Origin: Gemmataceae bacterium
GTDB lineage: Bacteria; Planctomycetota; Planctomycetia; Gemmatales; Gemmataceae
NCBI GenBank assembly: GCA_009692005.1
Contig: SHZZ01000001.1
Coordinates: 324,171-388,170, forward strand
Direction: 5' to 3'
DNA: 64,000 nt
Positions 1-64,000 of the stretch are shown here, piece by piece. Under the pieces are notes generated by a model that ran no database searches, was not told where the DNA came from, and saw nothing but the letters and a program-made list of their open reading frames with translations. Each line of letters starts with the position of its first letter. Position 1 is the stretch's first letter. Made by a program: the position numbers and the translations under genes.

Positions 1-284
1 ATTAATTCGTTTCTGGGGTCGGCTTTTTCCTCCTCCACTTCCACCGGACGAGGAAGTAGCATGGCGCTTTTGATCTCCATCAACCGCGTGGCCAGCACCA
101 GAAAGTCCCCTGCCCCGTTCATATCCAGAACCGCAAGCACTTCCAGATGGACTTTAAATTGTTCAGCGATTTGTGCGATGGGTATGTCGAGGATATCGAC
201 CTCGTTTTTTTTCACGAGGTGCAGCAGCAAGTCCATGGGGCCATGAAAGGAATCGATGTCGACACGGTACGCAGAGGTTTCCAT
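1..284 (-). CDS. scpA: Segregation and condensation protein A (N-terminal part)
   Basis: This reverse-strand gene starts at 284 and runs off the left edge, so only about 94 N-terminal residues are present. The translation opens METSAYRVDIDSFHGPMDLL and continues with a hydrophobic and acidic stretch (LLHLVKKNEVDILDIPIAQI). That is the classical N-terminal signature of ScpA, the kleisin that bridges the two SMC heads in bacterial condensin. The N-terminal domain is the part that contacts the SMC neck. The frame stays open for a few codons upstream of the chosen ATG, but the F-x-GP-x-DLLL block sits at the usual distance from it. The shine-dalgarno is weak. The gene is divergent from mfnB across a 160-bp gap. 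Family assignment is firm; the C-terminus and any scpB are outside the window. Confidence 0.9.
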   Translation of the reverse strand, partial: METSAYRVDIDSFHGPMDLLLHLVKKNEVDILDIPIAQIAEQFKVHLEVLAVLDMNGAGDFLVLATRLMEIKSAMLLPRPVEVEEEKADPRNEL

Positions 285-447
285 GAGTGCTTGGCCGTTC
301 TGAAGAAGGCTATTCGCTTGAAAACCTTATTGGCTGAATCAAGAAAAAATTCAATGGCGGTTGCGCCCATTTCCGCTCACAGGCCTGGGGCTAGGATATT
401 CTAGCGGGAAGACCTGAATATTGATCAACCCTTCACGAGGGAGTTTC

Positions 448-1161
448 ATGCCGGAGTTGCTTGTCAGCGTACGAAATGTCGGCGAGGCCAGGATCGCCAA
501 GGAAGCTGGCGCCGATTGGATTGATGTCAAGGAACCTCTGCGCGGCCCCATGGGCCGCCCGGACAAGGATGTTGCCCGGCGCATTCTAGCTGCCTGCGAA
601 AGCCGTTTCACTTCCTGCGCCATGGGAGAATTGTTGACGCTGGGCGCCGAAATCCTCGAGTCCTGGCCTTCCTTCCATTTCAAAAAATTCGGCCTTTCGG
701 GATGGGGTCAAAACGAAAGTGTCACAATGCAAAAACTGCAATATGTCAGAGAAAAGGAAAAAGCGCGGGGAGTTCCGGTACTCTACGCCGATCACGAGCA
801 ATGCCAGGCCCTTCCAGTTTTGCTGGGGATAAAAAAAGTAGTGGAAACAGGTTTCACCGCCTTGGTGGTGGACACTTGGGGAAAGAAATCCGGCTGGCTG
901 GGGCAATTCCTGGATTTCAGAGTTATGCGGAAAATTCAGGATTATTGCCAGAAGCATGGATTGCGCTGGGGCCTGGCGGGGTCGTTGAATGAGTCACGGA
1001 TACATATTTTGCTCGGCCAAGGAATTCAGCCTGACTGGTTTGGCTTGCGCGGCGGGGTGTGCTTCAAAAGTTCCCGCCTGGGAAGAATCTCGGAGCGAAA
1101 GATCCGAGCCATCAAAGAGGTATTGGTATCAGGTTCCCCAGTGGCAGCGATCGAAAATTAA
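448..1161 (+). CDS. mfnB: (5-formylfuran-3-yl)methyl phosphate synthase (DUF556)
   Basis: The 237-residue product matches the MfnB family. MfnB condenses two triose phosphates into the furan ring precursor of methanofuran, the formyl carrier used with H4MPT in C1 metabolism. The opening MPELLVSVRNVGEARIAKEA and the DWIDVKEPLRGPMG block are family hallmarks. Lys28 corresponds to the catalytic Lys27 described for the archaeal enzyme, and the DTWGKKSG motif near residues 142-149 holds the second conserved lysine. I chose ATG 448 because a GAGGGAG Shine-Dalgarno lies just upstream; a TTG at 421 has none. The gene faces the mfnE-like and hydantoinase-like genes, which belong to the same cofactor pathway, and its 3' end overlaps the mfnE-like gene by 50 bp. 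Confidence 0.93.
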   Translation: MPELLVSVRNVGEARIAKEAGADWIDVKEPLRGPMGRPDKDVARRILAACESRFTSCAMGELLTLGAEILESWPSFHFKKFGLSGWGQNESVTMQKLQYVREKEKARGVPVLYADHEQCQALPVLLGIKKVVETGFTALVVDTWGKKSGWLGQFLDFRVMRKIQDYCQKHGLRWGLAGSLNESRIHILLGQGIQPDWFGLRGGVCFKSSRLGRISERKIRAIKEVLVSGSPVAAIEN

Positions 1162-1705
1162 TTGCCAAAATCTCCAGGGATGGGGGTCTGGCCTTCAACA
1201 ATTGGAAAAAAAAGGGATCGAAATAACCCTTAAGCCCCGGGAGCGGATTTTCCCCGGGAGCCGCGAAGTTTTTCGACTTGACCAACACCAGGCGGCTTGC
1301 TCCCTGAAGTATGGCCAAGCGCAAAGCGATGGAATCGCTCCGCGTTCCCCGGTTTTCAGGCAAATAATAATCTCCGTCCCGGTTGTGGTCCGCCAGACAA
1401 AACGCCAAGGGGTCGAGAACCTGAAGGCCCTTTCCCAACTGGCAATGCCCGCTGGTTAGCCGACTGCCGGGCAACGCTTTGACCAATTCCTCCGCGTTGT
1501 TTCGCATGATCTCAATGGCGGCCCAGTGTTCCTTCAGGCCATTGGGGTTGGGGTTTGCATTCTCCAACTCGCGAATCTTTTCTCCCCCGCCCATCACCAA
1601 GACCACGGCTTTGGGTGTTTCTCTTTCAAAAAGGGAGACTATCCGTTCAGGCAAGTCTGCAAGAGGCAGAAGGCTGCCGCCAATTTTCCAAACCTGTAAT
1701 CCCAT
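1112..1705 (-). CDS. Amino acid kinase-fold protein, probable MfnE-type furan phosphate kinase
   Basis: A 197-residue protein beginning MGLQVWKIGGSLLPLADLPE. It has the K-x-GGS nucleotide-binding start and a VLVMGGGEKI glycine loop typical of the amino-acid kinase superfamily. In methanogens, and in methylotrophs with H4MPT, a member of this fold (MfnE) phosphorylates 5-(aminomethyl)-3-furanmethanol phosphate during methanofuran synthesis. The neighbours mfnB and the H4MPT-linked hydantoinase-like gene support that role, which remains inference from context. The start ATG overlaps the stop of the upstream gene in TGATG (1703-1707), so translation is coupled. The reading frame extends upstream of this ATG, but only as antisense of the neighbour. 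The 3' end overlaps mfnB on the other strand. Later motifs, such as the LVKSKN stretch, are compatible with a compact kinase. Confidence 0.78.
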   Translation of the reverse strand: MGLQVWKIGGSLLPLADLPERIVSLFERETPKAVVLVMGGGEKIRELENANPNPNGLKEHWAAIEIMRNNAEELVKALPGSRLTSGHCQLGKGLQVLDPLAFCLADHNRDGDYYLPENRGTRSDSIALRLAILQGASRLVLVKSKNFAAPGENPLPGLKGYFDPFFFQLLKARPPSLEILAINFRSLPLGNLIPIPL

Positions 1706-2679
1706 CAGACTTCCCGGGCAATTTGGAGGAGGGCATAAGCGCAAGCCGCGTGGGAAATGTCCTGGGAAAACTCCTTGGCCAGGGAAAAGATTTTTGCTTT
1801 CGAAGCGGCTGGGGATTTTTTCAACGCCAACCGGGCCAGCTTTTCTCCCGAGCCGGAAAGGTAAATCCGTTTGGGCTTCTGGCCCAACCTGGACACCACC
1901 TTGTCTATCCCAGCAACGATCCATTCCAACTGGCGGTTGACCACGGTTTTGCAAAAGTCCTTGATTCCTTCCTTGGACCATTGAGAGTGGTCGGCGCATT
2001 TCATTCGGGCCACACGGGAGAAACTGTTTTTCAAAGTAAAGGGGCGGCCGTCAGCGGTGGAGCAATTTCCCTCTGCTTCCTCGAGATGTCCCAGTATCAG
2101 GTGGGCGTCACCCATTGTTGCGAAAAATTCGGTGGCAAATTCTTTACTGGAATAGGCGCATAGTGGTGTTCGGTAAATCCCCGTGTAAACCAATTCTCCT
2201 GAGGCGAGTCTTTGCGGGTCTGTCAGCCCATGGGGTGCCGGGACTCCGTTGACCAGAGGTGTGATATCAGTAGTGGTGGAACCTATGTCGATGGCGAGTG
2301 CAAAGCCCTTGGGAGAAATATTGCCTACAAAGGTTGCCAGGGCCAGCCAGTTGGATGCAGCGGCATTCAGGGGGTTGCGCAACGCGGTTTTCATTTCCAT
2401 CCATTCGCCGCGGATCGACCAGATCAGGGTTTTGCCTTGTATTTTGGGCAGGGAGTTGAGGATGTGAGTTACGCCCGCGGCCTTGCTGGAAAAACAATCG
2501 CACAGCTCTCCGGTCATGGTGACCAGTAGCGATTGTGTGTTTTTAGGCACAAGGGTTTTCAATTGGGATCTGAGCCTGGAAGGATATTTCCAAAGTTCAA
2601 ACGGGACCAAGCCAATCGCGTCAGGGGAAAAGGCGATTTTTAAATTGGCCCCGCCAATATCCAAACCGACTCGCGTCAT
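1705..2679 (-). CDS. H4MPT-linked C1 pathway protein, hydantoinase/oxoprolinase-like
   Basis: The 324-residue product belongs to the hydantoinase/oxoprolinase-like proteins that co-occur with tetrahydromethanopterin C1 genes (the 'orf7' type of methylotroph clusters). An ASKHA-fold start (VGLDIGGANLKIAFSPD) is followed by the second phosphate loop ALAIDIGSTTTDITPLVNG and a late LSGSGEKLA segment. The biochemical role is not firmly established; genetic work in methylotrophs links the family to methanofuran or H4MPT synthesis. ATG 2679 follows AAGAG at a good spacing; a TTG immediately before it is also possible. The gene is first in a two-gene unit with the mfnE-like kinase, with one base of overlap. 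It is divergent from the DUF1501 gene. Confidence 0.88.
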   Translation of the reverse strand: MTRVGLDIGGANLKIAFSPDAIGLVPFELWKYPSRLRSQLKTLVPKNTQSLLVTMTGELCDCFSSKAAGVTHILNSLPKIQGKTLIWSIRGEWMEMKTALRNPLNAAASNWLALATFVGNISPKGFALAIDIGSTTTDITPLVNGVPAPHGLTDPQRLASGELVYTGIYRTPLCAYSSKEFATEFFATMGDAHLILGHLEEAEGNCSTADGRPFTLKNSFSRVARMKCADHSQWSKEGIKDFCKTVVNRQLEWIVAGIDKVVSRLGQKPKRIYLSGSGEKLARLALKKSPAASKAKIFSLAKEFSQDISHAACAYALLQIAREV

Positions 2680-2854
2680 CAAGCATCTCTTGGGGAAAAA
2701 TATGGCAAGGACATCCTAGAATCGGGGGAAAGAAAAGGCAGTGCATTAAAGGAATGGGAAAGAGGGGTTGGGGGAAGGGGGGCGATTTCGCGGGATATAA
2801 AAAGCCAGTTTTTGCATTTTTTAAGATTCGTTTGGAAAAGTTAGAAATTTATGG

Positions 2855-2883
2855 TTGCAATAATCAAGATAACGATGTATACA
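2855..2883 (+). promoter_or_regulatory. Sigma-70-type promoter for the DUF1501 gene
   Basis: TTGCAA at 2855-2860 and TATACA at 2878-2883 are separated by exactly 17 bases and sit in the 254-bp gap before the GTG at 2934. Matches to the housekeeping consensus are 4/6 and 5/6. The rest of this gap holds no gene that I can see. Confidence 0.5.
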
Positions 2884-2933
2884 TTTAATCAGCCTACCTT
2901 ACCATTCCTTCCTGAATTTGGAGGGTCCTGCCG

Positions 2934-4202
2934 GTGTATACTCTGTTTGGAAAGTCACCTCGCTTCTGTGATGGAATTAACCGCAGAAATTTCATGCGGA
3001 TTGGCGCCTTCGGCGCATCGTTAACACTCGCTGATATGTTGCGGGCTCGTGAAGCAGGCAATTCTGGCACAGCGAAATCTGCCATCATGATATATCTTCC
3101 TGGTGGCCCCTCTCACATGGATATGTGGGACCTCAAACCTCAAGCGCCGGTCGAATACCGCGGCGAGTTCAAGCCTATTGCCACCAATGTTCCAGGTGTG
3201 CAGATTTGCGAACATTTTCCCATGCAAGCGCAAATGTTCGACAAACTATCTGTCGTTCGAAGCTTGGTGTCGGTCGATGAACATTCCGACTCTTTGGTAA
3301 TGTCTGGCTACCGTGAGAGTACCAACAGGGTTTTCCATCACCCTTCGTTTGGGTCGGTGGTTTCCAAATTGCAGGGCGGGCAAGGCGATATCCCTCCCTT
3401 TGTTAGCTTGCGTGGCATGTCTATTGGAACGGAACCCGGGTACTTGGGGATTGCCAATCGTCCCTTTACGCCGGACGGGCCAGGGTTGCAAAACCTGCGC
3501 TTGGCTAGCGGTGTGGATGAAAACCGCAATGACGCTCGCAAGACGCTTCTTAATGATTTCGATACGATCAAGCGGGAAATTGATGCCACTGGCACCATGC
3601 GGGGTATGGATTCTTTTAACACCCGGGCCTTTGACATGGTGGCCTCGGGCGCGGCGCGCAGGGCTTTAGACCTGACTCGGGAAGAACCCCGCGTTCGCGA
3701 CCGCTACAAGGGTGTTGAACAATTCTTGACTGCCCGCCGTTTGGTGGAAGCGGGAGTTGGCTGCGTTACTTTGGCCTACGGTGGTTGGGATACCCATTCG
3801 GGTAATTTCAAAACCTTGAGGAATCAGCTTCCGGCCTTGGATCGTGGCATTGCCAATCTCGTGCAAGACCTGCACGACCGCGGCATGGAAAAAGATGTTG
3901 TCACCGTCTGCTGGGGTGAGTTTGGCCGTACCCCGAAGGTGAATGGCAGCGATGGCGGGCGTGACCACTGGTCCCCTGTCATGGGTTGCATGGTTGCGGG
4001 TGGTGGATTGAAAATGGGACAAGCCATTGGCGCTTCCAGCGCCCGGGGCGAATACCCAATGGACCGCAAGTACGAAGTGCCCCAGGTCCTCAGTTCCATT
4101 TACCAGGCCATGGGAATTGATCCAGCCAAGACCTTCCCGGATAATTCCGGTCGGCCGATGTCTATTCTCGACCAGCGGGATCCGGTTTCGGAATACTTCT
4201 AA
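2934..4202 (+). CDS. DUF1501 domain-containing protein with Tat-like leader
   Basis: The 422-residue product is a typical planctomycete DUF1501 protein, a family in the alkaline-phosphatase/sulfatase fold group found in large numbers in Planctomycetes; its substrate is unknown. The N-terminus has a twin-arginine-like segment (NRRNFMRIGAFGASLTLADM), which suggests export. Diagnostic blocks follow: IYLPGGPSHMDMWDLKP, CEHFPMQA, a VTVCWGEFGRTPKVNG segment and a final DNSGRPM. The GTG start is set by a strong GGAGGG at 2920-2925. A promoter lies upstream and a bidirectional terminator downstream, so this is probably a single-gene unit. In other planctomycetes such genes often pair with DUF1549/cytochrome proteins; no such partner is present here. 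Confidence 0.92.
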   Translation: MYTLFGKSPRFCDGINRRNFMRIGAFGASLTLADMLRAREAGNSGTAKSAIMIYLPGGPSHMDMWDLKPQAPVEYRGEFKPIATNVPGVQICEHFPMQAQMFDKLSVVRSLVSVDEHSDSLVMSGYRESTNRVFHHPSFGSVVSKLQGGQGDIPPFVSLRGMSIGTEPGYLGIANRPFTPDGPGLQNLRLASGVDENRNDARKTLLNDFDTIKREIDATGTMRGMDSFNTRAFDMVASGAARRALDLTREEPRVRDRYKGVEQFLTARRLVEAGVGCVTLAYGGWDTHSGNFKTLRNQLPALDRGIANLVQDLHDRGMEKDVVTVCWGEFGRTPKVNGSDGGRDHWSPVMGCMVAGGGLKMGQAIGASSARGEYPMDRKYEVPQVLSSIYQAMGIDPAKTFPDNSGRPMSILDQRDPVSEYF

Positions 4203-4219
4203 CCGGCAAGCGAAAAGCG

Positions 4220-4253
4220 AAACCCCGCCAAAGCAATTTGGCGGGGTTTTTTT
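4220..4253. terminator. Bidirectional rho-independent terminator
   Basis: A perfect 13-bp stem (4220-4232 with 4237-4249, core CCCCGCC/GGCGGGG) closes a GCAA tetraloop. It is flanked by A-rich sequence on the left and T-rich sequence on the right, so it can work for both convergent genes: DUF1501, and the RlmI-like gene whose stop lies in the T tract. Confidence 0.9.
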
Positions 4254-5445
4254 ACAAAGTGCCATCAAGAATTCTGCAAAATACCGCCTTTAAGTATCGG
4301 CCCTCCCCCGCGTGCGCCATGACGGGGTGATCTGGCCCAGCGCCAGCGATTTTTACCCACTGAGCAGTTTTCCCCGCCTGCCAGGCCGCCCGGCGAATGG
4401 AATCCAGAAAATTGACCTCGCTGACCAATCCAGTGCAGGAGCAAGTAAGAAGCATTCCGCCATTAGCCACAACCTGCATGGCTAGCCGGTTCATGTCGGT
4501 GTATTTCCTCAGGGCTTGCTCCACCTCCTCGCGGTCGCGGGTTAATTTCGACGGGTCTAATATCACCACATCGAATTTCAATCCCTGGGCAATGGCGTCC
4601 CTCAGCCAAGGAAAAATATCGGTCTGAACAAAACGGATGCGAACTTTGTTTAAGCTCGCCGTCTGCTTGGCGGCAGCCAGGGCTTCCTCGTCCAGGTCGA
4701 GGGCGGTCACCTCTTCTGCCTTGCCCAAAGTTTTTGCATAGATCGAAAAACCCCCGGTGTTGCAGCACAGGTCCAGAACCGATTTCCCTTCGCAGTACTG
4801 GCTGGTTTGCAGCCGGTTTTCCCGCTGGTCGGCAAAGAATCCGGTTTTGTGCCCCTGTCCGGGAAATACCTTGAAGATAACTCCGTTTTCCTTGATAGTC
4901 TCGGGATTCAGGGCATATTCCGGCTCGCGACAAACAAACGATTCCTGTTTTTGCACATGGTTATCCGCGAACCAAAAAAACTGGGATTCGGGAAAGTACT
5001 TCTTCAAAGCGGAAACAATGAAGTCTTTCAGCCGGTACATACCGGAGGAAAAGAATTCCATTACCAGAGTGTTTCCCAACTTGTCCACAACCAGGCCACT
5101 GAGGCCGTCTGCTTCGCTGTGAATCAGCCTGTAGGCATCGGTGGTGGTGTCCAACCTCAGGATGTTGCGCCTTAGTTCCACAGCTTGGGTGATTTTTCTT
5201 TCGAAAAAGGCCTCGTCGATTTCCTCGGTTTGAGTGCTGGTAAGAACCCGCAGGGCAATGCGAGAATGCCCGTTATAAAGGCCCCGGCCCACCCATTTGT
5301 TATCGCGGTCGACTATGTCCACCACCGAACCGTTGGCAGCTTTGGCATCGGGTTTTTCCACCATTTTTTGAAAAATCCAAGGGTGATTAGTATTCCTGGC
5401 AATTTTCAGTTTGATAATTGGGAGAATTGGCATTAATTTGTCCAT
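4252..5445 (-). CDS. Class I SAM-dependent rRNA methyltransferase, RlmI family
   Basis: The 397-residue product has the RlmI/RlmI-like layout. An N-terminal PUA-type RNA-binding region (about residues 10-90, including HPWIFQKMVEK and a DRDNKWVGRGLYN strand) and a middle domain are followed by a Rossmann methyltransferase domain with the SAM loop VLDLCCNTGGFSIYA. A VVILDPSKL motif and a TCSCTG motif near the C-terminus fit the m5C methyltransferase chemistry of this family, in which a cysteine attacks the base. The Escherichia coli homologue modifies C1962 of 23S rRNA; the exact site here is inferred. ATG 5445 is used; an internal ATG four codons later is equally possible. It ends in a terminator shared with the convergent neighbour. 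Confidence 0.88.
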   Translation of the reverse strand: MDKLMPILPIIKLKIARNTNHPWIFQKMVEKPDAKAANGSVVDIVDRDNKWVGRGLYNGHSRIALRVLTSTQTEEIDEAFFERKITQAVELRRNILRLDTTTDAYRLIHSEADGLSGLVVDKLGNTLVMEFFSSGMYRLKDFIVSALKKYFPESQFFWFADNHVQKQESFVCREPEYALNPETIKENGVIFKVFPGQGHKTGFFADQRENRLQTSQYCEGKSVLDLCCNTGGFSIYAKTLGKAEEVTALDLDEEALAAAKQTASLNKVRIRFVQTDIFPWLRDAIAQGLKFDVVILDPSKLTRDREEVEQALRKYTDMNRLAMQVVANGGMLLTCSCTGLVSEVNFLDSIRRAAWQAGKTAQWVKIAGAGPDHPVMAHAGEGRYLKAVFCRILDGTL

Positions 5446-5565
5446 AGTGGGAAACCGTTCTTTCTTTATTCAGTGGGTTGGAAAATCCCCGTGTTCCTTT
5501 CCTTGGACCTGGAAGTGTTAGGAAAGGTCTACTCGTGTATTTTATGAATGAGGAGCATTCCGTTT

Positions 5566-5928
5566 ATGCCAGCGTCATCCTTTTCCATTGAAAAAGTGGG
5601 TGAAATAGCAATTGTGATTCCTTCTCCGCAAGCGGAGAAAATGCCCGAAGATTTGATGCTGCAAGCGACCCATTTAATTTTGGAACCGCTCGACCGAATG
5701 AAGCCAACTGGTTTGATATTTGATTTGTCTGGTGTGGATTATGTCGGATCGCTGTTTTTGGGATTTTTGCTCCGGTGTCATAAACGGGTCAAAGGGCATG
5801 GTTGTGAGGTGGTAATTTCTGGCCCGTCCCAAAGCGCACGGGAGTTATTGCATATTACTGCCTTGGATACGCTGTGGCCTATTTATGCCACTCGCGCCGA
5901 AGCTCTCAATGCCCTTGGGGGCGATTAA
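5566..5928 (+). CDS. STAS domain protein (anti-sigma factor antagonist-like)
   Basis: A 120-residue single-domain STAS protein of the SpoIIAA type. The central strand-loop reads FDLSGVDYVGSLFLGFLLRC. The usual D-S-S-G loop is replaced by G-S-L-F, so the first serine (Ser62, aligned with the phosphorylated serine of SpoIIAA) is kept while the preceding Asp is Gly. Such proteins either regulate anti-sigma factors through phosphorylation or serve as accessory domains of transporters. I chose ATG 5566 because GAGGAG lies 10 bases upstream; ATG 5548 is alternative. The gene is followed by two ABC exporter pairs. Its TAA stop is the only stop between it and the next ATPase, which is in the same frame, so the two may be functionally or even physically linked. 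Confidence 0.82.
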   Translation: MPASSFSIEKVGEIAIVIPSPQAEKMPEDLMLQATHLILEPLDRMKPTGLIFDLSGVDYVGSLFLGFLLRCHKRVKGHGCEVVISGPSQSARELLHITALDTLWPIYATRAEALNALGGD

Positions 5929-6009
5929 CCAGTTGCAAAAAAGGGCCAGAAGAATTTTTCGGATACCCGCAGGGGACTAAAACTCATCCTTCAGGCGAGC
6001 CAGTTATCC

Positions 6010-6906
6010 TTGGAGATTGGTGGAAAAAAAATCCTTCGCGAGCTGAGCTTTTCCGTTTCGCCAGGGATCATTGGGCTTCTTGGCCCCAATGGCGCCGGTA
6101 AATCCACTTTTATCAAACTTATCTTGGGCGTGATGCGGCCCACCAAGGGCGAAGTCCTTTTGAATGGCAAAGGAAACTACGGGGGAGAGGATCCCTTAAC
6201 CCGGGTCGGCTTCATGCCGGAAGCCAGAGCTTTTCATCCTTCCATGCGCGGAGTGGATTATGTCATTTTCGCTGGGGAATTGCAGGGAATGCCTCGCAGG
6301 GATGCTCGCCGGCGGGCAAATGAAACCTTGGATTGCCTGGGCGTGGGAGAATCGCGGTTCCGCCCCATGGGTCAGTATTCTGCTGGAATGATTCAAAAAA
6401 CCAAGCTGGCGCAAGCCTTGGTCCATGATCCTCCATTGCTGATTTTAGATGAGCCTACGGCGGGCCTGGACCCTCCGTCGAGAGAGGAAATGTTGGAATT
6501 ATTGCGGGTTCTTGGGGATTCCCATGGGAAATCCATTTTGATTTCTACGCATTTGCTTGGGGATGTGGAACGGACCTGTGACCAGGTGGTGGTTCTTAAC
6601 CAGGGGGAGTGCCTTTTCTGTGGCAAATTGCTGGAATTGCTTAAACCATCAAAGAGCCTCTTTCAAATTTCTTTTGCTGGCGAAATGGAAAATCCCCAGG
6701 AAATATTTCAAAGTGCAGGATGGGAGTTCACCCTTGGTGAGGAGCCCGGTTTGGGGGTGGTGGCGGGGCCCCCTGGTGAAAGTCCAACCCACTTGTTTCA
6801 GTCAATCCACCGGGCCAGGGGCTGGGTGAAAAAACTGGTTCCGGTGGAACCACGGCTGGATGAAGTGTTTTTTACTTTGATTCAAAATCATCGTGGTGGA
6901 AAGTGA
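6010..6906 (+). CDS. ABC-2 type transporter ATP-binding protein (first pair)
   Basis: The nucleotide-binding subunit has Walker A GLLGPNGAGKST, a degenerate signature (GQYSAGMIQKTKLA), Walker B LLILDEPTAGLDPP and the ISTH switch. A C-terminal extension is typical of lipid or drug exporters of the CcmA/NatA type. The start is problematic. The conserved first beta strand (LILQASQLSLEIGGKK) lies upstream of the first canonical start codon, TTG 6010, and between the STAS stop (5926) and 6010 there is no ATG, GTG or TTG in frame. An AGGGG at 5971-5975 could serve an ATC start at 5986. I give the TTG coordinates, but the real N-terminus is probably at or before 5986. It overlaps the permease gene by 14 bp. 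Confidence 0.85.
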   Translation: MEIGGKKILRELSFSVSPGIIGLLGPNGAGKSTFIKLILGVMRPTKGEVLLNGKGNYGGEDPLTRVGFMPEARAFHPSMRGVDYVIFAGELQGMPRRDARRRANETLDCLGVGESRFRPMGQYSAGMIQKTKLAQALVHDPPLLILDEPTAGLDPPSREEMLELLRVLGDSHGKSILISTHLLGDVERTCDQVVVLNQGECLFCGKLLELLKPSKSLFQISFAGEMENPQEIFQSAGWEFTLGEEPGLGVVAGPPGESPTHLFQSIHRARGWVKKLVPVEPRLDEVFFTLIQNHRGGK

Positions 6907-7861
6907 GTTTGGCTTGGAATCGGGCAGCAAAAAGCTCATTCTGGAATACCGACCTTGGAAGGGCCAGCGGGTAGCTTCCTGGATGCCGATATTTTCCATT
7001 GCCCGGGAAGCGGTGTACCAGCTTTTCCGCAGGAAAGTCTTTTGGCTCATTTATGCTTTGGGTTTGCTGGTTTTCTTTCTGTATTTTTTCGGACAGTACC
7101 TGTTTTTTTGGGTGGCCGACCAGCAGGCGGAACCGGTGGTGCGGGTGGGAGGTTTTGGCCGGGCCAATCCCAATGACATGTTGCAATTTTTGCGCGGGAT
7201 TTTGAAAATGGATGGTTCGGCCGAGACCTTCCGAAACTTTTTTTCTTTTCAAGCCCGGGCCCTGGTCATTTTGCTGGCATTTGCTGGTACCACAATTCTG
7301 GGCGAAGATTTAATCCATGGCACTCTTTTGTTTTTTCAAAGCAAACCGCGGGGGTTGCGCAATTACCTGGTGGGTAAATTTCTGGCGGCTTCACTCGTGG
7401 TTCATTTGTTAACCACACTCCCGGCGTTGCTTTTGTTTTTTGAGATTTGTTTTTTGGAATCATGGTCTCGGTTATGGACGCAGCAACGCGTCTTTTGGGG
7501 AATCCTTGGCTATGGGGTGCTTTTGAATGCAGGGTTGGTCCCTCTGTTATTTGCTTCGGCCGCGAGTGTTCGAAAAACTGTTCCCATGATTCTCCTCTGG
7601 GCTGGTCTTTTTTTACTGATTCCCTCCCTTTGTATGATCTTGGTTGAAGGACTGGGTCTTTCACCCGCTTGGAGAATGCTCGATGTCTGGGGATGCCTGG
7701 AATGTTTGGGGGAAAGGTGCTTGGGGGCGCCCACAAGCATTCCCGGGCAAAGACCTGATTTGCAAATTAAACCCATCCTCGCTGGGCTTTCTCTTTCCCT
7801 TTTGAGTGTTTTTTGTCTGGCTATTACCCGATCGATTTACCTCCGGGGGGAAAATGAATAA
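6893..7861 (+). CDS. ABC-2 type transporter permease (first pair)
   Basis: A 322-residue membrane protein with about six hydrophobic segments. The first follows a cytoplasmic FSIAREAVYQLFRRKVFWLI helix, a common start for ABC-2 permeases of the NatB/CcmB-like kind. Others lie around an ALVILLAFAGTTILGEDLI stretch and at the C-terminus. It presumably forms the membrane half of the exporter with the overlapping ATPase upstream. The GTG at 6893 lies inside that gene's 3' end; an in-frame ATG at 6983, directly before the first conserved helix, is a realistic alternative. The substrate is unknown. The stop overlaps the start of the next ATPase by 8 bp, so the two exporter pairs are very likely made together. 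Confidence 0.82.
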   Translation: MVESEFGLESGSKKLILEYRPWKGQRVASWMPIFSIAREAVYQLFRRKVFWLIYALGLLVFFLYFFGQYLFFWVADQQAEPVVRVGGFGRANPNDMLQFLRGILKMDGSAETFRNFFSFQARALVILLAFAGTTILGEDLIHGTLLFFQSKPRGLRNYLVGKFLAASLVVHLLTTLPALLLFFEICFLESWSRLWTQQRVFWGILGYGVLLNAGLVPLLFASAASVRKTVPMILLWAGLFLLIPSLCMILVEGLGLSPAWRMLDVWGCLECLGERCLGAPTSIPGQRPDLQIKPILAGLSLSLLSVFCLAITRSIYLRGENE

Positions 7862-8843
7862 TTCCCCAATCCCAACCGAGGCGCCAACTCAAACGCAAAA
7901 CCAGGTTCCTGTTTGGTGTAAGCGGGTGACCAAATGGCACGGCGCAGTGTTGGGAGTGAATGAGATAAGTTTGGAATTGCGCCCGGGAATAACCGGTTTG
8001 CTTGGCCCAAATGGGGCCGGGAAATCCACGCTTTTGAATTTGATTGGCGGGCAGTTGCGCCCCGACACCGGTTTCGTCGAGATCTTTGGTCAGGATGCCT
8101 GGCATTGGCGGACAAAAAGGCAGATTGGCTATTGCCCGGACCTCGACTATTTTTACCCCGATTGGACCGGGGTGGAATTTTTAACACGAATGGCCAAGCT
8201 CGCCGGGCTGCCAAAAGCTCAAGTCGGTCCCAGGGTGCGAGAATTGATTAAACGCTTTGGATTAACTGGTTTGGAAAATACTCCTTTCAAAATCTGCTCC
8301 TTGGGAATGCGGCAAAGGATCAAGTTTGCTCATGCTTTGATCCTTGACCCTCCCCTGGTCTTGCTCGATGAGCCGTTTCGTGGAATTGACCCCATTGGCC
8401 GGTTTGAGGTTTCCCACTTCCTGAAGGAACTGGCCGCCGAGGGGAAAACCATTCTGGTATCCAGTCATGAGCTGGATGAGGTGGACCGGCTTACCTCCCG
8501 CTTGGTCATCATGCGATCGGGCAGGATTTTGGCCGCGGGCCCATTGGCCAAAACCCGGGATAGGTTCATGAATTCTCCGGTGGCCTTCATGCTGGAAATT
8601 GCGCCGGAGGAAAATGCCCGTATGCTGGGAAGGGAATTGATCGGCCTTGAGGGGGTAATTTCCCTGGAGTATTCCGAGGAAAAAGGGAACCGCCTGACGA
8701 TAAAAACCCGGGATTGGGAAAAAGTATTTGTTGGTTTGCTAAAAATTCTGGAAGAAACAAAATCAGAGATCTTGGGTTTGGAACCCTTGGGCGAAGAATC
8801 GCGTTCGGTGGTTCAATGGTTTTTCGGGAGTGAGAAAGGGTGA
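7854..8843 (+). CDS. ABC-2 type transporter ATP-binding protein (second pair)
   Basis: A 329-residue ABC ATPase with Walker A GLLGPNGAGKST, a signature region with ICSLGMRQRIKFAHAL, Walker B PLVLLDEPFRGIDPIG and an SSHE switch in place of the usual STH. The signature LSGGQ is degenerate (CSLGMRQ), as often seen in NatA/CcmA-type exporters. ATG 7854 follows a GGGGGGAAA Shine-Dalgarno and overlaps the upstream permease by 8 bp. About 100 residues past the Walker B region resemble the C-terminal domain of DrrA-like ATPases. The stop overlaps the start of the next permease by 4 bases (GTGA). It differs enough from the first ATPase that the two pairs look like separate or heteromeric exporters rather than a recent duplication. 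Confidence 0.88.
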   Translation: MNNSPIPTEAPTQTQNQVPVWCKRVTKWHGAVLGVNEISLELRPGITGLLGPNGAGKSTLLNLIGGQLRPDTGFVEIFGQDAWHWRTKRQIGYCPDLDYFYPDWTGVEFLTRMAKLAGLPKAQVGPRVRELIKRFGLTGLENTPFKICSLGMRQRIKFAHALILDPPLVLLDEPFRGIDPIGRFEVSHFLKELAAEGKTILVSSHELDEVDRLTSRLVIMRSGRILAAGPLAKTRDRFMNSPVAFMLEIAPEENARMLGRELIGLEGVISLEYSEEKGNRLTIKTRDWEKVFVGLLKILEETKSEILGLEPLGEESRSVVQWFFGSEKG

Positions 8844-9808
8844 ACAACCAGCAAAGCCTTGGGTTTTCCAAATCGGAAAGCGAAAGCCAGCCGTCCTGCT
8901 GGGTCTTGCTGGGTCGGGTAGCTTGGATGGGTTTGGGAAGTCGCGGTCATAATCGCGCCTTGACGGGAATATCCCTGGTGTTTTTCTTTATCACAGCGGT
9001 GGTGGTTTCTTTGGTGTCTTATCGGGGAGAGTGGAATTATGGTTCATTGAGAAACCGCCAAGGCCCAGGCCTGACTTTTGCCACGGCTTTGGAAGTTCTC
9101 GAAGGCACAGCGGGAAGTTGGGGAGGTTCTCCCGCTCATCACGGGGTAGTCTCTTTTATTACCGGCGCCAGTTCAGGATTTTTGCAAGAATCCGGATTTC
9201 AACGCTTCACGCGCAATGTGGTCTTTTCAGTAATCCTTGGGTTCCTTTTGCCAATCTGGTGCCTTTCTTTTTCCATCAATGGTTTGGGAAACGATCGGGA
9301 AAGCAACACGCTTTTCTGGTTGTTATGCAAGCCGGTTCCAAGGTGGGTGATTTACCTGGGGCGGTGGCTTTCCGTTTTGCCCTGGGTACTGGTGTTTAAT
9401 TTGGGGTGTTTTTTCGTGCTGAGTTTATGCGTGGGCCAAGCGGGGATTAGAGTGTTCTTGGAATTTTGGCCAGCCATTGCCTTGGCTTGTCTGGCGTATT
9501 CCTCGATATTTTTTTACCTGGGCGCCTGCTGGTCGAGACCAGCGATGATTGCCTTGGGATACGCTTTTATTCTGGAAACATTTTTGGGAAATATGCCTGG
9601 ATCTCTAAAACAATTAAGCGTGGCGTTTTATTCCCGCAGTATGATTTTGGAGCGGGGGGAAGCCCTGGGGATTCAATTGGAACGATCGGCGGTTTTCCTT
9701 CCTTATTCTCAATCCGGGGCGGTTATGATGCTGGCCGGCATTGCCCTGGTCTTTTTGGCCTGGGGAATATTTTCTTTTCAGAGGATGGAATGGCGTGGGG
9801 AAAAATAA
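8840..9808 (+). CDS. ABC-2 type transporter permease (second pair)
   Basis: A 322-residue hydrophobic protein starting at GTG in a GTGA overlap with the upstream ATPase. A short cytoplasmic leader is followed by a first membrane helix (about 45-62: ISLVFFFITAVVVSLVSY). A large loop of roughly 60 residues, predicted to be extracytoplasmic, comes next, and then five helices, including VVFSVILGFLLPIWCLSFSI and the C-terminal MMLAGIALVFLAWGIFSF. The stretch NDRESNTLFWLLCKPVPRW resembles the cytoplasmic coupling segment of ABC-2 permeases, where 'E-x-x-x-T...PV-R' is common. The natural substrate is unknown. It is the last transporter gene of the operon; the cytidylate-kinase-like gene follows after 18 bp. 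Confidence 0.82.
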   Translation: MNNQQSLGFSKSESESQPSCWVLLGRVAWMGLGSRGHNRALTGISLVFFFITAVVVSLVSYRGEWNYGSLRNRQGPGLTFATALEVLEGTAGSWGGSPAHHGVVSFITGASSGFLQESGFQRFTRNVVFSVILGFLLPIWCLSFSINGLGNDRESNTLFWLLCKPVPRWVIYLGRWLSVLPWVLVFNLGCFFVLSLCVGQAGIRVFLEFWPAIALACLAYSSIFFYLGACWSRPAMIALGYAFILETFLGNMPGSLKQLSVAFYSRSMILERGEALGIQLERSAVFLPYSQSGAVMMLAGIALVFLAWGIFSFQRMEWRGEK

Positions 9809-9826
9809 GGGCGGATAAGGTTGAAA

Positions 9827-10534
9827 ATGTTCAATCCAGGAAAAACACCCCGGTTGCAGGAAATCCTTGGCGACATTCCCCGCCATGGTTACCGCGGTGA
9901 ATTATTCCCCGAGGCGGGCAGCGAAAACCTTCACCGCTGGGCTTTGTGCCTGAGCCGGGAGTTTGGCGCCCGCGGCGGAACCATCGCACGCCAACTGGCA
10001 AAAAAACTGGGTTGGCAGATTTATGAAAGGGAAATGCTGGAATATATGGCTCGCACCCCCGCCGTTTTTGAAGAACTCCAACAATTAGCCGGCCCGCAAG
10101 CCAGGGAGTGGGCCGATTCTCAGTGGGATTTACTCAAAGGGGAAAAACTGGTTGTCCAGGAGGGCGAAATAGGTGAATTGGCGCGGGTGATTCTCCTGGT
10201 AAGTTATTTGGGTAATATCATTTTTGTCGGAGGGGGAGCCGGTTTTCTTCTTCCTCCTGCCAACCGGGTTCATGTGAGAATCATTTCCTCCTTTGAGGAG
10301 CGCGCCGCCTATGTTTGCCAATACGACCGGTTGACCCAAGCCGAAGCGGGATTAAAAGTCCGACGCATGGATGAAAAGAGGGATGGCTTTTTGATAAGCC
10401 ATTTTCCTTTGATGAAAGATCCGGTTCATTGTTTTGATTTGATTATTAATTCCGAAACCTTGGGTTTGGAAACCTGCTTGAATTCTCTTCATAACCTGAT
10501 GCAGGCAAAGATGGGAAAAGTCCGGAAAGGGTAG
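9827..10534 (+). CDS. Cytidylate kinase-like family protein
   Basis: The 235-residue product matches the cytidylate-kinase-like family (PF13189). The region CLSREFGARGGTIARQLAKK is the divergent P-loop of this group, followed by YEREMLEYMA and an IIFVGGGAGFLLPP strand-loop. These proteins are distinct from the essential Cmk and their substrate is not established; many lie near signalling or transport genes. ATG 9827 is chosen over a TTG two codons earlier because AAGG is better placed for it. It is transcribed with the STAS and ABC exporter genes, so a role linked to export of a nucleotide-related or phosphorylated compound can be imagined but is not shown. It ends one base before the stop of a convergent hypothetical gene. 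Confidence 0.82.
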   Translation: MFNPGKTPRLQEILGDIPRHGYRGELFPEAGSENLHRWALCLSREFGARGGTIARQLAKKLGWQIYEREMLEYMARTPAVFEELQQLAGPQAREWADSQWDLLKGEKLVVQEGEIGELARVILLVSYLGNIIFVGGGAGFLLPPANRVHVRIISSFEERAAYVCQYDRLTQAEAGLKVRRMDEKRDGFLISHFPLMKDPVHCFDLIINSETLGLETCLNSLHNLMQAKMGKVRKG

Positions 10535-10535
10535 G

Positions 10536-11255
10536 TTATTTTCCCTGGGCCAATTCCAAACGCCCAGGCCCAAAACCCAGGCGATTGGTCTCCAGGTTTT
10601 TTCCTCGAATAGTTAAGGCTCCTTTTTCGATGCTTAAGGCTTGTAGGAGTATGCTTGGTTTGTTTTGGTCAGCCTGAAAGCGTAAAACCGCCACGGGTTT
10701 GCCTTTGAATCGGTACCAGGTCACTTCGATGCCGTTTTGACGAGCCAGGTCCGCAGCCTTGTCAAATAGGGAGATCAGGGAAATGGGCACAACTCCGGCT
10801 TTTAACGATTCCAATTGAATAGCAAGCACATTTGGTTCATCCTTGGCTAGCCACAATTTCATGTCGGCGCTGATTACGGTGGTCCAGGGGTGTTGCCCCA
10901 GGCGAAAACCGAGGCGGAGGCGGTCTTGGTCCATGCTAATGCGCGGGGCCTGGATGTAATCCGGTAACAGCCTGCCGGGTTTGCCGCTTTGATCTAATTC
11001 TTCGGCAAAAAAACTGTTGATTTGTTCTTCGCGGAAAAGCCCATACCATTCTTTTTCATTGGTTGCCGCAGCAATGAATTCAAAACATTCCGTGGTGAAC
11101 TCCATCGATTTTTTAGCTTGATCCGGGTGATGGAATTGGGTGCTTCCCTTGTAAAAGGAAGGTTCATAGCGGAGCAAAAAATAAAGTCCCCCGGTGGCTA
11201 GGGAAACCAGGCCAAGGCATAAAATTAAAGCCAACATCCAAGTGTAACGGGCCAT
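10536..11255 (-). CDS. Membrane-anchored hypothetical protein
   Basis: I do not recognise a named family. The 239-residue product has one N-terminal membrane helix (WMLALILCLGLVSLATGGLY) followed by about 205 residues that would lie outside the cytoplasmic membrane. The soluble part has alternating hydrophobic strands (DRLRLGFRLGQ, VISADMKLWL, NVLAIQLESL). This, with the overall size, is reminiscent of YpmS-like/DUF2140 or LEA-type beta-sandwich proteins anchored by one helix, but I cannot confirm that. It converges on the cytidylate-kinase-like gene with one base between them. The 199-bp gap on its upstream side separates it divergently from the large subtilase gene; that gap holds a small inverted repeat (GGTAG/CTACC at 11345-11356) and no gene. 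Confidence 0.65.
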   Translation of the reverse strand: MARYTWMLALILCLGLVSLATGGLYFLLRYEPSFYKGSTQFHHPDQAKKSMEFTTECFEFIAAATNEKEWYGLFREEQINSFFAEELDQSGKPGRLLPDYIQAPRISMDQDRLRLGFRLGQHPWTTVISADMKLWLAKDEPNVLAIQLESLKAGVVPISLISLFDKAADLARQNGIEVTWYRFKGKPVAVLRFQADQNKPSILLQALSIEKGALTIRGKNLETNRLGFGPGRLELAQGK

Positions 11256-11454
11256 CCGTTGGCAGCCTCCTAAGCGGAAAATCGGAATAATCAGAACTTC
11301 CGTAACAAGAACCAGGCAGCGGAGTCAACTGGGACTATTTATTCCGGTAGGACTACCTTGCTTGTTTTACCTATGTTAACTTTTTACTTGTAATCACCTA
11401 TCCGAAACCATTACTCTCAATTTATTCCAGTCCACCTTTCCTTTGAGGTTGATC

Positions 11455-14400
11455 ATGTTGCAGGCAATTAAAAATTGGCGGAAAAAATCCAAGTTAATTC
11501 AAAATTCCAAAAAACCCTTTAGTCCAGCCAGGAGTTTGGGTGTGGAACCTTTGGAGGCCCGGGTTCAACCGGGGTCTTTAATTTCCCCCCTTCTGGATAG
11601 CTTGGGCGTTTCGCTTCTCTCCGCGCTCATGCAACAGATGCAACCCGACACTCTTGCGGTTGAATCTCAAGGCTATGAGCAAGGAGACGCGGCTTCCCTC
11701 CAACAACACCAGGATACTTCAGATCAATCGGACGGCGCCCTGGGTGTGGTCATTAGCACGACCCAGGATCAGGGAACCCAAGGGCAGGTTGATCAAATCC
11801 AAAACAACGATTCTGTGTCCCTTTCTTCAACTCAAACGGTTTTTGGCATCAATCCTTTGGGAATCCAAGGAGATAATGTTCTTTCGTTAGGGGTTGGTTT
11901 GAATGATGCGGATGAGAACAGTTCGCTGGCGGGGTCGGGCTCCTCGCAAGAGGATAGTTCCATAACGGACTTGGGAAATGGCGGTTCCAATTCAACCGGA
12001 TTTGGCGATGCGGATTCCAGCTTGGGGGGAAATAACGACTCCTCCGGCACGGGCCCGGAAGGGCCTCCGGATGATTCCGGCAATTCCACCTCACAAGATT
12101 CCGAAAACAATTACGGGGGCGGAGGAGATTCGTACAACTCGAATGATGCTTCTCAATCGGCTGGGAGTTCTTCACAGGGATCAGATAATTCCGTGGACCT
12201 GAATAGCGGAAACGAGGGAAGCAATGGCTTGAACCTGGATTCCGGGAATGGGAATTCCGGCAATGGCGATAACCAGGGTGTGAATCTTAACCTCGACTTG
12301 AATCTTCCAATGGATGGGAGCCAAGGGGGCAGTGGTGCGGATTTGGATCTAGTCCTAACTACACCGGATGATGATGCCAATTTGCCTGCTATTGAACTTG
12401 GGATGCCTGACATTGGTGGGCCCAATCTCTTGCTTGGAAACTTGGGTGAAATTGGAGTGCTCGACCAACTCATCGTTCCCGACTTGGATCAGGAAATCCC
12501 ACAGTTTGGCCCCTTGGACGGCATACCTGTTGAAGACCCTGCCGTAGATCCCGCGAACCCAGTGAACCCCAATCAGGGGCAGCAGGGAAATCCGGGTGGC
12601 GGTGGACAAGTCCAGGGTCAGGGAAACATTAATCAAGGAAATCCCCAGTTCGGCGACCCAGGGTTGGGCGGTCTTGGCGGGTTATTGCAAGGCCCGGGCT
12701 TGGGCGGTTTTGGCGGCGGCGGTTTTTTCAATTGGGGTGACAATTTTGGTTTTGGCAATGGGCCTTTGGGGAACAATGGTGGCGGGGCGGATGGAAATAA
12801 CCAGAATTTATCCCAGCAGGGTGGGGGACAATATTTTGGCGGGTCAGGCACCATGGATATAGGAAATGGGAACGGCGAAGCCGGCAATAGCCCTGCTGAT
12901 AATGGCCAGGGTGGCGATCTTTCCAATGATCCAGGAAACCCCGGGGGCGGGCAAGGCGGTAATCAGCCTGGTGGTAATCAATCCGATGCGGGCGCATCGG
13001 GAAACAGCGCCGGATCGGGAGTTCCCGGCACCGGAGTCCTTTTGGTTGCGCCAGAATTTGTCCGCCGCAATGAAAGCGACATTGTCGTGGTTAGCATAGG
13101 CGAGGCGGTTGCCATTCCGCAGGGTGGAAAAGGTATTCTCGACCGCGACATCAACCGGGATGGGGATTTCCTCGATGCCAATGAATCGAGTTTTAAGACA
13201 TTTGATATTTCTGGCCAGTCAACGGAAATCGATTTTGGCAGCGACGCCAAGGAAGGAACCTACCGCTTGCGCGCCAGGGTGGGAACCGTTTCCAGTAATG
13301 TGGCCGAAATGGTTATTGACTGGCATTCAGGTTACATAGGAGACCAGCAATTGCTGGAAATCGTTGCCGACCCCAATTATTCGGCAGGCAGGGCCGAAGG
13401 CGAGTCCGCCAAGGTGTCCGTGCAGGCTCGCTGCACGCTGGCCAAATATCTTGGGGATTTCACCAAGTCGCTCGAGGCCATGGGGATGGAGAATATTCAT
13501 GTAGCTAAAGCGCAAAACCTGGTAACGGGAACCATCGATGTTTCCCGCGTTATGGAATTAGAGCAAGTCCCGCATTTCCTGGCAGCGATCAAAGCGCCGA
13601 TGGCCAAAACCAAGGTGGGTTCGGTGACCTCGGAAGGGGCTGCAGTGATTAAGGCGCCGATTTTTATCAGCGCCACTGGATTCGATGGCACGGGAGTGAG
13701 AGTTGGAGTTATCAGTGATTCCGCTTCACCGGCCAGTATTTCTGCTTCGGTATCCTCGGGCGATTTGCCTTCCAATGTCATTAACCTTTCCCCGACGGTT
13801 ACGGGTTCGGATGAGGGAACGGCGATGATGGAAATTGTCTACGATGTTGCGCCGGGCTCGGATTTGGCTTTTCTTGCGGGAACATCGCCGCAAGTCATGG
13901 CGACGGGAATTAGCCAACTTGCCGCTGCTGGTTGCAAAGTCATTGTCGATGACTTGGGCTTTGCTAATACTCCCGTTTTCAATGATGGAATTCTTAGCCA
14001 GGCAATTGACACGATTTCCTCGCAGGGAGTTTTGTATGTCTCCGCGGCAGGAAACGATGGTAATATTGCTTACCGGGCTGCTTTTAATCCTGGCACGACC
14101 ACGATTGGCTCGGTTACCGGTACTTTCCAAGATTTAGGAGGCGGGGTTTTTCTTCAGGACTTTACCCTCGCGCAAGGTGCTATCCTGAATATTTTTTTCC
14201 AGTGGAGTTCAGCTTTCCTTGAAGGGGGATCGCCACTGGCTAATTACCAGGTCACCAACGATTTTTCCGTGTTGATTGTTGATACCGGTGCGGCGACACC
14301 CACGATTTTACAAACATTTGCCAGCGATAGCCAGAATACCGATCAAGCCCTTGAAAGTATAAGTTTTACAGCAACAACCGCCACGACTTATGCCCTTGCT

Positions 14401-15294
14401 TTTCAGTTGATCGTGGGGGCGAACCCCCAGGAAATAACCTGGATGAAATTTAACAGCCAAGTGGATCCCCTAGCCCAGGGACAGGGGGGGCCGACCACCT
14501 TTGGCCAAGTCACCGCGGTGGGTGCAATTGCCGTGGGCGCGGTTGCCTGGAATAATGTCAATGTGCCTGAAACCTACAGCGCCTTGGGCGGGAAATTAAA
14601 TTTTTATTACGACAACCAAGGCAACCCCTTGGCGACCCCAGAAGTTCGCCAGAAGCCCGATATTACAGGGCCGACTAAGGTGCAAACTTCAATGGCGAAT
14701 TTTAACCCGTTCACTGGCACTTCGGCAGCGGCGCCGCATGTTGCCGGTGTGGCCGCCCTGCTCTTTTCTCAGCAGCCAACAGCCACAGTGCAGGAAGTCA
14801 TCGACCATATGTTTGCCACCGCTCTCCCGGTTGGCATCGTCAATAACCCCTTTTTAACCGGCAATGGCTTGGTCCAGGCCATTCCCATGACGGGTGGAAC
14901 CGGGGGCGGTTCCCAGGCGGTGGGAGGGGAAAATAACCACTCCTCGGAAGTGGCGTCCCGCTTTGGCCCTCTGTCTGGCTCGCAAACGATTGCCAACCAG
15001 GTCATTGAATTCAGCCCAGAGGGTTTTCCTCTTTCTGATTGGTTCACCTGGACGGCTGGATTGGAGGGGAACTTTAGCGTGCTGTTACAAGTTTCCGGTG
15101 AGCCCTTGGAAATCAATATTTTTGTCCGGGAAGGGAATGGCCTTGTGCCCGTTGGCAATTCTTCCGGGTCGGGGAATTTGTTCCTTTTCATTCCGGTGTT
15201 GACCGGCCAGGAGGTTTTCATCGAGGTCAAAGGGTTTAACTTTGCTCTGGGTCAGGTAAATACGGGGAGTTACAGCCTGACCGTATCGCTTTAG
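11455..15294 (+). CDS. Large S8-like (subtilase-fold) secreted protein with PPC-like C-terminus
   Basis: The 1279-residue product has a basic N-terminus, then the motif EPLEARVQPG (31-40), like the LE-x-R leaders of planctomycete exported proteins. About 450 residues follow, very rich in Gly, Asn, Asp, Ser and Gln, and then a subtilase domain. The catalytic Asp is D755 (VGVISDS), the oxyanion Asn is N867 (AAGNDG) and the nucleophile is S1090 (FTGTSAAAPHVAG). The site normally occupied by the catalytic His carries Glu: E787 in GSDEGTAMMEIVYD. The last 100 residues form a beta-rich domain resembling bacterial pre-peptidase C-terminal domains. ATG 11455 follows GAGG at good spacing. The protein could be a protease with an Asp-Glu-Ser arrangement reminiscent of sedolisins, or an inactive subtilase. 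A terminator follows. Confidence 0.88.
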   Translation: MLQAIKNWRKKSKLIQNSKKPFSPARSLGVEPLEARVQPGSLISPLLDSLGVSLLSALMQQMQPDTLAVESQGYEQGDAASLQQHQDTSDQSDGALGVVISTTQDQGTQGQVDQIQNNDSVSLSSTQTVFGINPLGIQGDNVLSLGVGLNDADENSSLAGSGSSQEDSSITDLGNGGSNSTGFGDADSSLGGNNDSSGTGPEGPPDDSGNSTSQDSENNYGGGGDSYNSNDASQSAGSSSQGSDNSVDLNSGNEGSNGLNLDSGNGNSGNGDNQGVNLNLDLNLPMDGSQGGSGADLDLVLTTPDDDANLPAIELGMPDIGGPNLLLGNLGEIGVLDQLIVPDLDQEIPQFGPLDGIPVEDPAVDPANPVNPNQGQQGNPGGGGQVQGQGNINQGNPQFGDPGLGGLGGLLQGPGLGGFGGGGFFNWGDNFGFGNGPLGNNGGGADGNNQNLSQQGGGQYFGGSGTMDIGNGNGEAGNSPADNGQGGDLSNDPGNPGGGQGGNQPGGNQSDAGASGNSAGSGVPGTGVLLVAPEFVRRNESDIVVVSIGEAVAIPQGGKGILDRDINRDGDFLDANESSFKTFDISGQSTEIDFGSDAKEGTYRLRARVGTVSSNVAEMVIDWHSGYIGDQQLLEIVADPNYSAGRAEGESAKVSVQARCTLAKYLGDFTKSLEAMGMENIHVAKAQNLVTGTIDVSRVMELEQVPHFLAAIKAPMAKTKVGSVTSEGAAVIKAPIFISATGFDGTGVRVGVISDSASPASISASVSSGDLPSNVINLSPTVTGSDEGTAMMEIVYDVAPGSDLAFLAGTSPQVMATGISQLAAAGCKVIVDDLGFANTPVFNDGILSQAIDTISSQGVLYVSAAGNDGNIAYRAAFNPGTTTIGSVTGTFQDLGGGVFLQDFTLAQGAILNIFFQWSSAFLEGGSPLANYQVTNDFSVLIVDTGAATPTILQTFASDSQNTDQALESISFTATTATTYALAFQLIVGANPQEITWMKFNSQVDPLAQGQGGPTTFGQVTAVGAIAVGAVAWNNVNVPETYSALGGKLNFYYDNQGNPLATPEVRQKPDITGPTKVQTSMANFNPFTGTSAAAPHVAGVAALLFSQQPTATVQEVIDHMFATALPVGIVNNPFLTGNGLVQAIPMTGGTGGGSQAVGGENNHSSEVASRFGPLSGSQTIANQVIEFSPEGFPLSDWFTWTAGLEGNFSVLLQVSGEPLEINIFVREGNGLVPVGNSSGSGNLFLFIPVLTGQEVFIEVKGFNFALGQVNTGSYSLTVSL

Positions 15295-15313
15295 ATAGTT
15301 GCAAAAGCAGGCC

Positions 15314-15350
15314 AGTCTCGGCAAACCAGGGGGTTTGCCGAGACTTTTTT
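15314..15350 (+). terminator. Rho-independent terminator after the subtilase gene
   Basis: A 13-bp stem (AGTCTCGGCAAAC at 15314-15326 with GTTTGCCGAGACT at 15333-15345) and a six-base loop are followed by a run of T. It lies 20 bp past the stop codon. Confidence 0.9.
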
Positions 15351-15484
15351 CGTCCCACTCTCTTTTCCCAAAAAGCGGATTTTTTCAAGCTGGTAACTTT
15401 TTCGGACGATTCCAAAGGAAGGGGATTTGACACTTTGCGGGGCAAGGTGCCGCTTGGATTGGTTTTCCTTTGAAGGTGTTCCCA

Positions 15485-16696
15485 ATGAACAAGTTCTTTT
15501 CGCTTGGCTTTATCGCGCTCTTTTCTTTTTCCTTCCAGGGGCAAGCTCAGACTATTCCCAGCACCAGCCCGGTCCCGCCCTTGGCGGAACCGATCCCTTT
15601 GGGGATCAGTTCTGGCCCGGTTTCACGACCGGCAATATCTCCCCTGCCCTTTCCCGGTCCCATGGGTGGTGGGGAAAACCCAAATGACCTGACCCTTTCT
15701 CCCCTTGCGCCGACTGCGTTCATGGAGGAACCAGCCATTCTGGAATCGACCTGGTTTGGCAATTTTGGCGCCCGGGCTTTAATGCGCAAGCACACCCAGC
15801 AATTTGTCACCGCTTACCTGAATCCCACGAACACCGATTCCGGCACCGTTCCTAATTTTGCCACCCTGCCAGGGTTGCAAAATTTCCGCGATTTAAACCC
15901 CCCCATGTCTTGGGGCCCTGCCGTCACTTTAGGCATTATTCACAACAACCATATTCTTGAGTTCTACGGTTTTTATATCCCCCAGAATTCCAAGGCTATT
16001 TCCGTTAGCCTTCCTGGTCAATTGAGTAGTCCCTTTGGCAGTGTCCCCCCGCCTCCTTTCGCTCCCATTGGCTTTCAGGGGAACAATGGCCTTGTGCTCA
16101 ATGCTGACACCATCACTACCACTTTTAATACCGCACTGGGAAATGCTGAGTTCAATTACCGCTATTGCAGCAATGCCGTCAAGGATTTTGAAATCGTCAT
16201 CGGTATACGGTATTTCGACATGCAGGAAAACATGGTGGTTTCCACCAATGACGATGGCCTTGTTTTTCCCACAAATCCCATCCTGGTGGCTGATTACAAT
16301 TCGCGGTCGCACAACCACATGCTGAATGCGCAGGTTGGGTACGAATACAACGCCAGGATTCTGCCCCATGTGGGAATTGGCAGCATGGGTAAGGGTGGTA
16401 TCGGGCCCAACTGGTGGCAATCGCAAGTTTCCTTGACCCGTGGCGACGGACTGGAAGGGTTCAATGGCAGCCAGGCGGGAACCGCTTTTTCCTCCATCTT
16501 TGAATTATCGCTTTACGCCGATATACTTCTGCTCGAACGCGCCCGCATGCGGGTTGGTTACAATGTGATGTGGCTGATTGGCGTATCCGAGGCAGCCGCT
16601 CAATTTGATTACAACCTGCGCAACCAATCTGGTAGCCGAGACATTGGTTCCGCCTTTTACCAGGGCCCGACCCTGGATTTTCAGTTCTTGTTCTAA
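15485..16696 (+). CDS. BBP7 family outer membrane beta-barrel protein
   Basis: The 403-residue product starts with a clear signal peptide (MNKFFSLGFIALFSFSFQGQ, cleavage likely after QAQ). A Pro-rich segment and alternating beta strands rich in aromatic residues follow. The stretch FEIVIGIRYFDMQENM and the ending GPTLDFQFLF, which finishes in an aromatic residue, fit the BBP7 (DUF1551) barrel family, which is expanded in planctomycetes; its function is unknown. ATG 15485 is preceded by GAAGGTG at good spacing; an upstream TTG in frame is less likely. A TTGACA at 15425-15430 has no -10 partner. The gene converges on the ketoacyl synthase gene with a four-base 3' overlap. Confidence 0.85.
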   Translation: MNKFFSLGFIALFSFSFQGQAQTIPSTSPVPPLAEPIPLGISSGPVSRPAISPLPFPGPMGGGENPNDLTLSPLAPTAFMEEPAILESTWFGNFGARALMRKHTQQFVTAYLNPTNTDSGTVPNFATLPGLQNFRDLNPPMSWGPAVTLGIIHNNHILEFYGFYIPQNSKAISVSLPGQLSSPFGSVPPPPFAPIGFQGNNGLVLNADTITTTFNTALGNAEFNYRYCSNAVKDFEIVIGIRYFDMQENMVVSTNDDGLVFPTNPILVADYNSRSHNHMLNAQVGYEYNARILPHVGIGSMGKGGIGPNWWQSQVSLTRGDGLEGFNGSQAGTAFSSIFELSLYADILLLERARMRVGYNVMWLIGVSEAAAQFDYNLRNQSGSRDIGSAFYQGPTLDFQFLF

Positions 16697-17928
16697 CGGG
16701 CTTTGCCGAAGACTACACAGCTATTGCTCCCGCCAAAGCCAAAGGAATTTGAAAGCACCCTGTCTATTTTCTTTTCCATGGCCGTGTTGGCCACATGAAA
16801 AAGCCGACATTGCGGATCAGGTTCTTCCAGGTTTAGGGTTGGAGGAATGGCCTGGCGATTCAATGCCGCCAGGCAGGCCACCGCTTCAATGGCGCTAGCT
16901 GCTGCCAGCAAATGACCCGTCATGCTTTTGGTCGAACTCACAGGAATGGTTTTGGCCAGTTCGCCAAAGGCATTTTGAATTGCTTTGGCTTCGCCAATAT
17001 CACCTACGGGCGTGCTGGTTCCGTGGGCATTGATGTAATCGATCTCCTCGGGATTGACTTTCGAGTTACTCAAAGATTTGCGGATCGCTTCCTCGGCGAA
17101 TTTCGCCTCGGGGTTTGGAATGACCATGTGGTGGGCATCGCTGGTGTTGCCTCCACCGAGAAATTCCGCGAATGGCTTGGCGCCTCGACGCACGGCAGTA
17201 GTTTTTTTTTCCAAGACCAAGAGGGCGCCGCCTTCACCCAAGACAAAACCATCCCGTTTCAGGTCAAACGGGCGAGATGCGCTTTTTGGGGTTTCATTCC
17301 GGCGTGAAAGGGCCCGCAAATTCCCAAAGGTGGCCAGGGTAATGGGTGTGACATTTATGGCGCAAGACCCGGCCAGGCAATAATCCACCAGACCCATTTT
17401 CAGCCAATGAGAGGCGAAAATTAATGTTTGGTTCCCGCTGGCGCAGGCCGCGGACAGTTGCATGCAGGGGCCGGGAACCCCCAGGATTTCCCTGGCAAAA
17501 TCCCAACCCGGTCGGGCTTCCCGTCCCACTTGCGTGATGGCTTGCCCGCCGGCGTAATAATCCCGCTCCCAGGCTTGCAGCCAGTCTGGCCCAACCCCCA
17601 TGGCCACCCCAATGGTTTTCTTGGAAAGGTCGCCGGTCAATCCGGCGGATTCGAGGGCTTTGTCCATGCAATAAAGCGCCAGTTGCTCCTGTTTGGTGCA
17701 TTGCGCAAATCGATCGGGGGGGATTGAGGCCGAGTTGGGGATTGAGGTTAAAAAAGAGGCGAATTTTGTCGAGTGGTTTTCCGTCAAAAAGAGGTTGATG
17801 TCTCTGACTTGGGATTTTCCATTGAGCAAGGCATTGGCGGTGGAATCAAAGTCTTCCCCCAAAGGCGTGCAAACCCCGACACCGGTGATCCATATTGGCT
17901 CTTCATGACGGTTCATTTTTCCACTCAT
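16693..17928 (-). CDS. Beta-ketoacyl-[acyl-carrier-protein] synthase (FabF-like)
   Basis: The 411-residue product is a complete condensing enzyme. The nucleophile is Cys162 in SAACASGNQ, and the two active-site histidines are His302 (NAHGTSTPVGD) and His339 (STKSMTGHLLAAA). The C-terminal NSFGFGGSNSC loop is intact. Enzymes of this fold catalyse decarboxylative Claisen condensation of acyl and malonyl-ACP. Its coupling to a truncated ketoacyl-synthase-like partner (ATGA overlap), rather than to fabG, acpP or fabD, suggests a specialised fatty-acid or polyketide-like product rather than bulk fatty acid synthesis; this is inference. ATG 17928 sits in the overlap; ATG four codons later is possible. 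No acyl carrier protein gene is visible nearby. Confidence 0.92.
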   Translation of the reverse strand: MSGKMNRHEEPIWITGVGVCTPLGEDFDSTANALLNGKSQVRDINLFLTENHSTKFASFLTSIPNSASIPPDRFAQCTKQEQLALYCMDKALESAGLTGDLSKKTIGVAMGVGPDWLQAWERDYYAGGQAITQVGREARPGWDFAREILGVPGPCMQLSAACASGNQTLIFASHWLKMGLVDYCLAGSCAINVTPITLATFGNLRALSRRNETPKSASRPFDLKRDGFVLGEGGALLVLEKKTTAVRRGAKPFAEFLGGGNTSDAHHMVIPNPEAKFAEEAIRKSLSNSKVNPEEIDYINAHGTSTPVGDIGEAKAIQNAFGELAKTIPVSSTKSMTGHLLAAASAIEAVACLAALNRQAIPPTLNLEEPDPQCRLFHVANTAMEKKIDRVLSNSFGFGGSNSCVVFGKAR

Positions 17929-18713
17929 TGGCCCAATGAAAATTCGATTTGAAAAACTCCCCGGTTTCCGGCGCGAAAATGTCCCTTGGTTTCCGCAGCC
18001 AAGTGGAACAAAAAAGGGAAATCCAAGTCCTGGGGTATCGGGGCTTGGGGAATATTTTGACCCCAGTGGAATTCGATGCGCCCTAACCTGCCTGCTGGAC
18101 AGGGTTCAGGCGTGATTCCAAGAATTACTCCCTGGCAGAATTCTTCTCCTTGAACTTCTGCCCAGTTCGGCCCGATTTCCGGATTCCAGCAAGACCAGCC
18201 AAGCCACAAACCAGTAACTTCCTGCGAAAATAGCAAAGTCAGGGCGGCCATAAAAACCTGGCCTTCCAGCCCGGCCATGCCACCCGCTCCAAGGTTCGGC
18301 CCATGAATTCCATAAACTTGGCTGATTAACCCCGCATGCGAGTGCAGGGAATCGAAGGGGACAATATGCGGCGAGACCACCCAGGCTCCTTCGGTTTTGA
18401 ATTTGTTTATGGTCTGAATCAAGCGGGACCTTCCCGGGTGGCGGGGTGAAGTAACCGTTCCCCAATTGTGAAATTCTTTTTTTAACATTCCGGATTTTTG
18501 AACAGCCAAATGCAAGGTTTCCAAAATCACGATAGCCTGTTCATCCAAATGTTTGGTGATGGTGAGGCCAAGGGGGTTGGGTGTCCACTCCGGAATCCTG
18601 GCACGCATACCCGCCAACGCCGACTTGGGTTGGCTCGAACGGGCCATGGCCACGATATTCAAGCTCAGAGAAAAATTCCCGTTTTCGGTAGGGAGGGATT
18701 CCACGGAAAGCAA
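17925..18713 (-). CDS. Beta-ketoacyl synthase N-terminal-like protein lacking catalytic residues
   Basis: The 262-residue protein aligns by eye with the N-terminal half of ketoacyl synthases. The segment SLHSHAGLISQVYGIHGPNL corresponds to the usual 'N-x-x-A-G-x-x-A-x-x-x-G-x-x-GP' block, but the nucleophile region reads GAGGMAGLEG, with no cysteine. The two histidine motifs of the C-terminal half are absent. It resembles the PF13723 type of short ketoacyl-synthase-like proteins found beside aryl-polyene and related synthases. A chain-length-factor-like or scaffolding role with the downstream active synthase is the simplest idea; the ATGA overlap supports co-production. The function is not established. 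A 215-bp gap with no gene separates its start from the divergent dnaJ-like gene. Confidence 0.75.
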   Translation of the reverse strand: MLSVESLPTENGNFSLSLNIVAMARSSQPKSALAGMRARIPEWTPNPLGLTITKHLDEQAIVILETLHLAVQKSGMLKKEFHNWGTVTSPRHPGRSRLIQTINKFKTEGAWVVSPHIVPFDSLHSHAGLISQVYGIHGPNLGAGGMAGLEGQVFMAALTLLFSQEVTGLWLGWSCWNPEIGPNWAEVQGEEFCQGVILGITPEPCPAGRLGRIEFHWGQNIPQAPIPQDLDFPFLFHLAAETKGHFRAGNRGVFQIEFSLGQ

Positions 18714-18929
18714 TCCATTCTTGGCGGGGCTGCACGACCATTCCGGGCCAGTGACAAACGGGTTGCCAAATTGTTACTTGGCTAGCAAGCGTCTGTCAAC
18801 ATGGAAAAATCCTCTTGCCAACAGGGGAAATCCAAAGTCGTAGCAGGATCCGATTTCCTAAGAGAAACCTTCTGGATAATTTTCTAAAATGATTTATCAG
18901 ATTGGAATTTGCCTTTGCACGAGTCAGCC

Positions 18930-19823
18930 ATGCCACGCGATCCTTATGAAGTCTTGGGAGTAGGGAAAAAAGCCTCTGCGGAGGAAATTAAACAGGCATA
19001 TAGAAAATTGGCCAGACAGCTTCATCCCGACAGGAATCCTGGGGAAAAGCAAGCGGAAACCAAGTTTAAGGAAGTGCAGGCGGCCTATGAAATTCTCGGG
19101 GACAAGGAAAAGAAGGGGCAATACGATCAATTTGGTTTCGCCGGCCCTTGGCAGGGATCTGGCGCGGGTGGGGGCGGCAACCCATTTTCTGGAAATTTCG
19201 GCAATATCAATATGGAAGATTTATCCCGGGCCTTTGGGCAAATGGGAGGTGGGGGCGGTGTGGATTTTGACAGTATGTTTCAACGCGGGAAAAGGCACAG
19301 TCGGCGCCAGCCGGCGCCCGAGGATTTGCAAATCGAAGTGGAGATTCCCTTGGAAATGGCCGCCGCGGGGGGAAAGCTTTCGGTGGAAATTCAAGGGAAA
19401 GCATTACAAGTTTCTATTCCCGCAGGACTCCGGGAAGGCGGAAAAATTCGCTTACAGGGGCAGGGAAGAAATGGCGGCGACTTGTACCTGGTTTCGCGGA
19501 TTCTTCCCCATCCGTATTTTTCCCGGGAAGAAAATAATTTAGTGCTGGAGGTTCCAATCACCATTTCGGAAGCTTTGCTTGGAACCAAGGTGGATGTTCC
19601 TTCCCTGGGGGGCGGCCGCCTGGGCGTGAAAATCCCGGCTGGCGTTTCGAGCGGCACGCGCTTGCGCTTGCGCGGAAAGGGCATCGAAGGGGGTGACCTG
19701 CTGGTTCAAATAAAAATTTCCGTACCGGCCAGCCCGGGTGAAGCGGGAATAAAATTGGCCGAGGAATTCTCCCGCGCCTTTCCCCAAGACCCCAGGAGCG
19801 GCCTGCCGTGGAAATTTTCTTAA
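18930..19823 (+). CDS. DnaJ/CbpA-type J-domain co-chaperone
   Basis: The 297-residue product has a J domain at residues 1-70 (PRDPYEVLGVGKKASAEEIK, with HPD in RQLHPDRNPG) that would stimulate DnaK ATPase. A Gly-rich linker follows (GSGAGGGGNPFSGNFGN, then GQMGGGGG), and then two C-terminal beta substrate-binding domains. The zinc-finger repeats of true DnaJ (CxxCxGxG) are missing, so it is a class II (CbpA-like) protein. ATG 18930 is used because the J domain begins immediately after it; in-frame TTG codons upstream are ignored. The gene is followed after 40 bp by rnpA. Confidence 0.9.
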   Translation: MPRDPYEVLGVGKKASAEEIKQAYRKLARQLHPDRNPGEKQAETKFKEVQAAYEILGDKEKKGQYDQFGFAGPWQGSGAGGGGNPFSGNFGNINMEDLSRAFGQMGGGGGVDFDSMFQRGKRHSRRQPAPEDLQIEVEIPLEMAAAGGKLSVEIQGKALQVSIPAGLREGGKIRLQGQGRNGGDLYLVSRILPHPYFSREENNLVLEVPITISEALLGTKVDVPSLGGGRLGVKIPAGVSSGTRLRLRGKGIEGGDLLVQIKISVPASPGEAGIKLAEEFSRAFPQDPRSGLPWKFS

Positions 19824-19863
19824 GGGCTGCTTTCCCTCTTTTTGACCAGGAGAGGGGCGGCAT

Positions 19864-20229
19864 TTGAAGAAACCAAACACACTTCGCCAAGGGAAAGATT
19901 TCCGAAAGGTTCTGGATCAGCGGCGAAAACTTCAAGGGAGGTCGGTGGTATTTTTTGTTGCCAGGAATGACCTCGGTTTTCCCCGCTTGGGCCTTGTCCC
20001 CGGGAGAAAATTTGGCAACGCTGTTCGGCGTAATCTGTGGAAAAGGCTTTGCCGGGAAGCGTTTCGCATGGCATTAAATGACATGAACTCCAGTATGGAT
20101 CTTGTGGTTTTTTCGAAAAACCAAGGGTTTCCCCAAGTTCAATCCTTGGTCTTGGAGTTTTTGGAAATCGAAAGGAAAGCGCGGAAAATCCTGGCAGAAA
20201 GCAAAGGCAATGGGAATGAAGTGGATTAA
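19864..20229 (+). CDS. rnpA: Ribonuclease P protein component
   Basis: The 121-residue basic protein contains the RnpA signature GNAVRRNLWKRLCREAFR and the central strand GRSVVFFVARND. It binds the 5' leader of pre-tRNA and assists the catalytic RNA in the RNase P holoenzyme. The start is TTG, preceded by GGAGAGGGG. That Shine-Dalgarno lies within a potential small hairpin (CCCTCT 19834-19839 with AGAGGG 19851-19856), which might lower initiation. No rpmH (L34) gene precedes it, unlike the common order; the upstream neighbour is the dnaJ-like gene. It overlaps yidD by 14 bp, the standard arrangement. Confidence 0.93.
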   Translation: MKKPNTLRQGKDFRKVLDQRRKLQGRSVVFFVARNDLGFPRLGLVPGRKFGNAVRRNLWKRLCREAFRMALNDMNSSMDLVVFSKNQGFPQVQSLVLEFLEIERKARKILAESKGNGNEVD

Positions 20230-20443
20230 CTCCTTCCTGGCTTTTTGGCTGGTGGGAATGGTTCGCTTTTACCAGGTGGCAATGAGGCCGCTGTTACCTT
20301 CGGTTTGCAGGTATTACCCTTCCTGCAGCGCCTACTTTATTGAAGCAGTGGGCAAGTACGGCCCCCTTTCGGGGGGGTGGCGAGGGATCAAACGGATTTG
20401 CAGGTGCGGCCCCTGGACACAGGGTGGGTTTGACCCGCCCTAA
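20216..20443 (+). CDS. yidD: Membrane protein insertion efficiency factor YidD
   Basis: A 75-residue protein with the YidD layout: a short amphipathic/hydrophobic start, then FYQVAMRPLLP, CRYYPSCSAYFIEAVGKYG, GGWRGIKRICRC and the closing GGFDPP. YidD assists YidC in inserting membrane proteins and lies between rnpA and yidC in many genomes; yidC does not follow here. ATG 20216 is preferred over ATG 20210 because AAAGG is then correctly spaced. It overlaps rnpA by 14 bp and converges on the cytochrome-like gene with a four-base overlap. Confidence 0.95.
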   Translation: MKWINSFLAFWLVGMVRFYQVAMRPLLPSVCRYYPSCSAYFIEAVGKYGPLSGGWRGIKRICRCGPWTQGGFDPP

Positions 20444-21582
20444 TCCGTTTGGATTGAATTAATGCCTTTTTCTCTATCCAGGTAAGGCAAAGCTACTTTC
20501 CAAGCCAAGAGTCCAGCAACAATTCCCAACCCCAGGATTATCAGTATGAGGACCTTCCTTCCGGAAGGGGAATGGATGTCCCACAAGGTCAACAGGACCT
20601 GGAGAATCAGGCAAAGGGCCACAGCGCCCCCTAAAGCTGTTATCAAAAAAGCGAAAAACGGCCCAGCCGGTGAATCCAGTCGGGCCAGCCACCAGCAGGC
20701 GATTTCAACAACCTGAAGGATCAAGGCGGAAGGGGCAAGGATTAAACGAACCCATTTGGAATAGCTGGTCAGCGATAAGCACAGACCTGTAATTCCATAG
20801 AGCATGGAAAATCCCAGCATATGGACATGGGTGGAGAGGGCGAGTTTGTCCAAGGACCTTGCTGACGATTCTGCCGGGTCGCAATAATCAGCAATTTCCT
20901 CATAGGAGGCCAGGGGATAAACCGAGGCGGGGCCGCCAGCATTGCTTTCATGACAGCGCACACAACGGGTTTCAAATATCCCCTGAATGTTGGCATGTTT
21001 CGTTTTTCCGTCATCGCTTTGATTCAAAAACTTTGGCGTGATTTCCAGACCGGCCAATTGCCCCGTTAGGGGAAACCCGGCGGTTGAGGAATTGTCATAA
21101 TATTCTTTCTTGGCGCCATCTCGGATCCATGACACTAAGGCAACCCTTTCCCCGTCCAGTTCTTTCAAAACATAGAATTCAACATGACGGTCGTCGGCAA
21201 TTTTCTTCAGTTCTTTTTCCAGGGCCTCTGGATCGTTTTTTAACTTGGCCTGGGCTTGCTCCTCCAAGTGTTTTCGTTTTGCGCGGATTCCAGAGGTAAT
21301 GCCACCTGCCCTCTTTTTAGTAAAGACGCTGCGCATGCTTCCCTGGCCGTTGAAGGGTTTTCCTTCGTGGGAAACCAGCAGTTTTTCCAGTTGTGTTACA
21401 TTTTCTTGGCCGTGGTACTGAACCACGGTTTCGGAAACCCCGGGCAATGTCTGGCCCGGGCTGGCTGCTTGAAAATGCAAATTTACCAGGGCCGAAACAT
21501 AACCTGTCAATACCGACATTAAGGTGACGGTTAGGACAAGCCGGGCGGGAAATGGTAATTCTCGCAAGCGAAATTCACTCAT
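20440..21582 (-). CDS. Multi-span membrane protein with c-type heme motif
   Basis: I do not recognise a named family. The 380-residue protein has an N-terminal membrane helix (about 13-33) and a long charged loop of about 220 residues that carries a single heme-attachment motif CVRCH at 207-211. At least four C-terminal helices (about 255-365) follow. The loop contains a Lys/Glu-rich helical stretch (100-130). Histidines at the start of the second helix (THVHMLGFSM) could be axial ligands to a membrane heme. The layout suggests a membrane-bound electron-transfer or sensor protein with a periplasmic c-type heme. Its start overlaps the upstream DHH phosphoesterase stop (ATGA), and its stop overlaps yidD from the other strand. 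Confidence 0.75.
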   Translation of the reverse strand: MSEFRLRELPFPARLVLTVTLMSVLTGYVSALVNLHFQAASPGQTLPGVSETVVQYHGQENVTQLEKLLVSHEGKPFNGQGSMRSVFTKKRAGGITSGIRAKRKHLEEQAQAKLKNDPEALEKELKKIADDRHVEFYVLKELDGERVALVSWIRDGAKKEYYDNSSTAGFPLTGQLAGLEITPKFLNQSDDGKTKHANIQGIFETRCVRCHESNAGGPASVYPLASYEEIADYCDPAESSARSLDKLALSTHVHMLGFSMLYGITGLCLSLTSYSKWVRLILAPSALILQVVEIACWWLARLDSPAGPFFAFLITALGGAVALCLILQVLLTLWDIHSPSGRKVLILIILGLGIVAGLLAWKVALPYLDREKGINSIQTD

Positions 21583-22589
21583 GGAGAAACTGCTTTCACT
21601 TTAAAAGTGCTGGCGGGTTGGTTGCTTTCCAACAGGGCGAATACTTTTTCCATGGCCTTGGGCAACGGCAGATCGATCGAAGCCCCAGCGGCAAGTTTGT
21701 GCCCACCTCCACCGATCTGGGTGGCAATTCTACATACATCCAAGCCTGAGCGGGAGCGGAAGTTGATGCGCGTCCTGTCTTCACCCGTTTCCAGGAAAAA
21801 CACCACGACATCCGCCCCGTCGGTGGCCCGCAGAAAGGAAATGATGTCCTCGGTATCTGCTGGAATAGACCCGGCGTTGGTCAGGTCATTTTGGGTTAAC
21901 CAGGAAAAAACAATGGTGCCACTAGGGCGGAATTGGCTGCGGGAAAGCATGATGCCAATTAGTTTCTGCCTGCTGAGGCGATTGTTTTCGTAAAGCGAGT
22001 CGTAGATACGGGTGGGGTTCGCACCAAGGGCCACAAGTTTTTCACCTAGTTGAAAAGTCCTTGAACTGGTGTTGGCGTGACGGAACCATCCCGTGTCGGT
22101 TGCCAGGGCAACAAACAGTGCGTTGGCGCTTACGGGGCTTGCTTCCACTACAAATTCCTGGAAGGCTTCAAACACCAGCCTCCCGGTTGCTTCCGCCGTT
22201 GTGTCCACCAGCACGGGGAAGCCAAGCTGGTCTTGCGTTTCGTGGTGGTCGATTACGCAAATGGGAATCATTTGTGATTGAACCCAGCTTCCGAAATCCC
22301 CCAATTGATTCCAGGTTCCGGTGTCCAGAATTAAAACTCCTTGGGGTGTTACGGCCGGGGGTCGTTGTGCATCAAAAGTCTGGAAAGTCTGTTGAGCCAG
22401 AAGGAAATCATACCGGCTGGAAGGAGGGGTTGGAAAGCAGACATGACTTTCCTTTCCCAGTTGTTTCAGGAGTTCCGCCATGGCCAGGCAGGAGCCGATG
22501 GCATCGCCGTCTGGCCTGCCATGGGTGGAAATCAGGATGGAAGATTTTCCATCCAGGAAACGCCTAAAGTGTTCAAAGTTAATGGTCAT
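21579..22589 (-). CDS. DHH/DHHA1 phosphoesterase, NrnA-like
   Basis: The 336-residue product has the DHH-domain metal motifs STHGRPDGDAIGS and VIDHHE, and the DHHA1 motif IGGGGHKLAAGAS near the C-terminus. This is the layout of bifunctional oligoribonuclease and pAp phosphatase NrnA. Such enzymes degrade 2-5-mer RNA (nanoRNA) and 3'-phosphoadenosine 5'-phosphate, and some hydrolyse linear cyclic-dinucleotide products. No CBS domains or membrane helices are present, so it is not a GdpP-type protein. The length is normal. It overlaps the downstream cytochrome-like gene in ATGA and follows the P-type ATPase region by 27 bp, so these genes may share transcription. Confidence 0.9.
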   Translation of the reverse strand: MTINFEHFRRFLDGKSSILISTHGRPDGDAIGSCLAMAELLKQLGKESHVCFPTPPSSRYDFLLAQQTFQTFDAQRPPAVTPQGVLILDTGTWNQLGDFGSWVQSQMIPICVIDHHETQDQLGFPVLVDTTAEATGRLVFEAFQEFVVEASPVSANALFVALATDTGWFRHANTSSRTFQLGEKLVALGANPTRIYDSLYENNRLSRQKLIGIMLSRSQFRPSGTIVFSWLTQNDLTNAGSIPADTEDIISFLRATDGADVVVFFLETGEDRTRINFRSRSGLDVCRIATQIGGGGHKLAAGASIDLPLPKAMEKVFALLESNQPASTFKVKAVSP

Positions 22590-22616
22590 AGTGTCAAAAC
22601 CAGGCAGGTTAAAATA

Positions 22617-24869
22617 TTATTTTATGAATAAGCAGGGAGGATTTCCTAGTGAAACTTTCCCCAGTCGAAGGGAATTTAGCAAAACCGACAAGGAACTGCA
22701 GGTCATGGCCAACCCCGCAATCATTGGAGAAAGGAACCCGCAGGCGGCCAGAGGCAAGGCAAAAATGTTATAAAAGAAAGCCAGGGCTAGGTTTTGCCAA
22801 ATGGCCCTGGTGGTAAACCCCGCCAACGCCCTGGCCTTGGCCAAGGCCATTAAATTCCCCTGCACCAGAGTAATGCCCGCTGTTTCCTTGGCCAAATCAG
22901 TGCCGGTACCCATGGCAATCGACACCCTGGCTCGCGATAAAGCGGCGGCATCGTTGATGCCATCGCCGGCCATGGCAACAGGAATTTTTCCCCCTTCTGA
23001 ATAATGATCCACCCACGCCGCTTTTTCCTCGGGGGAAAGGCCAGCATGGCAACCGTCGAGACCAAGATCCTTGGCCACTTTTTTCCCTGCCGCTTCATTG
23101 TCCCCCGTGAGCATGATCAACCGCAGGTTTTCTTTTTTGAGTAACCGAATGGCTTCAGGTGTCGATGGTTTTATCGGGTCGTGAAAAGTGAATAGGCCAA
23201 TTAACCTGCCATCCATTCCCAGGTAAACCTTGGAAGAGGGGTCTTGGTTTCCTTCCCAAGAGTTGAAATCAGCTGCCGTCACCCCTTCCTGAATAAGGAA
23301 ATCCTTTCTTCCCATTACCAAATAACCCTGGTGAAAATTCCCCGAAACTCCTTGCCCGGGAAATTCCATGACTTGGCGAAATGGCGGGAGGGAAAATTGC
23401 TTTTCCTTGGCTGCGGAAAGCAACTCGCGGGAAAAAGGATGGCTGCTGTTTCCGCCCAGGCTTCCCGCCCAGGCGAGAATTTCTTCTTGGGAAAAATCTC
23501 CAAAGGAATGAGTATCCATTAACCGGGGTTTTCCCTCGGTCAATGTTCCGGTTTTATCAAACAAAATGGTTTTTACCTGACACAAGGCTTCCAGTTCCTC
23601 ACCTCTGCGGACGAGGATTCCCAAAGCCGCGCCTCGTGTCAATCCGACGGAAATGGCCATGGGGGTCGCCAAACCCAGGGCGCAGGGGCAAGCGATAACA
23701 AGCACGGACAAGGAATTGATCAGGGATTCCGGCCAGGGTTTTTCAAGGACCCAATGCCAAATCAAAAAAGTCGTGGTCGCCAAAAGAATTACCGTTGGAA
23801 CCATCCATCGGGAAATCACATCCACTTTATTTTGGATGGGGAACCGAGTCCTTTGTGCTTCTTCCACCAACTGGAGGATTTTTTGAATCAAACATTCATT
23901 CCCCGGGGCCGTAGCTTTCACAAGCAAGGGTGAGGAAAGGTTGAGTGATCCCGCGAAAATCCTCGCTCCGGGTTTTATCTCCCGTGGAAAAGGTTCCCCT
24001 GTGATCAGTGATTCTTCCACGGTGGATTTTCCTTCCAGAACTAAACTGTCCAGGGGGAATTTCTCCCCGGCAAAAACGCGGATATAGTCACCCGCTTGAA
24101 TTAATTCCACTGGGAGATCCTTTTCCTGCAAATCGGGAAGCACCAGGCGGGCTTGCCTGGGAATTTCGTGAACCAGATCGCGAAGCGCTGTGCCAGCTCT
24201 TTGCCTTAATTTGGCTTCCAGGTACTGCCCTGCAAGCATCACGACCACAATGCCCGCGGAAGATTCAAAATAAACATGGGTGCCAAAAACCGCGGGTGAA
24301 ATCAGGGCGCCGATACTTAATGCATGCGAGGCGAGCACCCCCATTCCCACCAGCGTGAACATGTTCCATGGCCCGGGCCAAAGGGATTTAAAAAACAGCA
24401 GGAGAAAGGGGAACCCAAAGCCGGCGACAATCACGGTGGAATCCAGGGCGGCAAACCAATGAAAATTGTGGAAACCAGGGATTACATGTTCCACCAACAA
24501 CGGAATCCAGAGAAGGAAAGCAAAGGACAGGGAAATTAATTTCCCATTGTAAATGCGGCTGGGTTCCTCTAGTCGAAAAGGGCCAACCCTTTCCAAGGGC
24601 ATGCCGCAGCGGGGGCAATTTCCTGGTTTTTCTGCCTCAATTCCGGGGCACATGGGACAGGCAAAACGGTGCGTACTGCCAACCGGTATTGGGGCCTTTT
24701 TTAAGCGAGTGGCGCCCGGATCTGATAAGTAGTGTTCCGGGTTTGCCTGGAATTTTTCCTGGCAGGTGGGATGGCAGAAATAATAGGTTTTACCATTCCA
24801 ATCCCACATTCCTTTGGCGTTATGTGGAACGACCTCCATGCCACAAACCGGGTCGAGTAATTTGGCCAA
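22617..24869 (-). CDS. Heavy-metal P-type ATPase (copper type) with YHS and HMBD domains
   Basis: The 750-residue P1B-ATPase starts with a YHS domain (residues 1-50, LLDPVCGMEV...YYFCHPTC). A short heavy-metal-binding domain follows (CPMCPGIEAEKPGNCPRCGM, 71-90), in which the usual His of CPMHP is Cys. The pump core has the transport motif CPC at 394-396, TGE in LITGEP, the phosphorylated Asp438 in DKTGT and the hinge GDGINDAAAL. CPC is typical of Cu(I)/Ag(I) pumps that expel metal to the periplasm. No CXXC-type HMA domain is present, so the N-terminal YHS/HMBD pair probably does metal sensing. The start ATG is followed directly by the YHS domain. No copper regulator is visible nearby. Confidence 0.92.
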   Translation of the reverse strand: MAKLLDPVCGMEVVPHNAKGMWDWNGKTYYFCHPTCQEKFQANPEHYLSDPGATRLKKAPIPVGSTHRFACPMCPGIEAEKPGNCPRCGMPLERVGPFRLEEPSRIYNGKLISLSFAFLLWIPLLVEHVIPGFHNFHWFAALDSTVIVAGFGFPFLLLFFKSLWPGPWNMFTLVGMGVLASHALSIGALISPAVFGTHVYFESSAGIVVVMLAGQYLEAKLRQRAGTALRDLVHEIPRQARLVLPDLQEKDLPVELIQAGDYIRVFAGEKFPLDSLVLEGKSTVEESLITGEPFPREIKPGARIFAGSLNLSSPLLVKATAPGNECLIQKILQLVEEAQRTRFPIQNKVDVISRWMVPTVILLATTTFLIWHWVLEKPWPESLINSLSVLVIACPCALGLATPMAISVGLTRGAALGILVRRGEELEALCQVKTILFDKTGTLTEGKPRLMDTHSFGDFSQEEILAWAGSLGGNSSHPFSRELLSAAKEKQFSLPPFRQVMEFPGQGVSGNFHQGYLVMGRKDFLIQEGVTAADFNSWEGNQDPSSKVYLGMDGRLIGLFTFHDPIKPSTPEAIRLLKKENLRLIMLTGDNEAAGKKVAKDLGLDGCHAGLSPEEKAAWVDHYSEGGKIPVAMAGDGINDAAALSRARVSIAMGTGTDLAKETAGITLVQGNLMALAKARALAGFTTRAIWQNLALAFFYNIFALPLAACGFLSPMIAGLAMTCSSLSVLLNSLRLGKVSLGNPPCLFIK

Positions 24870-24945
24870 ATTAGTTCCTCCATGTTAATTGCCTTAATCC
24901 TAGCATGGTTGGCGCCTTTCCCAAACGGGGGGGTAAGCCAGTGAA

Positions 24946-24975
24946 TTGACAGGCTTAACTCGGTGAGTGTGAAAT
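24946..24975 (+). promoter_or_regulatory. Candidate promoter for the Asp-box protein gene
   Basis: A perfect TTGACA (24946-24951) is followed after 18 bases by TGAAAT (24970-24975, 4/6 to consensus). It lies in the 237-bp divergent gap between the P-type ATPase and the gene at 25107, about 125 bp before that start. Confidence 0.35.
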
Positions 24976-25106
24976 ACCGAGAGGAATGCCGTTTCTTTAA
25001 CTTTTCTGGTTATTTTTCTTTTTTTTTAAAGTTATGCCCTGGAATAACCCGATTTTTCCTCAAGGGGATCTTGTGTTCCCTTTTCAAGGATTTCTCAGGA
25101 GTCTTC

Positions 25107-26828
25107 ATGTCCATTCATTCTTTTGGCCTGGCCTTGTTGTTGTCCGTCTTTCAGCAAGGGGCCAGTGAGGAGTGGCCATTGAACACGGGGAAATTTCAGA
25201 TTCCCATCCGGGTGCAGAAGGAACGGGTAGCGGAGATAAAGGAATTGGTTCTGTATGTTTCCAGCGATCGGGGTAAAACCTGGGAAGTGTACTCCAAGGC
25301 AAAACCCAGTTTGGAGGCCTTCACTTTCACGGCCAAGCAGGATGGAATCTACTGGTTCAGTGTCGCGGTGATTGACCAAAATGGCAGGCAGGAACCTGCT
25401 GATATCTACAAGGCAGCGGTCGGACAAAAGGTGCTAATCGATACCATACGACCGGAAGTTCAACTCAAAGGGGAAAGAAAAGGCGACGAGGTTCACCTGA
25501 AGTGGGGAATCCGGGAAAACAATTTGGATCTGGATTCCATCAAGTTGGAATGCAAGGCCGGGAATGATGGGTCAGAAGAATGGGTCCCTATCGTAATTAA
25601 ACCGGTCGCTGATGGCACCGGCTCTTTTAAGCAACCTGGTGGCGAGCACCTTACAATTCGTATGCAGGTGAAAGATTCAGCCGGGAATATGGGGCTGGCA
25701 GTGGAGGATGTCCTTTCGCAAAAACCTGTGGAGAATCTGGCAAGTTTCGGGGTTCCCAAGGCAACTTCCATTGTGGAATCACCTGGGCAAACTCCCCGGC
25801 CAAATATCCCGATTTCCATCCCAGAAAAACTGGTTGATAAAAAAGAACCAACAACCTTCAATGTTCCTCCCTTGGGGAATAACATTGCCTCTAATTTAGT
25901 TCAGCCAATTCCAGGACCTGGCCAGGATCCAATCCAAAAGGAGAAGCTGGACACTCAAATTAGTCCTCCGCCATTGACTAATGTTCCGGTGTTCCCTGCA
26001 TCCAGGAATGCAACACCCCTGGATCCTTTTCAAACCCAGTTGACCTCACCCATTCCAACCAGCCCCGTAGTAAATTCCCTTCCCCCGGTTTTAGCATCTT
26101 CAGCCAATACTCCCCAAGGTCCGGAAAATCAGGTCGTCACTCAGGCGGAACCTCGGCGAGCCTCCCCAACCATTCAGGTTGTGAATAAAAAATCGGTCCG
26201 TATCGATTTGGAAGTGGCCAAGTATGGACCTTCCGGAATTGGCCTGGTCGAGGTTTATTCCACGGTGGATGAAGGTAATTCCTGGGTGTTGGCTCACTCA
26301 GAATCCCCGGTTATTTCAGCTTCACCGGAAGGTAAAAGTATTCGTTGTGGTGTTTATGTTCCCATACCCCAAGAAGGTGTGGCGGTCGGCTATTTTGTCA
26401 TAGTAAAAAGCAAGGCCGGGTTGGGAAAATCCCCGCCACAAAAAGGGGATGCTCCCAACATCCGTGTGGAGTTGGACACAACCCCGGCGGAAGCAGTGCT
26501 ATATAGTCCACAACCCAAGGTGGGGCAGAGCAACGCCCTGGTTCTTTCTTGGAAAGCGGTCGATAAAAATATTGGCCCCGATCCCGTGCTTTTAGAATGG
26601 AGCGAAAAGAGAGATGGTCCCTGGAATCTGATTGGTGAAGGCAACCTGCCAAATACAGGGAATTTTACCTGGATCCTTTCACCGGCCGTCCCTCACAAGG
26701 TGTTTTTAAAGTTAACGGTTCGCGACATTGCCGGCAATGTCGCCGTGGCGCAAACTCCCGAGCCCTTGCTTTTGGATTTGCAAATACCTGAGGTGAATGT
26801 GCTAGGAATTTCCCCATCCGGAAGGTAA
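25107..26828 (+). CDS. Secreted hypothetical protein with Asp-box-like modules
   Basis: The 573-residue product begins with a signal-like segment (MSIHSFGLALLLSVFQQGAS). Two similar beta-sandwich regions flank a Pro-rich linker (roughly 230-350). Each carries a sialidase/BNR-type Asp-box (S-x-D-x-G-x-x-W): SSDRGKTW near residue 50 and STVDEGNSW near residue 390. Aromatic-rich strands (GIYWFSVAVID and VGYFVIVKSKAG) and a C-terminal domain ending VRDIAGNVAVA follow. It is not an enzyme family I can name; Asp boxes are structural folds found in many beta-propeller and beta-sandwich proteins. ATG 25107 follows GGAG at six bases, and a longer upstream reading frame lacks support. The FHA-GGDEF gene follows after 81 bp. 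Confidence 0.7.
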   Translation: MSIHSFGLALLLSVFQQGASEEWPLNTGKFQIPIRVQKERVAEIKELVLYVSSDRGKTWEVYSKAKPSLEAFTFTAKQDGIYWFSVAVIDQNGRQEPADIYKAAVGQKVLIDTIRPEVQLKGERKGDEVHLKWGIRENNLDLDSIKLECKAGNDGSEEWVPIVIKPVADGTGSFKQPGGEHLTIRMQVKDSAGNMGLAVEDVLSQKPVENLASFGVPKATSIVESPGQTPRPNIPISIPEKLVDKKEPTTFNVPPLGNNIASNLVQPIPGPGQDPIQKEKLDTQISPPPLTNVPVFPASRNATPLDPFQTQLTSPIPTSPVVNSLPPVLASSANTPQGPENQVVTQAEPRRASPTIQVVNKKSVRIDLEVAKYGPSGIGLVEVYSTVDEGNSWVLAHSESPVISASPEGKSIRCGVYVPIPQEGVAVGYFVIVKSKAGLGKSPPQKGDAPNIRVELDTTPAEAVLYSPQPKVGQSNALVLSWKAVDKNIGPDPVLLEWSEKRDGPWNLIGEGNLPNTGNFTWILSPAVPHKVFLKLTVRDIAGNVAVAQTPEPLLLDLQIPEVNVLGISPSGR

Positions 26829-26909
26829 ATCTCGGTCCAAGGGTAGATTTCAAAATGCTTTGGCAATATATTTGGGTGTTGTTGTTGGAGAACCAATTTA
26901 GGGTGGCAA

Positions 26910-27791
26910 GTGAACGAATTCACCCAGGTATTGAATGTCGCAGGTTCCAAGGGAACCAGTTTCAAGGGCCCATCTTTGATTTGGATTTATCCAATTGGGC
27001 CGGGCATGGGTTCGCGCTTTTTCCTGAATCAGCCCATGATAGTTTTGGGCCGGGAGGCTGGGTGTGATATTGTTTTGGATCACGAATCGATTTCCCGTCG
27101 TCATGTTCGCATCGATAAGGAAAAAAGTGGGCCGTTGACTGCCTCGGACCTGTCCAGCACCAACGGTTCCTTTGTCAATGATAAGCCTGCCAATTCCACT
27201 CCCCTCAATAACGGGGACTATTTGCGTGTAGGTGCCTGCCTCTTCCGCTTTCTCGGTGAGGGGAATGTTGAAGCGGATTACCACGAAGTAATTTACAACC
27301 TGACCATCCTCGATCCACTGACCGGCTGCGGGAACAAGCGTTATTTTCATGAAACTTTGGAAAAGGAAGTGGCCCGGTCCAACCGCTACAAAAGGCCATT
27401 GTCCTTGGTAATTGCTGACCTTGATCATTTCAAAAAGGTTAACGACAGCATGGGGCACCTCACTGGGGACGCCACGCTGAAATCCTTTGCCCTTCTCGCC
27501 CGGAATTGCATTCGAAGTGAAGAGGTTTTGTGCCGTTTTGGCGGCGAGGAATTTGCCATTATTTGTCCTGAAACCACGATGGAAAATGCCCTGGTAGTGG
27601 CGGAGCGAATTCGCACCCGGTTGGCAGTTTACACCATGGAGCATGGCGGCAACAAGTTTTCTCAGACGGCTAGTTTTGGAGTGGCTTCAATGATTGGCAA
27701 TCCCCCTTTTACCGCGGATCAATTGATCCAGGCCGCTGATCAGAAACTTTACCTGGCCAAAAACAGTGGCCGAAACAAAACTATGGGATGA
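26910..27791 (+). CDS. FHA domain-GGDEF diguanylate cyclase
   Basis: The 293-residue protein combines an N-terminal FHA domain (about 25-115; VLGREAGCDIVL, SISRRHVRI and SSTNGSFVND are the phosphothreonine-binding loops) with a C-terminal GGDEF domain (about 125-290; LDPLTGCGNKRYF, ADLDHFKKVND). The active-site loop is RFGGEEF at 209-215, so cyclic-di-GMP synthesis is expected. The usual RxxD inhibitory site upstream of the loop reads RSEE, so product inhibition may be weak. The FHA domain would tie activity to phosphorylation by a Ser/Thr kinase, abundant in planctomycetes. The GTG start has GGTGG close upstream. Its 3' end overlaps the convergent gene by 11 bp. Confidence 0.92.
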   Translation: MNEFTQVLNVAGSKGTSFKGPSLIWIYPIGPGMGSRFFLNQPMIVLGREAGCDIVLDHESISRRHVRIDKEKSGPLTASDLSSTNGSFVNDKPANSTPLNNGDYLRVGACLFRFLGEGNVEADYHEVIYNLTILDPLTGCGNKRYFHETLEKEVARSNRYKRPLSLVIADLDHFKKVNDSMGHLTGDATLKSFALLARNCIRSEEVLCRFGGEEFAIICPETTMENALVVAERIRTRLAVYTMEHGGNKFSQTASFGVASMIGNPPFTADQLIQAADQKLYLAKNSGRNKTMG

Positions 27792-28149
27792 TGCCTTGGT
27801 GTGGCGGAGCTGGAGCAAAAGTGCCTAACCAATGCTTTTCACCTGTACGGTCTAATTGCATAACTCCCAGGAGTTTTTTCCCTTGAAGGTTTATTACCAT
27901 GTAATCTTCCTCCCGGTCGGCGAAGGCAAAATCTCCAAAGTCCATGCGTGAAACTTGTCCCCGGCCACCAGACACTGGCCCTTCATAATCAAGGTAGAGT
28001 TGGCGGTGATTGCCAATTTGTTCCGCAAAAAAGGGCTTTTGCCCGGGAAACGAGGACAACCTAAAGGTTAATAAGGTGTCTCCATCTTCCAGCATAAAGT
28101 CGAAGTGGGGGAAGGGATCATCGTGGCTGAGGAGGACAAAGCGGGACAT
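27781..28149 (-). CDS. LigD-type 3'-phosphoesterase (DNA polymerase ligase N-terminal) domain protein
   Basis: A 122-residue protein opening MSRFVLLSHDDPFPHFDFML. The spaced H-x-D/H-F-D-x-M-x-E pattern followed by LLTFRL is typical of the stand-alone phosphoesterase domain that precedes the ligase in LigD of bacterial non-homologous end joining. That domain trims 3'-ribonucleotides or phosphates at DNA ends using Mn2+. Here it stands alone, without ligase, polymerase or Ku genes nearby, as is common in planctomycetes; its specific role is unknown. It overlaps the FHA-GGDEF gene by 11 bp at the 3' end. Confidence 0.8.
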   Translation of the reverse strand: MSRFVLLSHDDPFPHFDFMLEDGDTLLTFRLSSFPGQKPFFAEQIGNHRQLYLDYEGPVSGGRGQVSRMDFGDFAFADREEDYMVINLQGKKLLGVMQLDRTGEKHWLGTFAPAPPHQGIIP

Positions 28150-28248
28150 GGGAAACCCATAAAAAAAGCAAAGAATGGGGTTAAGGGTAATTGCAATCAG
28201 GTGATTGAAGCTGTAAATTAATCTATGACTTCTGCCTGACCCAAGCCA

Positions 28249-28314
28249 TCGAGGTAGCGGCTAGGCAGCTGTTCGCGTCGAATGGCTGTTTTGCGCTGGG
28301 AGCTGCTACCTCGA
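28249..28314. repeat. Inverted repeat forming a long hairpin before the THUMP methyltransferase gene
   Basis: The arms TCGAGGTAGC (28249-28258) and GCTACCTCGA (28305-28314) are perfect 10-bp complements. Inside them, AGCT (28267-28270) can pair with AGCT (28301-28304) after a seven- or eight-base bulge. The outer arm ends eight bases before the ATG at 28323, in the 173-bp gap. There is no T-tract right after the stem apart from five T (28316-28320, GTTTTTC), so a regulatory leader hairpin is more likely than a strong terminator. Confidence 0.5.
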
Positions 28315-28322
28315 AGTTTTTC

Positions 28323-29465
28323 ATGTCAACCAACTCTTCCTTTTCTCTTTTCGCCACCTGCCCAAAAGGCACCGAAAAGGTTTTGCTTCAAGACCTGCTC
28401 GCCCTCGGCATCACCCCGGGCCGGGAGGATATTGCCGGGATTGCTTTTGAAGGCGGGTTTCGTGAAATCTACTTGACCAATTTGTGCCTGCGAAGCGCCA
28501 TCCGCGTCCTTCGGGTTTTGGTCGAGGGCGATGCCTCCAACGAACAGGCGCTGTATGACCTGGCTTTCTCCATCCCTTGGCAAAATATTTTTTCCCTCGA
28601 ACAGACCTTCATGGTTGATTCCAATGTCCGGGACTCCAACTTGACCCACAGTCAGTTCGTCTCGCAAAAAATCAAGGATGCCATTTGCGACCAGTTCAAA
28701 CAAAATGTCGGGGCGCGTCCCTCGGTTGACAAGGAACATCCACATATCAAGATTAATTTTCACCTGAGTTGTAACCATGGCATCATTAGCCTGGACAGCT
28801 CCGGAGAATCGTTGCACAAGCGGGGATACCGTCCGAAGCAATGGAAGGCGCCTCTGAATGAAGCTCTGGCCGCCTCGATCATCAAGCTTGCCGAGTGGAA
28901 ACCGCCCGAACCCTTCTGGGACCCCATGTGCGGTTCCGGCACAATCCCTGTCGAGGCTGCCATGATTTCCATGGCCCGCCCTCCCGGGTTAACTCGAAAA
29001 TATTTTGGCTTTCAAGGCTGGCGTGATTTTGATCAAAGCCTTTATTACTCCCTGCGCGATTCTCTCCGCCAGCAGATGGTTCGCGTTCCCGAAACCTGGA
29101 TTCGCGGGTCCGATCAGCGGGGAGATTCCATGTTCGCTTCCCGTGAAAATGCCCGCGCTGCAGGCATCGGACACGCAGTCGAGTTTTGTAAAGAAGCCTT
29201 TTCTTCTATTCGACCGCCTGCAAACCTACCTCCAGGTTTAATGATCTTGAACCCGCCCTATGGTGTCCGTCTGGGCACCAATTCCGAAGTCGTGCAAATA
29301 CATCGGGAAATTGGCCAAATCGCTCGCCAGTATTTTCCTGGTTGGAGATGGGCTGTGCTCACCGGTTTTCCCCATGCCCAGCATGAGTTGAAAGTAGAGC
29401 CCAAGCAGGTCTTTCGCCTGTGGAATGGCCCAATTCCCTGCAAGTTGATTGTTTTTCAATCCTGA
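28323..29465 (+). CDS. THUMP domain RNA methyltransferase (RlmL/Trm14-like)
   Basis: The 380-residue product has an N-terminal THUMP/ferredoxin-like RNA-binding region (about 5-170), starting FSLFATCPKGTEKVLLQDLL, the family's standard opening. The N6/N2-methyltransferase domain carries the SAM loop FWDPMCGSGTIPVEAA (near 198) and the catalytic NPPYG (310-314). The E. coli homologue (RlmL part of RlmKL) makes m2G2445 in 23S rRNA; Trm14-type enzymes act on tRNA. The exact target is inferred. The Shine-Dalgarno is weak (GAAG) and part of the upstream hairpin region, suggesting translational control. It overlaps the convergent DUF488 gene by 10 bp. Confidence 0.9.
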   Translation: MSTNSSFSLFATCPKGTEKVLLQDLLALGITPGREDIAGIAFEGGFREIYLTNLCLRSAIRVLRVLVEGDASNEQALYDLAFSIPWQNIFSLEQTFMVDSNVRDSNLTHSQFVSQKIKDAICDQFKQNVGARPSVDKEHPHIKINFHLSCNHGIISLDSSGESLHKRGYRPKQWKAPLNEALAASIIKLAEWKPPEPFWDPMCGSGTIPVEAAMISMARPPGLTRKYFGFQGWRDFDQSLYYSLRDSLRQQMVRVPETWIRGSDQRGDSMFASRENARAAGIGHAVEFCKEAFSSIRPPANLPPGLMILNPPYGVRLGTNSEVVQIHREIGQIARQYFPGWRWAVLTGFPHAQHELKVEPKQVFRLWNGPIPCKLIVFQS

Positions 29466-30067
29466 TTATTGTCTGAGCGGATATACGCGTGTTTTTTCGC
29501 CAGAACCCGAAAGGCGTCCTCCTGGATTTGGCTTTCCAATTTCCCAGGGAACAGATTTGGCGTCTGGGGAATTTTTAATATTTTCGACAAAGCCAGAACC
29601 CTGTTGTTGAATTCCCTTACCCTTTCCAAATGCCCCCCCCTGCGGATGTGAATCAGATCCACACCTGCTTCTTCCATCGCGGGGCCAATCATTAAGCCGC
29701 GATGGCACTGCGATGGGTCTTCTTCGGCGCACATTAAAACGGCATTTCTCGTCTTAGCCTGATCCAAAAATCTTTGTAGCCCTTGCAAAAATCCCGTGGT
29801 CTTTCGAGTTTTCCAATAGTCCACCCTCCCTTCGGAATCGTAACACTTGGAATCCAAAGGACGCCCTCCCAGAGAATCGCCAAAGAAAAGGTAATCGGGA
29901 GAATTGTTTTGCAAATGCCCTTCGAGCACGGGCCGGTTGAATTGTGGATTTCTTTGGCTGTATGGATTGCTGCGGACATCCACAACTAAATCAACCTGAT
30001 GGATTTTCAAAAGATCCAGGAATGCTTCTAAAGCGAGATTGGAATGGCCAACGGAATAGGCAGCCAT
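29456..30067 (-). CDS. DUF488 domain-containing protein
   Basis: A 203-residue DUF488 protein. The block MAAYSVGHSNLALEAFLDLL, then VDVRSNPYSQRNPQFN, is the family's N-terminal signature, and the conserved cysteine region reads LMCAEEDPSQCHRGL. DUF488 proteins are small cytosolic proteins of unknown function; some are annotated as DNA repair or methyltransferase-associated. I set the start at ATG 30067, preceded by AAGGG, because the conserved domain begins immediately; the frame extends further upstream without a plausible signal. It lies between convergent and same-strand methyltransferase genes. Confidence 0.88.
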   Translation of the reverse strand: MAAYSVGHSNLALEAFLDLLKIHQVDLVVDVRSNPYSQRNPQFNRPVLEGHLQNNSPDYLFFGDSLGGRPLDSKCYDSEGRVDYWKTRKTTGFLQGLQRFLDQAKTRNAVLMCAEEDPSQCHRGLMIGPAMEEAGVDLIHIRRGGHLERVREFNNRVLALSKILKIPQTPNLFPGKLESQIQEDAFRVLAKKHAYIRSDNNQD

Positions 30068-30116
30068 GGTTTCCCTTACCAGGAATCGAAAAACCAGTTG
30101 TTGGGATTTTAGGGAA

Positions 30117-31157
30117 TCAGGCGGCCAAGGCGGGGTGGACCGCTGCTGCAAGCGGTTTCAACCCTTTGAATAGGAGGTATTTCCCGACTAACCGTTGAAT
30201 CAGAGGTATGGGGATCCAGCGGAAAAGTGGTGGCAGGTCGTTTCGTCGTAAGTGCCTTTTATGAATTCGGTAATCCAGGAAACCCTTGAAGAGGTTTTTC
30301 AAATCCGCACCGGAATAGGTTGTCGATTCTGCATGCCTTGGTTTTCCAAGTGCAGGGAAAATCGTCCGGAGAAGGGAATTCAGGTCATAGCGAGCGGGCA
30401 AAAGAGCCAGCACCTTGCCTCCCGGTTTTAGAACCCGGGTAATCTCCGCAATCAACGATTCCGCATCCATGCCAAAGGAGTTCAAATCGTTGAGTACAGC
30501 AATATCAAAAAAATTGTTGGAGTAGGGAATGTTGCCGTTGGCCAGTTTTCCACAAGGCGAACTCAGTCCGCGGTAATCAAAATTTTGCAAAAGCAAGTGG
30601 TCGGGGTTGTTGTTGGGAGTGACCAGGGAGACCTGGGAGCCTTGAGTTGCATACTGGATCCAATCGGTCCCCAGGCCGGTGCCCAACCCAAGAACTTGTT
30701 CGCCGCCGTGCTTGTCAAATTCCATTAATTGCGGCACCCAGTTGCCGTGGTGCCCGTAGCGCAGCCGTTCCGCCAGGCCGTACCATTCCTGGGATTGAGC
30801 CATGGGAAGGGTGTAATTTTTTCCAGGCTTTCGGAGTGCTTCCTTCCAGAAGAGTTTCAAGGAGACAGCGTGAGGATCGCCCGCCGTCAGGGAAGGCAGG
30901 CCTTGAATGTTCGCCAGGGATGAATTCCCTGCCGAGTTGAAGTTCCGTTCTGGGAATTTCAAAATATCCACAAAGGTCCCCGGGGTTGAGAATCGATCAA
31001 CACGGATAAAAGGAAAAGGGAAGCAAACTGTCAAGACGAGATTCCAGGATTGGAAGGTTAGGGTGGCTGGACTGACGGGGGCGTAAACATAATGCTGGAA
31101 AGGTTTCAATTTGTTGGTAATTTGAATACCATCGTAAGGGACTGTGGTTATTTTCAT
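30117..31157 (-). CDS. Class I SAM-dependent methyltransferase
   Basis: The C-terminal 240 residues form a Rossmann methyltransferase: the SAM loop EQVLGLGTGLGTDWIQYA, then DIAVLNDLNSFG and ITRVLKPGGKVLALLPA, as in methyltransferase_11 proteins. The substrate is unknown. The first 118 residues of the longest frame (to ATG 31157) look less typical and leave only 20 bp to the divergent oxidoreductase gene. A start at ATG 30803, which opens MAQSQEWYGLAERLRYGHHG, would leave a normal 374-bp promoter region. The RYGHHGNWVPQLMEF stretch just before the SAM loop is common in planctomycete methyltransferases. The full frame is given; the start is uncertain. Confidence 0.75.
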   Translation of the reverse strand: MKITTVPYDGIQITNKLKPFQHYVYAPVSPATLTFQSWNLVLTVCFPFPFIRVDRFSTPGTFVDILKFPERNFNSAGNSSLANIQGLPSLTAGDPHAVSLKLFWKEALRKPGKNYTLPMAQSQEWYGLAERLRYGHHGNWVPQLMEFDKHGGEQVLGLGTGLGTDWIQYATQGSQVSLVTPNNNPDHLLLQNFDYRGLSSPCGKLANGNIPYSNNFFDIAVLNDLNSFGMDAESLIAEITRVLKPGGKVLALLPARYDLNSLLRTIFPALGKPRHAESTTYSGADLKNLFKGFLDYRIHKRHLRRNDLPPLFRWIPIPLIQRLVGKYLLFKGLKPLAAAVHPALAA

Positions 31158-31177
31158 TTGCGATTTTAGGGGAATCC

Positions 31178-32449
31178 ATGAAGACCAAGAGTTTGGGGGG
31201 GCGTCGTTCTTTTCTTAAAACCAGCGCTGGGGTGATGGCGGCAATGCCTGCCCTTGCAGGCGGAGTTCATGCCGGGGGTGCAGGCACAATAAAAATAGGT
31301 CTGGTGGGTTGCGGCGGCCGCGGTTCCGGAGCTGCTAACAATGCCTTGCGTGCCGACAAGGAAGTCCTGCTCCATGCCATGGGAGATATGTTTCCCAGCC
31401 AACTGGAAAACAGTCTGAACATTTTCAAGAAAGACCCGGAGTTAGCGGCCAAATTAAATGTTGGCGAGAGAAAGTTCACTGGCATTAATGCCTTTAAGCA
31501 AGTGATTGATAGTGGCGTGGATGTGGTTTTGCTTTGCACTCCTCCCCATTTTCGCCCCGCGCAAATCCGTTATGCTGTTGATAAAGGCAAGCACATCTTC
31601 GCGGAAAAACCCGTTGCTGTTGACGCACCGGGGGTTCGCTCCGTGCTTCAGTCTTGCCGCGAGGCCAAAGAAAAAAACCTGGCCGTTGTCTCCGGCTTAT
31701 GCTGGCGCTATCACAATGGAAAACGCGAAACTATGGCGCGCATTCACGATGGCCAGATTGGCGACATCGTGGCCATGCATACCAATTACTTGGTAGGAGG
31801 GCTGTGGCATAAAAAGCGTGAACCGGCCTGGTCCGAAATGGAATGGCAAATTCGCAACTGGCTTTACTTCACCTGGCTGAGCGGCGACCACATTGTCGAA
31901 CAGCATATTCACAGCCTCGATAAAACCCTTTGGGCCATGAAGGATGAACACCCCGTTTCAGCCTTTGGCCTCGGCGGCAGGCAGGTCCGGGTGGCGCCAG
32001 ATTTTGGCCACATCTTCGACCACCATGCCGTTGTTTTTGAATTCAAGAACGGCGTCAAAGTGTTCAGTTATACCCGCCAGCAAGATGGTTGTTTCAATGA
32101 GGTGAATGACTTCATCATGGGCACCGAGGGTACCTGCGATGTGATGAAACACCAGATTAAGGGTAAGAAACCATGGGGTCTCAAAGGCCGGTCCCAGGAT
32201 GATATGTATCAAAACGAGCATAACGAGTTGTTTGCAAGTATCCGAGCCGGCAAACCCATCAATGATGGCGAATGGATGTCGCGCAGCACTCTGATGGCCA
32301 TCATGGGAAGAATGGCGAATTACACCGGCAAGTTGGTCACTTGGGATATGGCATTTAATTCCAAGGAAGATTTAACTCCCCCTAGTTATGAGTTTGGCCA
32401 ATACCCGGTGCCCGCGGTGGCCAAACCCGGGGTGACTAAGTTTATTTGA
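31178..32449 (+). CDS. Gfo/Idh/MocA family oxidoreductase with Tat signal
   Basis: The 423-residue product has a twin-arginine leader (GGRRSFLKTSAGVMAA) and a Rossmann NAD(P) domain beginning IKIGLVGCGGRGSGAANNAL. The family motif HIFAEKPVAVD follows, then a C-terminal beta-sheet domain containing GDHIVEQHIHSLD. Exported Gfo/Idh/MocA proteins with this leader are very numerous in planctomycetes and act on sugars or sugar alcohols; the substrate cannot be read from sequence. Its stop (TGA) overlaps an in-frame TTG of the ftr gene's extended frame, and the ftr start is 23 bp downstream, so it may be co-transcribed with the C1 genes by position rather than function. Confidence 0.9.
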   Translation: MKTKSLGGRRSFLKTSAGVMAAMPALAGGVHAGGAGTIKIGLVGCGGRGSGAANNALRADKEVLLHAMGDMFPSQLENSLNIFKKDPELAAKLNVGERKFTGINAFKQVIDSGVDVVLLCTPPHFRPAQIRYAVDKGKHIFAEKPVAVDAPGVRSVLQSCREAKEKNLAVVSGLCWRYHNGKRETMARIHDGQIGDIVAMHTNYLVGGLWHKKREPAWSEMEWQIRNWLYFTWLSGDHIVEQHIHSLDKTLWAMKDEHPVSAFGLGGRQVRVAPDFGHIFDHHAVVFEFKNGVKVFSYTRQQDGCFNEVNDFIMGTEGTCDVMKHQIKGKKPWGLKGRSQDDMYQNEHNELFASIRAGKPINDGEWMSRSTLMAIMGRMANYTGKLVTWDMAFNSKEDLTPPSYEFGQYPVPAVAKPGVTKFI

Positions 32450-32472
32450 TTTTGCTTTCTAACTTAATTGGG

Positions 32473-33417
32473 ATGACTACCGTAACCATGGAAGAAGGAA
32501 AGGACATCCTCACCATTCAGCACCAAGGCGTAAAAATCCTTGATACCTTTGCTGAGGCTTTTACTGTAACTGGCGCCAGGTTAATTGTTACTGCGGAAAG
32601 TCCTGGTTGGGCCGATATCGCTGGGCGCACCGCCACGGGATACGCCTCATCAGTTATCGGTTGCGATGCCGAGGCCGGCATTGAAAAAGTTTTATCATCG
32701 GAGGAAACCCCTGACGGTAGGCCAGGGGTTTCTCTTTTGTTTTTCGCTTTTTCTCGCGATTCCCTGCAAAAGGCTTTGGTCAATCGAGTGGGGCAATCGA
32801 TTCTCACTTGCCCAACCACTTCGGTATTCAATGGGCTGGCCATTGACCCTGGCCAGGCCATTTCCCTTGGCGGGGCCCTGCGGTTTTTTGGCGATGGCTA
32901 TCAAACCAGCAAGGTGGTGGATAAAACCAGGTACTGGAGGATTCCCGTAATGGATGGGGAATTCCTTTGTGAAGATAAAATAGGCACCGTAAAAGGTGTA
33001 GCGGGTGGCAACATTCTTATTCAGGGGGAGACCCAGGAACTGGCGCTGGAAGCGGCGTCCAGGGCCGTGGAAAGCGCACGGCAAGTTCCCGGCGTGATTC
33101 TTCCTTTTCCTGGGGGAGTGGTCCGTAGCGGCAGCAAGGTGGGAAGCAAATATAAAAAACTAAAGGCCAGCACCAACTACGAGTATTGCCCAACCCTTCG
33201 CGGCGCCACCAATTCTCTTTTGGAACCCGGGGTGTCGGCGGTTTATGAAATTGTCATTGATGGCTTGTCCTTGGAAGCGGTAACCCAGGCATCGAAAGCG
33301 GCCTTAAACGCTGCCTGTATTCGCGGAGTTTTGGCCATCGGCGCCGGGAATTATGGCGGGAAACTTGGGCCCCACCATATTTACCTGCGCAACCTTGTTG
33401 ATAACTCCAATTCCTGA
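32473..33417 (+). CDS. ftr: Formylmethanofuran-tetrahydromethanopterin N-formyltransferase
   Basis: The 314-residue product transfers the formyl group between H4MPT and methanofuran. In bacteria (where it is called FhcD) it works in the formaldehyde oxidation direction with the FhcABC complex. Family blocks are DTFAEAFTVTGARLIVTA, TGYASSVIGCDAEAGIEKVL, ETPDGRPGV, FGDGYQTSK, YWRIPVMDGEFLCEDK, FPGGVVRSGSKVGSKYKK and GNYGGKLGPHH. I rejected methenyl-H4MPT cyclohydrolase, whose motifs differ. ATG 32473 is used; ATG 32488 is also possible. fhcC follows after 18 bp; fhcA and fhcB are not in the window. Confidence 0.94.
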   Translation: MTTVTMEEGKDILTIQHQGVKILDTFAEAFTVTGARLIVTAESPGWADIAGRTATGYASSVIGCDAEAGIEKVLSSEETPDGRPGVSLLFFAFSRDSLQKALVNRVGQSILTCPTTSVFNGLAIDPGQAISLGGALRFFGDGYQTSKVVDKTRYWRIPVMDGEFLCEDKIGTVKGVAGGNILIQGETQELALEAASRAVESARQVPGVILPFPGGVVRSGSKVGSKYKKLKASTNYEYCPTLRGATNSLLEPGVSAVYEIVIDGLSLEAVTQASKAALNAACIRGVLAIGAGNYGGKLGPHHIYLRNLVDNSNS

Positions 33418-33435
33418 TACTTTTCGGCGTAAATC

Positions 33436-34254
33436 ATGATAGTACTCCGCTTGAAAAATCATTCTGGCATACCCCTGGAAGCCGATTGCGTTACTCCCGA
33501 CCTGTTTCAAGGAAAATCCTTGAGCGAGGTGGGCGCCTTGGAAGTGTTGGATGGCAACCGCAAGGCCCCCTTGGGCGAGTTTTTTGAAATCTCCGGGGAA
33601 GCCAGCGATGGACGCATTCAAATCCAGGGCGATTGCTCCAGGGTGAAATGGATTGGGTCCGGAATGACTTTTGGCGAAGTCCATGTGGATGGAAATGCAG
33701 GCATGCACTCCGGGTCAGCCATGAAGGGAGGAAAACTTGAAATCCATGGGAACTCTTCCGATTGGCTTGGCGCGGAAATGCGGGGAGGGGTGATTCATGT
33801 CCGGGGTAATACCGGGCACCTTTGCGGGGCTGCATACCGGGGCGGTTCCAAAGGCATGCGTGGCGGGACCATCCTGATTGAGGGAAATGCGGGGAACGAG
33901 ACTGCTGCTATGATGCGCAGGGGTTTGGTGGGAATCCGCGGGAATGTCGGCGACTTTGCTGGCATGGGGATGATTGCAGGCACTTTGGTGGTGGGAGGAG
34001 AAGTGGGCATTCGGACCGGAGCGGAAATGAAACGAGGCACTCTCGTTTTTCTTAACCACTTGCCCAAGCTTCTCCCCACTTTTCGCTATTCATGCGACTA
34101 TCGTCCGGGGTTTTTGCAACTCTATTTTTCTCGCCTCAAAAGTCTGGGCTTTCCTATACCCGGAAGTGATAGCCAGATTGTTTGGAAAAGGTATTGTGGC
34201 GACTTGCTTACTCTTGGCTTGGGGGAAATCCTGGTCCCTGCAAAAGCCAACTAA
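33436..34254 (+). CDS. fhcC: Formylmethanofuran dehydrogenase/hydrolase subunit C
   Basis: The 272-residue product is a right-handed beta-helix of Gly-rich repeats (GGKLEIHGNSSDWLGAEMRG, GGVIHVRGNTGHLCG, RGGTILIEGNAGNE, GTLVVGGEVGIRTGAEMK). This is the FwdC/FmdC layout, related to the GXGXG domain of glutamate synthase. In bacterial Fhc it is the scaffold of the formyltransferase/hydrolase complex, together with FhcA (amidohydrolase), FhcB and FhcD. It lies just downstream of ftr in the expected functional pairing, but fhcA/fhcB are missing here, so the complex is encoded at split loci. The FAD oxidoreductase gene follows after 27 bp. Confidence 0.92.
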   Translation: MIVLRLKNHSGIPLEADCVTPDLFQGKSLSEVGALEVLDGNRKAPLGEFFEISGEASDGRIQIQGDCSRVKWIGSGMTFGEVHVDGNAGMHSGSAMKGGKLEIHGNSSDWLGAEMRGGVIHVRGNTGHLCGAAYRGGSKGMRGGTILIEGNAGNETAAMMRRGLVGIRGNVGDFAGMGMIAGTLVVGGEVGIRTGAEMKRGTLVFLNHLPKLLPTFRYSCDYRPGFLQLYFSRLKSLGFPIPGSDSQIVWKRYCGDLLTLGLGEILVPAKAN

Positions 34255-34281
34255 CTTTTTCTGGGTAAAACAGGTCCTGTG

Positions 34282-35526
34282 ATGGAAGCAAAAAAAATTG
34301 CCATTCTTGGGGCCGGGCCAATTGGCATCGAGGCCGCTTTGTATGCTTCCAGGCTAAACTACAACTTCAAAGTTTTTGAAAAAGGCAAAGTTGCCGACCA
34401 TGTCCGTCACTGGGGCCATGTTAAATTGTTTACCCCAGTGGACTTGAACACTTCTCCTTTGGGAATGCAAATATTGGAAAGGGAAAACCTGCTGGAAGGA
34501 TTTCCCCAGCCAGGGGAATTTCAAACCGGGTTGGATTATGTCAACAGTTACCTGGAACCCTTGTCCCGTTCGCCGGGCTTACAGGGGAAAATTTCCCCCG
34601 AGGCTCGGGTCATTCGGGTTGGTCGGGAAAAACTCCTCAAAGAGGACTATCCCGGCGCGGACGAAAGGTCCAAGCAGCCTTTTAGACTTCTGGTTCAGCA
34701 GGGAAACCAGGAATTTTTGGAAAACGCGGACATTGTTCTCGATTGTTGCGGAGTCTATTCCCAGCACCGCTGGATCGGCGCAGGCGGCATTCCCGCTGTC
34801 GGGGAACGGGGCTGGCAAAGTCAGATTTCCTATTGGCTCGATGACATCTTGGGTTCTCGCGCGGCGCATTTCGCCGACAAGACGACTCTACTGGTTGGTG
34901 CCGGGTATTCTGCCGCCACTTCCCTTCTCAGTTTGTTGGAACTTTCCAAAAAACACCCCGCCACTTGGGTGATTTGGGCCGTAAGGGGGATCCAATCCCA
35001 ACCCATTCGCAGGTTCCCTTCCGACCCTTTTAAAGAACGAGACCGGCTGGCAGCTCGGGTTAATCACCTCGCTGCTCGCTGTGACGGAAACATGGAGTTT
35101 TTTAACCATGTCTCGGTGGAGTCCCTGGAATCGCTGGGGCCTGATAAAGGTTTCAAAGTGGTGGCAATGGTCCAAGGAAAAAAAGTGCAATGGGATGTCG
35201 ATCGCGTATTGGGTTTAGTGGGTTATTCGCCCGATAACGATATGTATAAGGAACTTCAAATTGAGGAAGACCCATTTACCTTGGGCACGGGCGGCATGGG
35301 GCCGGCGCTTGCCAAAGTATCAAAAGGCGCTTTACCTTTTGGCTTGGAAATGAAACTGGAGATGTTGAAGCAGCCCGAGCCAGGCTATTTTGTCCTGGGC
35401 GCCAAAAGTTTTGGCCGGGATTCTAACTTCTTTATCAAAAATGGTTTCAACCAAGTCCGCGAGGTCTTCAATTCCCTTTCCGGCGAAGGGGCGGTCCGTA
35501 AGGCCATACCCCAGGAAAGAAAATGA
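34282..35526 (+). CDS. FAD-dependent oxidoreductase ahead of the hopanoid genes
   Basis: The 414-residue flavoprotein has two dinucleotide-binding folds: FAD at the start (KIAILGAGPIGIEAALYASR) and an NAD(P)H site in the middle (LLVGAGYSAATSLLSLLEL). This is the two-domain layout of class B flavin monooxygenase-like and thioredoxin-reductase-like proteins. The tail (FVLGAKSFGRDSNFFIKNGF) is a distinctive block of planctomycete members. The substrate is unknown. Its stop overlaps the hpnA start in ATGA, so it is translationally tied to hopanoid biosynthesis; a role in squalene/hopanoid redox chemistry or lipid modification is possible but unproven. ATG 34282 is preferred to the adjacent GTG. 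Confidence 0.85.
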   Translation: MEAKKIAILGAGPIGIEAALYASRLNYNFKVFEKGKVADHVRHWGHVKLFTPVDLNTSPLGMQILERENLLEGFPQPGEFQTGLDYVNSYLEPLSRSPGLQGKISPEARVIRVGREKLLKEDYPGADERSKQPFRLLVQQGNQEFLENADIVLDCCGVYSQHRWIGAGGIPAVGERGWQSQISYWLDDILGSRAAHFADKTTLLVGAGYSAATSLLSLLELSKKHPATWVIWAVRGIQSQPIRRFPSDPFKERDRLAARVNHLAARCDGNMEFFNHVSVESLESLGPDKGFKVVAMVQGKKVQWDVDRVLGLVGYSPDNDMYKELQIEEDPFTLGTGGMGPALAKVSKGALPFGLEMKLEMLKQPEPGYFVLGAKSFGRDSNFFIKNGFNQVREVFNSLSGEGAVRKAIPQERK

Positions 35527-36563
35527 ATCCAACGCCCCCGTTTCTCCACCCTGGAGACCTTGTCCTGGTGACAGGTGGCGCGGGATTTATTGGCTCCCAT
35601 TTGGTTGAGCGGTTACTGGCGGATGAGGTGCGGGTTCGGGTTTTGGAAAAACCCGGGGCGGAAAACTTGCCCATTGCAAAAAAAGTGGATTTGATCCTTG
35701 GCGATATTTGCGACAGTGCTTGCGTTGAGCGCGCCGTTCAAGGTTGCAGGGCAGTTTTTCACCTGGCCGCGGATCCCAATCTCTGGCGAAAGAGCCGTAG
35801 CGGCTACCATCAAGTCAATTACCTTGGGGCAAAGAATGTCATTGAATTGGCACTGAAACAGGGAGTGCCAAGGATTGTTCACACGAGCACGGAAAGCATT
35901 CTAACCAGGAAAGATCAAACTGGGCCCATTGGGGAAAATCAAGAATTGCGAATTCAGGATGCCATTGGGTCCTATTGCCGTGCTAAAATGCGAGCGGAAA
36001 TTTTTGCCTTGGGGTTGGGAAAAGCCGGCGCCCCGGTTCTGGTGGTTAACCCCACTCTCCCGGTTGGCCCGGGAGATGAAAAGATCTCTCCGCCAACCCG
36101 GATGATCCTGGGATTTTGCAACAAAAAACGCAGGGAATACATTCATGGCGACTTGAATCTCGCCGATGTACGCGACATTGCCGAGGCCATGGTTTTAGCC
36201 CTGAATGCGGGAGTCCCGGGAAGACGGTATGTGCTTTCCGGTGAAAATCTGACGGTCCTGGAAGTATTCCAATTACTAGCTCGGCTTACAGGGTTGCCGC
36301 CGCCCAATAGGCGAATTCCTTTTCCCATTGCCTTGGCCTTTGCTTTTTTCTCGGAAATATGGGCCGATTGGGTTTCTGGGGTTTCCCCCGAGGCCAATTT
36401 AACTGGAGTTTTACTGACTCGGCGGATCATGCACTTTGATTCGCAGGTGACCTTGCGGAAAATGGGATGGAAACCACGGCCCGTTTTAGAATCGCTAAGA
36501 GATGCCTTGTCCTGGCACTTGGCTCGGGGGGAAATTACCCTGCCCGGTGGCAGGATAAATTAA
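35523..36563 (+). CDS. hpnA: Hopanoid-associated sugar epimerase
   Basis: The 346-residue extended SDR/epimerase has the NAD(P) loop VLVTGGAGFIGSHLVERLL, a catalytic Tyr-x-x-x-Lys in SYCRAKMRAE, the preceding STES segment and a DVRDIAEAMVLAL motif. The family assignment to HpnA follows from its similarity in layout and its place before shc, hpnH and hpnG. HpnA is thought to act on sugar-linked hopanoid side-chain precursors, but its reaction is not demonstrated. It starts in an ATGA overlap with the FAD oxidoreductase gene. A likely promoter for the downstream genes begins 42 bp past its stop. Confidence 0.82.
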   Translation: MNPTPPFLHPGDLVLVTGGAGFIGSHLVERLLADEVRVRVLEKPGAENLPIAKKVDLILGDICDSACVERAVQGCRAVFHLAADPNLWRKSRSGYHQVNYLGAKNVIELALKQGVPRIVHTSTESILTRKDQTGPIGENQELRIQDAIGSYCRAKMRAEIFALGLGKAGAPVLVVNPTLPVGPGDEKISPPTRMILGFCNKKRREYIHGDLNLADVRDIAEAMVLALNAGVPGRRYVLSGENLTVLEVFQLLARLTGLPPPNRRIPFPIALAFAFFSEIWADWVSGVSPEANLTGVLLTRRIMHFDSQVTLRKMGWKPRPVLESLRDALSWHLARGEITLPGGRIN

Positions 36564-36604
36564 CACTTTGGCCAAGGAAACCGAGTGAAAGGGCCGGATA
36601 TTCC

Positions 36605-36634
36605 TTGCCTAGGGGAATTGCTTTGAATTATAAA
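36605..36634 (+). promoter_or_regulatory. Candidate promoter for shc-hpnH-hpnG
   Basis: TTGCCT (36605-36610) and TATAAA (36629-36634, 5/6) are separated by 18 bases in the 110-bp gap before shc. This suggests that hopanoid cyclisation genes can be transcribed independently of the upstream C1 genes. Confidence 0.45.
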
Positions 36635-36673
36635 AGCACCTGCGAATAATTAACTCGTGGGGAAAGGAATCCT

Positions 36674-38635
36674 GTGGGCATCGCGGCGCTTGAACCTTAC
36701 CTATCTGCTGGTCGCCCCAAACCCGGCGTGCCGGGTCTTTTTCCCAGAGCGTTGGAAGCCTCCCATAAAGCCGGTGCCTTTTTAGCCTCCTTCCAAAAAC
36801 CCGATGGCCATTGGGTGGCGGAGTTACAGGGCGATACCATCCTGGAATCTGAGTTCATTCTCCTTATGGCTTTCCTTGGCCGGGAAAAAGAGTCTATTTG
36901 TCAAGCGGGTGCCAGGTACATTATTTCCCACCAGCGCCCGGAAGGGGGTTGGAGCAACTACCCCGGTGGGCCTTTGGATGTCAGCGTTTCCGTTAAAGCC
37001 TATTTCGCTTTGAAATTGACGGGAACTGACCCTGAGCTAACCTGGATGAAGTTGGCCAAAGAGGAAATCCTCCGCGCCGGGGGCGCTGAAAAATGCAACA
37101 GCTTCTCCCGTTTTTACTTGGCGCTGCTGGGGGAGTACCCTTACGCAAATTGCCCGGAAGTTCCCCCGGAACTGGTGCTGCTTCCGGGCTGGTGCCCTTT
37201 CAATATTTACTCCATGTCGAGCTGGACGCGCACCATTTTGGTGCCCTTGTCCATTTTTTCCGCATTCAAGCCAGTGCGACAGGTCTCCAAGGAGTTGGGA
37301 ATCCGTGAGCTATTTGTCGATGATCCCAGCCAGCCGCGCTGGCCATCCATGCCAACGCCCGGGGTTTTTTCCTGGAAGAATTTTTTCTTGGTGATGGACT
37401 TGCTGGTGAAAAAAGCCGCGCCGCATTTTCCCAGAATCCGGCAATTTGCGGTAGAAAAAGCTGCCCTGTGGATGCGGAACCACTTTGCTAAATCCGATGG
37501 CGTGGGCGCCATTTTTCCTCCCATGATTTACACCGTGCTGGCCCTGCACTGCCTCGGTGTACCTGAGCAAAGTAAAGAATTTCAATGGGCCATGAAACAG
37601 CTTTTTGACCTGGCGATCACGGAGAATGGCGAAACTCGGTTGCAACCCTGCTTTTCACCGGTGTGGGATACGGCGTTGGCCTGCATTACCTTGGCCGATG
37701 TCAATGACCCTGCTAGCAAGCCCGGGTTGGCCAGGGCCGTCGAGTGGCTAATGGGCAAGGAAGTCAAGGATCGTGGTGATTGCCATCAATTGCATCCGGA
37801 TATGCGGCCTTCCGGCTGGTTCTTTGAATACCGCAATGAGTTTTACCCGGACATCGATGACACGGTCATGGTGATCTTGGCCTTGGCGAAAACCGGGTTA
37901 ATCGAGAAGCCTAGTTGCCGGGAGGCTGTGGAGCGGGCGGTCCGTTGGATTTTTCAAATGCAAAACCGGGATGGTGGCTGGGGTGCTTTCGACCGGGATA
38001 TCGATCAGGAAATTCTGACCAAGGTTCCCTTTGCTGACCATAATGCCATGCTTGACCCCACCTGCCCTGACATCACAGCCCGGGTTCTCGAAGCCTTAGG
38101 GGGATTTGGGTGCACCGAGGCAGATATTCATATTCGTTCCGCCGTGGAATTCATTCGAAAAACTCAGGAACCTTGTGGCGGTTGGCCTGGGCGATGGGGA
38201 GTGAATTACTTGTACGGCACCTGGCAGGTTTTGGTGGGATTGCGCGCAGTTGGTTTTGATATGTCAAGTCCCATGGCTCGCGCCGGGGTGCGCTGGTTGA
38301 AAAGTTGCCAGCAGGACAACGGCGCCTGGGGGGAAAGCTGCGCCAGTTACGATGACCCAGCTTTCGCTGGCAAAGGCGATCCTACACCTTCCCAAACCGC
38401 CTGGGCCATCCTTGGATTAATGGCTGCAGGTGAAGAGAATTCACTTGAGGTTCGCGCTGGGTTAGAATATTTGATCCACAACCAGCTCCAGGATGGATCT
38501 TGGGAGGAGGAGCCTTTTACCGGAACGGGGTTTCCAAAAGTTTTTTACCTCCGTTACCATTTTTACAGGGTTTACTTCCCGGCCATGGCTTTGGCGCGTT
38601 TTTCATGTACCCATGGCTATACTGCCAAGGAATAG
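36674..38635 (+). CDS. shc: Squalene-hopene cyclase
   Basis: The 653-residue enzyme cyclises squalene to hopene at the membrane. The protonating motif is DIDD at 393-396 (in EFYPDIDDTVMVILALA). QW-type repeats are scattered through the sequence (FLASFQKPDGHWVAE, ISHQRPEGGWSNYP, MQNRDGGWGAFDRD, RKTQEPCGGWPGRWG, SCQQDNGAWGES). Length is normal. GTG 36674 follows a GGGGAAAGGA Shine-Dalgarno. It is followed by the hpnH start after 48 bp. It is the first of three genes covering squalene to adenosylhopane to ribosylhopane; squalene-forming genes (hpnCDE) are not in the window. Confidence 0.97.
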   Translation: MGIAALEPYLSAGRPKPGVPGLFPRALEASHKAGAFLASFQKPDGHWVAELQGDTILESEFILLMAFLGREKESICQAGARYIISHQRPEGGWSNYPGGPLDVSVSVKAYFALKLTGTDPELTWMKLAKEEILRAGGAEKCNSFSRFYLALLGEYPYANCPEVPPELVLLPGWCPFNIYSMSSWTRTILVPLSIFSAFKPVRQVSKELGIRELFVDDPSQPRWPSMPTPGVFSWKNFFLVMDLLVKKAAPHFPRIRQFAVEKAALWMRNHFAKSDGVGAIFPPMIYTVLALHCLGVPEQSKEFQWAMKQLFDLAITENGETRLQPCFSPVWDTALACITLADVNDPASKPGLARAVEWLMGKEVKDRGDCHQLHPDMRPSGWFFEYRNEFYPDIDDTVMVILALAKTGLIEKPSCREAVERAVRWIFQMQNRDGGWGAFDRDIDQEILTKVPFADHNAMLDPTCPDITARVLEALGGFGCTEADIHIRSAVEFIRKTQEPCGGWPGRWGVNYLYGTWQVLVGLRAVGFDMSSPMARAGVRWLKSCQQDNGAWGESCASYDDPAFAGKGDPTPSQTAWAILGLMAAGEENSLEVRAGLEYLIHNQLQDGSWEEEPFTGTGFPKVFYLRYHFYRVYFPAMALARFSCTHGYTAKE

Positions 38636-38683
38636 TATGATTCAGAACGGGTGTTTCCCGTAGTCACTCAGAAAGGATTTCCA

Positions 38684-39703
38684 ATGCGGTTTCCACTTTC
38701 CTTGACCACCAGCATGGCTGGTTACATTGCCAAGAACAAAATCAAGCGCAAGAAAAAATTCCCCCTGGTTTTGATGTTGGAACCGTTGCATGCTTGCAAC
38801 CTGACCTGCACAGGCTGCGGCCGGATTCGTGAATATTCTACTTCGATCAAGGATAAGCTGACTTTGGAAGAGTGCTTGGAATCGGTGGACCAGGCCGGCG
38901 CGCCTATTGTCAGTATCTGCGGGGGGGAACCGCTGATTTACCCCGAAATCGGCAGCTTGGTTCGGGAAATCCTCAACAGGCGAAAGCACATTTACCTGTG
39001 CACCAATGGGGTGTTTTTGGAAAAGAAAATCGACCAATTCCAGCCAACTGACCGGTTCTTTTTTAATGTTCATCTGGACGGCCTCGAGGATACCCACGAC
39101 TTAATGGTCGAACGGAAGGGTGTTTTCAAGGCTGCGGTGGAAGGAATCAAGGTCGCCAAGGAGAAAGGGTTTCTGGTTTGCACCAACACCACCATCTATA
39201 AAGAAACCAATCTGGAGGAAATTGACCGCCTTTATGCCTTCTTAACTCGGCTGGGTGTGGATGGTTTCTTGATTTCCCCGGCCTATGGCTATGCGGCAGT
39301 GCAAGACACCAACCCCGAAGGGGCGGCACAGATCTTCATGACCCGAAAAGATATCAGGGAAAAGTTTCAGGAAGCTAAAAAACTTTTCAAAAAATACCGC
39401 ATGATGTCTTCACCAATCTATTTGGACTTCCTCAGCGGGGAAAGGGAGTTGTCCTGCACGGCTTGGGGCAATCCTACTCGCAATATCAAGGGGTGGAAGG
39501 GCCCCTGCTACTTGATTACCGACAAGCATCATGACTCTTTTGATGAATTAATCGAAACCACGGACTGGGATAGTTATGGCTATGGGAAAGACCCTAGGTG
39601 CGAACATTGTTTGGTTCATTCCGGCTACGAAGCCAGCGCTGCCTTGGGTGTTAATTCCAGGTTCGGCGACAGTCTGCGAATGCTTCTTTGGCAAATGTCG
39701 TGA
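38684..39703 (+). CDS. hpnH: Adenosyl-hopene transferase HpnH (radical SAM)
   Basis: The 339-residue radical-SAM enzyme attaches 5'-deoxyadenosine to hopene (diploptene). The [4Fe-4S] motif is CNLTCTGC (Cys38, Cys42, Cys45), the GGEPL loop is present, and HACNLTCTGCGRIREYSTSI matches the family. An auxiliary Cys-rich tail (DPRCEHCLVHSGYE) follows the SPASM-like/HpnH C-terminus. ATG 38684 follows AAGGA; upstream GTG in frame is less likely. Its TGA (39701-39703) overlaps a possible GTG start of the next gene, so translation of hpnG may be coupled. Confidence 0.95.
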   Translation: MRFPLSLTTSMAGYIAKNKIKRKKKFPLVLMLEPLHACNLTCTGCGRIREYSTSIKDKLTLEECLESVDQAGAPIVSICGGEPLIYPEIGSLVREILNRRKHIYLCTNGVFLEKKIDQFQPTDRFFFNVHLDGLEDTHDLMVERKGVFKAAVEGIKVAKEKGFLVCTNTTIYKETNLEEIDRLYAFLTRLGVDGFLISPAYGYAAVQDTNPEGAAQIFMTRKDIREKFQEAKKLFKKYRMMSSPIYLDFLSGERELSCTAWGNPTRNIKGWKGPCYLITDKHHDSFDELIETTDWDSYGYGKDPRCEHCLVHSGYEASAALGVNSRFGDSLRMLLWQMS

Positions 39704-39741
39704 ACAATGCTGGGCCAAGTCCAGGAACCGCGCCGGGGAAA

Positions 39742-40491
39742 ATGATTTGGATTTTCTTTCCAACCCGGCGTGAGGCCAATTCCTTGCCGGGCAGAAATGT
39801 TATTTTTTCCCCGGGGATCGTCGCCCAAAAAGTACTTCCTTCCCATCTCCAGGTTTTTTCCTTTGTCATTGGCATGGGGGTGCATTGCCTGAAGCGGGTG
39901 AATTGCCTGGTGGATGGCATCGCATCGGGTTTAGTGACAAAGCCGGATTGGATAATTTTGTCCGGTTATGCTGGGGCATGCCAAGGAGACTTGGCAACTG
40001 GCGATACAATATTGGCCACCCAAGTGTCCTACTTGGGTGAGCGGTTTCCGCTTTTCCACGAAAAAATTTCTGCCATGGAAACCCTTCGCTTGGGGCCAAT
40101 GGCATCGGTGGACAATATCGCGAGTGAAAAGGAAAAGGGGGAACTGAAAAAAAAGGATTTTCTAGCGGTTGAAATGGAAGCAGGACAGATTCTTAAGGCA
40201 TTGGGCGCACGGTTGCCTTGCCCAATGATAATGGTGAGGGTGATTTTGGACCGGTTAGGTTATAATTTTCCCGCTGTAATAGGAAAGGCCCTGTTTTCGA
40301 GTACAAAAACCAGCTGGTTTTGGACAATGAAAGGGTTTTTGAACCCATGGAACTGGGGAGAATTGGTTTCGTTATGGAAAATGTCCAAAAAGGCCAATGT
40401 GGAATTGCACAAAGTGCTTAAAATGGTGATCCTTGGACTTAACAGCTTTTCACTAATTTTCAACCTTGAATTCATTCGTTTTTTTCCCTAA
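39742..40491 (+). CDS. hpnG: Adenosylhopane nucleosidase/hopanoid phosphorylase HpnG
   Basis: The 249-residue protein is a nucleoside-phosphorylase-fold enzyme. HpnG removes adenine from adenosylhopane to give ribosylhopane. The segment MIWIFFPTRREANSL opens the fold, and LSGYAGACQGDLATGDTILA and FLAVEMEAGQILKALGARLP match substrate- and active-site blocks of the family. ATG 39742 has GGGGA upstream and fits the domain boundary; a GTG at 39700, in a GTGA overlap with hpnH, would add 14 residues. The C-terminal 40 residues are unusual, with Lys- and Asn-rich hydrophobic stretches. It is the last gene of the hopanoid block. Confidence 0.88.
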   Translation: MIWIFFPTRREANSLPGRNVIFSPGIVAQKVLPSHLQVFSFVIGMGVHCLKRVNCLVDGIASGLVTKPDWIILSGYAGACQGDLATGDTILATQVSYLGERFPLFHEKISAMETLRLGPMASVDNIASEKEKGELKKKDFLAVEMEAGQILKALGARLPCPMIMVRVILDRLGYNFPAVIGKALFSSTKTSWFWTMKGFLNPWNWGELVSLWKMSKKANVELHKVLKMVILGLNSFSLIFNLEFIRFFP

Positions 40492-40842
40492 TCCCAGGTA
40501 TTTGAAAGAGTTACTTCCAATTCCTTGCCGATGTCGTGATATCCTCGACCTCAGGAAAGGACTGGCCAATGGTTTGTGTAGATTTGGTTAACTCTTGTAA
40601 TTATTTCAATAAAGTACTTGAATTTGTTTTTCCACCCCTATAAGATTCGTTGTCCAATGCGGCAACCGACCCGCTTAGCATTAATTACGCAACAAAAGTC
40701 GGTGTTGGTTAATGGTCCAAAGAAATCCACGGTGGAAAACCCCCACTCATGGTTTCTGTAGGTGGTTAAAGTTTTGCCCGGAGGTCCCAAGTGGTTTGGG
40801 ACCCTGTAGAGCTTTTTTTTTATTTGAGGAAAGTTTGTTAAA
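40492..40842 (+). promoter_or_regulatory. Long 5' leader of the sigma factor gene
   Basis: This 351-bp stretch has no open reading frame that I trust. A TATAAG at 40639-40644 has TTGAAT (40618-40623) 15 bases before it, a weak promoter. A stem-loop followed by a T-run (40783-40821) lies just before the sigma gene. A GAGG at 40826-40829 serves as ribosome-binding site. Confidence 0.4.
40783..40821 (+). terminator. Hairpin plus T-run upstream of the sigma factor gene (terminator or attenuator)
   Basis: GGTCCCAA (40783-40790) pairs with TTGGGACC (40796-40803) around a five-base loop. Nine unpaired bases follow, then nine consecutive T (40813-40821). It could end the hopanoid transcript or work as an attenuator 22 bases before the sigma start. 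Confidence 0.55.
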
Positions 40843-41856
40843 ATGAAAACTAAACGGCGTACCAAAGATGACCCGAAGGAAATCGAAGTCCTTAGTACTC
40901 TTGCCAACCCGGCGATTTTTTCTTCCGATCTGTTGACCCCCGAAGAAGAGCGGGAATTGCTTGCCGATTTTTGGGAAACCAAATGTGAACTGGTGCGGAA
41001 TTTGATCCGCCAGTATCCCAAATTGCGCGCACACAGGCCTTCTCTTGAACCTTGGCCAATGGCGCAATTCATTAGGGATCATTGCGTGGCATCCGCCAGG
41101 AATGCCACGCCTATTCGCAGGTTGCACGACCGGTATGTTCACTTGAAACACCGGCTGGCTTCCGCCAATATCCGTTTGGCCGCGCATGTCGCCAAACGAT
41201 TCCGTCACCATGCATTAAGCTATGCGGACCTGCTCCAAGAAGCGGTTTGCGGCTTGATGCAAGCCATTGACCGGTTTGATGTCAGCCATGGCACCCGGTT
41301 GGCAACTTATGCCACCTGGTGGATTCGCCAGACGCTGCAGATCGCGGTGGCAAGGCAAAGCCATTTGGTCAGCCTTTCTCCGCACCATTTGCAGGAACTT
41401 GGGCAGTTGCAGCAGGAGTCCGAGGCATTGGCTCATGGTGGAAAACACCTGCCGACTCCCCAGGAACTCGCTGCCAGGACTGGCTCGAGCCTGGAACATT
41501 TGACTCACCTGCAAACCGCCACGCGCACACCGGTTTCCTTGAATGCTGTTTTGGATGACGACAGCGACTTCAAATTGACCGAGGCGATGCCAGACAACGA
41601 GAGTACGATTCAGAGGACGAATTCCGAAAGGCAGGAAGCGCTCCTGTTCTTGATGGAAAACCTCCGGCCGCGGGAACGGAAGGTTTTGGATCTGCGCTTT
41701 GGCCTAACTGGGAGTGGCACTCACAGTTTGCGCCAGATTGGCTACTTGCTGAGGATCAGCAAGGAAAGGGTGCGGCAGATTCAAAATCGTGCTTTGGAAA
41801 AACTGCGCGGTTCGGCCGAACGAGTTGGATGGGAAGCCGACCTGCTCTTGGGTTAA
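40843..41856 (+). CDS. RNA polymerase sigma-70 family factor (group 1/2-like)
   Basis: The 337-residue factor lacks a long region 1.1. It carries region 2 (NIRLAAHVAKRFRHHALSYA with YATWWIRQTLQIAVARQ, the -10 recognition helix) and a region 3-like segment (LPTPQELAARTGSSLEHL). Region 4 (LRPRERKVLDLRFGLTG...SLRQIGYLLRISKERVRQIQ) ends in the -35 helix-turn-helix typical of the RpoD/SigA/RpoS group. It is shorter than primary sigma factors, so an alternative housekeeping-like sigma factor is likely. The leader with a stem-loop and T-run suggests regulation by attenuation. A bidirectional-type terminator follows. Confidence 0.9.
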   Translation: MKTKRRTKDDPKEIEVLSTLANPAIFSSDLLTPEEERELLADFWETKCELVRNLIRQYPKLRAHRPSLEPWPMAQFIRDHCVASARNATPIRRLHDRYVHLKHRLASANIRLAAHVAKRFRHHALSYADLLQEAVCGLMQAIDRFDVSHGTRLATYATWWIRQTLQIAVARQSHLVSLSPHHLQELGQLQQESEALAHGGKHLPTPQELAARTGSSLEHLTHLQTATRTPVSLNAVLDDDSDFKLTEAMPDNESTIQRTNSERQEALLFLMENLRPRERKVLDLRFGLTGSGTHSLRQIGYLLRISKERVRQIQNRALEKLRGSAERVGWEADLLLG

Positions 41857-41877
41857 ACCTGATTTGCGTTCTTGGCT

Positions 41878-41912
41878 GCCAGGCAGGATTTTATTCCTGC
41901 CTGGCTTTTTTT
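41878..41912. terminator. Rho-independent terminator between sigma factor and E2-like gene
   Basis: A 10-bp GC-rich stem (GCCAGGCAGG 41878-41887 with CCTGCCTGGC 41896-41905) and an eight-base loop are followed by seven T. The E2-like stop codon lies inside the T-run. Confidence 0.92.
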
Positions 41913-42675
41913 ATGCCACCAGGGGAATCAATTGGAACTGGAGTTCTTTTTGGATCTGATAATTGATCACCTCCTCTATGTAGCCCAGGATACGGGCAAC
42001 CTCAGCGCCATCGACAACACGGTGGTCGAAGGTCAATCGGCAAAGGGTGGCGCCATCCGAATTTACTTGGCCGTAATTCAATGACGAGGTCAACGGGGTG
42101 AGAAGTTCCAGGGTATTGGCGCCGAAACAGGATACCGAACTAACCCCAAAGGTGCCGAAATTCTTGGCTTTCGTGTAGCCGGAAACATACAAGGCGTAAT
42201 TCCAGAATAAAACCCGCAAAGGCATCGGTAGTTGCGAGGTGCGCTTGGCCCGGTGGAAGGCGCGGTGCTCTTTCAAAGGCCCGGTTTTCATTGCGGCAAA
42301 TTGCCGGGAGATCTCAACTAACGACATTTCCCCTGGATCTTTTATTAAACCAAAAAGCACTGCATCTCGTTCATCGGCCAGGCGATTGATGGCCATGCTG
42401 CCAATTGATTTTGGGTGCTCATAGAGGTGCGGATAGGGGAAAGAAGTCAATGTCTGCCTTAATACCTGAAATTTCTGGGAGGCCAGCCCCATGGCTTTAA
42501 AAAAAATGCTGCCCCACCCAATTCGGCTCGGGAACCGACTGCGAAGGGTTTCAATTCCGGGAAGGCACAGTTCCTTTTCAATGGTGCATAAGGGGATTTT
42601 TTTGGAGTGAGTAACCAAGTCAGCAATGAATTGCCTGGTCCAATGCAGAGGTATTCTTTTTCCCCGTCCATCCAT
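41911..42675 (-). CDS. 2-oxoacid dehydrogenase E2-like acyltransferase catalytic domain
   Basis: The 254-residue protein carries the CAT/E2 catalytic fold only. The active site LTFDHRVVDGAEVARIL is near the C-terminus, with the usual His and Asp. No lipoyl domain and no E1/E3-binding domain precede it: the protein starts directly with RIPLHWTRQFIADLV. Stand-alone members may transfer acyl groups from CoA rather than lipoyl-lysine. No E1 or E3 genes lie nearby, so a complete dehydrogenase complex is not encoded here. ATG 42675 is used. Confidence 0.8.
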   Translation of the reverse strand: MDGRGKRIPLHWTRQFIADLVTHSKKIPLCTIEKELCLPGIETLRSRFPSRIGWGSIFFKAMGLASQKFQVLRQTLTSFPYPHLYEHPKSIGSMAINRLADERDAVLFGLIKDPGEMSLVEISRQFAAMKTGPLKEHRAFHRAKRTSQLPMPLRVLFWNYALYVSGYTKAKNFGTFGVSSVSCFGANTLELLTPLTSSLNYGQVNSDGATLCRLTFDHRVVDGAEVARILGYIEEVINYQIQKELQFQLIPLVA

Positions 42676-42766
42676 GGCGTCGCTTTATTCCTCTCTCAAG
42701 TTTCGACAAGTTACCTTTTATCGTCCTTTCGCGGCAAGGGCAGGTTCTTGAGTAAAAGGGAACTGG

Positions 42767-44008
42767 CTAACTGCCCATTTTTTCCAGCTCCTTGGCGATT
42801 ATCTCAACTTCATTCAAGGTGTTATAATGGGCGAAACCAAGGCGAAGGACTCCCCCCTGTTCTTCTCGTCCCAGGCATTCCATGAAGGTCTTGGCGTAAA
42901 AATTTCCGGCGTAGGTGAAAATACCCTTTTGTGCCAGGCGCTCTGCCATGGCATGAGGGGGACAACTCTCCGAAACGAGCGAGAAGGTAGCGACCTGATT
43001 GGCAAGGTTTTCTGGATCAGGGTTTCCAAGTATTTTCAGGCTGGGATTCTTCCCGATTCTTTCCAGAAATACGCGGCACAATTCCGCTTCGTGCTTTCCG
43101 ATTAACTCGTAGGTTCGGCTGAGCTGGTCTCGAAGGGAGCTGAATGATTCCTCGGTTGTTTTTCCCAGGCTGGCCAGGTAGTTGATGGCAGCTACCGTGC
43201 CGGCGATTCCCTCATGATTTTGCGTGCCGGTCATCCATTTTCCGGGCAGAGTTTCTGGCGCCGGCCGGACTTTGTAACACGGGAGGCTGTTAAGGAGTTC
43301 TTCTTTGCCGTAAAGGATCCCCACATGAGGGCCAAAAAACTTGTAAGCGGAACAAGCGAGAAAATCGCAGTCCCAGTCTTGAACATCGATCAATCGATGG
43401 GGAGCGTAATGAACTGCGTCGACATAAACCAAGCTGCCGGCGTCATGAGCCCAGCGGGCAAGTTTCTTTACCGGGTTAACAATGCCGCTGGCGTTTGAAG
43501 CCGCTGAAAAAGCCACCAGCTTTGGCTTTTTCCTCAATAGGTCCTGGAAATCGCGTTCCTCCAGTTGGCAGGTTTCCAGGTTGATTTTCACCAGTGCGAA
43601 TTGGCAGCCCGCATCCCTCGCCGCAAATTGCCAGGGTGCAATGTTTGCTTCATGATCCATTTGAGTAGAAACAACCAGATCTTGTGGTGAAAGAGTTTTT
43701 GTAAATGACCTGGCAAGGTGAAAAGTCAATGTCGTCATGTTCTGACCAAAAGCGATTTCATTTTCTTTTGAGGCATTGAGAAAAGCTTGAACTGTTTTTC
43801 CAGCTTGAGAAAATAGGTCGCTTGATTCCAGGGAGGAACGGAAGGGCGCGCCCAGGTTGGCGTTGGAATGGAAGAGGTACTGGGTGATTGCATTGGCCAC
43901 TTGCAAGGGAACCTGGGTCCCCCCGGGAGCGTCGGCGTGAATTTCTTTCGCGTATTTGCCTTGCAAAGCGGGAAAATGATTGCGGATTTGATCCAAGAGT
44001 AATCCCAT
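42767..44008 (-). CDS. Cysteine desulfurase-like PLP enzyme (TIGR01976 type)
   Basis: The 413-residue product is a class V aminotransferase-fold enzyme. The PLP lysine lies in LACSAYKFFGPHVG, the Asp of the cofactor site is in VYVDAVHYAPHRL, and the SH...N region (DHEANIAPW) is conserved. It belongs to the cysteine-desulfurase-like group, which lacks the mobile-loop Cys region typical of IscS, so sulfur transfer is not certain. No iscU/suf genes are nearby. The gene is followed by 91 bp and the E2-like gene; upstream, the divergent MaoC gene starts 147 bp away. Confidence 0.85.
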   Translation of the reverse strand: MGLLLDQIRNHFPALQGKYAKEIHADAPGGTQVPLQVANAITQYLFHSNANLGAPFRSSLESSDLFSQAGKTVQAFLNASKENEIAFGQNMTTLTFHLARSFTKTLSPQDLVVSTQMDHEANIAPWQFAARDAGCQFALVKINLETCQLEERDFQDLLRKKPKLVAFSAASNASGIVNPVKKLARWAHDAGSLVYVDAVHYAPHRLIDVQDWDCDFLACSAYKFFGPHVGILYGKEELLNSLPCYKVRPAPETLPGKWMTGTQNHEGIAGTVAAINYLASLGKTTEESFSSLRDQLSRTYELIGKHEAELCRVFLERIGKNPSLKILGNPDPENLANQVATFSLVSESCPPHAMAERLAQKGIFTYAGNFYAKTFMECLGREEQGGVLRLGFAHYNTLNEVEIIAKELEKMGS

Positions 44009-44154
44009 GCCTGTACCTCTCGAAATTCGCGGGCGCGAAGATTAGCTTGGTTTTTCAGGAAGCCAAAACACCCATGTTGAAATGATTTCCTGCTTGATCC
44101 CCCTGGCCGCTTTCGTGTAGTAATCCATTTTATTGTTATTCAGGAGGCCGGGGA

Positions 44155-44640
44155 ATGGCTTATACAAACCAGCATCACTTCTTTGACGATCTGCAGATTG
44201 GCCAAAAGTGGGAATCTTCAGAGCGGGCTATAACTGGGGATGATGTTGCGAGCTTCGCTGGCTTGAGCGGGGATTTCAACCCCATGCACATGGATCACCA
44301 ATTCGCGGCGGCCACACCATTTCGCCAGCCGATTGCACATGGGTTGCTGGTACAGGCCGTGGCCAGCGGTTTGGGATTAAGTTCTCCCCTGGTGAGGACC
44401 GTTGCCGTGATTTCTTTGAAGGAATGGCATTACCGCCTGCCAGTATTTTTTGGCGATACCATCAAAGTGCGCAATCAAGTTCTGACAATTGAACCCAAGA
44501 GCCGAGGCCGGCGGGGTTTGGTCACCTGGAAAAGGGAAATTATTAACCAGGAAGGCAAGGTGGTACAGGAAGGAGTCGCTGAAACTCTGGTAGAGGGGCG
44601 AGGGGAAAAAGGGGTTCCGGCAAACGGCCCAGGGGAATAG
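44155..44640 (+). CDS. MaoC-like dehydratase
   Basis: The 161-residue single hot-dog-fold protein has the hydratase-2 motif in FAGLSGDFNPMHMDHQFAAA (the Asp and His pair D-x-x-x-x-H) and FRQPIAHGLLVQAVASG. It is an R-specific enoyl-CoA/enoyl-ACP hydratase type; the acyl substrate is unknown. ATG 44155 has AGGAGG-like sequence 13-17 bases upstream (CAGGAGGCC). gltX follows after 69 bp in the same orientation and may share transcription. Confidence 0.86.
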   Translation: MAYTNQHHFFDDLQIGQKWESSERAITGDDVASFAGLSGDFNPMHMDHQFAAATPFRQPIAHGLLVQAVASGLGLSSPLVRTVAVISLKEWHYRLPVFFGDTIKVRNQVLTIEPKSRGRRGLVTWKREIINQEGKVVQEGVAETLVEGRGEKGVPANGPGE

Positions 44641-44709
44641 GGAGTTCTCCTCGGCAACTTCAATTCCCATATATTCAATTTGTGGTTGCCTTGAAAAGAG
44701 GTTTATAAA

Positions 44710-46275
44710 ATGGGTCCGGTTCGCACACGCTTTGCTCCTTCTCCCACCGGTTACCTTCATATCGGCGGAGTAAGAACTGCGTTGTTCAATTGGCTTCTGG
44801 CCAGACAAGCGGGCGGCCAATTTATTCTCCGCATTGATGATACTGATTCGGAAAGAAACCGGGCCGAGGCTTTGCAGCCCATTTTGGACGGGTTCAGGTG
44901 GCTGGGAATTGATTGGGATGAAGGGCCTGAAGTGAATGGCCCCTGCGCTCCCTACTTTCAGTCGCAGCGGAATGAACGCTATGTTCAAGCGGCAATGATC
45001 CTTTTGGAAAAAGGCCATGCGTATCCCTGCTACCGCTTGCCCGCGGAACTGCAAAAGGAGCGGGAAGCTGCGGAAAAGGCCAAGAAACCGTATGTCCATC
45101 GCGGGGAGCATCGCCAAACCAGTCCGGAAGAATGCCTTCGCTTGTACCGGGAAAAGAAGGCCGCGCTCCGTTTGAAAGTCCCTGATGAAGGGGTTATCAG
45201 CATTTCCGACCGCATTCGCGGGGTGGTGGAGTGGCAGGCATCCCTGATTGGCGACCCGATTATTCTGCGACCTGATGGCCGCGCACTCTACAATTTCGCC
45301 ACCGTCATTGACGATAGCGAAATGAAGATTACCCATGTGGTGCGGGCGGCGGAGCATTTATCCAACACCCCGGTGCAGGCGCTTGTGTACAGGGCGTTGG
45401 GTGCGGAAATGCCGGAATTCGCTCATGTCCCGGTGGTGAATGAGCCCAATTCCAAGAAGAAATTAAGCAAGCGCGACATGAAGAAATTCCTCACGCCGGA
45501 AGTAAGAGCAAAGTTAATGGCCGTGGGTTGGACGGCGGAAGCGATCGAGATTCGGGACGACTTAAACCCGGCCACGGTGGCGTTTTACAAGGAATTGGGT
45601 TACCTCCCTTCCGGTTTGGTGAATTACCTGGGGCGCTTGGGGTGGTCGCTCGATGACAAAACGGAAATCATTCCTTTGGCCGACATGATCCACAATTTTA
45701 GCTTGGAGCGGGTGAATAATTCGTCTGCCAGTTTCGACCCCGACAAATTGTTTTGGGTTGCGGGCGAGTACATGAAGAATTTGCCCCTATCGGAAAAAGT
45801 GGAAAAGGTGATTCCCTTTTTGCAGCGGGCAGGGTTGCTTAACGCTCAACCCTCTGAGGCTGAAAGGAAAAAAGTTCAAACAATCGTCGCTGCATGCGGC
45901 GACAGGTTGAAATTGTTCAGTGATGTGCTTTCCTATGGCACACCCTTTTTCCTGAAAGATCCCCTGTATGAAACAAAGGCGCTCAGTAAAAGGGTGGCCA
46001 AGGAAGGGGTGCCTGACTTGCTGAGGGAATTCTCCGCCAAGCTGAGGCAGTTGCCGGATTATTCCGTCCCCACTCTGGAGCAGGCCCTGCGCGATTTTTG
46101 CCAGGAAAAGCAAATCAACACTGGCTTGGTCATTCACGCGTTGCGCGTAGCCACCACGGGGATTGAGGTGGGGCCAGGCGTTTTCGATTGCTTGCACATT
46201 CTGGGTCGGGAGGAATCGATTCGGCGAATCGATTTGGCCTTGGAATTGGCAACCCCCCCTGCCCCGGGCCAGTAA
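44710..46275 (+). CDS. gltX: Glutamate-tRNA ligase
   Basis: The 521-residue class I synthetase charges tRNA-Glu. The HIGH-type motif is HIGG at residues 17-20 (SPTGYLHIGGVRTALFNWLL), and the KMSKS-type motif is KLSKR at 251-255. A catalytic-domain RFAPSPTG start and an all-alpha anticodon-binding C-terminus are present. Whether it is discriminating cannot be judged from the sequence alone. ATG 44710 follows AGAGG at suitable spacing. A PfkB kinase gene follows after 20 bp. Confidence 0.96.
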   Translation: MGPVRTRFAPSPTGYLHIGGVRTALFNWLLARQAGGQFILRIDDTDSERNRAEALQPILDGFRWLGIDWDEGPEVNGPCAPYFQSQRNERYVQAAMILLEKGHAYPCYRLPAELQKEREAAEKAKKPYVHRGEHRQTSPEECLRLYREKKAALRLKVPDEGVISISDRIRGVVEWQASLIGDPIILRPDGRALYNFATVIDDSEMKITHVVRAAEHLSNTPVQALVYRALGAEMPEFAHVPVVNEPNSKKKLSKRDMKKFLTPEVRAKLMAVGWTAEAIEIRDDLNPATVAFYKELGYLPSGLVNYLGRLGWSLDDKTEIIPLADMIHNFSLERVNNSSASFDPDKLFWVAGEYMKNLPLSEKVEKVIPFLQRAGLLNAQPSEAERKKVQTIVAACGDRLKLFSDVLSYGTPFFLKDPLYETKALSKRVAKEGVPDLLREFSAKLRQLPDYSVPTLEQALRDFCQEKQINTGLVIHALRVATTGIEVGPGVFDCLHILGREESIRRIDLALELATPPAPGQ

Positions 46276-46295
46276 CTTTTTTTCAGGAGGCAGTT

Positions 46296-47195
46296 ATGTC
46301 ATTATTGGTCGTTGGGTCCTTGGCTTTCGATTCCATTGAAACCCCGAATGGGAAGGTGGATGACGCCTTGGGTGGGTCGGCGTCCTTTTTTTCCGTCGTC
46401 GCCAGTTTTTTTACCAAGCCCAGGCTGGTCGGCGTGGTTGGCCAGGACTTCCCACCGGAACATATTCAAATGTTTCGCGCCAAAGGGATCGACACTTCCG
46501 GTCTTGTCACCAAGGAAGGTAAAACCTTCCGTTGGAAGGGCCGTTATCATCAGGACATGAACTCCAGGGATACTCTGGATGTGCAATTGAATGTGTTTGG
46601 CACTTTCGACCCCGTTTTACCCAAGCATTTTCGCGATAGCCGTCATGTGTTTCTCGCAAACAGTAGTCCGGCCATTCAGGCCAAAGTTCTCGATCAGGTG
46701 GAAAAACCTGAAATAGTCATGGCGGACACCATGGACCTGTGGATCAACACGGAAAAGAAAGGGCTGCTGGAGTTGCTGCCCCGGCTGGATGGATTTTTGT
46801 TGAATGACAGCGAAGCCCTTTTGTTGACCGGGGAAACCAACTTGGTACGCGCCGGCCATGCTGTACGGAAACTGGGCCCCAAGTTTGTCATTTTGAAAAA
46901 AGGCGAGCATGGCGCAATGCTCTTCAGTGAGGCCGGGGTTTTTGTGGTTCCTGCCTATCCCACACCGCATATCGTGGACCCAACCGGAGCGGGGGATAGT
47001 TTCGCTGGTGGGGTTCTTGGTTCCCTTGCCGCAGATTCAGCTTCCTCGGCCGCGGATTTAAAACGGGCGATGGCCTACGGCACGGTGGTAGCCAGTTTTA
47101 CCGTTGAAGGATTTGGCTTGGACCGCCTGGGCGAAATCACACGAAAGGATTTGGATGCCAGGTACCAGGAATACCGGAAAATGCTGACCTTTTAG
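46296..47195 (+). CDS. PfkB/ribokinase-family sugar or nucleoside kinase
   Basis: The 299-residue PfkB-family kinase opens MSLLVVGSLAFDSIETPNGK, with the GGS-x-x-x motif in DALGGSASFFSVVASFF. The catalytic signature DPTGAGDSFAGG follows. The substrate (ribose, adenosine, fructose-6-P or other) is not evident. ATG 46296 is set by a perfect AGGAGG five bases upstream; the longer frame lies inside gltX. It follows gltX closely, and thpR starts eight bases after its stop, so the three are probably an operon. Confidence 0.92.
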   Translation: MSLLVVGSLAFDSIETPNGKVDDALGGSASFFSVVASFFTKPRLVGVVGQDFPPEHIQMFRAKGIDTSGLVTKEGKTFRWKGRYHQDMNSRDTLDVQLNVFGTFDPVLPKHFRDSRHVFLANSSPAIQAKVLDQVEKPEIVMADTMDLWINTEKKGLLELLPRLDGFLLNDSEALLLTGETNLVRAGHAVRKLGPKFVILKKGEHGAMLFSEAGVFVVPAYPTPHIVDPTGAGDSFAGGVLGSLAADSASSAADLKRAMAYGTVVASFTVEGFGLDRLGEITRKDLDARYQEYRKMLTF

Positions 47196-47202
47196 GGCGG
47201 TC

Positions 47203-47778
47203 ATGGCCAAGCAAACGCGTGCTTTCATTGCTTTACCCATTCCTCAGGCTGGAATTCGCCAGTGCCAGGGATTGCAAAAAGGCCTACAAGATCAAGTCCG
47301 GGGCGTTCACTGGGGCAAGCCTGATCAATTTCACATCACTCTCCATTTTCTTGGAGTTCTCAACTCGCAGCAAGTTTGGCAGGTATGTTCAGGGATTAAA
47401 TCGGTGGTGGAGAGCATTCACCCCTTTGCATTTAGTTTGCAAGGGGTGGGTTGCTTTCCCAATGCCAGACGCCCGCGGGTTATATGGGTCGGCGTGGATT
47501 CTCAGTGGCTTGAACCCATGGTGAATTTGTGGCAGTCCTTGCGAAGGGTTCTGGCACCCTTGGGTTTTTACCGAGAGGAAAACCGGGCCTTTACGCCGCA
47601 TTTAACCCTGGGGCGTTTTCCACGCGAGGGCGGGGATTTGAGCAGTGTCTGTTCCCAGAAAAGCATTCAGGATTGGAAATCTGAAGAGTTGCTTGTGGAT
47701 AAGGTTCAAGTTTTTTCCAGTGAACCCGGCCCGGATGGCCCGGCATACAATTCCCTGGCAACTTTTCGTCTAACTTAA
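47203..47778 (+). CDS. thpR: RNA 2',3'-cyclic phosphodiesterase
   Basis: The 191-residue member of the LigT/2H phosphoesterase family has the two signature histidine motifs, H-I-T-L (QFHITLHFLG) and H-L-T-L (FTPHLTLGRF), which form the active site. It opens 2',3'-cyclic phosphates of RNA (and can join tRNA halves in vitro). Length and layout are normal. It lies seven bp after the PfkB gene and ends eight bp before a convergent YciI-like gene. Confidence 0.92.
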   Translation: MAKQTRAFIALPIPQAGIRQCQGLQKGLQDQVRGVHWGKPDQFHITLHFLGVLNSQQVWQVCSGIKSVVESIHPFAFSLQGVGCFPNARRPRVIWVGVDSQWLEPMVNLWQSLRRVLAPLGFYREENRAFTPHLTLGRFPREGGDLSSVCSQKSIQDWKSEELLVDKVQVFSSEPGPDGPAYNSLATFRLT

Positions 47779-47786
47779 CCAATGAG

Positions 47787-48071
47787 TCAGGAAAAGCGCT
47801 CCGGGGAAAAAAATACACATTTCCAAGGATGCAGGTCCCACTTCACAAAGATCCCGTTTTGGAAAAAAGGGTCGCCTTTGATTAGGCCTTCCGCGCCTTC
47901 GCGGGTCTCGGTTTCATAAACGATCAAGGCGCCATAACCATCGGTGAATGGTCCTGAGGCGGCAAGCTTTCCCGTGGAGAGGAGGTTTTCCAAGTAGGCC
48001 CGGTGCGCCGGGCGAACCGAGTTGATTTTCTCCACATCCTGAATGTACTCAATTCTAGCTGCATATTTCAT
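47787..48071 (-). CDS. YciI family protein
   Basis: A 94-residue ferredoxin-like YciI protein: MKYAARIEYIQDVEKINSVR, the conserved RPAHRAYLENLLSTGKLAASGPF segment (His and Asp/Glu pair around 'P-x-H') and KGDPFFQNGIF. YciI proteins are dimeric, often with an ill-defined hydrolytic or dehydrogenase-like role. ATG 48071 is preferred; an upstream ATG at 48098 would overlap the neighbouring gene by 44 bp instead of 17. It is coupled to the DUF6580 gene. Confidence 0.82.
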   Translation of the reverse strand: MKYAARIEYIQDVEKINSVRPAHRAYLENLLSTGKLAASGPFTDGYGALIVYETETREGAEGLIKGDPFFQNGIFVKWDLHPWKCVFFSPERFS

Positions 48072-48663
48072 TAGTTTGAGGCTTCCTTGAAAATTCAATT
48101 GCTCGGGTTAAAGCGTGATGCACAGCGAAAAATCCCAGGCACCAGCCGAGGTCAAATAGGAAACTGGCCCCGTATCCGCAAAATTCTAATCCGGCCAGGT
48201 AGCAGGCCATCAATCCGGGAAATGACTTGGGATAAAACACTTCGCTGGAAGCGGCCCATACTGCGAAATTCGTAATCAAAAAGAACTGCACGCTCCCCGC
48301 AAGTGAACCTATGGGCAGTTTCCAAAGGCGGAAATTTTTATGGACTTGGCGCCCTATCGCCACATTGAGCAGCAAGCTGGCATAAATAACCGGGGTCATC
48401 CAGGAAAAGGCGCTAAAGCCGATTTGCGCCAGGGGCCGGGCAATGATCAAGTCGGTGAGCAACATCAGGCCCATGGGCAGCAGCCAGGCGCTCCATCCGG
48501 TGACCTTGCTACCAGAATAAAGGTGCATGGCGCCCATGGGAGAGGAGTTTGGGAAATGGGGCGCCAGCCGGAGCAAAGCCCCCATCACGGTCAAGGGAAT
48601 GGCAATAGCCATTTGTGCCAAAGTCGGTTTTTTGCAGGGGTTTTGTTCCAAAGTCTTTTCCAC
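48055..48663 (-). CDS. DUF6580 putative membrane transport protein
   Basis: The 202-residue protein has about five membrane segments (APHFPNSSPMGAMHLYSG, LLPMGLMLLTDLIIARPL, FSWMTPVIYASLLLNVAIG, VQFFLITNFAVWAASSEVF and a C-terminal helix). It matches the DUF6580 family, which resembles ECF-transporter S-components, small integral membrane proteins that bind vitamins or metals. The transported compound is unknown. It starts 79 bp downstream of the Hsp70 gene's stop on the same strand and overlaps the YciI gene by 17 bp. Confidence 0.8.
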   Translation of the reverse strand: MEKTLEQNPCKKPTLAQMAIAIPLTVMGALLRLAPHFPNSSPMGAMHLYSGSKVTGWSAWLLPMGLMLLTDLIIARPLAQIGFSAFSWMTPVIYASLLLNVAIGRQVHKNFRLWKLPIGSLAGSVQFFLITNFAVWAASSEVFYPKSFPGLMACYLAGLEFCGYGASFLFDLGWCLGFFAVHHALTRAIEFSRKPQTNEICS

Positions 48664-48741
48664 ATTACACCTCGATCCAAGGAGTTTTGGAGATTATACA
48701 AATCCAGGGAAAGCACAACAACCAAAGGTTGAAAGGAACCC

Positions 48742-50583
48742 TTACCCAGGTACGGGTTTCTTTTTAGCTTCACGGATGGTGAATTCTAATTTCCATTTTT
48801 GCTTGGCAGTTTTGCCATGACACCACAATTCCAGGACCCCGACATCATTGATTTTGGTATGCAGGAACACCGGAACCAGGCCGCTGGATTTCCCTTGGCT
48901 TTCCAAGTTTAGTTCCAAGGGAGTAATTTCATGAAGATCATCTCCCAGTTCATCCAGGATGGCGCCCAGGGTATCGTTTTTCCGGGAGTTGGAAGAGAAG
49001 AAACGAAATCGCGCCGTGGCGTTTACCAGCAAGCCAAACTCTTGGCATGGGACATCGGCTTCGGTCCCCTCTTCCATGCCAAAGGGGACCACGCACAGAG
49101 GTTTGATGGGCCTTGGGAAGCCCGGGATTGCGGGACCTGTCGATTCAATACCCACATAATAAGTCCGCGGCGCACCTCCGCGAATGCGGACTCCCTTGCC
49201 TCGGCGGACATTGGCAAACTCCGCCGCTCCGCGGGCCACCGCGAGATCCAAGTCCAGGTTTTCCAACACCTGAATTTCTCTCCCCTGCCAGCCCGCTAAT
49301 GCTTCAAGGATCCGCTTTTGTAATAGTGTGGATTTGAAGACACCCCCGTTGAAAAGGACGGAAGTTACCCGGAGTTTTTTCTTTTCCTTTTTATCCCCCA
49401 CTTTTTCTTGAAAGGACTCCTCTTGCTGATTCAGAAAATTGGCCAGGTGGCGGGTGATTCCAGGGTCGGCGGCAAAGGGCAGCCCAATCTCCTGGAAACC
49501 AGCGCCGGTTTGCTCCTGCGGAGCCGTATCTTTGTTGCATGGCGGAAAGAAACCGTTGACCAGGACAGCCTCCACGGCGACGCGGTCGAGGGTTGTCTTA
49601 ATTGTGCTTGAAATTACCTTGGCCCCCCTGCCCAGAATGGTGACCGGGGCGCCTGGTAAATCGGGTTGCGAAAGTAGGGTTTCCTTGGCCGTCCGGCAGG
49701 CGTGAACCAGTTGAAACATCTGGACCAAGTCGAGGCGAGTTCCCGCTGCACCTAATTTTTTGCTGACTTCGTGGGCCAGGGCCAAGTCCATGTTGTCGCC
49801 TCCAAGCAGAATGTGCTGACCCACGGCGAGGCGATTCAAAACCAGAGACCCTTTTTCCCCTTCCACACCGATCAAGGAAAAATCCGTCGTACCGCCCCCC
49901 ACATCAATCACCAGAATGACATCTCCCTCGTGGACGATTTCTCGCCAGTCTTCCGAATGACGCCCGAGCCAGGAATAAAAAGCTGCCTGTGGTTCTTCCA
50001 ACAGGTGAAGGTTGCTCAATCCCGCTTCCTTGGCGGCGAGCAAGGTGAGTTCACGGGCTTCAGTGTCGAACGATGCGGGCAAGGTCAGGATTATCTCCTG
50101 GTTTTCCAGCCGGGTTTCCTCTTTCCCTTTTCCCCAATGATGATTCCAGGCGTCGGCCAGATGTTTTAGAAGCAAGGCACCGGCTTCGACTGGCGAAATC
50201 TTTTTGACATCGTCCTTGGATTTCCAGGGGAGGAGGGAATCGTGGCGATTCACTCCGGAATTGCATAACCACGATTTGGCTGAACTCACAAGTCGGCTGG
50301 GGACGGTGCTGCCATGGGTTTTGGCGAATTCCCCGGGGGAAAATTGTTTTTCAGCGCCCCAAGGGAGTTTGAGGGCTCCTTGGGGTAGTTCCCCCTTCCC
50401 CGGCAAGTAAATGAAAGAAGGCAGGAGTTTCCTTTTTTCGCAAACACCTGGTTGGACAATTTGCTCGATTTCAAAATCCTTGGCGATGGCGCCGGGGGAG
50501 CTAGATTCCTGGCTGTCGAAATAGGCCAAGCCGCAGTTGGTTGTGCCCAGGTCGATACCTACCATAAAACGGGATTTTTCCAT
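48742..50583 (-). CDS. Hsp70 family protein (DnaK-like, truncated substrate domain)
   Basis: The 613-residue ASKHA ATPase has phosphate-1 GIDLGTTNCGLAYF, phosphate-2 VIDVGGGTTDFSLIGVEGE and an adenosine-type loop (SVLFNGGVFKS). The C-terminal part is not a canonical DnaK substrate domain: it has beta strands (YYVGIESTGPAIPGFPRPIK) and ends with a RKNDTLGAILDELGDDLHEI stretch. A DUF2760 protein precedes it, 18 bp away, an arrangement recurring with such Hsp70s. It is an HscC/YegD-like or specialised Hsp70, not the housekeeping DnaK. Client and partner are unknown. Confidence 0.9.
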   Translation of the reverse strand: MEKSRFMVGIDLGTTNCGLAYFDSQESSSPGAIAKDFEIEQIVQPGVCEKRKLLPSFIYLPGKGELPQGALKLPWGAEKQFSPGEFAKTHGSTVPSRLVSSAKSWLCNSGVNRHDSLLPWKSKDDVKKISPVEAGALLLKHLADAWNHHWGKGKEETRLENQEIILTLPASFDTEARELTLLAAKEAGLSNLHLLEEPQAAFYSWLGRHSEDWREIVHEGDVILVIDVGGGTTDFSLIGVEGEKGSLVLNRLAVGQHILLGGDNMDLALAHEVSKKLGAAGTRLDLVQMFQLVHACRTAKETLLSQPDLPGAPVTILGRGAKVISSTIKTTLDRVAVEAVLVNGFFPPCNKDTAPQEQTGAGFQEIGLPFAADPGITRHLANFLNQQEESFQEKVGDKKEKKKLRVTSVLFNGGVFKSTLLQKRILEALAGWQGREIQVLENLDLDLAVARGAAEFANVRRGKGVRIRGGAPRTYYVGIESTGPAIPGFPRPIKPLCVVPFGMEEGTEADVPCQEFGLLVNATARFRFFSSNSRKNDTLGAILDELGDDLHEITPLELNLESQGKSSGLVPVFLHTKINDVGVLELWCHGKTAKQKWKLEFTIREAKKKPVPG

Positions 50584-50601
50584 GAGTGATTCCTGGAAAG
50601 G

Positions 50602-51174
50602 TTATTTTTGGGGAATCTCGATTTGCGCCTGGGCCAGTAAGGGTGCCTTATTAAACCAATCGGGGATGGCTGGAATGGTATCCGCTTTCACTTTCCACCC
50701 ATGATGGCAAAGGATGCCTTGAAAGGGAGGACTTCCCTCGAAATGGCCGGTTAAAACTACTTCCGAGGGGTTGAACCCGGTTTCTACTGTGATGGGATCT
50801 CCCTGCTCTTGCGAAAAGATTGGGGTGATTTGCATTTTTTCCCGAATGAAGGACTTGGCTTTCTGGTGAATTTCACGAACACCCGCGCCGACCAATTCAT
50901 CTGGAGCGCCGCTAATGTCTTCGAGAAGAAAATCCATCAGCCGCGCTTCCCTTTGCAAGAGAAAAAGGGGCCAGAGAAAGCTGGCATGGTGATCCTGCTT
51001 GACAGGCGTGGGAGCGGTTTCGCAGGTAGCGGTTTTTCCCGTCACTGTTGAAAAGAACAGGCCAATTGCTTTGCCAACCAAGGGCAGGTTGCCTTTGGAT
51101 AGGATGAGCAGGAGGACCATTTTGAACAAGGCGAGCGCGCTCACGATATAAAGGGCCATTAGCCAAGGTTCCAA
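50602..51174 (-). CDS. DUF2760 protein, partner of the Hsp70
   Basis: The 190-residue protein has an N-terminal membrane helix (LMALYIVSALALFKMVLLLIL) and a linker. A soluble domain follows: LLQREARLMDFLLEDISGAPDELVGAGVREIH, then PIFSQEQGDPITV and VVLTGHFEGSPPFQGILCHHGW. This is the DUF2760 family, which is usually encoded next to DnaK-like proteins; its function is unknown. A membrane-anchored co-chaperone or client adaptor is a reasonable guess. The gene is divergent from the SDR gene with a 97-bp gap. Confidence 0.85.
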   Translation of the reverse strand: MEPWLMALYIVSALALFKMVLLLILSKGNLPLVGKAIGLFFSTVTGKTATCETAPTPVKQDHHASFLWPLFLLQREARLMDFLLEDISGAPDELVGAGVREIHQKAKSFIREKMQITPIFSQEQGDPITVETGFNPSEVVLTGHFEGSPPFQGILCHHGWKVKADTIPAIPDWFNKAPLLAQAQIEIPQK

Positions 51175-51271
51175 GTGAAACTCCTTTCATTCGACCGGGC
51201 TGAAGTGCGAGAAAAATTGCTTTTCCCCTCAAAGTATTTAACTTATGAGCCAGGATGCAAGGGAGGAAATC

Positions 51272-52021
51272 ATGGTTAATAAATTTGCCTTGATTACTGG
51301 TAGCTGCCATCACCGGCTAGGCTGGCATATTGCCCAGGCGCTTGGGAAAGCTGGCATCCAGGTCGGTGTTCATTCTCGCTCGCGAGATGCCGCTGTGGCC
51401 ACGGTGAATCAGTTTAAGAGTGAAGGGGGGCAAGCTCATGCCTTTTCCGGAGACCTTGCCGACGAGAGCCAAGTGGAGGCTATTTTCCAGCAAATCAAAC
51501 AATCCTGGGGTCGAATCGATGTTCTTGTGAATTGCGCATCGGTTTGGGAAAGTAAGCCATTGGAGAAAACCTCAGCCCAGGATGTCCGCAAGCATTTTGA
51601 AGCCAATATCCTGGCGCCATTTTTATGTGCCAGGGCCGCGGGGGAATTGATGATTCTGCAACCCGAAGGGGGCTGCATCATCAATTTCGGGGATTGGGCC
51701 GAGAGCCGCCCGTACCCAGGGTACAGCGCTTATTTTGCAGTCAAGGGCGCCATTCCCGCCATGACCCGTTCGTTGGCTGTGGAATTCGCATTAAAAAATC
51801 CTACAGTCAGGGTCAATTGCATTCTTCCCGGTCCGGTTCTTTTCCCTGACAATCTCCCGGCTGAGGAAATTCAAGAGGCTATTGCGGGCACCTTGCTCAG
51901 GCGAAAAGGAGAGCCGGAAAATATTGTCCAGGCTGTGAAGTACTTGATGGAAAATGACTTTGTCACAGGCTCTTCCCTTGTAGTGGATGGCGGCCGGTCG
52001 GTTTGGGCTGGGCCGGGGTGA
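51272..52021 (+). CDS. SDR family oxidoreductase resembling pteridine reductase (PTR1/FolM)
   Basis: The 249-residue short-chain reductase has a variant cofactor loop LITGSCHHRLGWHIAQALGK. The RLG element and the following VGVHSRSRD strand (NADPH preference) are typical of pteridine reductase 1/FolM. The catalytic part also fits: D141 replaces the usual Ser (INFGDWAESRPYPGYS), and Y154-x-x-x-K158 (YFAVK) is intact, the same substitution as in PTR1. A dihydropterin-reducing role is therefore plausible, which in an H4MPT-using organism could contribute to reduced-pterin supply; this is inference. ATG 51272 follows GGAGG. Confidence 0.8.
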   Translation: MVNKFALITGSCHHRLGWHIAQALGKAGIQVGVHSRSRDAAVATVNQFKSEGGQAHAFSGDLADESQVEAIFQQIKQSWGRIDVLVNCASVWESKPLEKTSAQDVRKHFEANILAPFLCARAAGELMILQPEGGCIINFGDWAESRPYPGYSAYFAVKGAIPAMTRSLAVEFALKNPTVRVNCILPGPVLFPDNLPAEEIQEAIAGTLLRRKGEPENIVQAVKYLMENDFVTGSSLVVDGGRSVWAGPG

Positions 52022-52024
52022 CTT

Positions 52025-53557
52025 TTAGCGCCTCCACAATTTTCGGTCGAGGCTGCGGTAATTGATCCCTTCCACCAGGTGCGCCTCGCGGATTTCCGGT
52101 GAGCTTTCTAAATCCGCAATGGTGCGGGAGACCCGCAAAACCCGGTCATAAGCCCGCGCCGACAGTCCGAGTTCCTCGATGGCCAACTGCATGAGTTTTT
52201 TGCCTTCCTTGGATAGTTGGCAATGTTTGCGTAGCAGTTTGGAGTTCATGCGGCTGTTAAGTCCGGCCTTGGATTGGGAAAAGCGTTCACTCTGAATTTT
52301 TCTCGCTTGAAAAACTTGTTCCCGCATAGTTGTGCTCGATGTGCCGTCCGCGGTGGCGCTGAGTTCCTGGAAGGGCACGGCGGGAACTTCCAGGTGCAAG
52401 TCGATGCGGTCTAAAAGTGGCCCGCTGATTTTGCCCATGTATTTGTCAATCTGAATTGGCGAACATTTACATTGGTGTTTTGGGTCTCCCAGGTAGCCGC
52501 ACGGGCAGGGATTCATTGATGCCAACAGGACGAACCGCGCGGGGAAAGTAGTCGAGTGCAAAGCGCGGGAAATTGTAACAAAGCCGTCTTCAAGTGGCTG
52601 GCGAAGGACTTCCAGGCTCCTGCGGTTAAACTCGGGGAGTTCATCGAGAAAAAGTACGCCGTGATGCGCCATGCTGATTTCCCCCGGTGCGGGGGTGCTG
52701 CCGCCACCGACCATTCCGGCGTCGCTGATGGTGTGGTGAGGAGAGCGAAAGGGTCGCGTTGTGAGAAGGGGTTGGTTGGGTGCGAGCCGACCGAGGGCGC
52801 TATAAATCCGGGTGGTTTCCAGGCTTTCCTCCAAGGTCAGCGGGGGCAAAATCGTGGAGACCCTTTTGGCAAGCATGGTTTTCCCAGTTCCAGGCGAGCC
52901 GATCATCAGGACATTGTGCCCTCCCCCGGCAGCGACCACCAAAGCCCGTTTGGCTGTTTCCTGTCCCCGAACATCCGAAAAATCGCAATCGTATTTGTTC
53001 AATTGCTCCAGGCTGCTCCGGTGGGCTGGCATGGGTGCAATGGTCACTTGCCCCGTCAAGAATCCCACTGCGTCAGCCAAGGTGGTTACGGGAAAAATGG
53101 GTAAGTTGTCCACGACCGAGGCTTCCTCGGCGTTTGCTGCAGGGACCAATAATCCTTTCAGGTTCATTTCCGCGCTGGCCATGGCGATGGACAGCGTGCC
53201 TTTGACAGGCCGGACAGATCCATCTAAAGCCAACTCACCAGCGAAAGCGTAGCCGGCGGTTTTTTCCTGGGCCAATTGTCCGGTGGCCACCAGAATTCCC
53301 AAAGCGATGGGTAAATCCAGGCTGCAGGCTTCTTTTCGTAAATCCGCCGGGGCCAGGTTGATGACCATTCTGCCTCCGTGCAGCGCGTACCCCAAGTTGA
53401 AAATGGCCCGCTCGATCCGATGAATACTTTCTTTCACCGCCAATTCTGGCAGGCCTACGAGAATGGTTTTTGGCAAGCCCCGAGATACATCAACCTCTAC
53501 TTCAACCGGAGTAGCGTCGATGCCGGTCATGGCAAAGGAGCGCAAGTTGGCTGGCAT
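52025..53557 (-). CDS. YifB-type Mg-chelatase-like AAA+ ATPase
   Basis: The 510-residue protein has an N-terminal Lon-protease-like domain (VEVDVSRGLPKTILVGLPE, with the KGTLSIAMASAEMNLKGLLV region). A central AAA+ motor follows (Walker A MIGSPGTGKTMLAKR, Walker B GVLFLDELPEFNR), with a Zn-binding loop (NPCPCGYLGDPKHQCKCS). A C-terminal helical domain (KAGLNSRMNSKLLRKHCQLS) closes the layout of YifB/ComM. ComM in Haemophilus/Vibrio promotes branch migration in natural transformation. Other roles in this phylum are unstudied. It lies four bp from the convergent SDR stop. Confidence 0.9.
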   Translation of the reverse strand: MPANLRSFAMTGIDATPVEVEVDVSRGLPKTILVGLPELAVKESIHRIERAIFNLGYALHGGRMVINLAPADLRKEACSLDLPIALGILVATGQLAQEKTAGYAFAGELALDGSVRPVKGTLSIAMASAEMNLKGLLVPAANAEEASVVDNLPIFPVTTLADAVGFLTGQVTIAPMPAHRSSLEQLNKYDCDFSDVRGQETAKRALVVAAGGGHNVLMIGSPGTGKTMLAKRVSTILPPLTLEESLETTRIYSALGRLAPNQPLLTTRPFRSPHHTISDAGMVGGGSTPAPGEISMAHHGVLFLDELPEFNRRSLEVLRQPLEDGFVTISRALHSTTFPARFVLLASMNPCPCGYLGDPKHQCKCSPIQIDKYMGKISGPLLDRIDLHLEVPAVPFQELSATADGTSSTTMREQVFQARKIQSERFSQSKAGLNSRMNSKLLRKHCQLSKEGKKLMQLAIEELGLSARAYDRVLRVSRTIADLESSPEIREAHLVEGINYRSLDRKLWRR

Positions 53558-53580
53558 GGGCTTCTCTGGGAAAACCTGGG

Positions 53581-54195
53581 TTAATTTCGTTCAACCTCAG
53601 GAGGTTTATTATTGAGTATTAGTCGATTGATTGCAAATTTTGATAGGAAAAAGAGGAAGAAAAGTGAAAAAATTCCAGTCCACAATTTAACTGAACCATG
53701 GGCCATGAATTCGTACCAGGGGCCTTCCTTGCTATCCGTGCCCTCCCCGGGTTGCACCCAGGCATCGATTTTCAGGTAAAAGAGGATGTCAAAAACTAAA
53801 ATGGTAATTGCGAAAATGGCGGCAAGGATTCCAGGTAGCAACCAGAGGAAGACATCTCCCCCTGTTATGTCGTAGGTTTTTCGCGTGATCCCTGCCATGC
53901 GCGTGCGATTGTTGTACCCGCAATGGTGGCAAATAATCGCCTTTTCGGAAAGCAACTCATTGGCGCAGTTCGGGCAGCGGGGAACCAAGCTTTCTTCGGT
54001 CAGGCCATATGCCTTGCCATCGCTTTCATCGTCGTCAGTGGAACTATTTTTGGCATTCGGGTTTTTTTTGACCTCGGCCACAAAAGTCAAGCTGCAGGCC
54101 TTGCAACGGACTTTTTTCCCCATCAAGGCCACTGGGACATTGATCTTTTTACCGCATTCCGGGCATTCAATGATCTGTGGTTCCGCTTTCGACAT
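53581..54195 (-). CDS. Zinc-ribbon membrane protein
   Basis: The 204-residue protein has an N-terminal zinc ribbon (ECPECGKK..., then VRCKACSLTFV) and a second Cys motif (CPNCANELLSEKAIICHHCG). Two predicted membrane helices follow (FLWLLPGILAAIFAITILVF and LWTGIFSLFFLFFLSKFAI). The first ribbon resembles the MJ0042-type motif common in planctomycetes. It could be a membrane-anchored regulatory or scaffold protein; no function is known. It is followed by the convergent YifB region at 23 bp and is divergent from the glycosyltransferase gene. Confidence 0.75.
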   Translation of the reverse strand: MSKAEPQIIECPECGKKINVPVALMGKKVRCKACSLTFVAEVKKNPNAKNSSTDDDESDGKAYGLTEESLVPRCPNCANELLSEKAIICHHCGYNNRTRMAGITRKTYDITGGDVFLWLLPGILAAIFAITILVFDILFYLKIDAWVQPGEGTDSKEGPWYEFMAHGSVKLWTGIFSLFFLFFLSKFAINRLILNNKPPEVERN

Positions 54196-54292
54196 GGTTC
54201 AATCCAAGAAGAAAATTCTAACAAATACCACTATAGCATTTTTGCCAAGAGGTAGGGTAACCTTTGGCAATTCAGCAGGGAAGGGGTTGCTT

Positions 54293-55045
54293 GTGGAAAT
54301 AGAGAAAAATCCTTCTCAAGGGCCAGAAGGAAAGGTGCTGGTTAGCACGGCAACTTACAACGAGAAGGACAATTTAAAACCTTTGGTGGAAGAAATTCGA
54401 AATATTCTTCCTCAGTGCCACATCCTCGTTATTGACGATAATTCTCCCGATGGCACTGGCGAACTAGCCGACCAATTGGCCCGGGATTTTGGCAACATTC
54501 ATGTCATTCACCGGGCGGGGAAACAAGGGTTGGGCACGGCCATTTTGGCGGGAATGAAATTTGCCTTGGAAAATGACTTCTACTGTTTCATCAACATGGA
54601 TGCCGATTTCAGCCATGATCCCAAATATTTGCCCTTCCTTTATGAGGGAATGGCCGCCAACGATGTCATGATTGGCTCGCGTTATGTTCCTGGTGGCGGC
54701 ACCGAGAATTGGCCAGCTTCAAGGAAATTCATGAGCGCCAATGTTAACAGGTTAGTCCGCTTCCTGTTCGGCATGCCAGTGAAAGATGCCAGTGGAGGCT
54801 ATCGCGCTTATAAGGTGGATATCCTTCGCAAAGCCAATCTTGAGAACGTAAAATCCCGGGGATATAGTTTTCAGCAGGAAGTGCTGTTTCGTTGTTTCCG
54901 AGCTGGAGCCAAGATTGGGGAACATCCCATACTTTTCGCCAACCGCCGGGCGGGTTCCTCCAAAGTAAGCATGAAGGAAGTGATCCGTTCCCTTTCCTTG
55001 CTAACCTGGTTAGGCATCAAAGCGAAATTTTCTTCCAACCCATGA
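54293..55045 (+). CDS. Dolichol/polyprenyl-phosphate mannosyltransferase-like glycosyltransferase (GT2)
   Basis: The 250-residue family-2 glycosyltransferase opens VLVSTATYNEKDNLKPLVEE and has the nucleotide-sugar region HILVIDDNSPDGTGELADQL. The metal-binding DxD-type motif is NMDADFSHDPKYLP. The core resembles dolichol-phosphate mannose synthase (DPM1) without C-terminal membrane helices, so it would transfer mannose or glucose to polyprenyl phosphate in the cytoplasmic leaflet. GTG 54293 is used because GGAAGGGG precedes it; the longer frame overlaps the opposite-strand gene. Its stop overlaps the MGMT start (ATGA). Confidence 0.88.
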   Translation: MEIEKNPSQGPEGKVLVSTATYNEKDNLKPLVEEIRNILPQCHILVIDDNSPDGTGELADQLARDFGNIHVIHRAGKQGLGTAILAGMKFALENDFYCFINMDADFSHDPKYLPFLYEGMAANDVMIGSRYVPGGGTENWPASRKFMSANVNRLVRFLFGMPVKDASGGYRAYKVDILRKANLENVKSRGYSFQQEVLFRCFRAGAKIGEHPILFANRRAGSSKVSMKEVIRSLSLLTWLGIKAKFSSNP

Positions 55046-55569
55046 ACTTCTTATTTCCCAATGAGGACCTGACCTCCCTCCGCTATGGATGGGTTGAAAT
55101 CCCTGAGGGCGAGTTTTGCGGTGTTTGGTCCACAAGGGATGTTTTTTTTCTCTCCACGGGGACGAAAGGGATATTGAAAAAAGCCCTAAAGTATTGCCCT
55201 TGGCTTTCCTTGTTTCCTTGCCTGGAATCCAATTCACAGGAAACCCAGGAGTTGAAAAAGTGCTTGCGGTCATTTTTTGGCGGGGGTAAAAACCTGCTCC
55301 GGCCAAATGCCAATGGAACTCTGTTTCAAATGAAAGTTTGGCGGGCTTTGTTGGCGATTCCTCGAGGGCAAACGCGTTCCTATGGGGAATTGGCCAGAAA
55401 AATTGGCGCTCCCAAGGCTTGCAGGGCGGTTGGCACAGCTTGTGGAAAAAACCCAGTCGCTTTCTTAATACCCTGCCATCGCGTGATTCAATCTTCAGGC
55501 GGCTTGGGGGGATTTGGCCTTTCCTTGCCCTTAAAAAAACAACTTTTGCAAGTAGAAGGAGCCATTTAG
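55042..55569 (+). CDS. Methylated-DNA-protein-cysteine methyltransferase
   Basis: The 175-residue repair protein has an N-terminal domain without clear conservation. The C-terminal DNA-binding domain carries FQMKVWRALLAIPRGQTRSY and the active-site Cys145 in FLIPCHRVIQSSG, the Ogt/MGMT signature. It removes O6-alkyl groups from guanine in a stoichiometric suicide reaction. It starts in an ATGA overlap with the glycosyltransferase gene and ends with a four-base overlap with the convergent dnaE. No Ada regulator domain is present. Confidence 0.93.
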   Translation: MNFLFPNEDLTSLRYGWVEIPEGEFCGVWSTRDVFFLSTGTKGILKKALKYCPWLSLFPCLESNSQETQELKKCLRSFFGGGKNLLRPNANGTLFQMKVWRALLAIPRGQTRSYGELARKIGAPKACRAVGTACGKNPVAFLIPCHRVIQSSGGLGGFGLSLPLKKQLLQVEGAI

Positions 55570-58500
55570 CTCAACTTCACATTTTCTTCCCCGAGGATTT
55601 CTTCCAGTTCCTCGGCCGGAAAGCGCATGGGGCTAATCGAGTATTCCTTTCCTAATTTCATTACGCACAGGTTTTTTTCGTAATCCTTGATGGAAAGGAA
55701 AACCTGGCAAGCGCCCGGGGCGGATTTCAACAAGTTGGCAATGCGGTGCAGGTCAGTGGCAGTGTTTTTTCCCAGCGCCAATTGCAGGTGCAATCCCTTG
55801 GCCATGTCCATGGCTGCCTGTTCAACGCTAATTACCCGCTGCAAAATCAGGCCTGGTTCTTCCCGGTTCCTTTCTACTTTGCCCCGAACAAAACATACCC
55901 GGTCTTCCTGAATGTCGTCCTTGTAACGGAGAAAATCTTCCGGCCACATAACGCAATTGACGCTGCCATGAAAATCCTCCATGCGAAAGCGGACATAACG
56001 GGAATTCCCATTTCTTGGCTTTTTGACATTCATGATGCGGATTTGCGACATCATGCCGCCCAAGGTGACTTCGTTATCGGGGGGGAGTTCCCTCAATTGG
56101 TTGGTGCCGTGGGAAGAATACCTGCGAATTTCCTTTTCGAATTGTGCCAAGGGGTGGCTGGAGAAATAGAAATCCAAAACTTCTTTTTCGAATTTCAATT
56201 TGTCGGCTTCGGGCCAAACCGGGACCTGGGAACCTTGCTGGCTGATTTCGGATTCCGTTGTTGTCGAGGCGGATCCCATGCCAAAAAGGGAACTCTGGCC
56301 AAAACGCTTGTCCCGCTGGCGGTCGATTGCTGCTTGCATGGCCCGTGGTAGCAAATGCATGAGTTGGGCCCGGTGAGCTTGGAAAAAGTCAAGGGCGCCC
56401 GCTTTAATTAACTTTTCCAATACCGGTTTTCCCACAATGCGTGAATCCAACCGCTCGCACAAGTCAAAAATATCACGGTAGGGGCCTCCCTCTTGGCGGG
56501 CTTTGACCAATTCCTGCGCCGCCGAGTTTCCGCATCCTTTGATGGCACGCAAACCAAAGAGAATTTTACCCTGGCGCACCGTGAATTTCCCGTCGCTGGT
56601 GTTGACGCTCGGAGGCAGAACCTCCACCCCCCCTTTTCGAGAATCCTCGATATGTTGCACAAGAATGTCGCGTTTGTTGCTGTCGTCAATTTCGCTGGTC
56701 AGCAGGGCAGCCATGAACTCGGCGCGGAAATGGGTTTTCAAATAAGCGGTGTGGTAGCCAATCAGGGCATAGGCGGCGGAATGGCTTTTGTTAAAGCCAT
56801 AGCCGCCAAAGACCACGATCAGTTGAAAAATATCGGCGGCGGTTTTCCCGTCCACGCCGCGCTTGCCGGCGCCCTTGATGAATTCTTCCCGCCTTTGATC
56901 AATGACTTCCTGCTTTTTCTTGCTGATGGCTTTGATGCAGGCATAAGCGGAAGACAGCTCAATTCCCCCGAGTTGATTGAGGATCTGCATGATTTGTTCT
57001 TGATACACCATGACCCCGTGTGTTTCACGCAGGATGGTTTCCATGACGGGATGGGCATAGGTGGGTTTTTCGCGCCCATGTTTTCTGTTGATGTAAGCAT
57101 CAACCATGCCGCCTTCTAGCGGCCCGGGTCGGTAGAGGGCCATAATGGCGATGATATCCCGGATATTGTCTGGGCGCATGCGCTTGAGGAGGTCGCGAAT
57201 TCCGCTGGAATCCAGCTGAAAAACCCCCTTGGCATCCCCCCGCTGCAACAGTTCGTAGGTCGCCTTGTCATCCAAAAGCAATTCATCCAGGTTAATCTTT
57301 TTTCCATGATTCTTGTCAATCATTTGGACTGCGTTTTCCAATGCGGTCAGGGTGCGCAATCCCAAAAAATCCATCTTGAGCAACCCGACTTTTTCCAAAT
57401 CTCCCATGACCCATTGCGTGGTGACCACCCCTTCTTCTTTCCGTTGCCCTTCCTCCCCTTTTCTGACGATCCTTTGCAACGGAACAAAATCGGTCAACGG
57501 GCCATCGGAAATCACCAGTCCTGCGGCGTGCGTGCCGGCGTTGCGGTTGGTCCCTTCTAGTTTCTTGGCTATGGCAATCAGTTCGGCGATTTCCTGATCT
57601 TCCTGGATGGTCTTTTTCAGTTCGGAATTGGCTTTGATGGCCTCGTCCAGCGTGATCCCAGGGGTTTCCGGCACCATTTCCCCCACTTTGATGATCCGGT
57701 CCAAGGGTATGTTGAGCACCCGGCCCACATCCTTGATTGCTGCCCGCGCCGCCATTGTTCCAAAAGTGGCAATTTGCGCCACGCTGTCTTCACCGTACTT
57801 TTCCCGCACATAGGCGATCACTTCTTCGCGCCTGTCTTTGCAAAAATCGATGTCGATATCGGGCGCCTCGGACCGGTTCGGGTCGAGAAACCTTTCAAAG
57901 AGCAAGCCATACTCCAGGGGGTCGACATGGCTTAATTCCAAAACAAAACTGACCAGCGCGCCGCAAGCCGATCCGCGTGCGCAGCAAGGGATGCCTTTCT
58001 CTTTGGCGAAACGGACGAAATCGCCAACGATGAGAAAATAGCTGGCGAAACCCATGCGACAAATGATGTCCAGTTCCTGATTCAGCCGTTCCACAGCCTG
58101 TGCCGGTGGGGATTTTCCATAGCGTTTTTTGAATCCTTCCTGGCAGATTTCCCGCAGATATTTTTCCGGTTTTTTGCCTTCCGGTGGCAAAAACACCGGG
58201 AAATGCCTCTTGGAGAAGTCGAGTTGAATGTCGACGCTGTCGGCAATTTCTTGGCTGCGCTTGACCGCTTCCTGCTGCAAGGGAAACAGGGTGTACATTT
58301 CCGCGGGAGCGCGAATGTAGAATTGATCGGACCCGTATTTTATGCGGTTGGGGTCGGTGCGGATTTTTCCGGTGTTGATGCACAAAAGCACATCGTGAGC
58401 CGGGCTATCCTGCGGCTCCAGGTAATGGGCATCAGAAGTGGCCACCAGGGGCAACCCTAGTTGGTTGGCAATGTCGATGGCGCCGCGGGCGCATTCCGCC

Positions 58501-59054
58501 TGGATCGGTATGCCGTTATTTTGAATTTCAACGAAGAAGCGGCTCTTGAAAATTTTGGCGAACCAGCGAGCCAATTCCTTGGCTTCCTCGAGTTTTTCTT
58601 GGAGAATGAAATCGCTAAACTCGCTCGAGGCGCAACCGCTCAGGCAGATAATGCCCTCGCTATATTCCCGCAAAATTTCCTTGTCGATCCTGGGGACATA
58701 ATAAAAACCTTCCAAAAAAGCCTTGGAAGCGAGTTGAATCAGGTTTTGAAAACCTTTTTTGGATTGGGCAAGGAGGGTCAGGTGAAAGCCGGCGTCGCCC
58801 CTTTTCTTGGCCTCGCGGTCCACCCGGCCTTTGGGCGCCACATAAGCCTCGTAGCCAATAACTGGGTTGAGGCCACCGTCCTTGCATTCCTGGTAAAACT
58901 CAATGGCGCCGTATAGATTCCCGTGGTCGGTCATGGCCACGGAGTTCATTCCCAAGGATTTAACCCGTTGCACCAGTTCCGGAACTCTGCTGGCGCCATC
59001 GAGCAAGCTGTAGTGAGTGTGACAATGCAAATGAACGAAAGGACTTGCCGACAT
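55566..59054 (-). CDS. dnaE: DNA polymerase III subunit alpha
   Basis: The 1162-residue replicative polymerase begins FVHLHCHTHYSLLDGASRVP, the PHP domain. The catalytic C-family core includes PDIDIDFCKDRREEVIAYV (metal-binding Asp residues), GVMVYQEQIMQILNQLGG and KKKQEVIDQ. The C-terminal beta-binding/OB region (FRMEDFHGSVNCVMWPEDFL) is followed by a short tail. No exonuclease domain is fused. The length is close to E. coli DnaE (1160). The gene ends by overlapping the MGMT stop by four bases. A 103-bp gap to the FHA gene holds no feature. Confidence 0.97.
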   Translation of the reverse strand: MSASPFVHLHCHTHYSLLDGASRVPELVQRVKSLGMNSVAMTDHGNLYGAIEFYQECKDGGLNPVIGYEAYVAPKGRVDREAKKRGDAGFHLTLLAQSKKGFQNLIQLASKAFLEGFYYVPRIDKEILREYSEGIICLSGCASSEFSDFILQEKLEEAKELARWFAKIFKSRFFVEIQNNGIPIQAECARGAIDIANQLGLPLVATSDAHYLEPQDSPAHDVLLCINTGKIRTDPNRIKYGSDQFYIRAPAEMYTLFPLQQEAVKRSQEIADSVDIQLDFSKRHFPVFLPPEGKKPEKYLREICQEGFKKRYGKSPPAQAVERLNQELDIICRMGFASYFLIVGDFVRFAKEKGIPCCARGSACGALVSFVLELSHVDPLEYGLLFERFLDPNRSEAPDIDIDFCKDRREEVIAYVREKYGEDSVAQIATFGTMAARAAIKDVGRVLNIPLDRIIKVGEMVPETPGITLDEAIKANSELKKTIQEDQEIAELIAIAKKLEGTNRNAGTHAAGLVISDGPLTDFVPLQRIVRKGEEGQRKEEGVVTTQWVMGDLEKVGLLKMDFLGLRTLTALENAVQMIDKNHGKKINLDELLLDDKATYELLQRGDAKGVFQLDSSGIRDLLKRMRPDNIRDIIAIMALYRPGPLEGGMVDAYINRKHGREKPTYAHPVMETILRETHGVMVYQEQIMQILNQLGGIELSSAYACIKAISKKKQEVIDQRREEFIKGAGKRGVDGKTAADIFQLIVVFGGYGFNKSHSAAYALIGYHTAYLKTHFRAEFMAALLTSEIDDSNKRDILVQHIEDSRKGGVEVLPPSVNTSDGKFTVRQGKILFGLRAIKGCGNSAAQELVKARQEGGPYRDIFDLCERLDSRIVGKPVLEKLIKAGALDFFQAHRAQLMHLLPRAMQAAIDRQRDKRFGQSSLFGMGSASTTTESEISQQGSQVPVWPEADKLKFEKEVLDFYFSSHPLAQFEKEIRRYSSHGTNQLRELPPDNEVTLGGMMSQIRIMNVKKPRNGNSRYVRFRMEDFHGSVNCVMWPEDFLRYKDDIQEDRVCFVRGKVERNREEPGLILQRVISVEQAAMDMAKGLHLQLALGKNTATDLHRIANLLKSAPGACQVFLSIKDYEKNLCVMKLGKEYSISPMRFPAEELEEILGEENVKLS

Positions 59055-59157
59055 GGCTGGCCTCCCTACCTAAAAAACAATCCACAGGTTATTTCAAGGG
59101 AACTGCCAGAAACTTCAAGGAAAATCCCGAGAAGGAATTGCTTAATAAAACCAGCGC

Positions 59158-59916
59158 TTAACTTTCGATGGCTTCCGGATCGGTGATGGCCTTGCTGTAT
59201 TTGGCAAGGATTAACTGGACCGCTTGGACTTTTTGCCAATCGGAATATTTCAAGGCGATATGAGTTCCTTCATCGTCGCCCACCATGCTTTCCGTGGCGA
59301 GAGTTAAATTGCGATGCAAGAATTCCAGGATTTCCGAAAGGCGGGCAGCTTGGCCAGCGGAAAGAGACAAAGGCAAAGGAGGTAGTGGTTTATCCCCTAA
59401 AAACAGATGGCCCCCCTGGATAAAGACATCTTCTCCCAGTGCCAGGTCTGGGTCGATATCGTGGTCGAAATTTTCCACGAAGTCGCGGGTCTCCCAGGTT
59501 TTTTCTAGGCTCGTTTCCAGTTGCGTTATGCCCTTTTTTTCCGGCGGGCTGGCGATGGCGGATATGCGGTTGCGAATTTCCTCTTCCGACCCAAACAGCA
59601 GTAGTGACCTTCCAATGCTAACTCGGTCACCGGGTTTCAGCCGCCTGATTTGAACCTTGTTTCCATTGACCCGGGTGCCATTGGTACTTTCCAAATCCGT
59701 TAGGATGGTTTCTCCTTTATCGACCTGGACCTTGGCGTGAAAACGGCTCACGCGTTCGTCGCTCAGGCGAATTAGGTTTCCATCCTCGCGGCCAATAGTT
59801 ACCGGCGTGGGAAGCGAACGAAAAACTTTTCCCTTGTCCACGCCGTCAATGATATGAAATGTAACAAGCCGTACTTTGTCGGACATTATGCGATGATCAC
59901 CTTCAAAAAGACTCAT
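59158..59916 (-). CDS. FHA domain-containing protein
   Basis: The 252-residue protein has an N-terminal FHA domain (about 15-110) with loops VTIGREDGNLIRLSDERVS, RFHAKVQVD and DLESTNGTRVN. A Ser/Pro-rich linker (LPPLPLSLSAGQAAR) and a C-terminal helical segment follow. FHA domains bind phosphothreonine and often link Ser/Thr kinases to outputs. It is monodomain in terms of known families. The start at ATG 59916 or ATG 59886 cannot be decided; both have poor ribosome-binding sites. The upstream AT-rich gap (59917-60068) holds several possible -10 elements on this strand, including TATAAT near 59979-59984. Confidence 0.88.
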   Translation of the reverse strand: MSLFEGDHRIMSDKVRLVTFHIIDGVDKGKVFRSLPTPVTIGREDGNLIRLSDERVSRFHAKVQVDKGETILTDLESTNGTRVNGNKVQIRRLKPGDRVSIGRSLLLFGSEEEIRNRISAIASPPEKKGITQLETSLEKTWETRDFVENFDHDIDPDLALGEDVFIQGGHLFLGDKPLPPLPLSLSAGQAARLSEILEFLHRNLTLATESMVGDDEGTHIALKYSDWQKVQAVQLILAKYSKAITDPEAIES

Positions 59917-60068
59917 TACTCGAAAATCTCCAACAACTTAATTCACCAAGAATTCTACCATATTATCCACTCTGGGAAATTATAAGCCAGGGTTTTTCCT
60001 GATGTGAGTATTTGTGATGAGGGAATACATTAATTAATCAAACCTGTTCAAGGCTCACACAGACGAAT

Positions 60069-60989
60069 TTAAAGAAATTCTATCCATAAATCCGGTTTGC
60101 TTTCTTCGCTGACCCCCTGGCAATTGGGTAAATGCCGAAACCATGTCTCCTGGTGTTTGGCAAAATGTCTGGTCCGCAGATTAATCTGCTCTTCTACCTG
60201 GCGCAAGTCTCCACCCCGGGTTAAAAAATCGAAAATTTCTTTGTAGCCGATGGCCTCCGTTGCCTCACGACTCCAGGCGTGAAAATTGTTCAGGAGGGAT
60301 TTTGCCTCATCAACCCAGCCGTTTTTCAAGGCCTGCGCAGTTCGCTCATGGATTCGCCGATAAAGTTCCTGCCGGGGGACTTGAAGCCAAATACACCTTC
60401 CTTTTCCCAAAAGTTGGGGGCGAGAGTTGTTGTCATTCCATTGCCTTTGATGTTCGCTTATGGGGCGGCCGGTGACTTTATGGACCACGAGGGCTCGTAC
60501 CACTCGCTTGCGGTCATTAGGGTGAATTTTACTGGCTGACTGTGGATCGCGCTCGCTCAACCGGAGGTGGAGTTCTTGGCTCGGGCAATTTTCAAATTCG
60601 TTTTCAATAAGCCTGGTTTGTTCTTGGTTAATTCCATCAAGCGGAAACAATCCAAAGAGCAAGGCTTTTAAATAAAGCGGGGTGCCTCCGACAAACAAGG
60701 GGGTTTTTCCCCGGCCGAGCAGCGAGTTGGCTGCCGCTGCCGCTTCCTCGAGCCACCACGCGACATTTGACGATTGATCCGGATTCAAGACATCCAGCAA
60801 ATGGTGGGGGATAAGCATTCTTTGTTCAGGCGTGGGTTTTGCCGTACCGATGTCCATTTGCCTGTACAGGGTCATGGAATCCATGCAGATGATTTCGGCA
60901 TGGAGTTTATCGGCCATTTCAAGCGCCAGAACGGTTTTTCCTGACGCAGTTGGCCCGGTGAGAACAAAACTATGTCGCAGAAATTCCAT
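60069..60989 (-). CDS. miaA: tRNA dimethylallyltransferase
   Basis: The 306-residue enzyme adds the dimethylallyl group to A37 of tRNAs reading UNN codons. P-loop LTGPTASGKTVLALE, the substrate region DSMTLYRQMDIGTAKP and LVHKVTGRPISEHQRQ match the family, and length is normal. Starting at ATG 60989, it lies 61 bp downstream of the YbaK-like gene stop on the same strand and may be co-transcribed. Confidence 0.95.
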   Translation of the reverse strand: MEFLRHSFVLTGPTASGKTVLALEMADKLHAEIICMDSMTLYRQMDIGTAKPTPEQRMLIPHHLLDVLNPDQSSNVAWWLEEAAAAANSLLGRGKTPLFVGGTPLYLKALLFGLFPLDGINQEQTRLIENEFENCPSQELHLRLSERDPQSASKIHPNDRKRVVRALVVHKVTGRPISEHQRQWNDNNSRPQLLGKGRCIWLQVPRQELYRRIHERTAQALKNGWVDEAKSLLNNFHAWSREATEAIGYKEIFDFLTRGGDLRQVEEQINLRTRHFAKHQETWFRHLPNCQGVSEESKPDLWIEFL

Positions 60990-61050
60990 GGATTCGCTTT
61001 ACCAAACTTCCCAATGCTAGGAATTGTACAGCGAAGTTCCCGGGAAAGTA

Positions 61051-61518
61051 TCAAACAGGGGTTCGAATCCCCGCGATCAGTGAGAGTTGTTTAGGAGTTT
61101 CAACCCGGATTAAATCTTCTAATCGGAGCTTAATTGCTTCCAGGTGCGAATGTCCCGCCAGGATCAAATGAGGGGTGGCCAGCAAGGATTCCTCCATGAC
61201 CACCTCCAGGCCATAGGGCGCTCCCAGCCCAGGGACCACACCCCATTCGCAATCTGGAAAATGATCCTGGATTTCCATGGGGTTGGCCAAGCCGACCTTT
61301 TCAGAAAACTCGTGCTTAAGCTTTTCCTTGTCCAATCGTTCATCGGCTTGAAGAATTGCGATAAAAAACCTGGAAAGCGTTTTCAATAGGACGCTTTTGG
61401 CAATAACTCTTCCAGGCAAGTGGAGGTACTTGGCAAGTTTCTGTGCCGAAAAAGCCGGGGCATGCTGAAGGATTTCAAAAGGAACCTGGGCCTGGTCAAG
61501 GAACTGGTAAATGCGCAT
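61051..61518 (-). CDS. YbaK/EbsC-type aminoacyl-tRNA deacylase domain protein
   Basis: The 155-residue YbaK-fold protein begins MRIYQFLDQAQVPFEILQHA and has the conserved region VIAKSVLLKTLSRFFIAILQ (catalytic Lys and hydrophobic core) and VPGLGAPYGLEVVME. Members hydrolyse mischarged tRNAs (Cys-tRNAPro, Ala-tRNAPro) in trans. The last codons run across a sequence that looks like a tRNA T-arm (GGGGATTCGAACCCC on this strand), which I consider coincidental. miaA follows downstream. Confidence 0.88.
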   Translation of the reverse strand: MRIYQFLDQAQVPFEILQHAPAFSAQKLAKYLHLPGRVIAKSVLLKTLSRFFIAILQADERLDKEKLKHEFSEKVGLANPMEIQDHFPDCEWGVVPGLGAPYGLEVVMEESLLATPHLILAGHSHLEAIKLRLEDLIRVETPKQLSLIAGIRTPV

Positions 61519-61691
61519 TTGAGAGCCTCGAGAGTTTGATTAACTACGAGAATAAATGGGTTGAGGCTCAAAACAGGTGTTAAAAAGTTTCCAGACTGCC
61601 CAAATTTTGGAAGTTGCTTTGGTTTATACCGTTAATAACGCTTTTAACCTCTTGGCACGGCGCCAGAGGCGATCAAGGGACTTGCTGCAGT

Positions 61692-62915
61692 TTATTCCAT
61701 AACTTTCAAACAAATTAATTTCTTTCCATCGCGGGCCAGAAAGTATCCGCGGCTAAGGGCTGGCGGAGATATGCAAAGGCTATCCAAGGCTTTGCGAGAA
61801 TATTTTTCCACCTTCTTGCCAAGATTGGTATCGAAAAGGGCTAGTTCGCCTGATTCGGAAAGGGCAAAGATGCCCAGCGGGGAAGCAAGAAGGTTGCCGC
61901 AACCGAAACCTTCTTTCTCCCAGACCTCCTTGCCGGTTTTCCATTCGATGCATCGCAGGGTGGCGCCTGCTTCCTGGCGGCCATGGGAACCCAACATGAA
62001 AGAGCCTTCCTGCAAAGGCGTGCCATAATGCGCGGACAAAGACTGGTCACCCGACCATAGAGGTTTGATTCCCTCACCATTGAGTTCCAGTAAAGCTGCG
62101 CCCGTGCCGTAACTCGCGCTCAGGAAAACTTTCTGGTCGAAAAATTGCGGGTTGGCGGCGTTCACCGAGGCATCCATTCTCGAACGCCATTTGAAGAACC
62201 CCAAGTCTGCACCATCCTGAAGGTTAAAAACGGAAAGCCCCTCACGGTGAAACACCAACACTTTGGCTTTCCCGTTTTGCAAAATAACCAAGGGAGAAGC
62301 GTAACCTGGCTTGAATGGAGACGATTTCCAAATCAACTTTCCTGTTTTGAGGTCGAGGCAAACCAAGCCGGCTTTTTTCCCGCCAATGGCTACAAGCACC
62401 TTGCCCTCATGAAGGATTGGAGAGCTGCCCACTCCGAAATAACCTTTGCTCGCCTCAAAGGTTTCAAGCAGGTTAGACTGCCAAATCACCGCTTGTTTGT
62501 TGATATCGATGGTCCTGAGAGTCCCCTCCGGGCTGAGGAGAACCAGGAAATTGCCCACTATGCCTGGAGTGGACCGCGGGCCATTTCCTCTTGAATAATC
62601 ATCCTGGTAGGTGGCAGGAAAATCCATGTTCCATTTTTTAGTTCCGGTCGCCAGATCCAAAGCTTGGAGAACCTCCTTGTCTTGGACGCGGTGAAAAAGG
62701 TAGGCCATTCCATTGGCCGCAATTGGTCCGCTAAACCCTTCCCCAACCTGGACAGACCATTGCAAAACAGGTTGCGCCAAAAGGGTTTTGTGGGTTCCCA
62801 GGTAATGCCCATTGGTTTTTGGCCCAAGGTACCCTGGCCAATCAACGGAAATGTCTTGAGGCCCCTGGCTGAACAAGGCCGCCACGCTAACCAATAAAAA
62901 GGAATGAAATGTCAT
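61692..62915 (-). CDS. Exported PQQ-like beta-propeller protein
   Basis: The 407-residue protein has a signal peptide (MTFHSFLLVSVAALFSQGPQ). Repeats of the PQQ/BamB-like beta-propeller type follow: VLQALDLATGTKKWNMDFPA, KAGLVCLDLKTGKLIWKSSP, RCIEWKTGKEVWEKEGFGCG and GELALFDTNLGKKVEKYSRK. These four to six strands per blade with W-type docking motifs suggest a seven- or eight-bladed propeller. Such planctomycete proteins are secreted or periplasmic; PQQ binding itself is not evident. A 173-bp empty gap lies downstream towards the YbaK gene. Confidence 0.85.
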   Translation of the reverse strand: MTFHSFLLVSVAALFSQGPQDISVDWPGYLGPKTNGHYLGTHKTLLAQPVLQWSVQVGEGFSGPIAANGMAYLFHRVQDKEVLQALDLATGTKKWNMDFPATYQDDYSRGNGPRSTPGIVGNFLVLLSPEGTLRTIDINKQAVIWQSNLLETFEASKGYFGVGSSPILHEGKVLVAIGGKKAGLVCLDLKTGKLIWKSSPFKPGYASPLVILQNGKAKVLVFHREGLSVFNLQDGADLGFFKWRSRMDASVNAANPQFFDQKVFLSASYGTGAALLELNGEGIKPLWSGDQSLSAHYGTPLQEGSFMLGSHGRQEAGATLRCIEWKTGKEVWEKEGFGCGNLLASPLGIFALSESGELALFDTNLGKKVEKYSRKALDSLCISPPALSRGYFLARDGKKLICLKVME

Positions 62916-63050
62916 GTGATTTGGTCCTAACAGGGTAAACTCTTCAGAGGAGTGTTTTCGATAAGTTCGAGTTTGACAATAGGAAAATTGCTGGAAGGCT
63001 GGCGGTGGCTGGAAAGCAAAGCGATTGCAGGGGCCTTTTCCAGTGTCTTC

Positions 63051-63078
63051 CTTGCACAAACGCATTGACAAGGTAAAA
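63051..63078 (+). promoter_or_regulatory. Promoter for the McsA-like gene pair
   Basis: TTGCAC (63051-63056) and TAAAAT (63073-63078, 5/6) have a 16-base spacer. The implied transcript begins close to 63085, which favours the ATG at 63123 over the GTG at 63096. Confidence 0.5.
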
Positions 63079-63122
63079 TTGTAATTAAGGAACGAGTGGA
63101 AAATGGTTTGGAGAAGAATGGC

Positions 63123-63596
63123 ATGAAGTGCCAGCGTTGTAATAAAGCTGCCACCTTGCATATCACCGAAGTGCCGCAACCGGAGAAAGTGGAGGAATAC
63201 CACCTTTGCGAGGATTGCGCGCAAAAATTCCTCAATGAGCCGGAATCGGCTTTGTCGGAATCCCCTGCCACTGCCGTAGGGTTGGCGGTTGAGGAAGGAT
63301 TGCCTGCCAAGTCGTGTGATTCCTGCGGGCTGAGTTTCGTCGAATTCCGCAATAGCGGTCGATTGGGTTGCGCCCACGACTATCAGGCCTTTCGCGAGGA
63401 ATTGCTGCCCTTCCTGGAGAATATTCATGGTGATGTCCGGCATTGCGGGAAATCGCCGTCACGCCTTGGGCAGCAAAAAGAAGTGCAAGGGGAACTCATA
63501 CAATTACGGAAACTACTTCAGCAGGCGGTGCATCGGGAGAAATACGAGGATGCCGTTGAGATCCGTGATAAGATCCGGAAAATGGAAGGGGCCTGA
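63123..63596 (+). CDS. McsA-like zinc-binding protein with UVR motif
   Basis: The 157-residue protein has a first zinc-binding motif MKCQRCNKAATLHITEV with YHLCEDCAQKF, and a second in KSCDSCGLSFVEF...LGCAHDY. A C-terminal UVR motif (KYEDAVEIRDKIRKMEGA) completes it. In Firmicutes, McsA activates the arginine kinase McsB and helps control ClpC. Planctomycete homologues are often near clpC/mcsB; these are not in the window. ATG 63123 follows GGAG and is compatible with the promoter. A second related gene follows after 33 bp. Confidence 0.88.
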   Translation: MKCQRCNKAATLHITEVPQPEKVEEYHLCEDCAQKFLNEPESALSESPATAVGLAVEEGLPAKSCDSCGLSFVEFRNSGRLGCAHDYQAFREELLPFLENIHGDVRHCGKSPSRLGQQKEVQGELIQLRKLLQQAVHREKYEDAVEIRDKIRKMEGA

Positions 63597-63601
63597 GTTA
63601 A

Positions 63602-63620
63602 CCCCGGAGTATTGCCGGGG
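63602..63620 (+). promoter_or_regulatory. Small hairpin between the two McsA-like genes
   Basis: CCCCGG (63602-63607) pairs with CCGGGG (63615-63620) around a seven-base loop. The GGGG of the right arm forms part of the ribosome-binding site of the next gene, so the hairpin could reduce its translation. There is no T-run, so it is not a terminator. Confidence 0.4.
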
Positions 63621-63629
63621 AGCGGAATT

Positions 63630-64000
63630 ATGAATTGCCAATATTGTTCCAAGCCTGCAACTGTTCATTTCACCGACATAGCCGGGGGCAAGAAAAAAGT
63701 TACTCACCTGTGCCAGCAGTGCGCGGAAGCCAAGAAAACTCTGAAGCAATCCGAGTGGGATTTCCCATCGCTTTTGCAAGGCCTGATTTCCAAGCATATT
63801 GGCAAGGAAGCGGAGGAGATTTCTTCCATGGTCTGTCCCGATTGCGGAATTCGTTACATGGATTTCCGGGCTCATGGCCGGTTGGGGTGCCCGAATGACT
63901 ACATTCATTTCAAAATTGGGCTGAAACCGTTGCTGGAGAAAATTCACCGGTCGGTGCAGCACAAAGGGAAAGCGCCCGCCAAAGCCGGAAAGATGTCTTT
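63630..64000 (+). CDS. Second McsA-like zinc protein (C-terminus outside window)
   Basis: About 123 residues are present. The opening MNCQYCSKPATVHFTDIAGG and LCQQCAEAKKTL is a zinc motif similar to the first gene's. A second, VCPDCGIRYMDFRAHGRLGC, follows, with PNDYIHFKIGLKPLLEKIH. The frame stays open to the last base. It is a paralogue of the gene at 63123, with low sequence identity but the same layout; no UVR motif is reached before the edge. The start ATG has GGGGAG before it, within the hairpin described separately. A mcsB/clpC operon could follow beyond the window. Confidence 0.85.
   Translation, partial: MNCQYCSKPATVHFTDIAGGKKKVTHLCQQCAEAKKTLKQSEWDFPSLLQGLISKHIGKEAEEISSMVCPDCGIRYMDFRAHGRLGCPNDYIHFKIGLKPLLEKIHRSVQHKGKAPAKAGKMS

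Follow-up and report, generated by a model that had tools for sequence, protein, structure and literature searches.

The forward-strand gene at 11455..15294 of the window (the whole 64,000-nucleotide stretch of Gemmataceae DNA analysed) encodes a protein that is probably a secreted zymogen peptidase of the subtilisin fold (clan SB), in which, as alignments and a structural model are read here, Ser1090 would work with Glu787 and an Asp from the Asp832–Asp833 strand end, most likely Asp833. Judging by its relatives, Glu787 is not a chance change and marks a whole family. Conservation of the rebuilt site across many bacteria and archaea suggests that it belongs to a working enzyme.

Gene and domain organization

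The open reading frame spans 11443..15294 on the + strand with a TTG start, or begins at the ATG at 11455. Residues D755, E787, N867 and S1090 are numbered from the ATG, as in a preliminary description of this DNA. The features are as follows.

11455..15294, +: gene, 1279-aa protein; ATG start, in-frame TTG at 11443
11542..11562, +: VEPLEAR, candidate N-terminal surface-protein motif (from sequence)
11635..13074, +: linker of low complexity (residues 61-540), 23% Gly with much Asn, Ser, Asp and Gln (composition)
13147..13302, +: weak GEVED-like stretch, 15.9 bits, below the cut-off of 24.4 (profile match)
13411..13593, +: prodomain, residues 653-713, beta-alpha-beta-beta-alpha-beta as in subtilisin propeptides (model)
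13636..14892, +: subtilisin-fold catalytic domain, roughly residues 728-1146 (Pfam and predicted structure)
13714..13716, +: Ser754, subtilisin Asp32 column (alignment)
13717..13719, +: Asp755, subtilisin residue 33 column (alignment)
13813..13815, +: Glu787, catalytic His64 column, proposed general base (alignment, model)
13948..13950, +: Asp832, subtilisin residue 124 column (alignment)
13951..13953, +: Asp833, subtilisin Ser125 column, proposed catalytic acid (alignment)
14053..14055, +: Asn867, oxyanion-hole Asn155 column (alignment)
14068..14448, +: all-beta insert between the oxyanion Asn and the nucleophile Ser, containing Trp917 (model)
14722..14724, +: Ser1090, nucleophile Ser221 column, within FTGTSAAAPH (alignment)
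14974..15291, +: C-terminal region that looks, by eye only, like a PPC (pre-peptidase C-terminal) domain, with no Pfam match

VEPLEAR resembles the LEPR-like motif found near the N terminus of surface proteins in planctomycetes and is a putative member of that motif family. Secretion or surface parts were found in 6 of 10 relatives scanned, and three copies from one planctomycete genus gave dN/dS values of 0.09-0.12.

Active-site columns compared with subtilisin

The protein matches the Peptidase_S8 profile (PF00082) at 54.7 bits against a cut-off of 21.8, although the match begins only at profile position 74. Catalytic columns were assigned from four phmmer alignments to subtilisin chains, three of BPN' and one of subtilisin DY (1bh6). 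All four place residue 32, which is Asp in subtilisin DY and mutated in the BPN' chains, opposite S754 and residue 33 opposite D755; they likewise pair the oxyanion Asn with N867 and the nucleophile Ser with S1090. His64 pairs with E787 in the three BPN' alignments, the fourth being out of register there. All 8 His-type relatives compared carry Asp at column 754 and His at column 787, in agreement with this assignment. The Asp32-His64-Ser221 columns thus read Ser754, Glu787 and Ser1090, and D833 lies in the Ser125 column.

The protein shares with subtilases (MEROPS S8, PF00082) the Pfam match, the fold, the GTS nucleophile motif, the oxyanion Asn and a propeptide-like prodomain, but differs from them in three replacements: Asp32 to Ser, His64 to Glu and Ser125 to Asp. 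The preliminary description had placed a Glu at the catalytic His position and had matched N867 and S1090 to subtilisin, and these alignments bear out both points. Its equation of D755 with the subtilisin Asp is one residue off. Of the Asp-Glu-Ser hydrolase it proposed, a Glu-based serine hydrolase stands as the best reading of the sequence, but the retained subtilisin Asp does not, the Asp32 column being Ser in every readable Glu-type row.

Conservation across the family

Relatives were compared in 194 alignment rows, left after removal of five short fragments and the duplicate L002, and then of eleven doubly fetched loci (205 to 194). They comprise 145 rows with Glu at column 787 (Glu-type), 21 His-type rows with the needed columns filled, and 28 uncounted rows, namely L132, which is a chance row, and subtilases, either ordinary or fragmentary, gapped in key columns, including the His rows L151 and L167. 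Some of the 21 His-type rows are ordinary subtilases, loosely aligned, and L168 is misaligned at column 754. The counts cover relatives whose locus was extracted; outside them lie, for example, seven of 18 newly met places in one scan. Named organisms account for 81 of the 145 Glu-type rows and span 14 phyla.

Among the Glu-type rows, Ser754 is present in all 143 that are readable there, column 832 is Asp in 143 and Glu in 2 of 145, Asp833 is kept in 144 of 145 and Asn867 in all 145. Trp917 of the insert is kept in 144 of 145. Ser1090 is present in every row that spans the motif (L061 and L150 stop short of it), with the proviso that a scan pattern requiring GTS supplied 81 of the 145, so that conservation of the Ser is built into them; among the 64 rows outside that scan, 62 have Ser, as does L179, which appears Ser-less through an alignment gap only, and L150 ends before the motif. 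The family alignment proposed in the preliminary description finds Glu kept together with Ser754, an acid at 832 and Asp833, with one Asn. His does occur at column 787, but in a more distant group only; the nearer homologues examined have Glu. The near-invariant acids D832 and D833 had gone unremarked in that description.

Asp755 behaves differently, being Asp in 136 of 143 readable rows and N, T, S or G in the other seven (L058, L083, L095, L097, L102, L166 and L179, from Bacteroidota, Actinomycetota, archaea and, in one case, the Pseudomonadota sample). L187, whose frame begins after that strand, and L184, which reads N, were treated as unreadable at 754/755; without that exclusion the counts are 144 for Ser754 and 136 of 144 for Asp755. 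The retained Ser and oxyanion Asn do speak against simple decay. That Asp755 (residue 33) is the catalytic acid, in the Asp-Glu-Ser order first suggested, has this high frequency in its favour, as well as its position directly after the strand ending at 754 in the model; all seven rows that lack it nevertheless keep Glu787, Asp833 and Ser, against a single row lacking D833, and we consider such a role very unlikely.

The same counts bear on whether D755, E787, D832 and D833 form an acid cluster that binds a metal ion, either in a metal-dependent hydrolase or as a purely structural site. Four acidic residues do lie in the rebuilt half of the site and D832 varies to Glu only, but D755 is replaced in those seven rows, and the Ser nucleophile, GTS motif and oxyanion Asn, needless for a metal mechanism, are all kept. 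We therefore give a metal site little credence.

The His-type rows show the Asp32-His64-Ser125 pattern (D754/H787/S833) in 19 of 21 cases, and at residue 831 (subtilisin 123) N or S occurs in 19 of the 21 His-type rows but in only 2 of 145 Glu-type rows. Comparison of the two column patterns indicates that the acid, the base and residue 125 changed together while the nucleophile and oxyanion hole stayed unchanged. Such coupled columns rule out a chance substitution, and the presence of the change in a whole family rules out a sequencing error.

In a tree of 45 Glu-type and 10 His-type rows built with the trait columns removed, the Glu-type rows lie on one side of a branch with support of only 76/72, so a single origin of the Glu-type is not established. 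Two plasmid records carry relatives, both Glu-type; no relative was found in the viral contigs searched with the catalytic domain, and the phages searched gave no match.

Predicted structure and related families

The AlphaFold model (pLDDT 88.6) shows a confident subtilisin fold and superposes on subtilisin BPN' (1sue) with Z 34.3 and an rmsd of 1.9 A over 249 residues (VIA-align). The model bears only indirectly on whether Glu787 adjoins Ser1090: one helix opens with Glu787, and Ser1090 stands at the start of another. D755, D832 and D833 each sit at a strand end or directly past it. The prodomain model has the I9-type propeptide fold: 16 of its 17 top VIA-align rows come from subtilases or subtilase propeptides (best match Z 9.1, 1.6 A over 62), although this is barely above unrelated folds such as NapD (Z 8.7, rmsd 8.6) and the SBDS protein (Z 8.0). 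No close solved relative was present among the best 60 of 180 PDB sequence matches.

The top two Foldseek matches are the CspC-CspA pair and CspB. Csp proteins carry a prodomain as well as an inserted jelly-roll (PMC3567191, PMC6636752); the Csp proteases and pseudoproteases CspB and CspC share with our protein a prodomain, a subtilase domain and an inserted beta domain; the all-beta insert may be likened to the Csp jelly-roll. This resemblance, together with the loss of two of the three classical residues, could point to an inactive pseudoprotease whose subtilisin fold is kept for binding or sensing, as in CspC and CspA of Clostridioides difficile. The match is, however, loose over the whole length (9pr8, TM 0.51, rmsd 23.7 A). 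CspC has the pseudotriad Gly485, Thr170 and Asp105, its nucleophile being lost (PMC3567191, PMC6636752), whereas Ser1090 and the oxyanion Asn are retained here and each replaced position holds one particular residue from phylum to phylum; CspB has Asp-His-Ser, which the Glu-type protein has not. A pseudoprotease is accordingly an unlikely reading.

Sedolisins (MEROPS S53, serine-carboxyl peptidases) share with the family the Glu in the His64 place, the Ser nucleophile and the subtilisin fold. By the definition given in a 2024 survey, the helix that bears the Glu also supplies their catalytic Asp, at Glu+4 (PMC11593635). No Glu-type row has Asp there, column 791 being Met in 136, Leu in 5 and Ile in 4 of 145, and the S53 oxyanion Asp is absent from all 145, Asn867 taking its column. 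A true sedolisin is rejected, both defining features being absent. The Pro-kuma_activ prodomain (PF09286) gave no match in the protein at E up to 1 and was found in none of 199 genomes sampled from the phylum, among them G000. No S53 chain stood among the best 50 VIA-align rows listed, which rules out nothing.

Siezen, Renckens and Boekhorst reportedly described in 2007, by homology modelling, a sedolisin-like subset of prokaryotic subtilases in which the Glu is present and the Asp lies on a beta-strand, not on the Glu helix. The Glu-type family is probably another case of the sort they are said to have described, and CDD cd05562 (Peptidases_S53_like), or the InterPro Glr3161-like domain, is presumably its database name. 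A citing paper names another new subset from that work, E-H-S (PMC3937732), which differs from the Glu-type family.

Proposed mechanism

Ser1090 would be the nucleophile and the Asn867 side chain would form the oxyanion hole, as at the aligned positions in subtilisin. Glu787, at the start of the helix that bears His64 in subtilisin, would act as general base by analogy with sedolisins. Residue 32, now Ser754, would not supply the acid that holds and tunes it, and neither would the base helix, the acid's source in sedolisins; the end of the neighbouring strand, Asp832-Asp833, may supply it instead. Asp833 is the likeliest candidate, in the Ser125 column and apparently beside both nucleophile and base. 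According to the survey (PMC11593635), the distance between Ser125 OG and the Ser221 carbonyl O in savinase is 2.8 A, the Ser125 carbonyl O touches the base, and a water bridges Ser125 N and Asp32. In PCSK9 residue 125 is a Pro whose CG and the catalytic Asp are 3.0 A apart; a side chain at 125 can thus reach the acid's place.

Strand alternation implies that residue 124 side chains should face away from the active site. Asp832 is as conserved as Asp833, which an Asp833 acid leaves unexplained. The one row with Asn at 833, L173, keeps D832; the acid may be 832 instead, or that copy may be dead.

By analogy with subtilisins, the prodomain would assist folding and inhibit the enzyme until removed, perhaps through self-cleavage beyond about residue 714, in a linker modelled with low confidence, and the mature enzyme would then cut proteins outside the cell. 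The known Ser-Glu-Asp enzymes are acid proteases, which counts against the proposed mechanism, since Hymenobacter, Spirosoma and cyanobacteria, named organisms with Glu-type proteins, are not acid dwellers.

Implications for clan SB

Across 53 representative clan SB structures, the 2024 survey recognizes two layouts, one combining His with an acid on a separate strand and the other placing the acid on the Glu helix, and finds Ser at residue 125 in all subtilases but two (PMC11593635). The Glu-type family fits neither layout so described, and on the reading favoured here its acid would occupy a third position for clan SB, most likely that of Asp833. More tentatively, and with less than even confidence, the family might represent a third working layout, in which the carboxylate has moved from 32 across the base to 125 in a swap with Ser, and His has become Glu, with nucleophile and oxyanion hole kept in bacteria and archaea alike; a proton shared within the Glu-Asp pair might allow such a site to work at ordinary pH. 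The Asp833 assignment would be new if Siezen and colleagues placed the Asp elsewhere.

No experiment on the Glu-type family is reported in the titles and abstract openings of the top-ranked papers in the literature searched, a weak indication with most subscription journals outside the coverage. One annotated member carries the name 'S8 family serine peptidase', which implies a triad that the family lacks. The Glu-type family offers a direct test of how a His-based triad becomes a carboxyl-based one.

Residue assignment in a subtilisin-type domain

The protease gene occupies the following position in the window:
11455-15294, + strand: gene encoding a protein of 1279 residues

The protein opens with a short N-terminal stretch that carries a VEPLEAR motif, followed by a long linker rich in Gly, Asn and Ser and by a weak GEVED-like stretch. 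A prodomain then precedes the subtilisin-type domain, which contains an all-beta insert, and the C-terminal region had no family match in the Pfam search. Pfam matched PF00082 at 54.7 bits, and NCBIfam gave subtilase matches below threshold only; the same genome, 4.19 Mb in 99 contigs, has two more PF00082 matches elsewhere. None of the neighbours is obviously linked to the protease gene: upstream lie a gene for an unknown protein and one resembling cytidylate kinase, and downstream on the same strand a BBP7-like porin gene (frame start 15470). Positions 10536-11255 (- strand), upstream of the gene, encode a 239-residue protein with no convincing family match.

The register was taken from four printed alignments with subtilisin chains (three BPN′ and one subtilisin DY). 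Ser754 corresponded to residue 32 in all four (this residue is Asp in subtilisin DY and had been mutated in each BPN′ chain), as did Asp755 to residue 33 and Asp833 to Ser125, while Glu787 fell on His64 in 3/3 BPN′ alignments, the subtilisin DY alignment being out of register at that point. The first-compared relatives with a catalytic His (His-type) carried Asp at 754, His at 787 and Ser at 833 in 8/8 rows, which settles the register at these columns. The preliminary description had thus correctly put Glu787 in the place of the catalytic His, whereas the Asp755 that it took for the subtilisin catalytic Asp belongs to the column of residue 33, since both the alignments and the His-type rows place Asp32 at 754.

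An AlphaFold2 model built on 79 sequences (pLDDT 88.6, pTM 0.83) had subtilisin BPN′ (1sue) as its best solved match (Z 34.3, 1.9 Å over 249 residues). In this model, a strand ends at Ser754, Glu787 is the first residue of a helix, Asp833 comes immediately after a strand and Ser1090 lies at the start of the long helix. The prodomain modelled alone (pLDDT 81.3) matched Tk-subtilisin with its propeptide (Z 9.1, 1.6 Å over 62 residues), and subtilases made up 16 of its 17 best matches; because unrelated ferredoxin-like folds came close behind (Z 8.7, 8.0 and below), this assignment needs the position before the subtilase domain besides the Z score. Model confidence was low in the linker after the prodomain, the region in which subtilisins are themselves cut.

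Distribution and conservation of Glu-type homologs

After duplicate removal, 145 homologs with Glu in the 787 column (Glu-type) were counted: 81 from a genome-contig scan (best 80 of 429 kept; the pattern demanded GTS), 16 from a phylum search, 19 from archaeal-genome and Hymenobacter-sample searches, 9 from nearer relatives, 18 from Roseateles, Lyngbya and methanogen samples, and 2 from plasmids. The phylum search of 294 genomes gave 23 places (16 Glu-type, 7 His-type), spread over 19 genomes of which one is that of the window. With each centre genome counted within its own sample, matches occurred in 15/296 genomes around a Hymenobacter, 15/59 nearer relatives (9/9 new loci examined were Glu-type), 5/299 around Roseateles, 8/146 around Lyngbya and 30/148 around a methanogen; weaker matches in the last three samples were mostly His-type subtilases. 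Among 81 named Glu-type rows, many of them metagenome-assembled and with a name taken solely from the record title, 14 phyla were named, with three rows lacking a phylum; the largest groups were Bacteroidota (32), Pseudomonadota (16), Cyanobacteriota (8), Planctomycetota (6) and Methanobacteriota (5).

Plasmids of Mitsuaria (263 kb) and Persicobacter (859 kb) carry copies L027 and L155. The Methanomicrobiales genome G297 has five strong places, an expansion, of which the four read (L054, L083, L128, L134) were all Glu-type. Three genomes of the planctomycete phylum (G645, G647, G649) contain open frames of ~3800 residues with the same domain, and a Saprospiraceae copy divided over two reading frames (L061:1978-3249 and 3253-3639) appears to reflect either gene disruption or misassembly.

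Residues of Glu-type rows by window column (subtilisin number in parentheses)
754 (32): Ser 143 of 143 readable
755 (33): Asp 136, Asn 4, Thr 1, Ser 1, Gly 1 of 143 readable
831 (123): Val 105, Cys 16, Thr 12, Ala 6, Ile 4 of 145
832: Asp 143, Glu 2 of 145
833 (125): Asp 144, Asn 1 of 145
867 (155): Asn 145 of 145
1090 (221): Ser 142, gaps 3 of 145 (L179 among the gaps does have Ser; the other two rows stop before it)

Asp832 is thus conserved as strongly as Asp833. The sole copy with Asn at 833, L173 from a cyanobacterial-sample genome (G1076), may be inactive or may be a sign that 832 is the acid. Ser conservation within the 81 contig-scan rows is uninformative, as the search pattern itself demanded GTS; in the 64 rows from other sources, 62 had Ser in the tally, L179 also has it, and L150 ends early. 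Among 21 His-type rows with these columns filled, 19 had Asp32-His64-Ser125, one (L191) had Pro at 125 and one (L168) was misaligned. Apart from L168, none mixed the two residue sets. At the level of sequence, these columns show an acid-base half of the site that has been rebuilt and a nucleophile and oxyanion half left untouched. The Trp of the insert was common to His-type rows too (13/13 filled among the 21). Classical Asp-His-Ser columns were seen in the His-type relatives L017-L022, L026, L107, L186, L188 and L189, and the Pro of L191 (genome G1201) is as in PCSK9.

Three copies from one planctomycete genus gave dN/dS of 0.09-0.12 at dS near 0.95, and the gene is therefore kept by selection in that genus. 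Pfam scans of ten relatives found the S8 domain alone in four and further parts adjoining it in six:
L040: T9SS tail and CBM3
L036: T9SS tail
L046, L041: RTX repeats
L054: beta-helix
L042: TSP3 and dockerin (sub-threshold)
The presence of such parts in 6/10 relatives suggests an extracellular role for the family.

Proposed active site and relation to known families

In savinase, Ser125 OG lies 2.8 Å from the Ser221 carbonyl, the Ser125 carbonyl contacts the base, and a fixed water joins Ser125 N and Asp32; in PCSK9, residue 125 comes as close as 3.0 Å to the catalytic Asp (PMC11593635). Given this geometry, Asp125 could reach the side of the Glu. With position 32 occupied by Ser and position 123 by a residue that is small or apolar, an Asp at 125 could put its carboxylate beside the Glu, at the subtilisin Asp32 or water site. 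In sedolisin, the corresponding distances are 2.6 Å for Asp84-Glu80 and 2.7 Å for Glu80-Ser287 (PMC11593635).

Membership in the sedolisins was ruled out: Asp at Glu+4 and the oxyanion Asp are absent, as is the sedolisin prodomain in the window protein. Subtilases are homologous to the family, which however lacks their Asp and His. The best structural rivals are the CspC-type pseudoproteases, which have lost the nucleophile, whereas the present family keeps it. Siezen et al. 2007 reportedly recognized a sedolisin-like subset with its Asp on a beta-strand, and we therefore file the present family as probably belonging to this already known kind. To our knowledge, the subset is still uncharacterised. 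Citing papers give the groups of Siezen et al. 2007 as D-H-S, ED-S and E-H-S. What our analysis adds is a broad sampling of the family and a preference for Asp833 (or 832) rather than Asp755 as the proposed acid.
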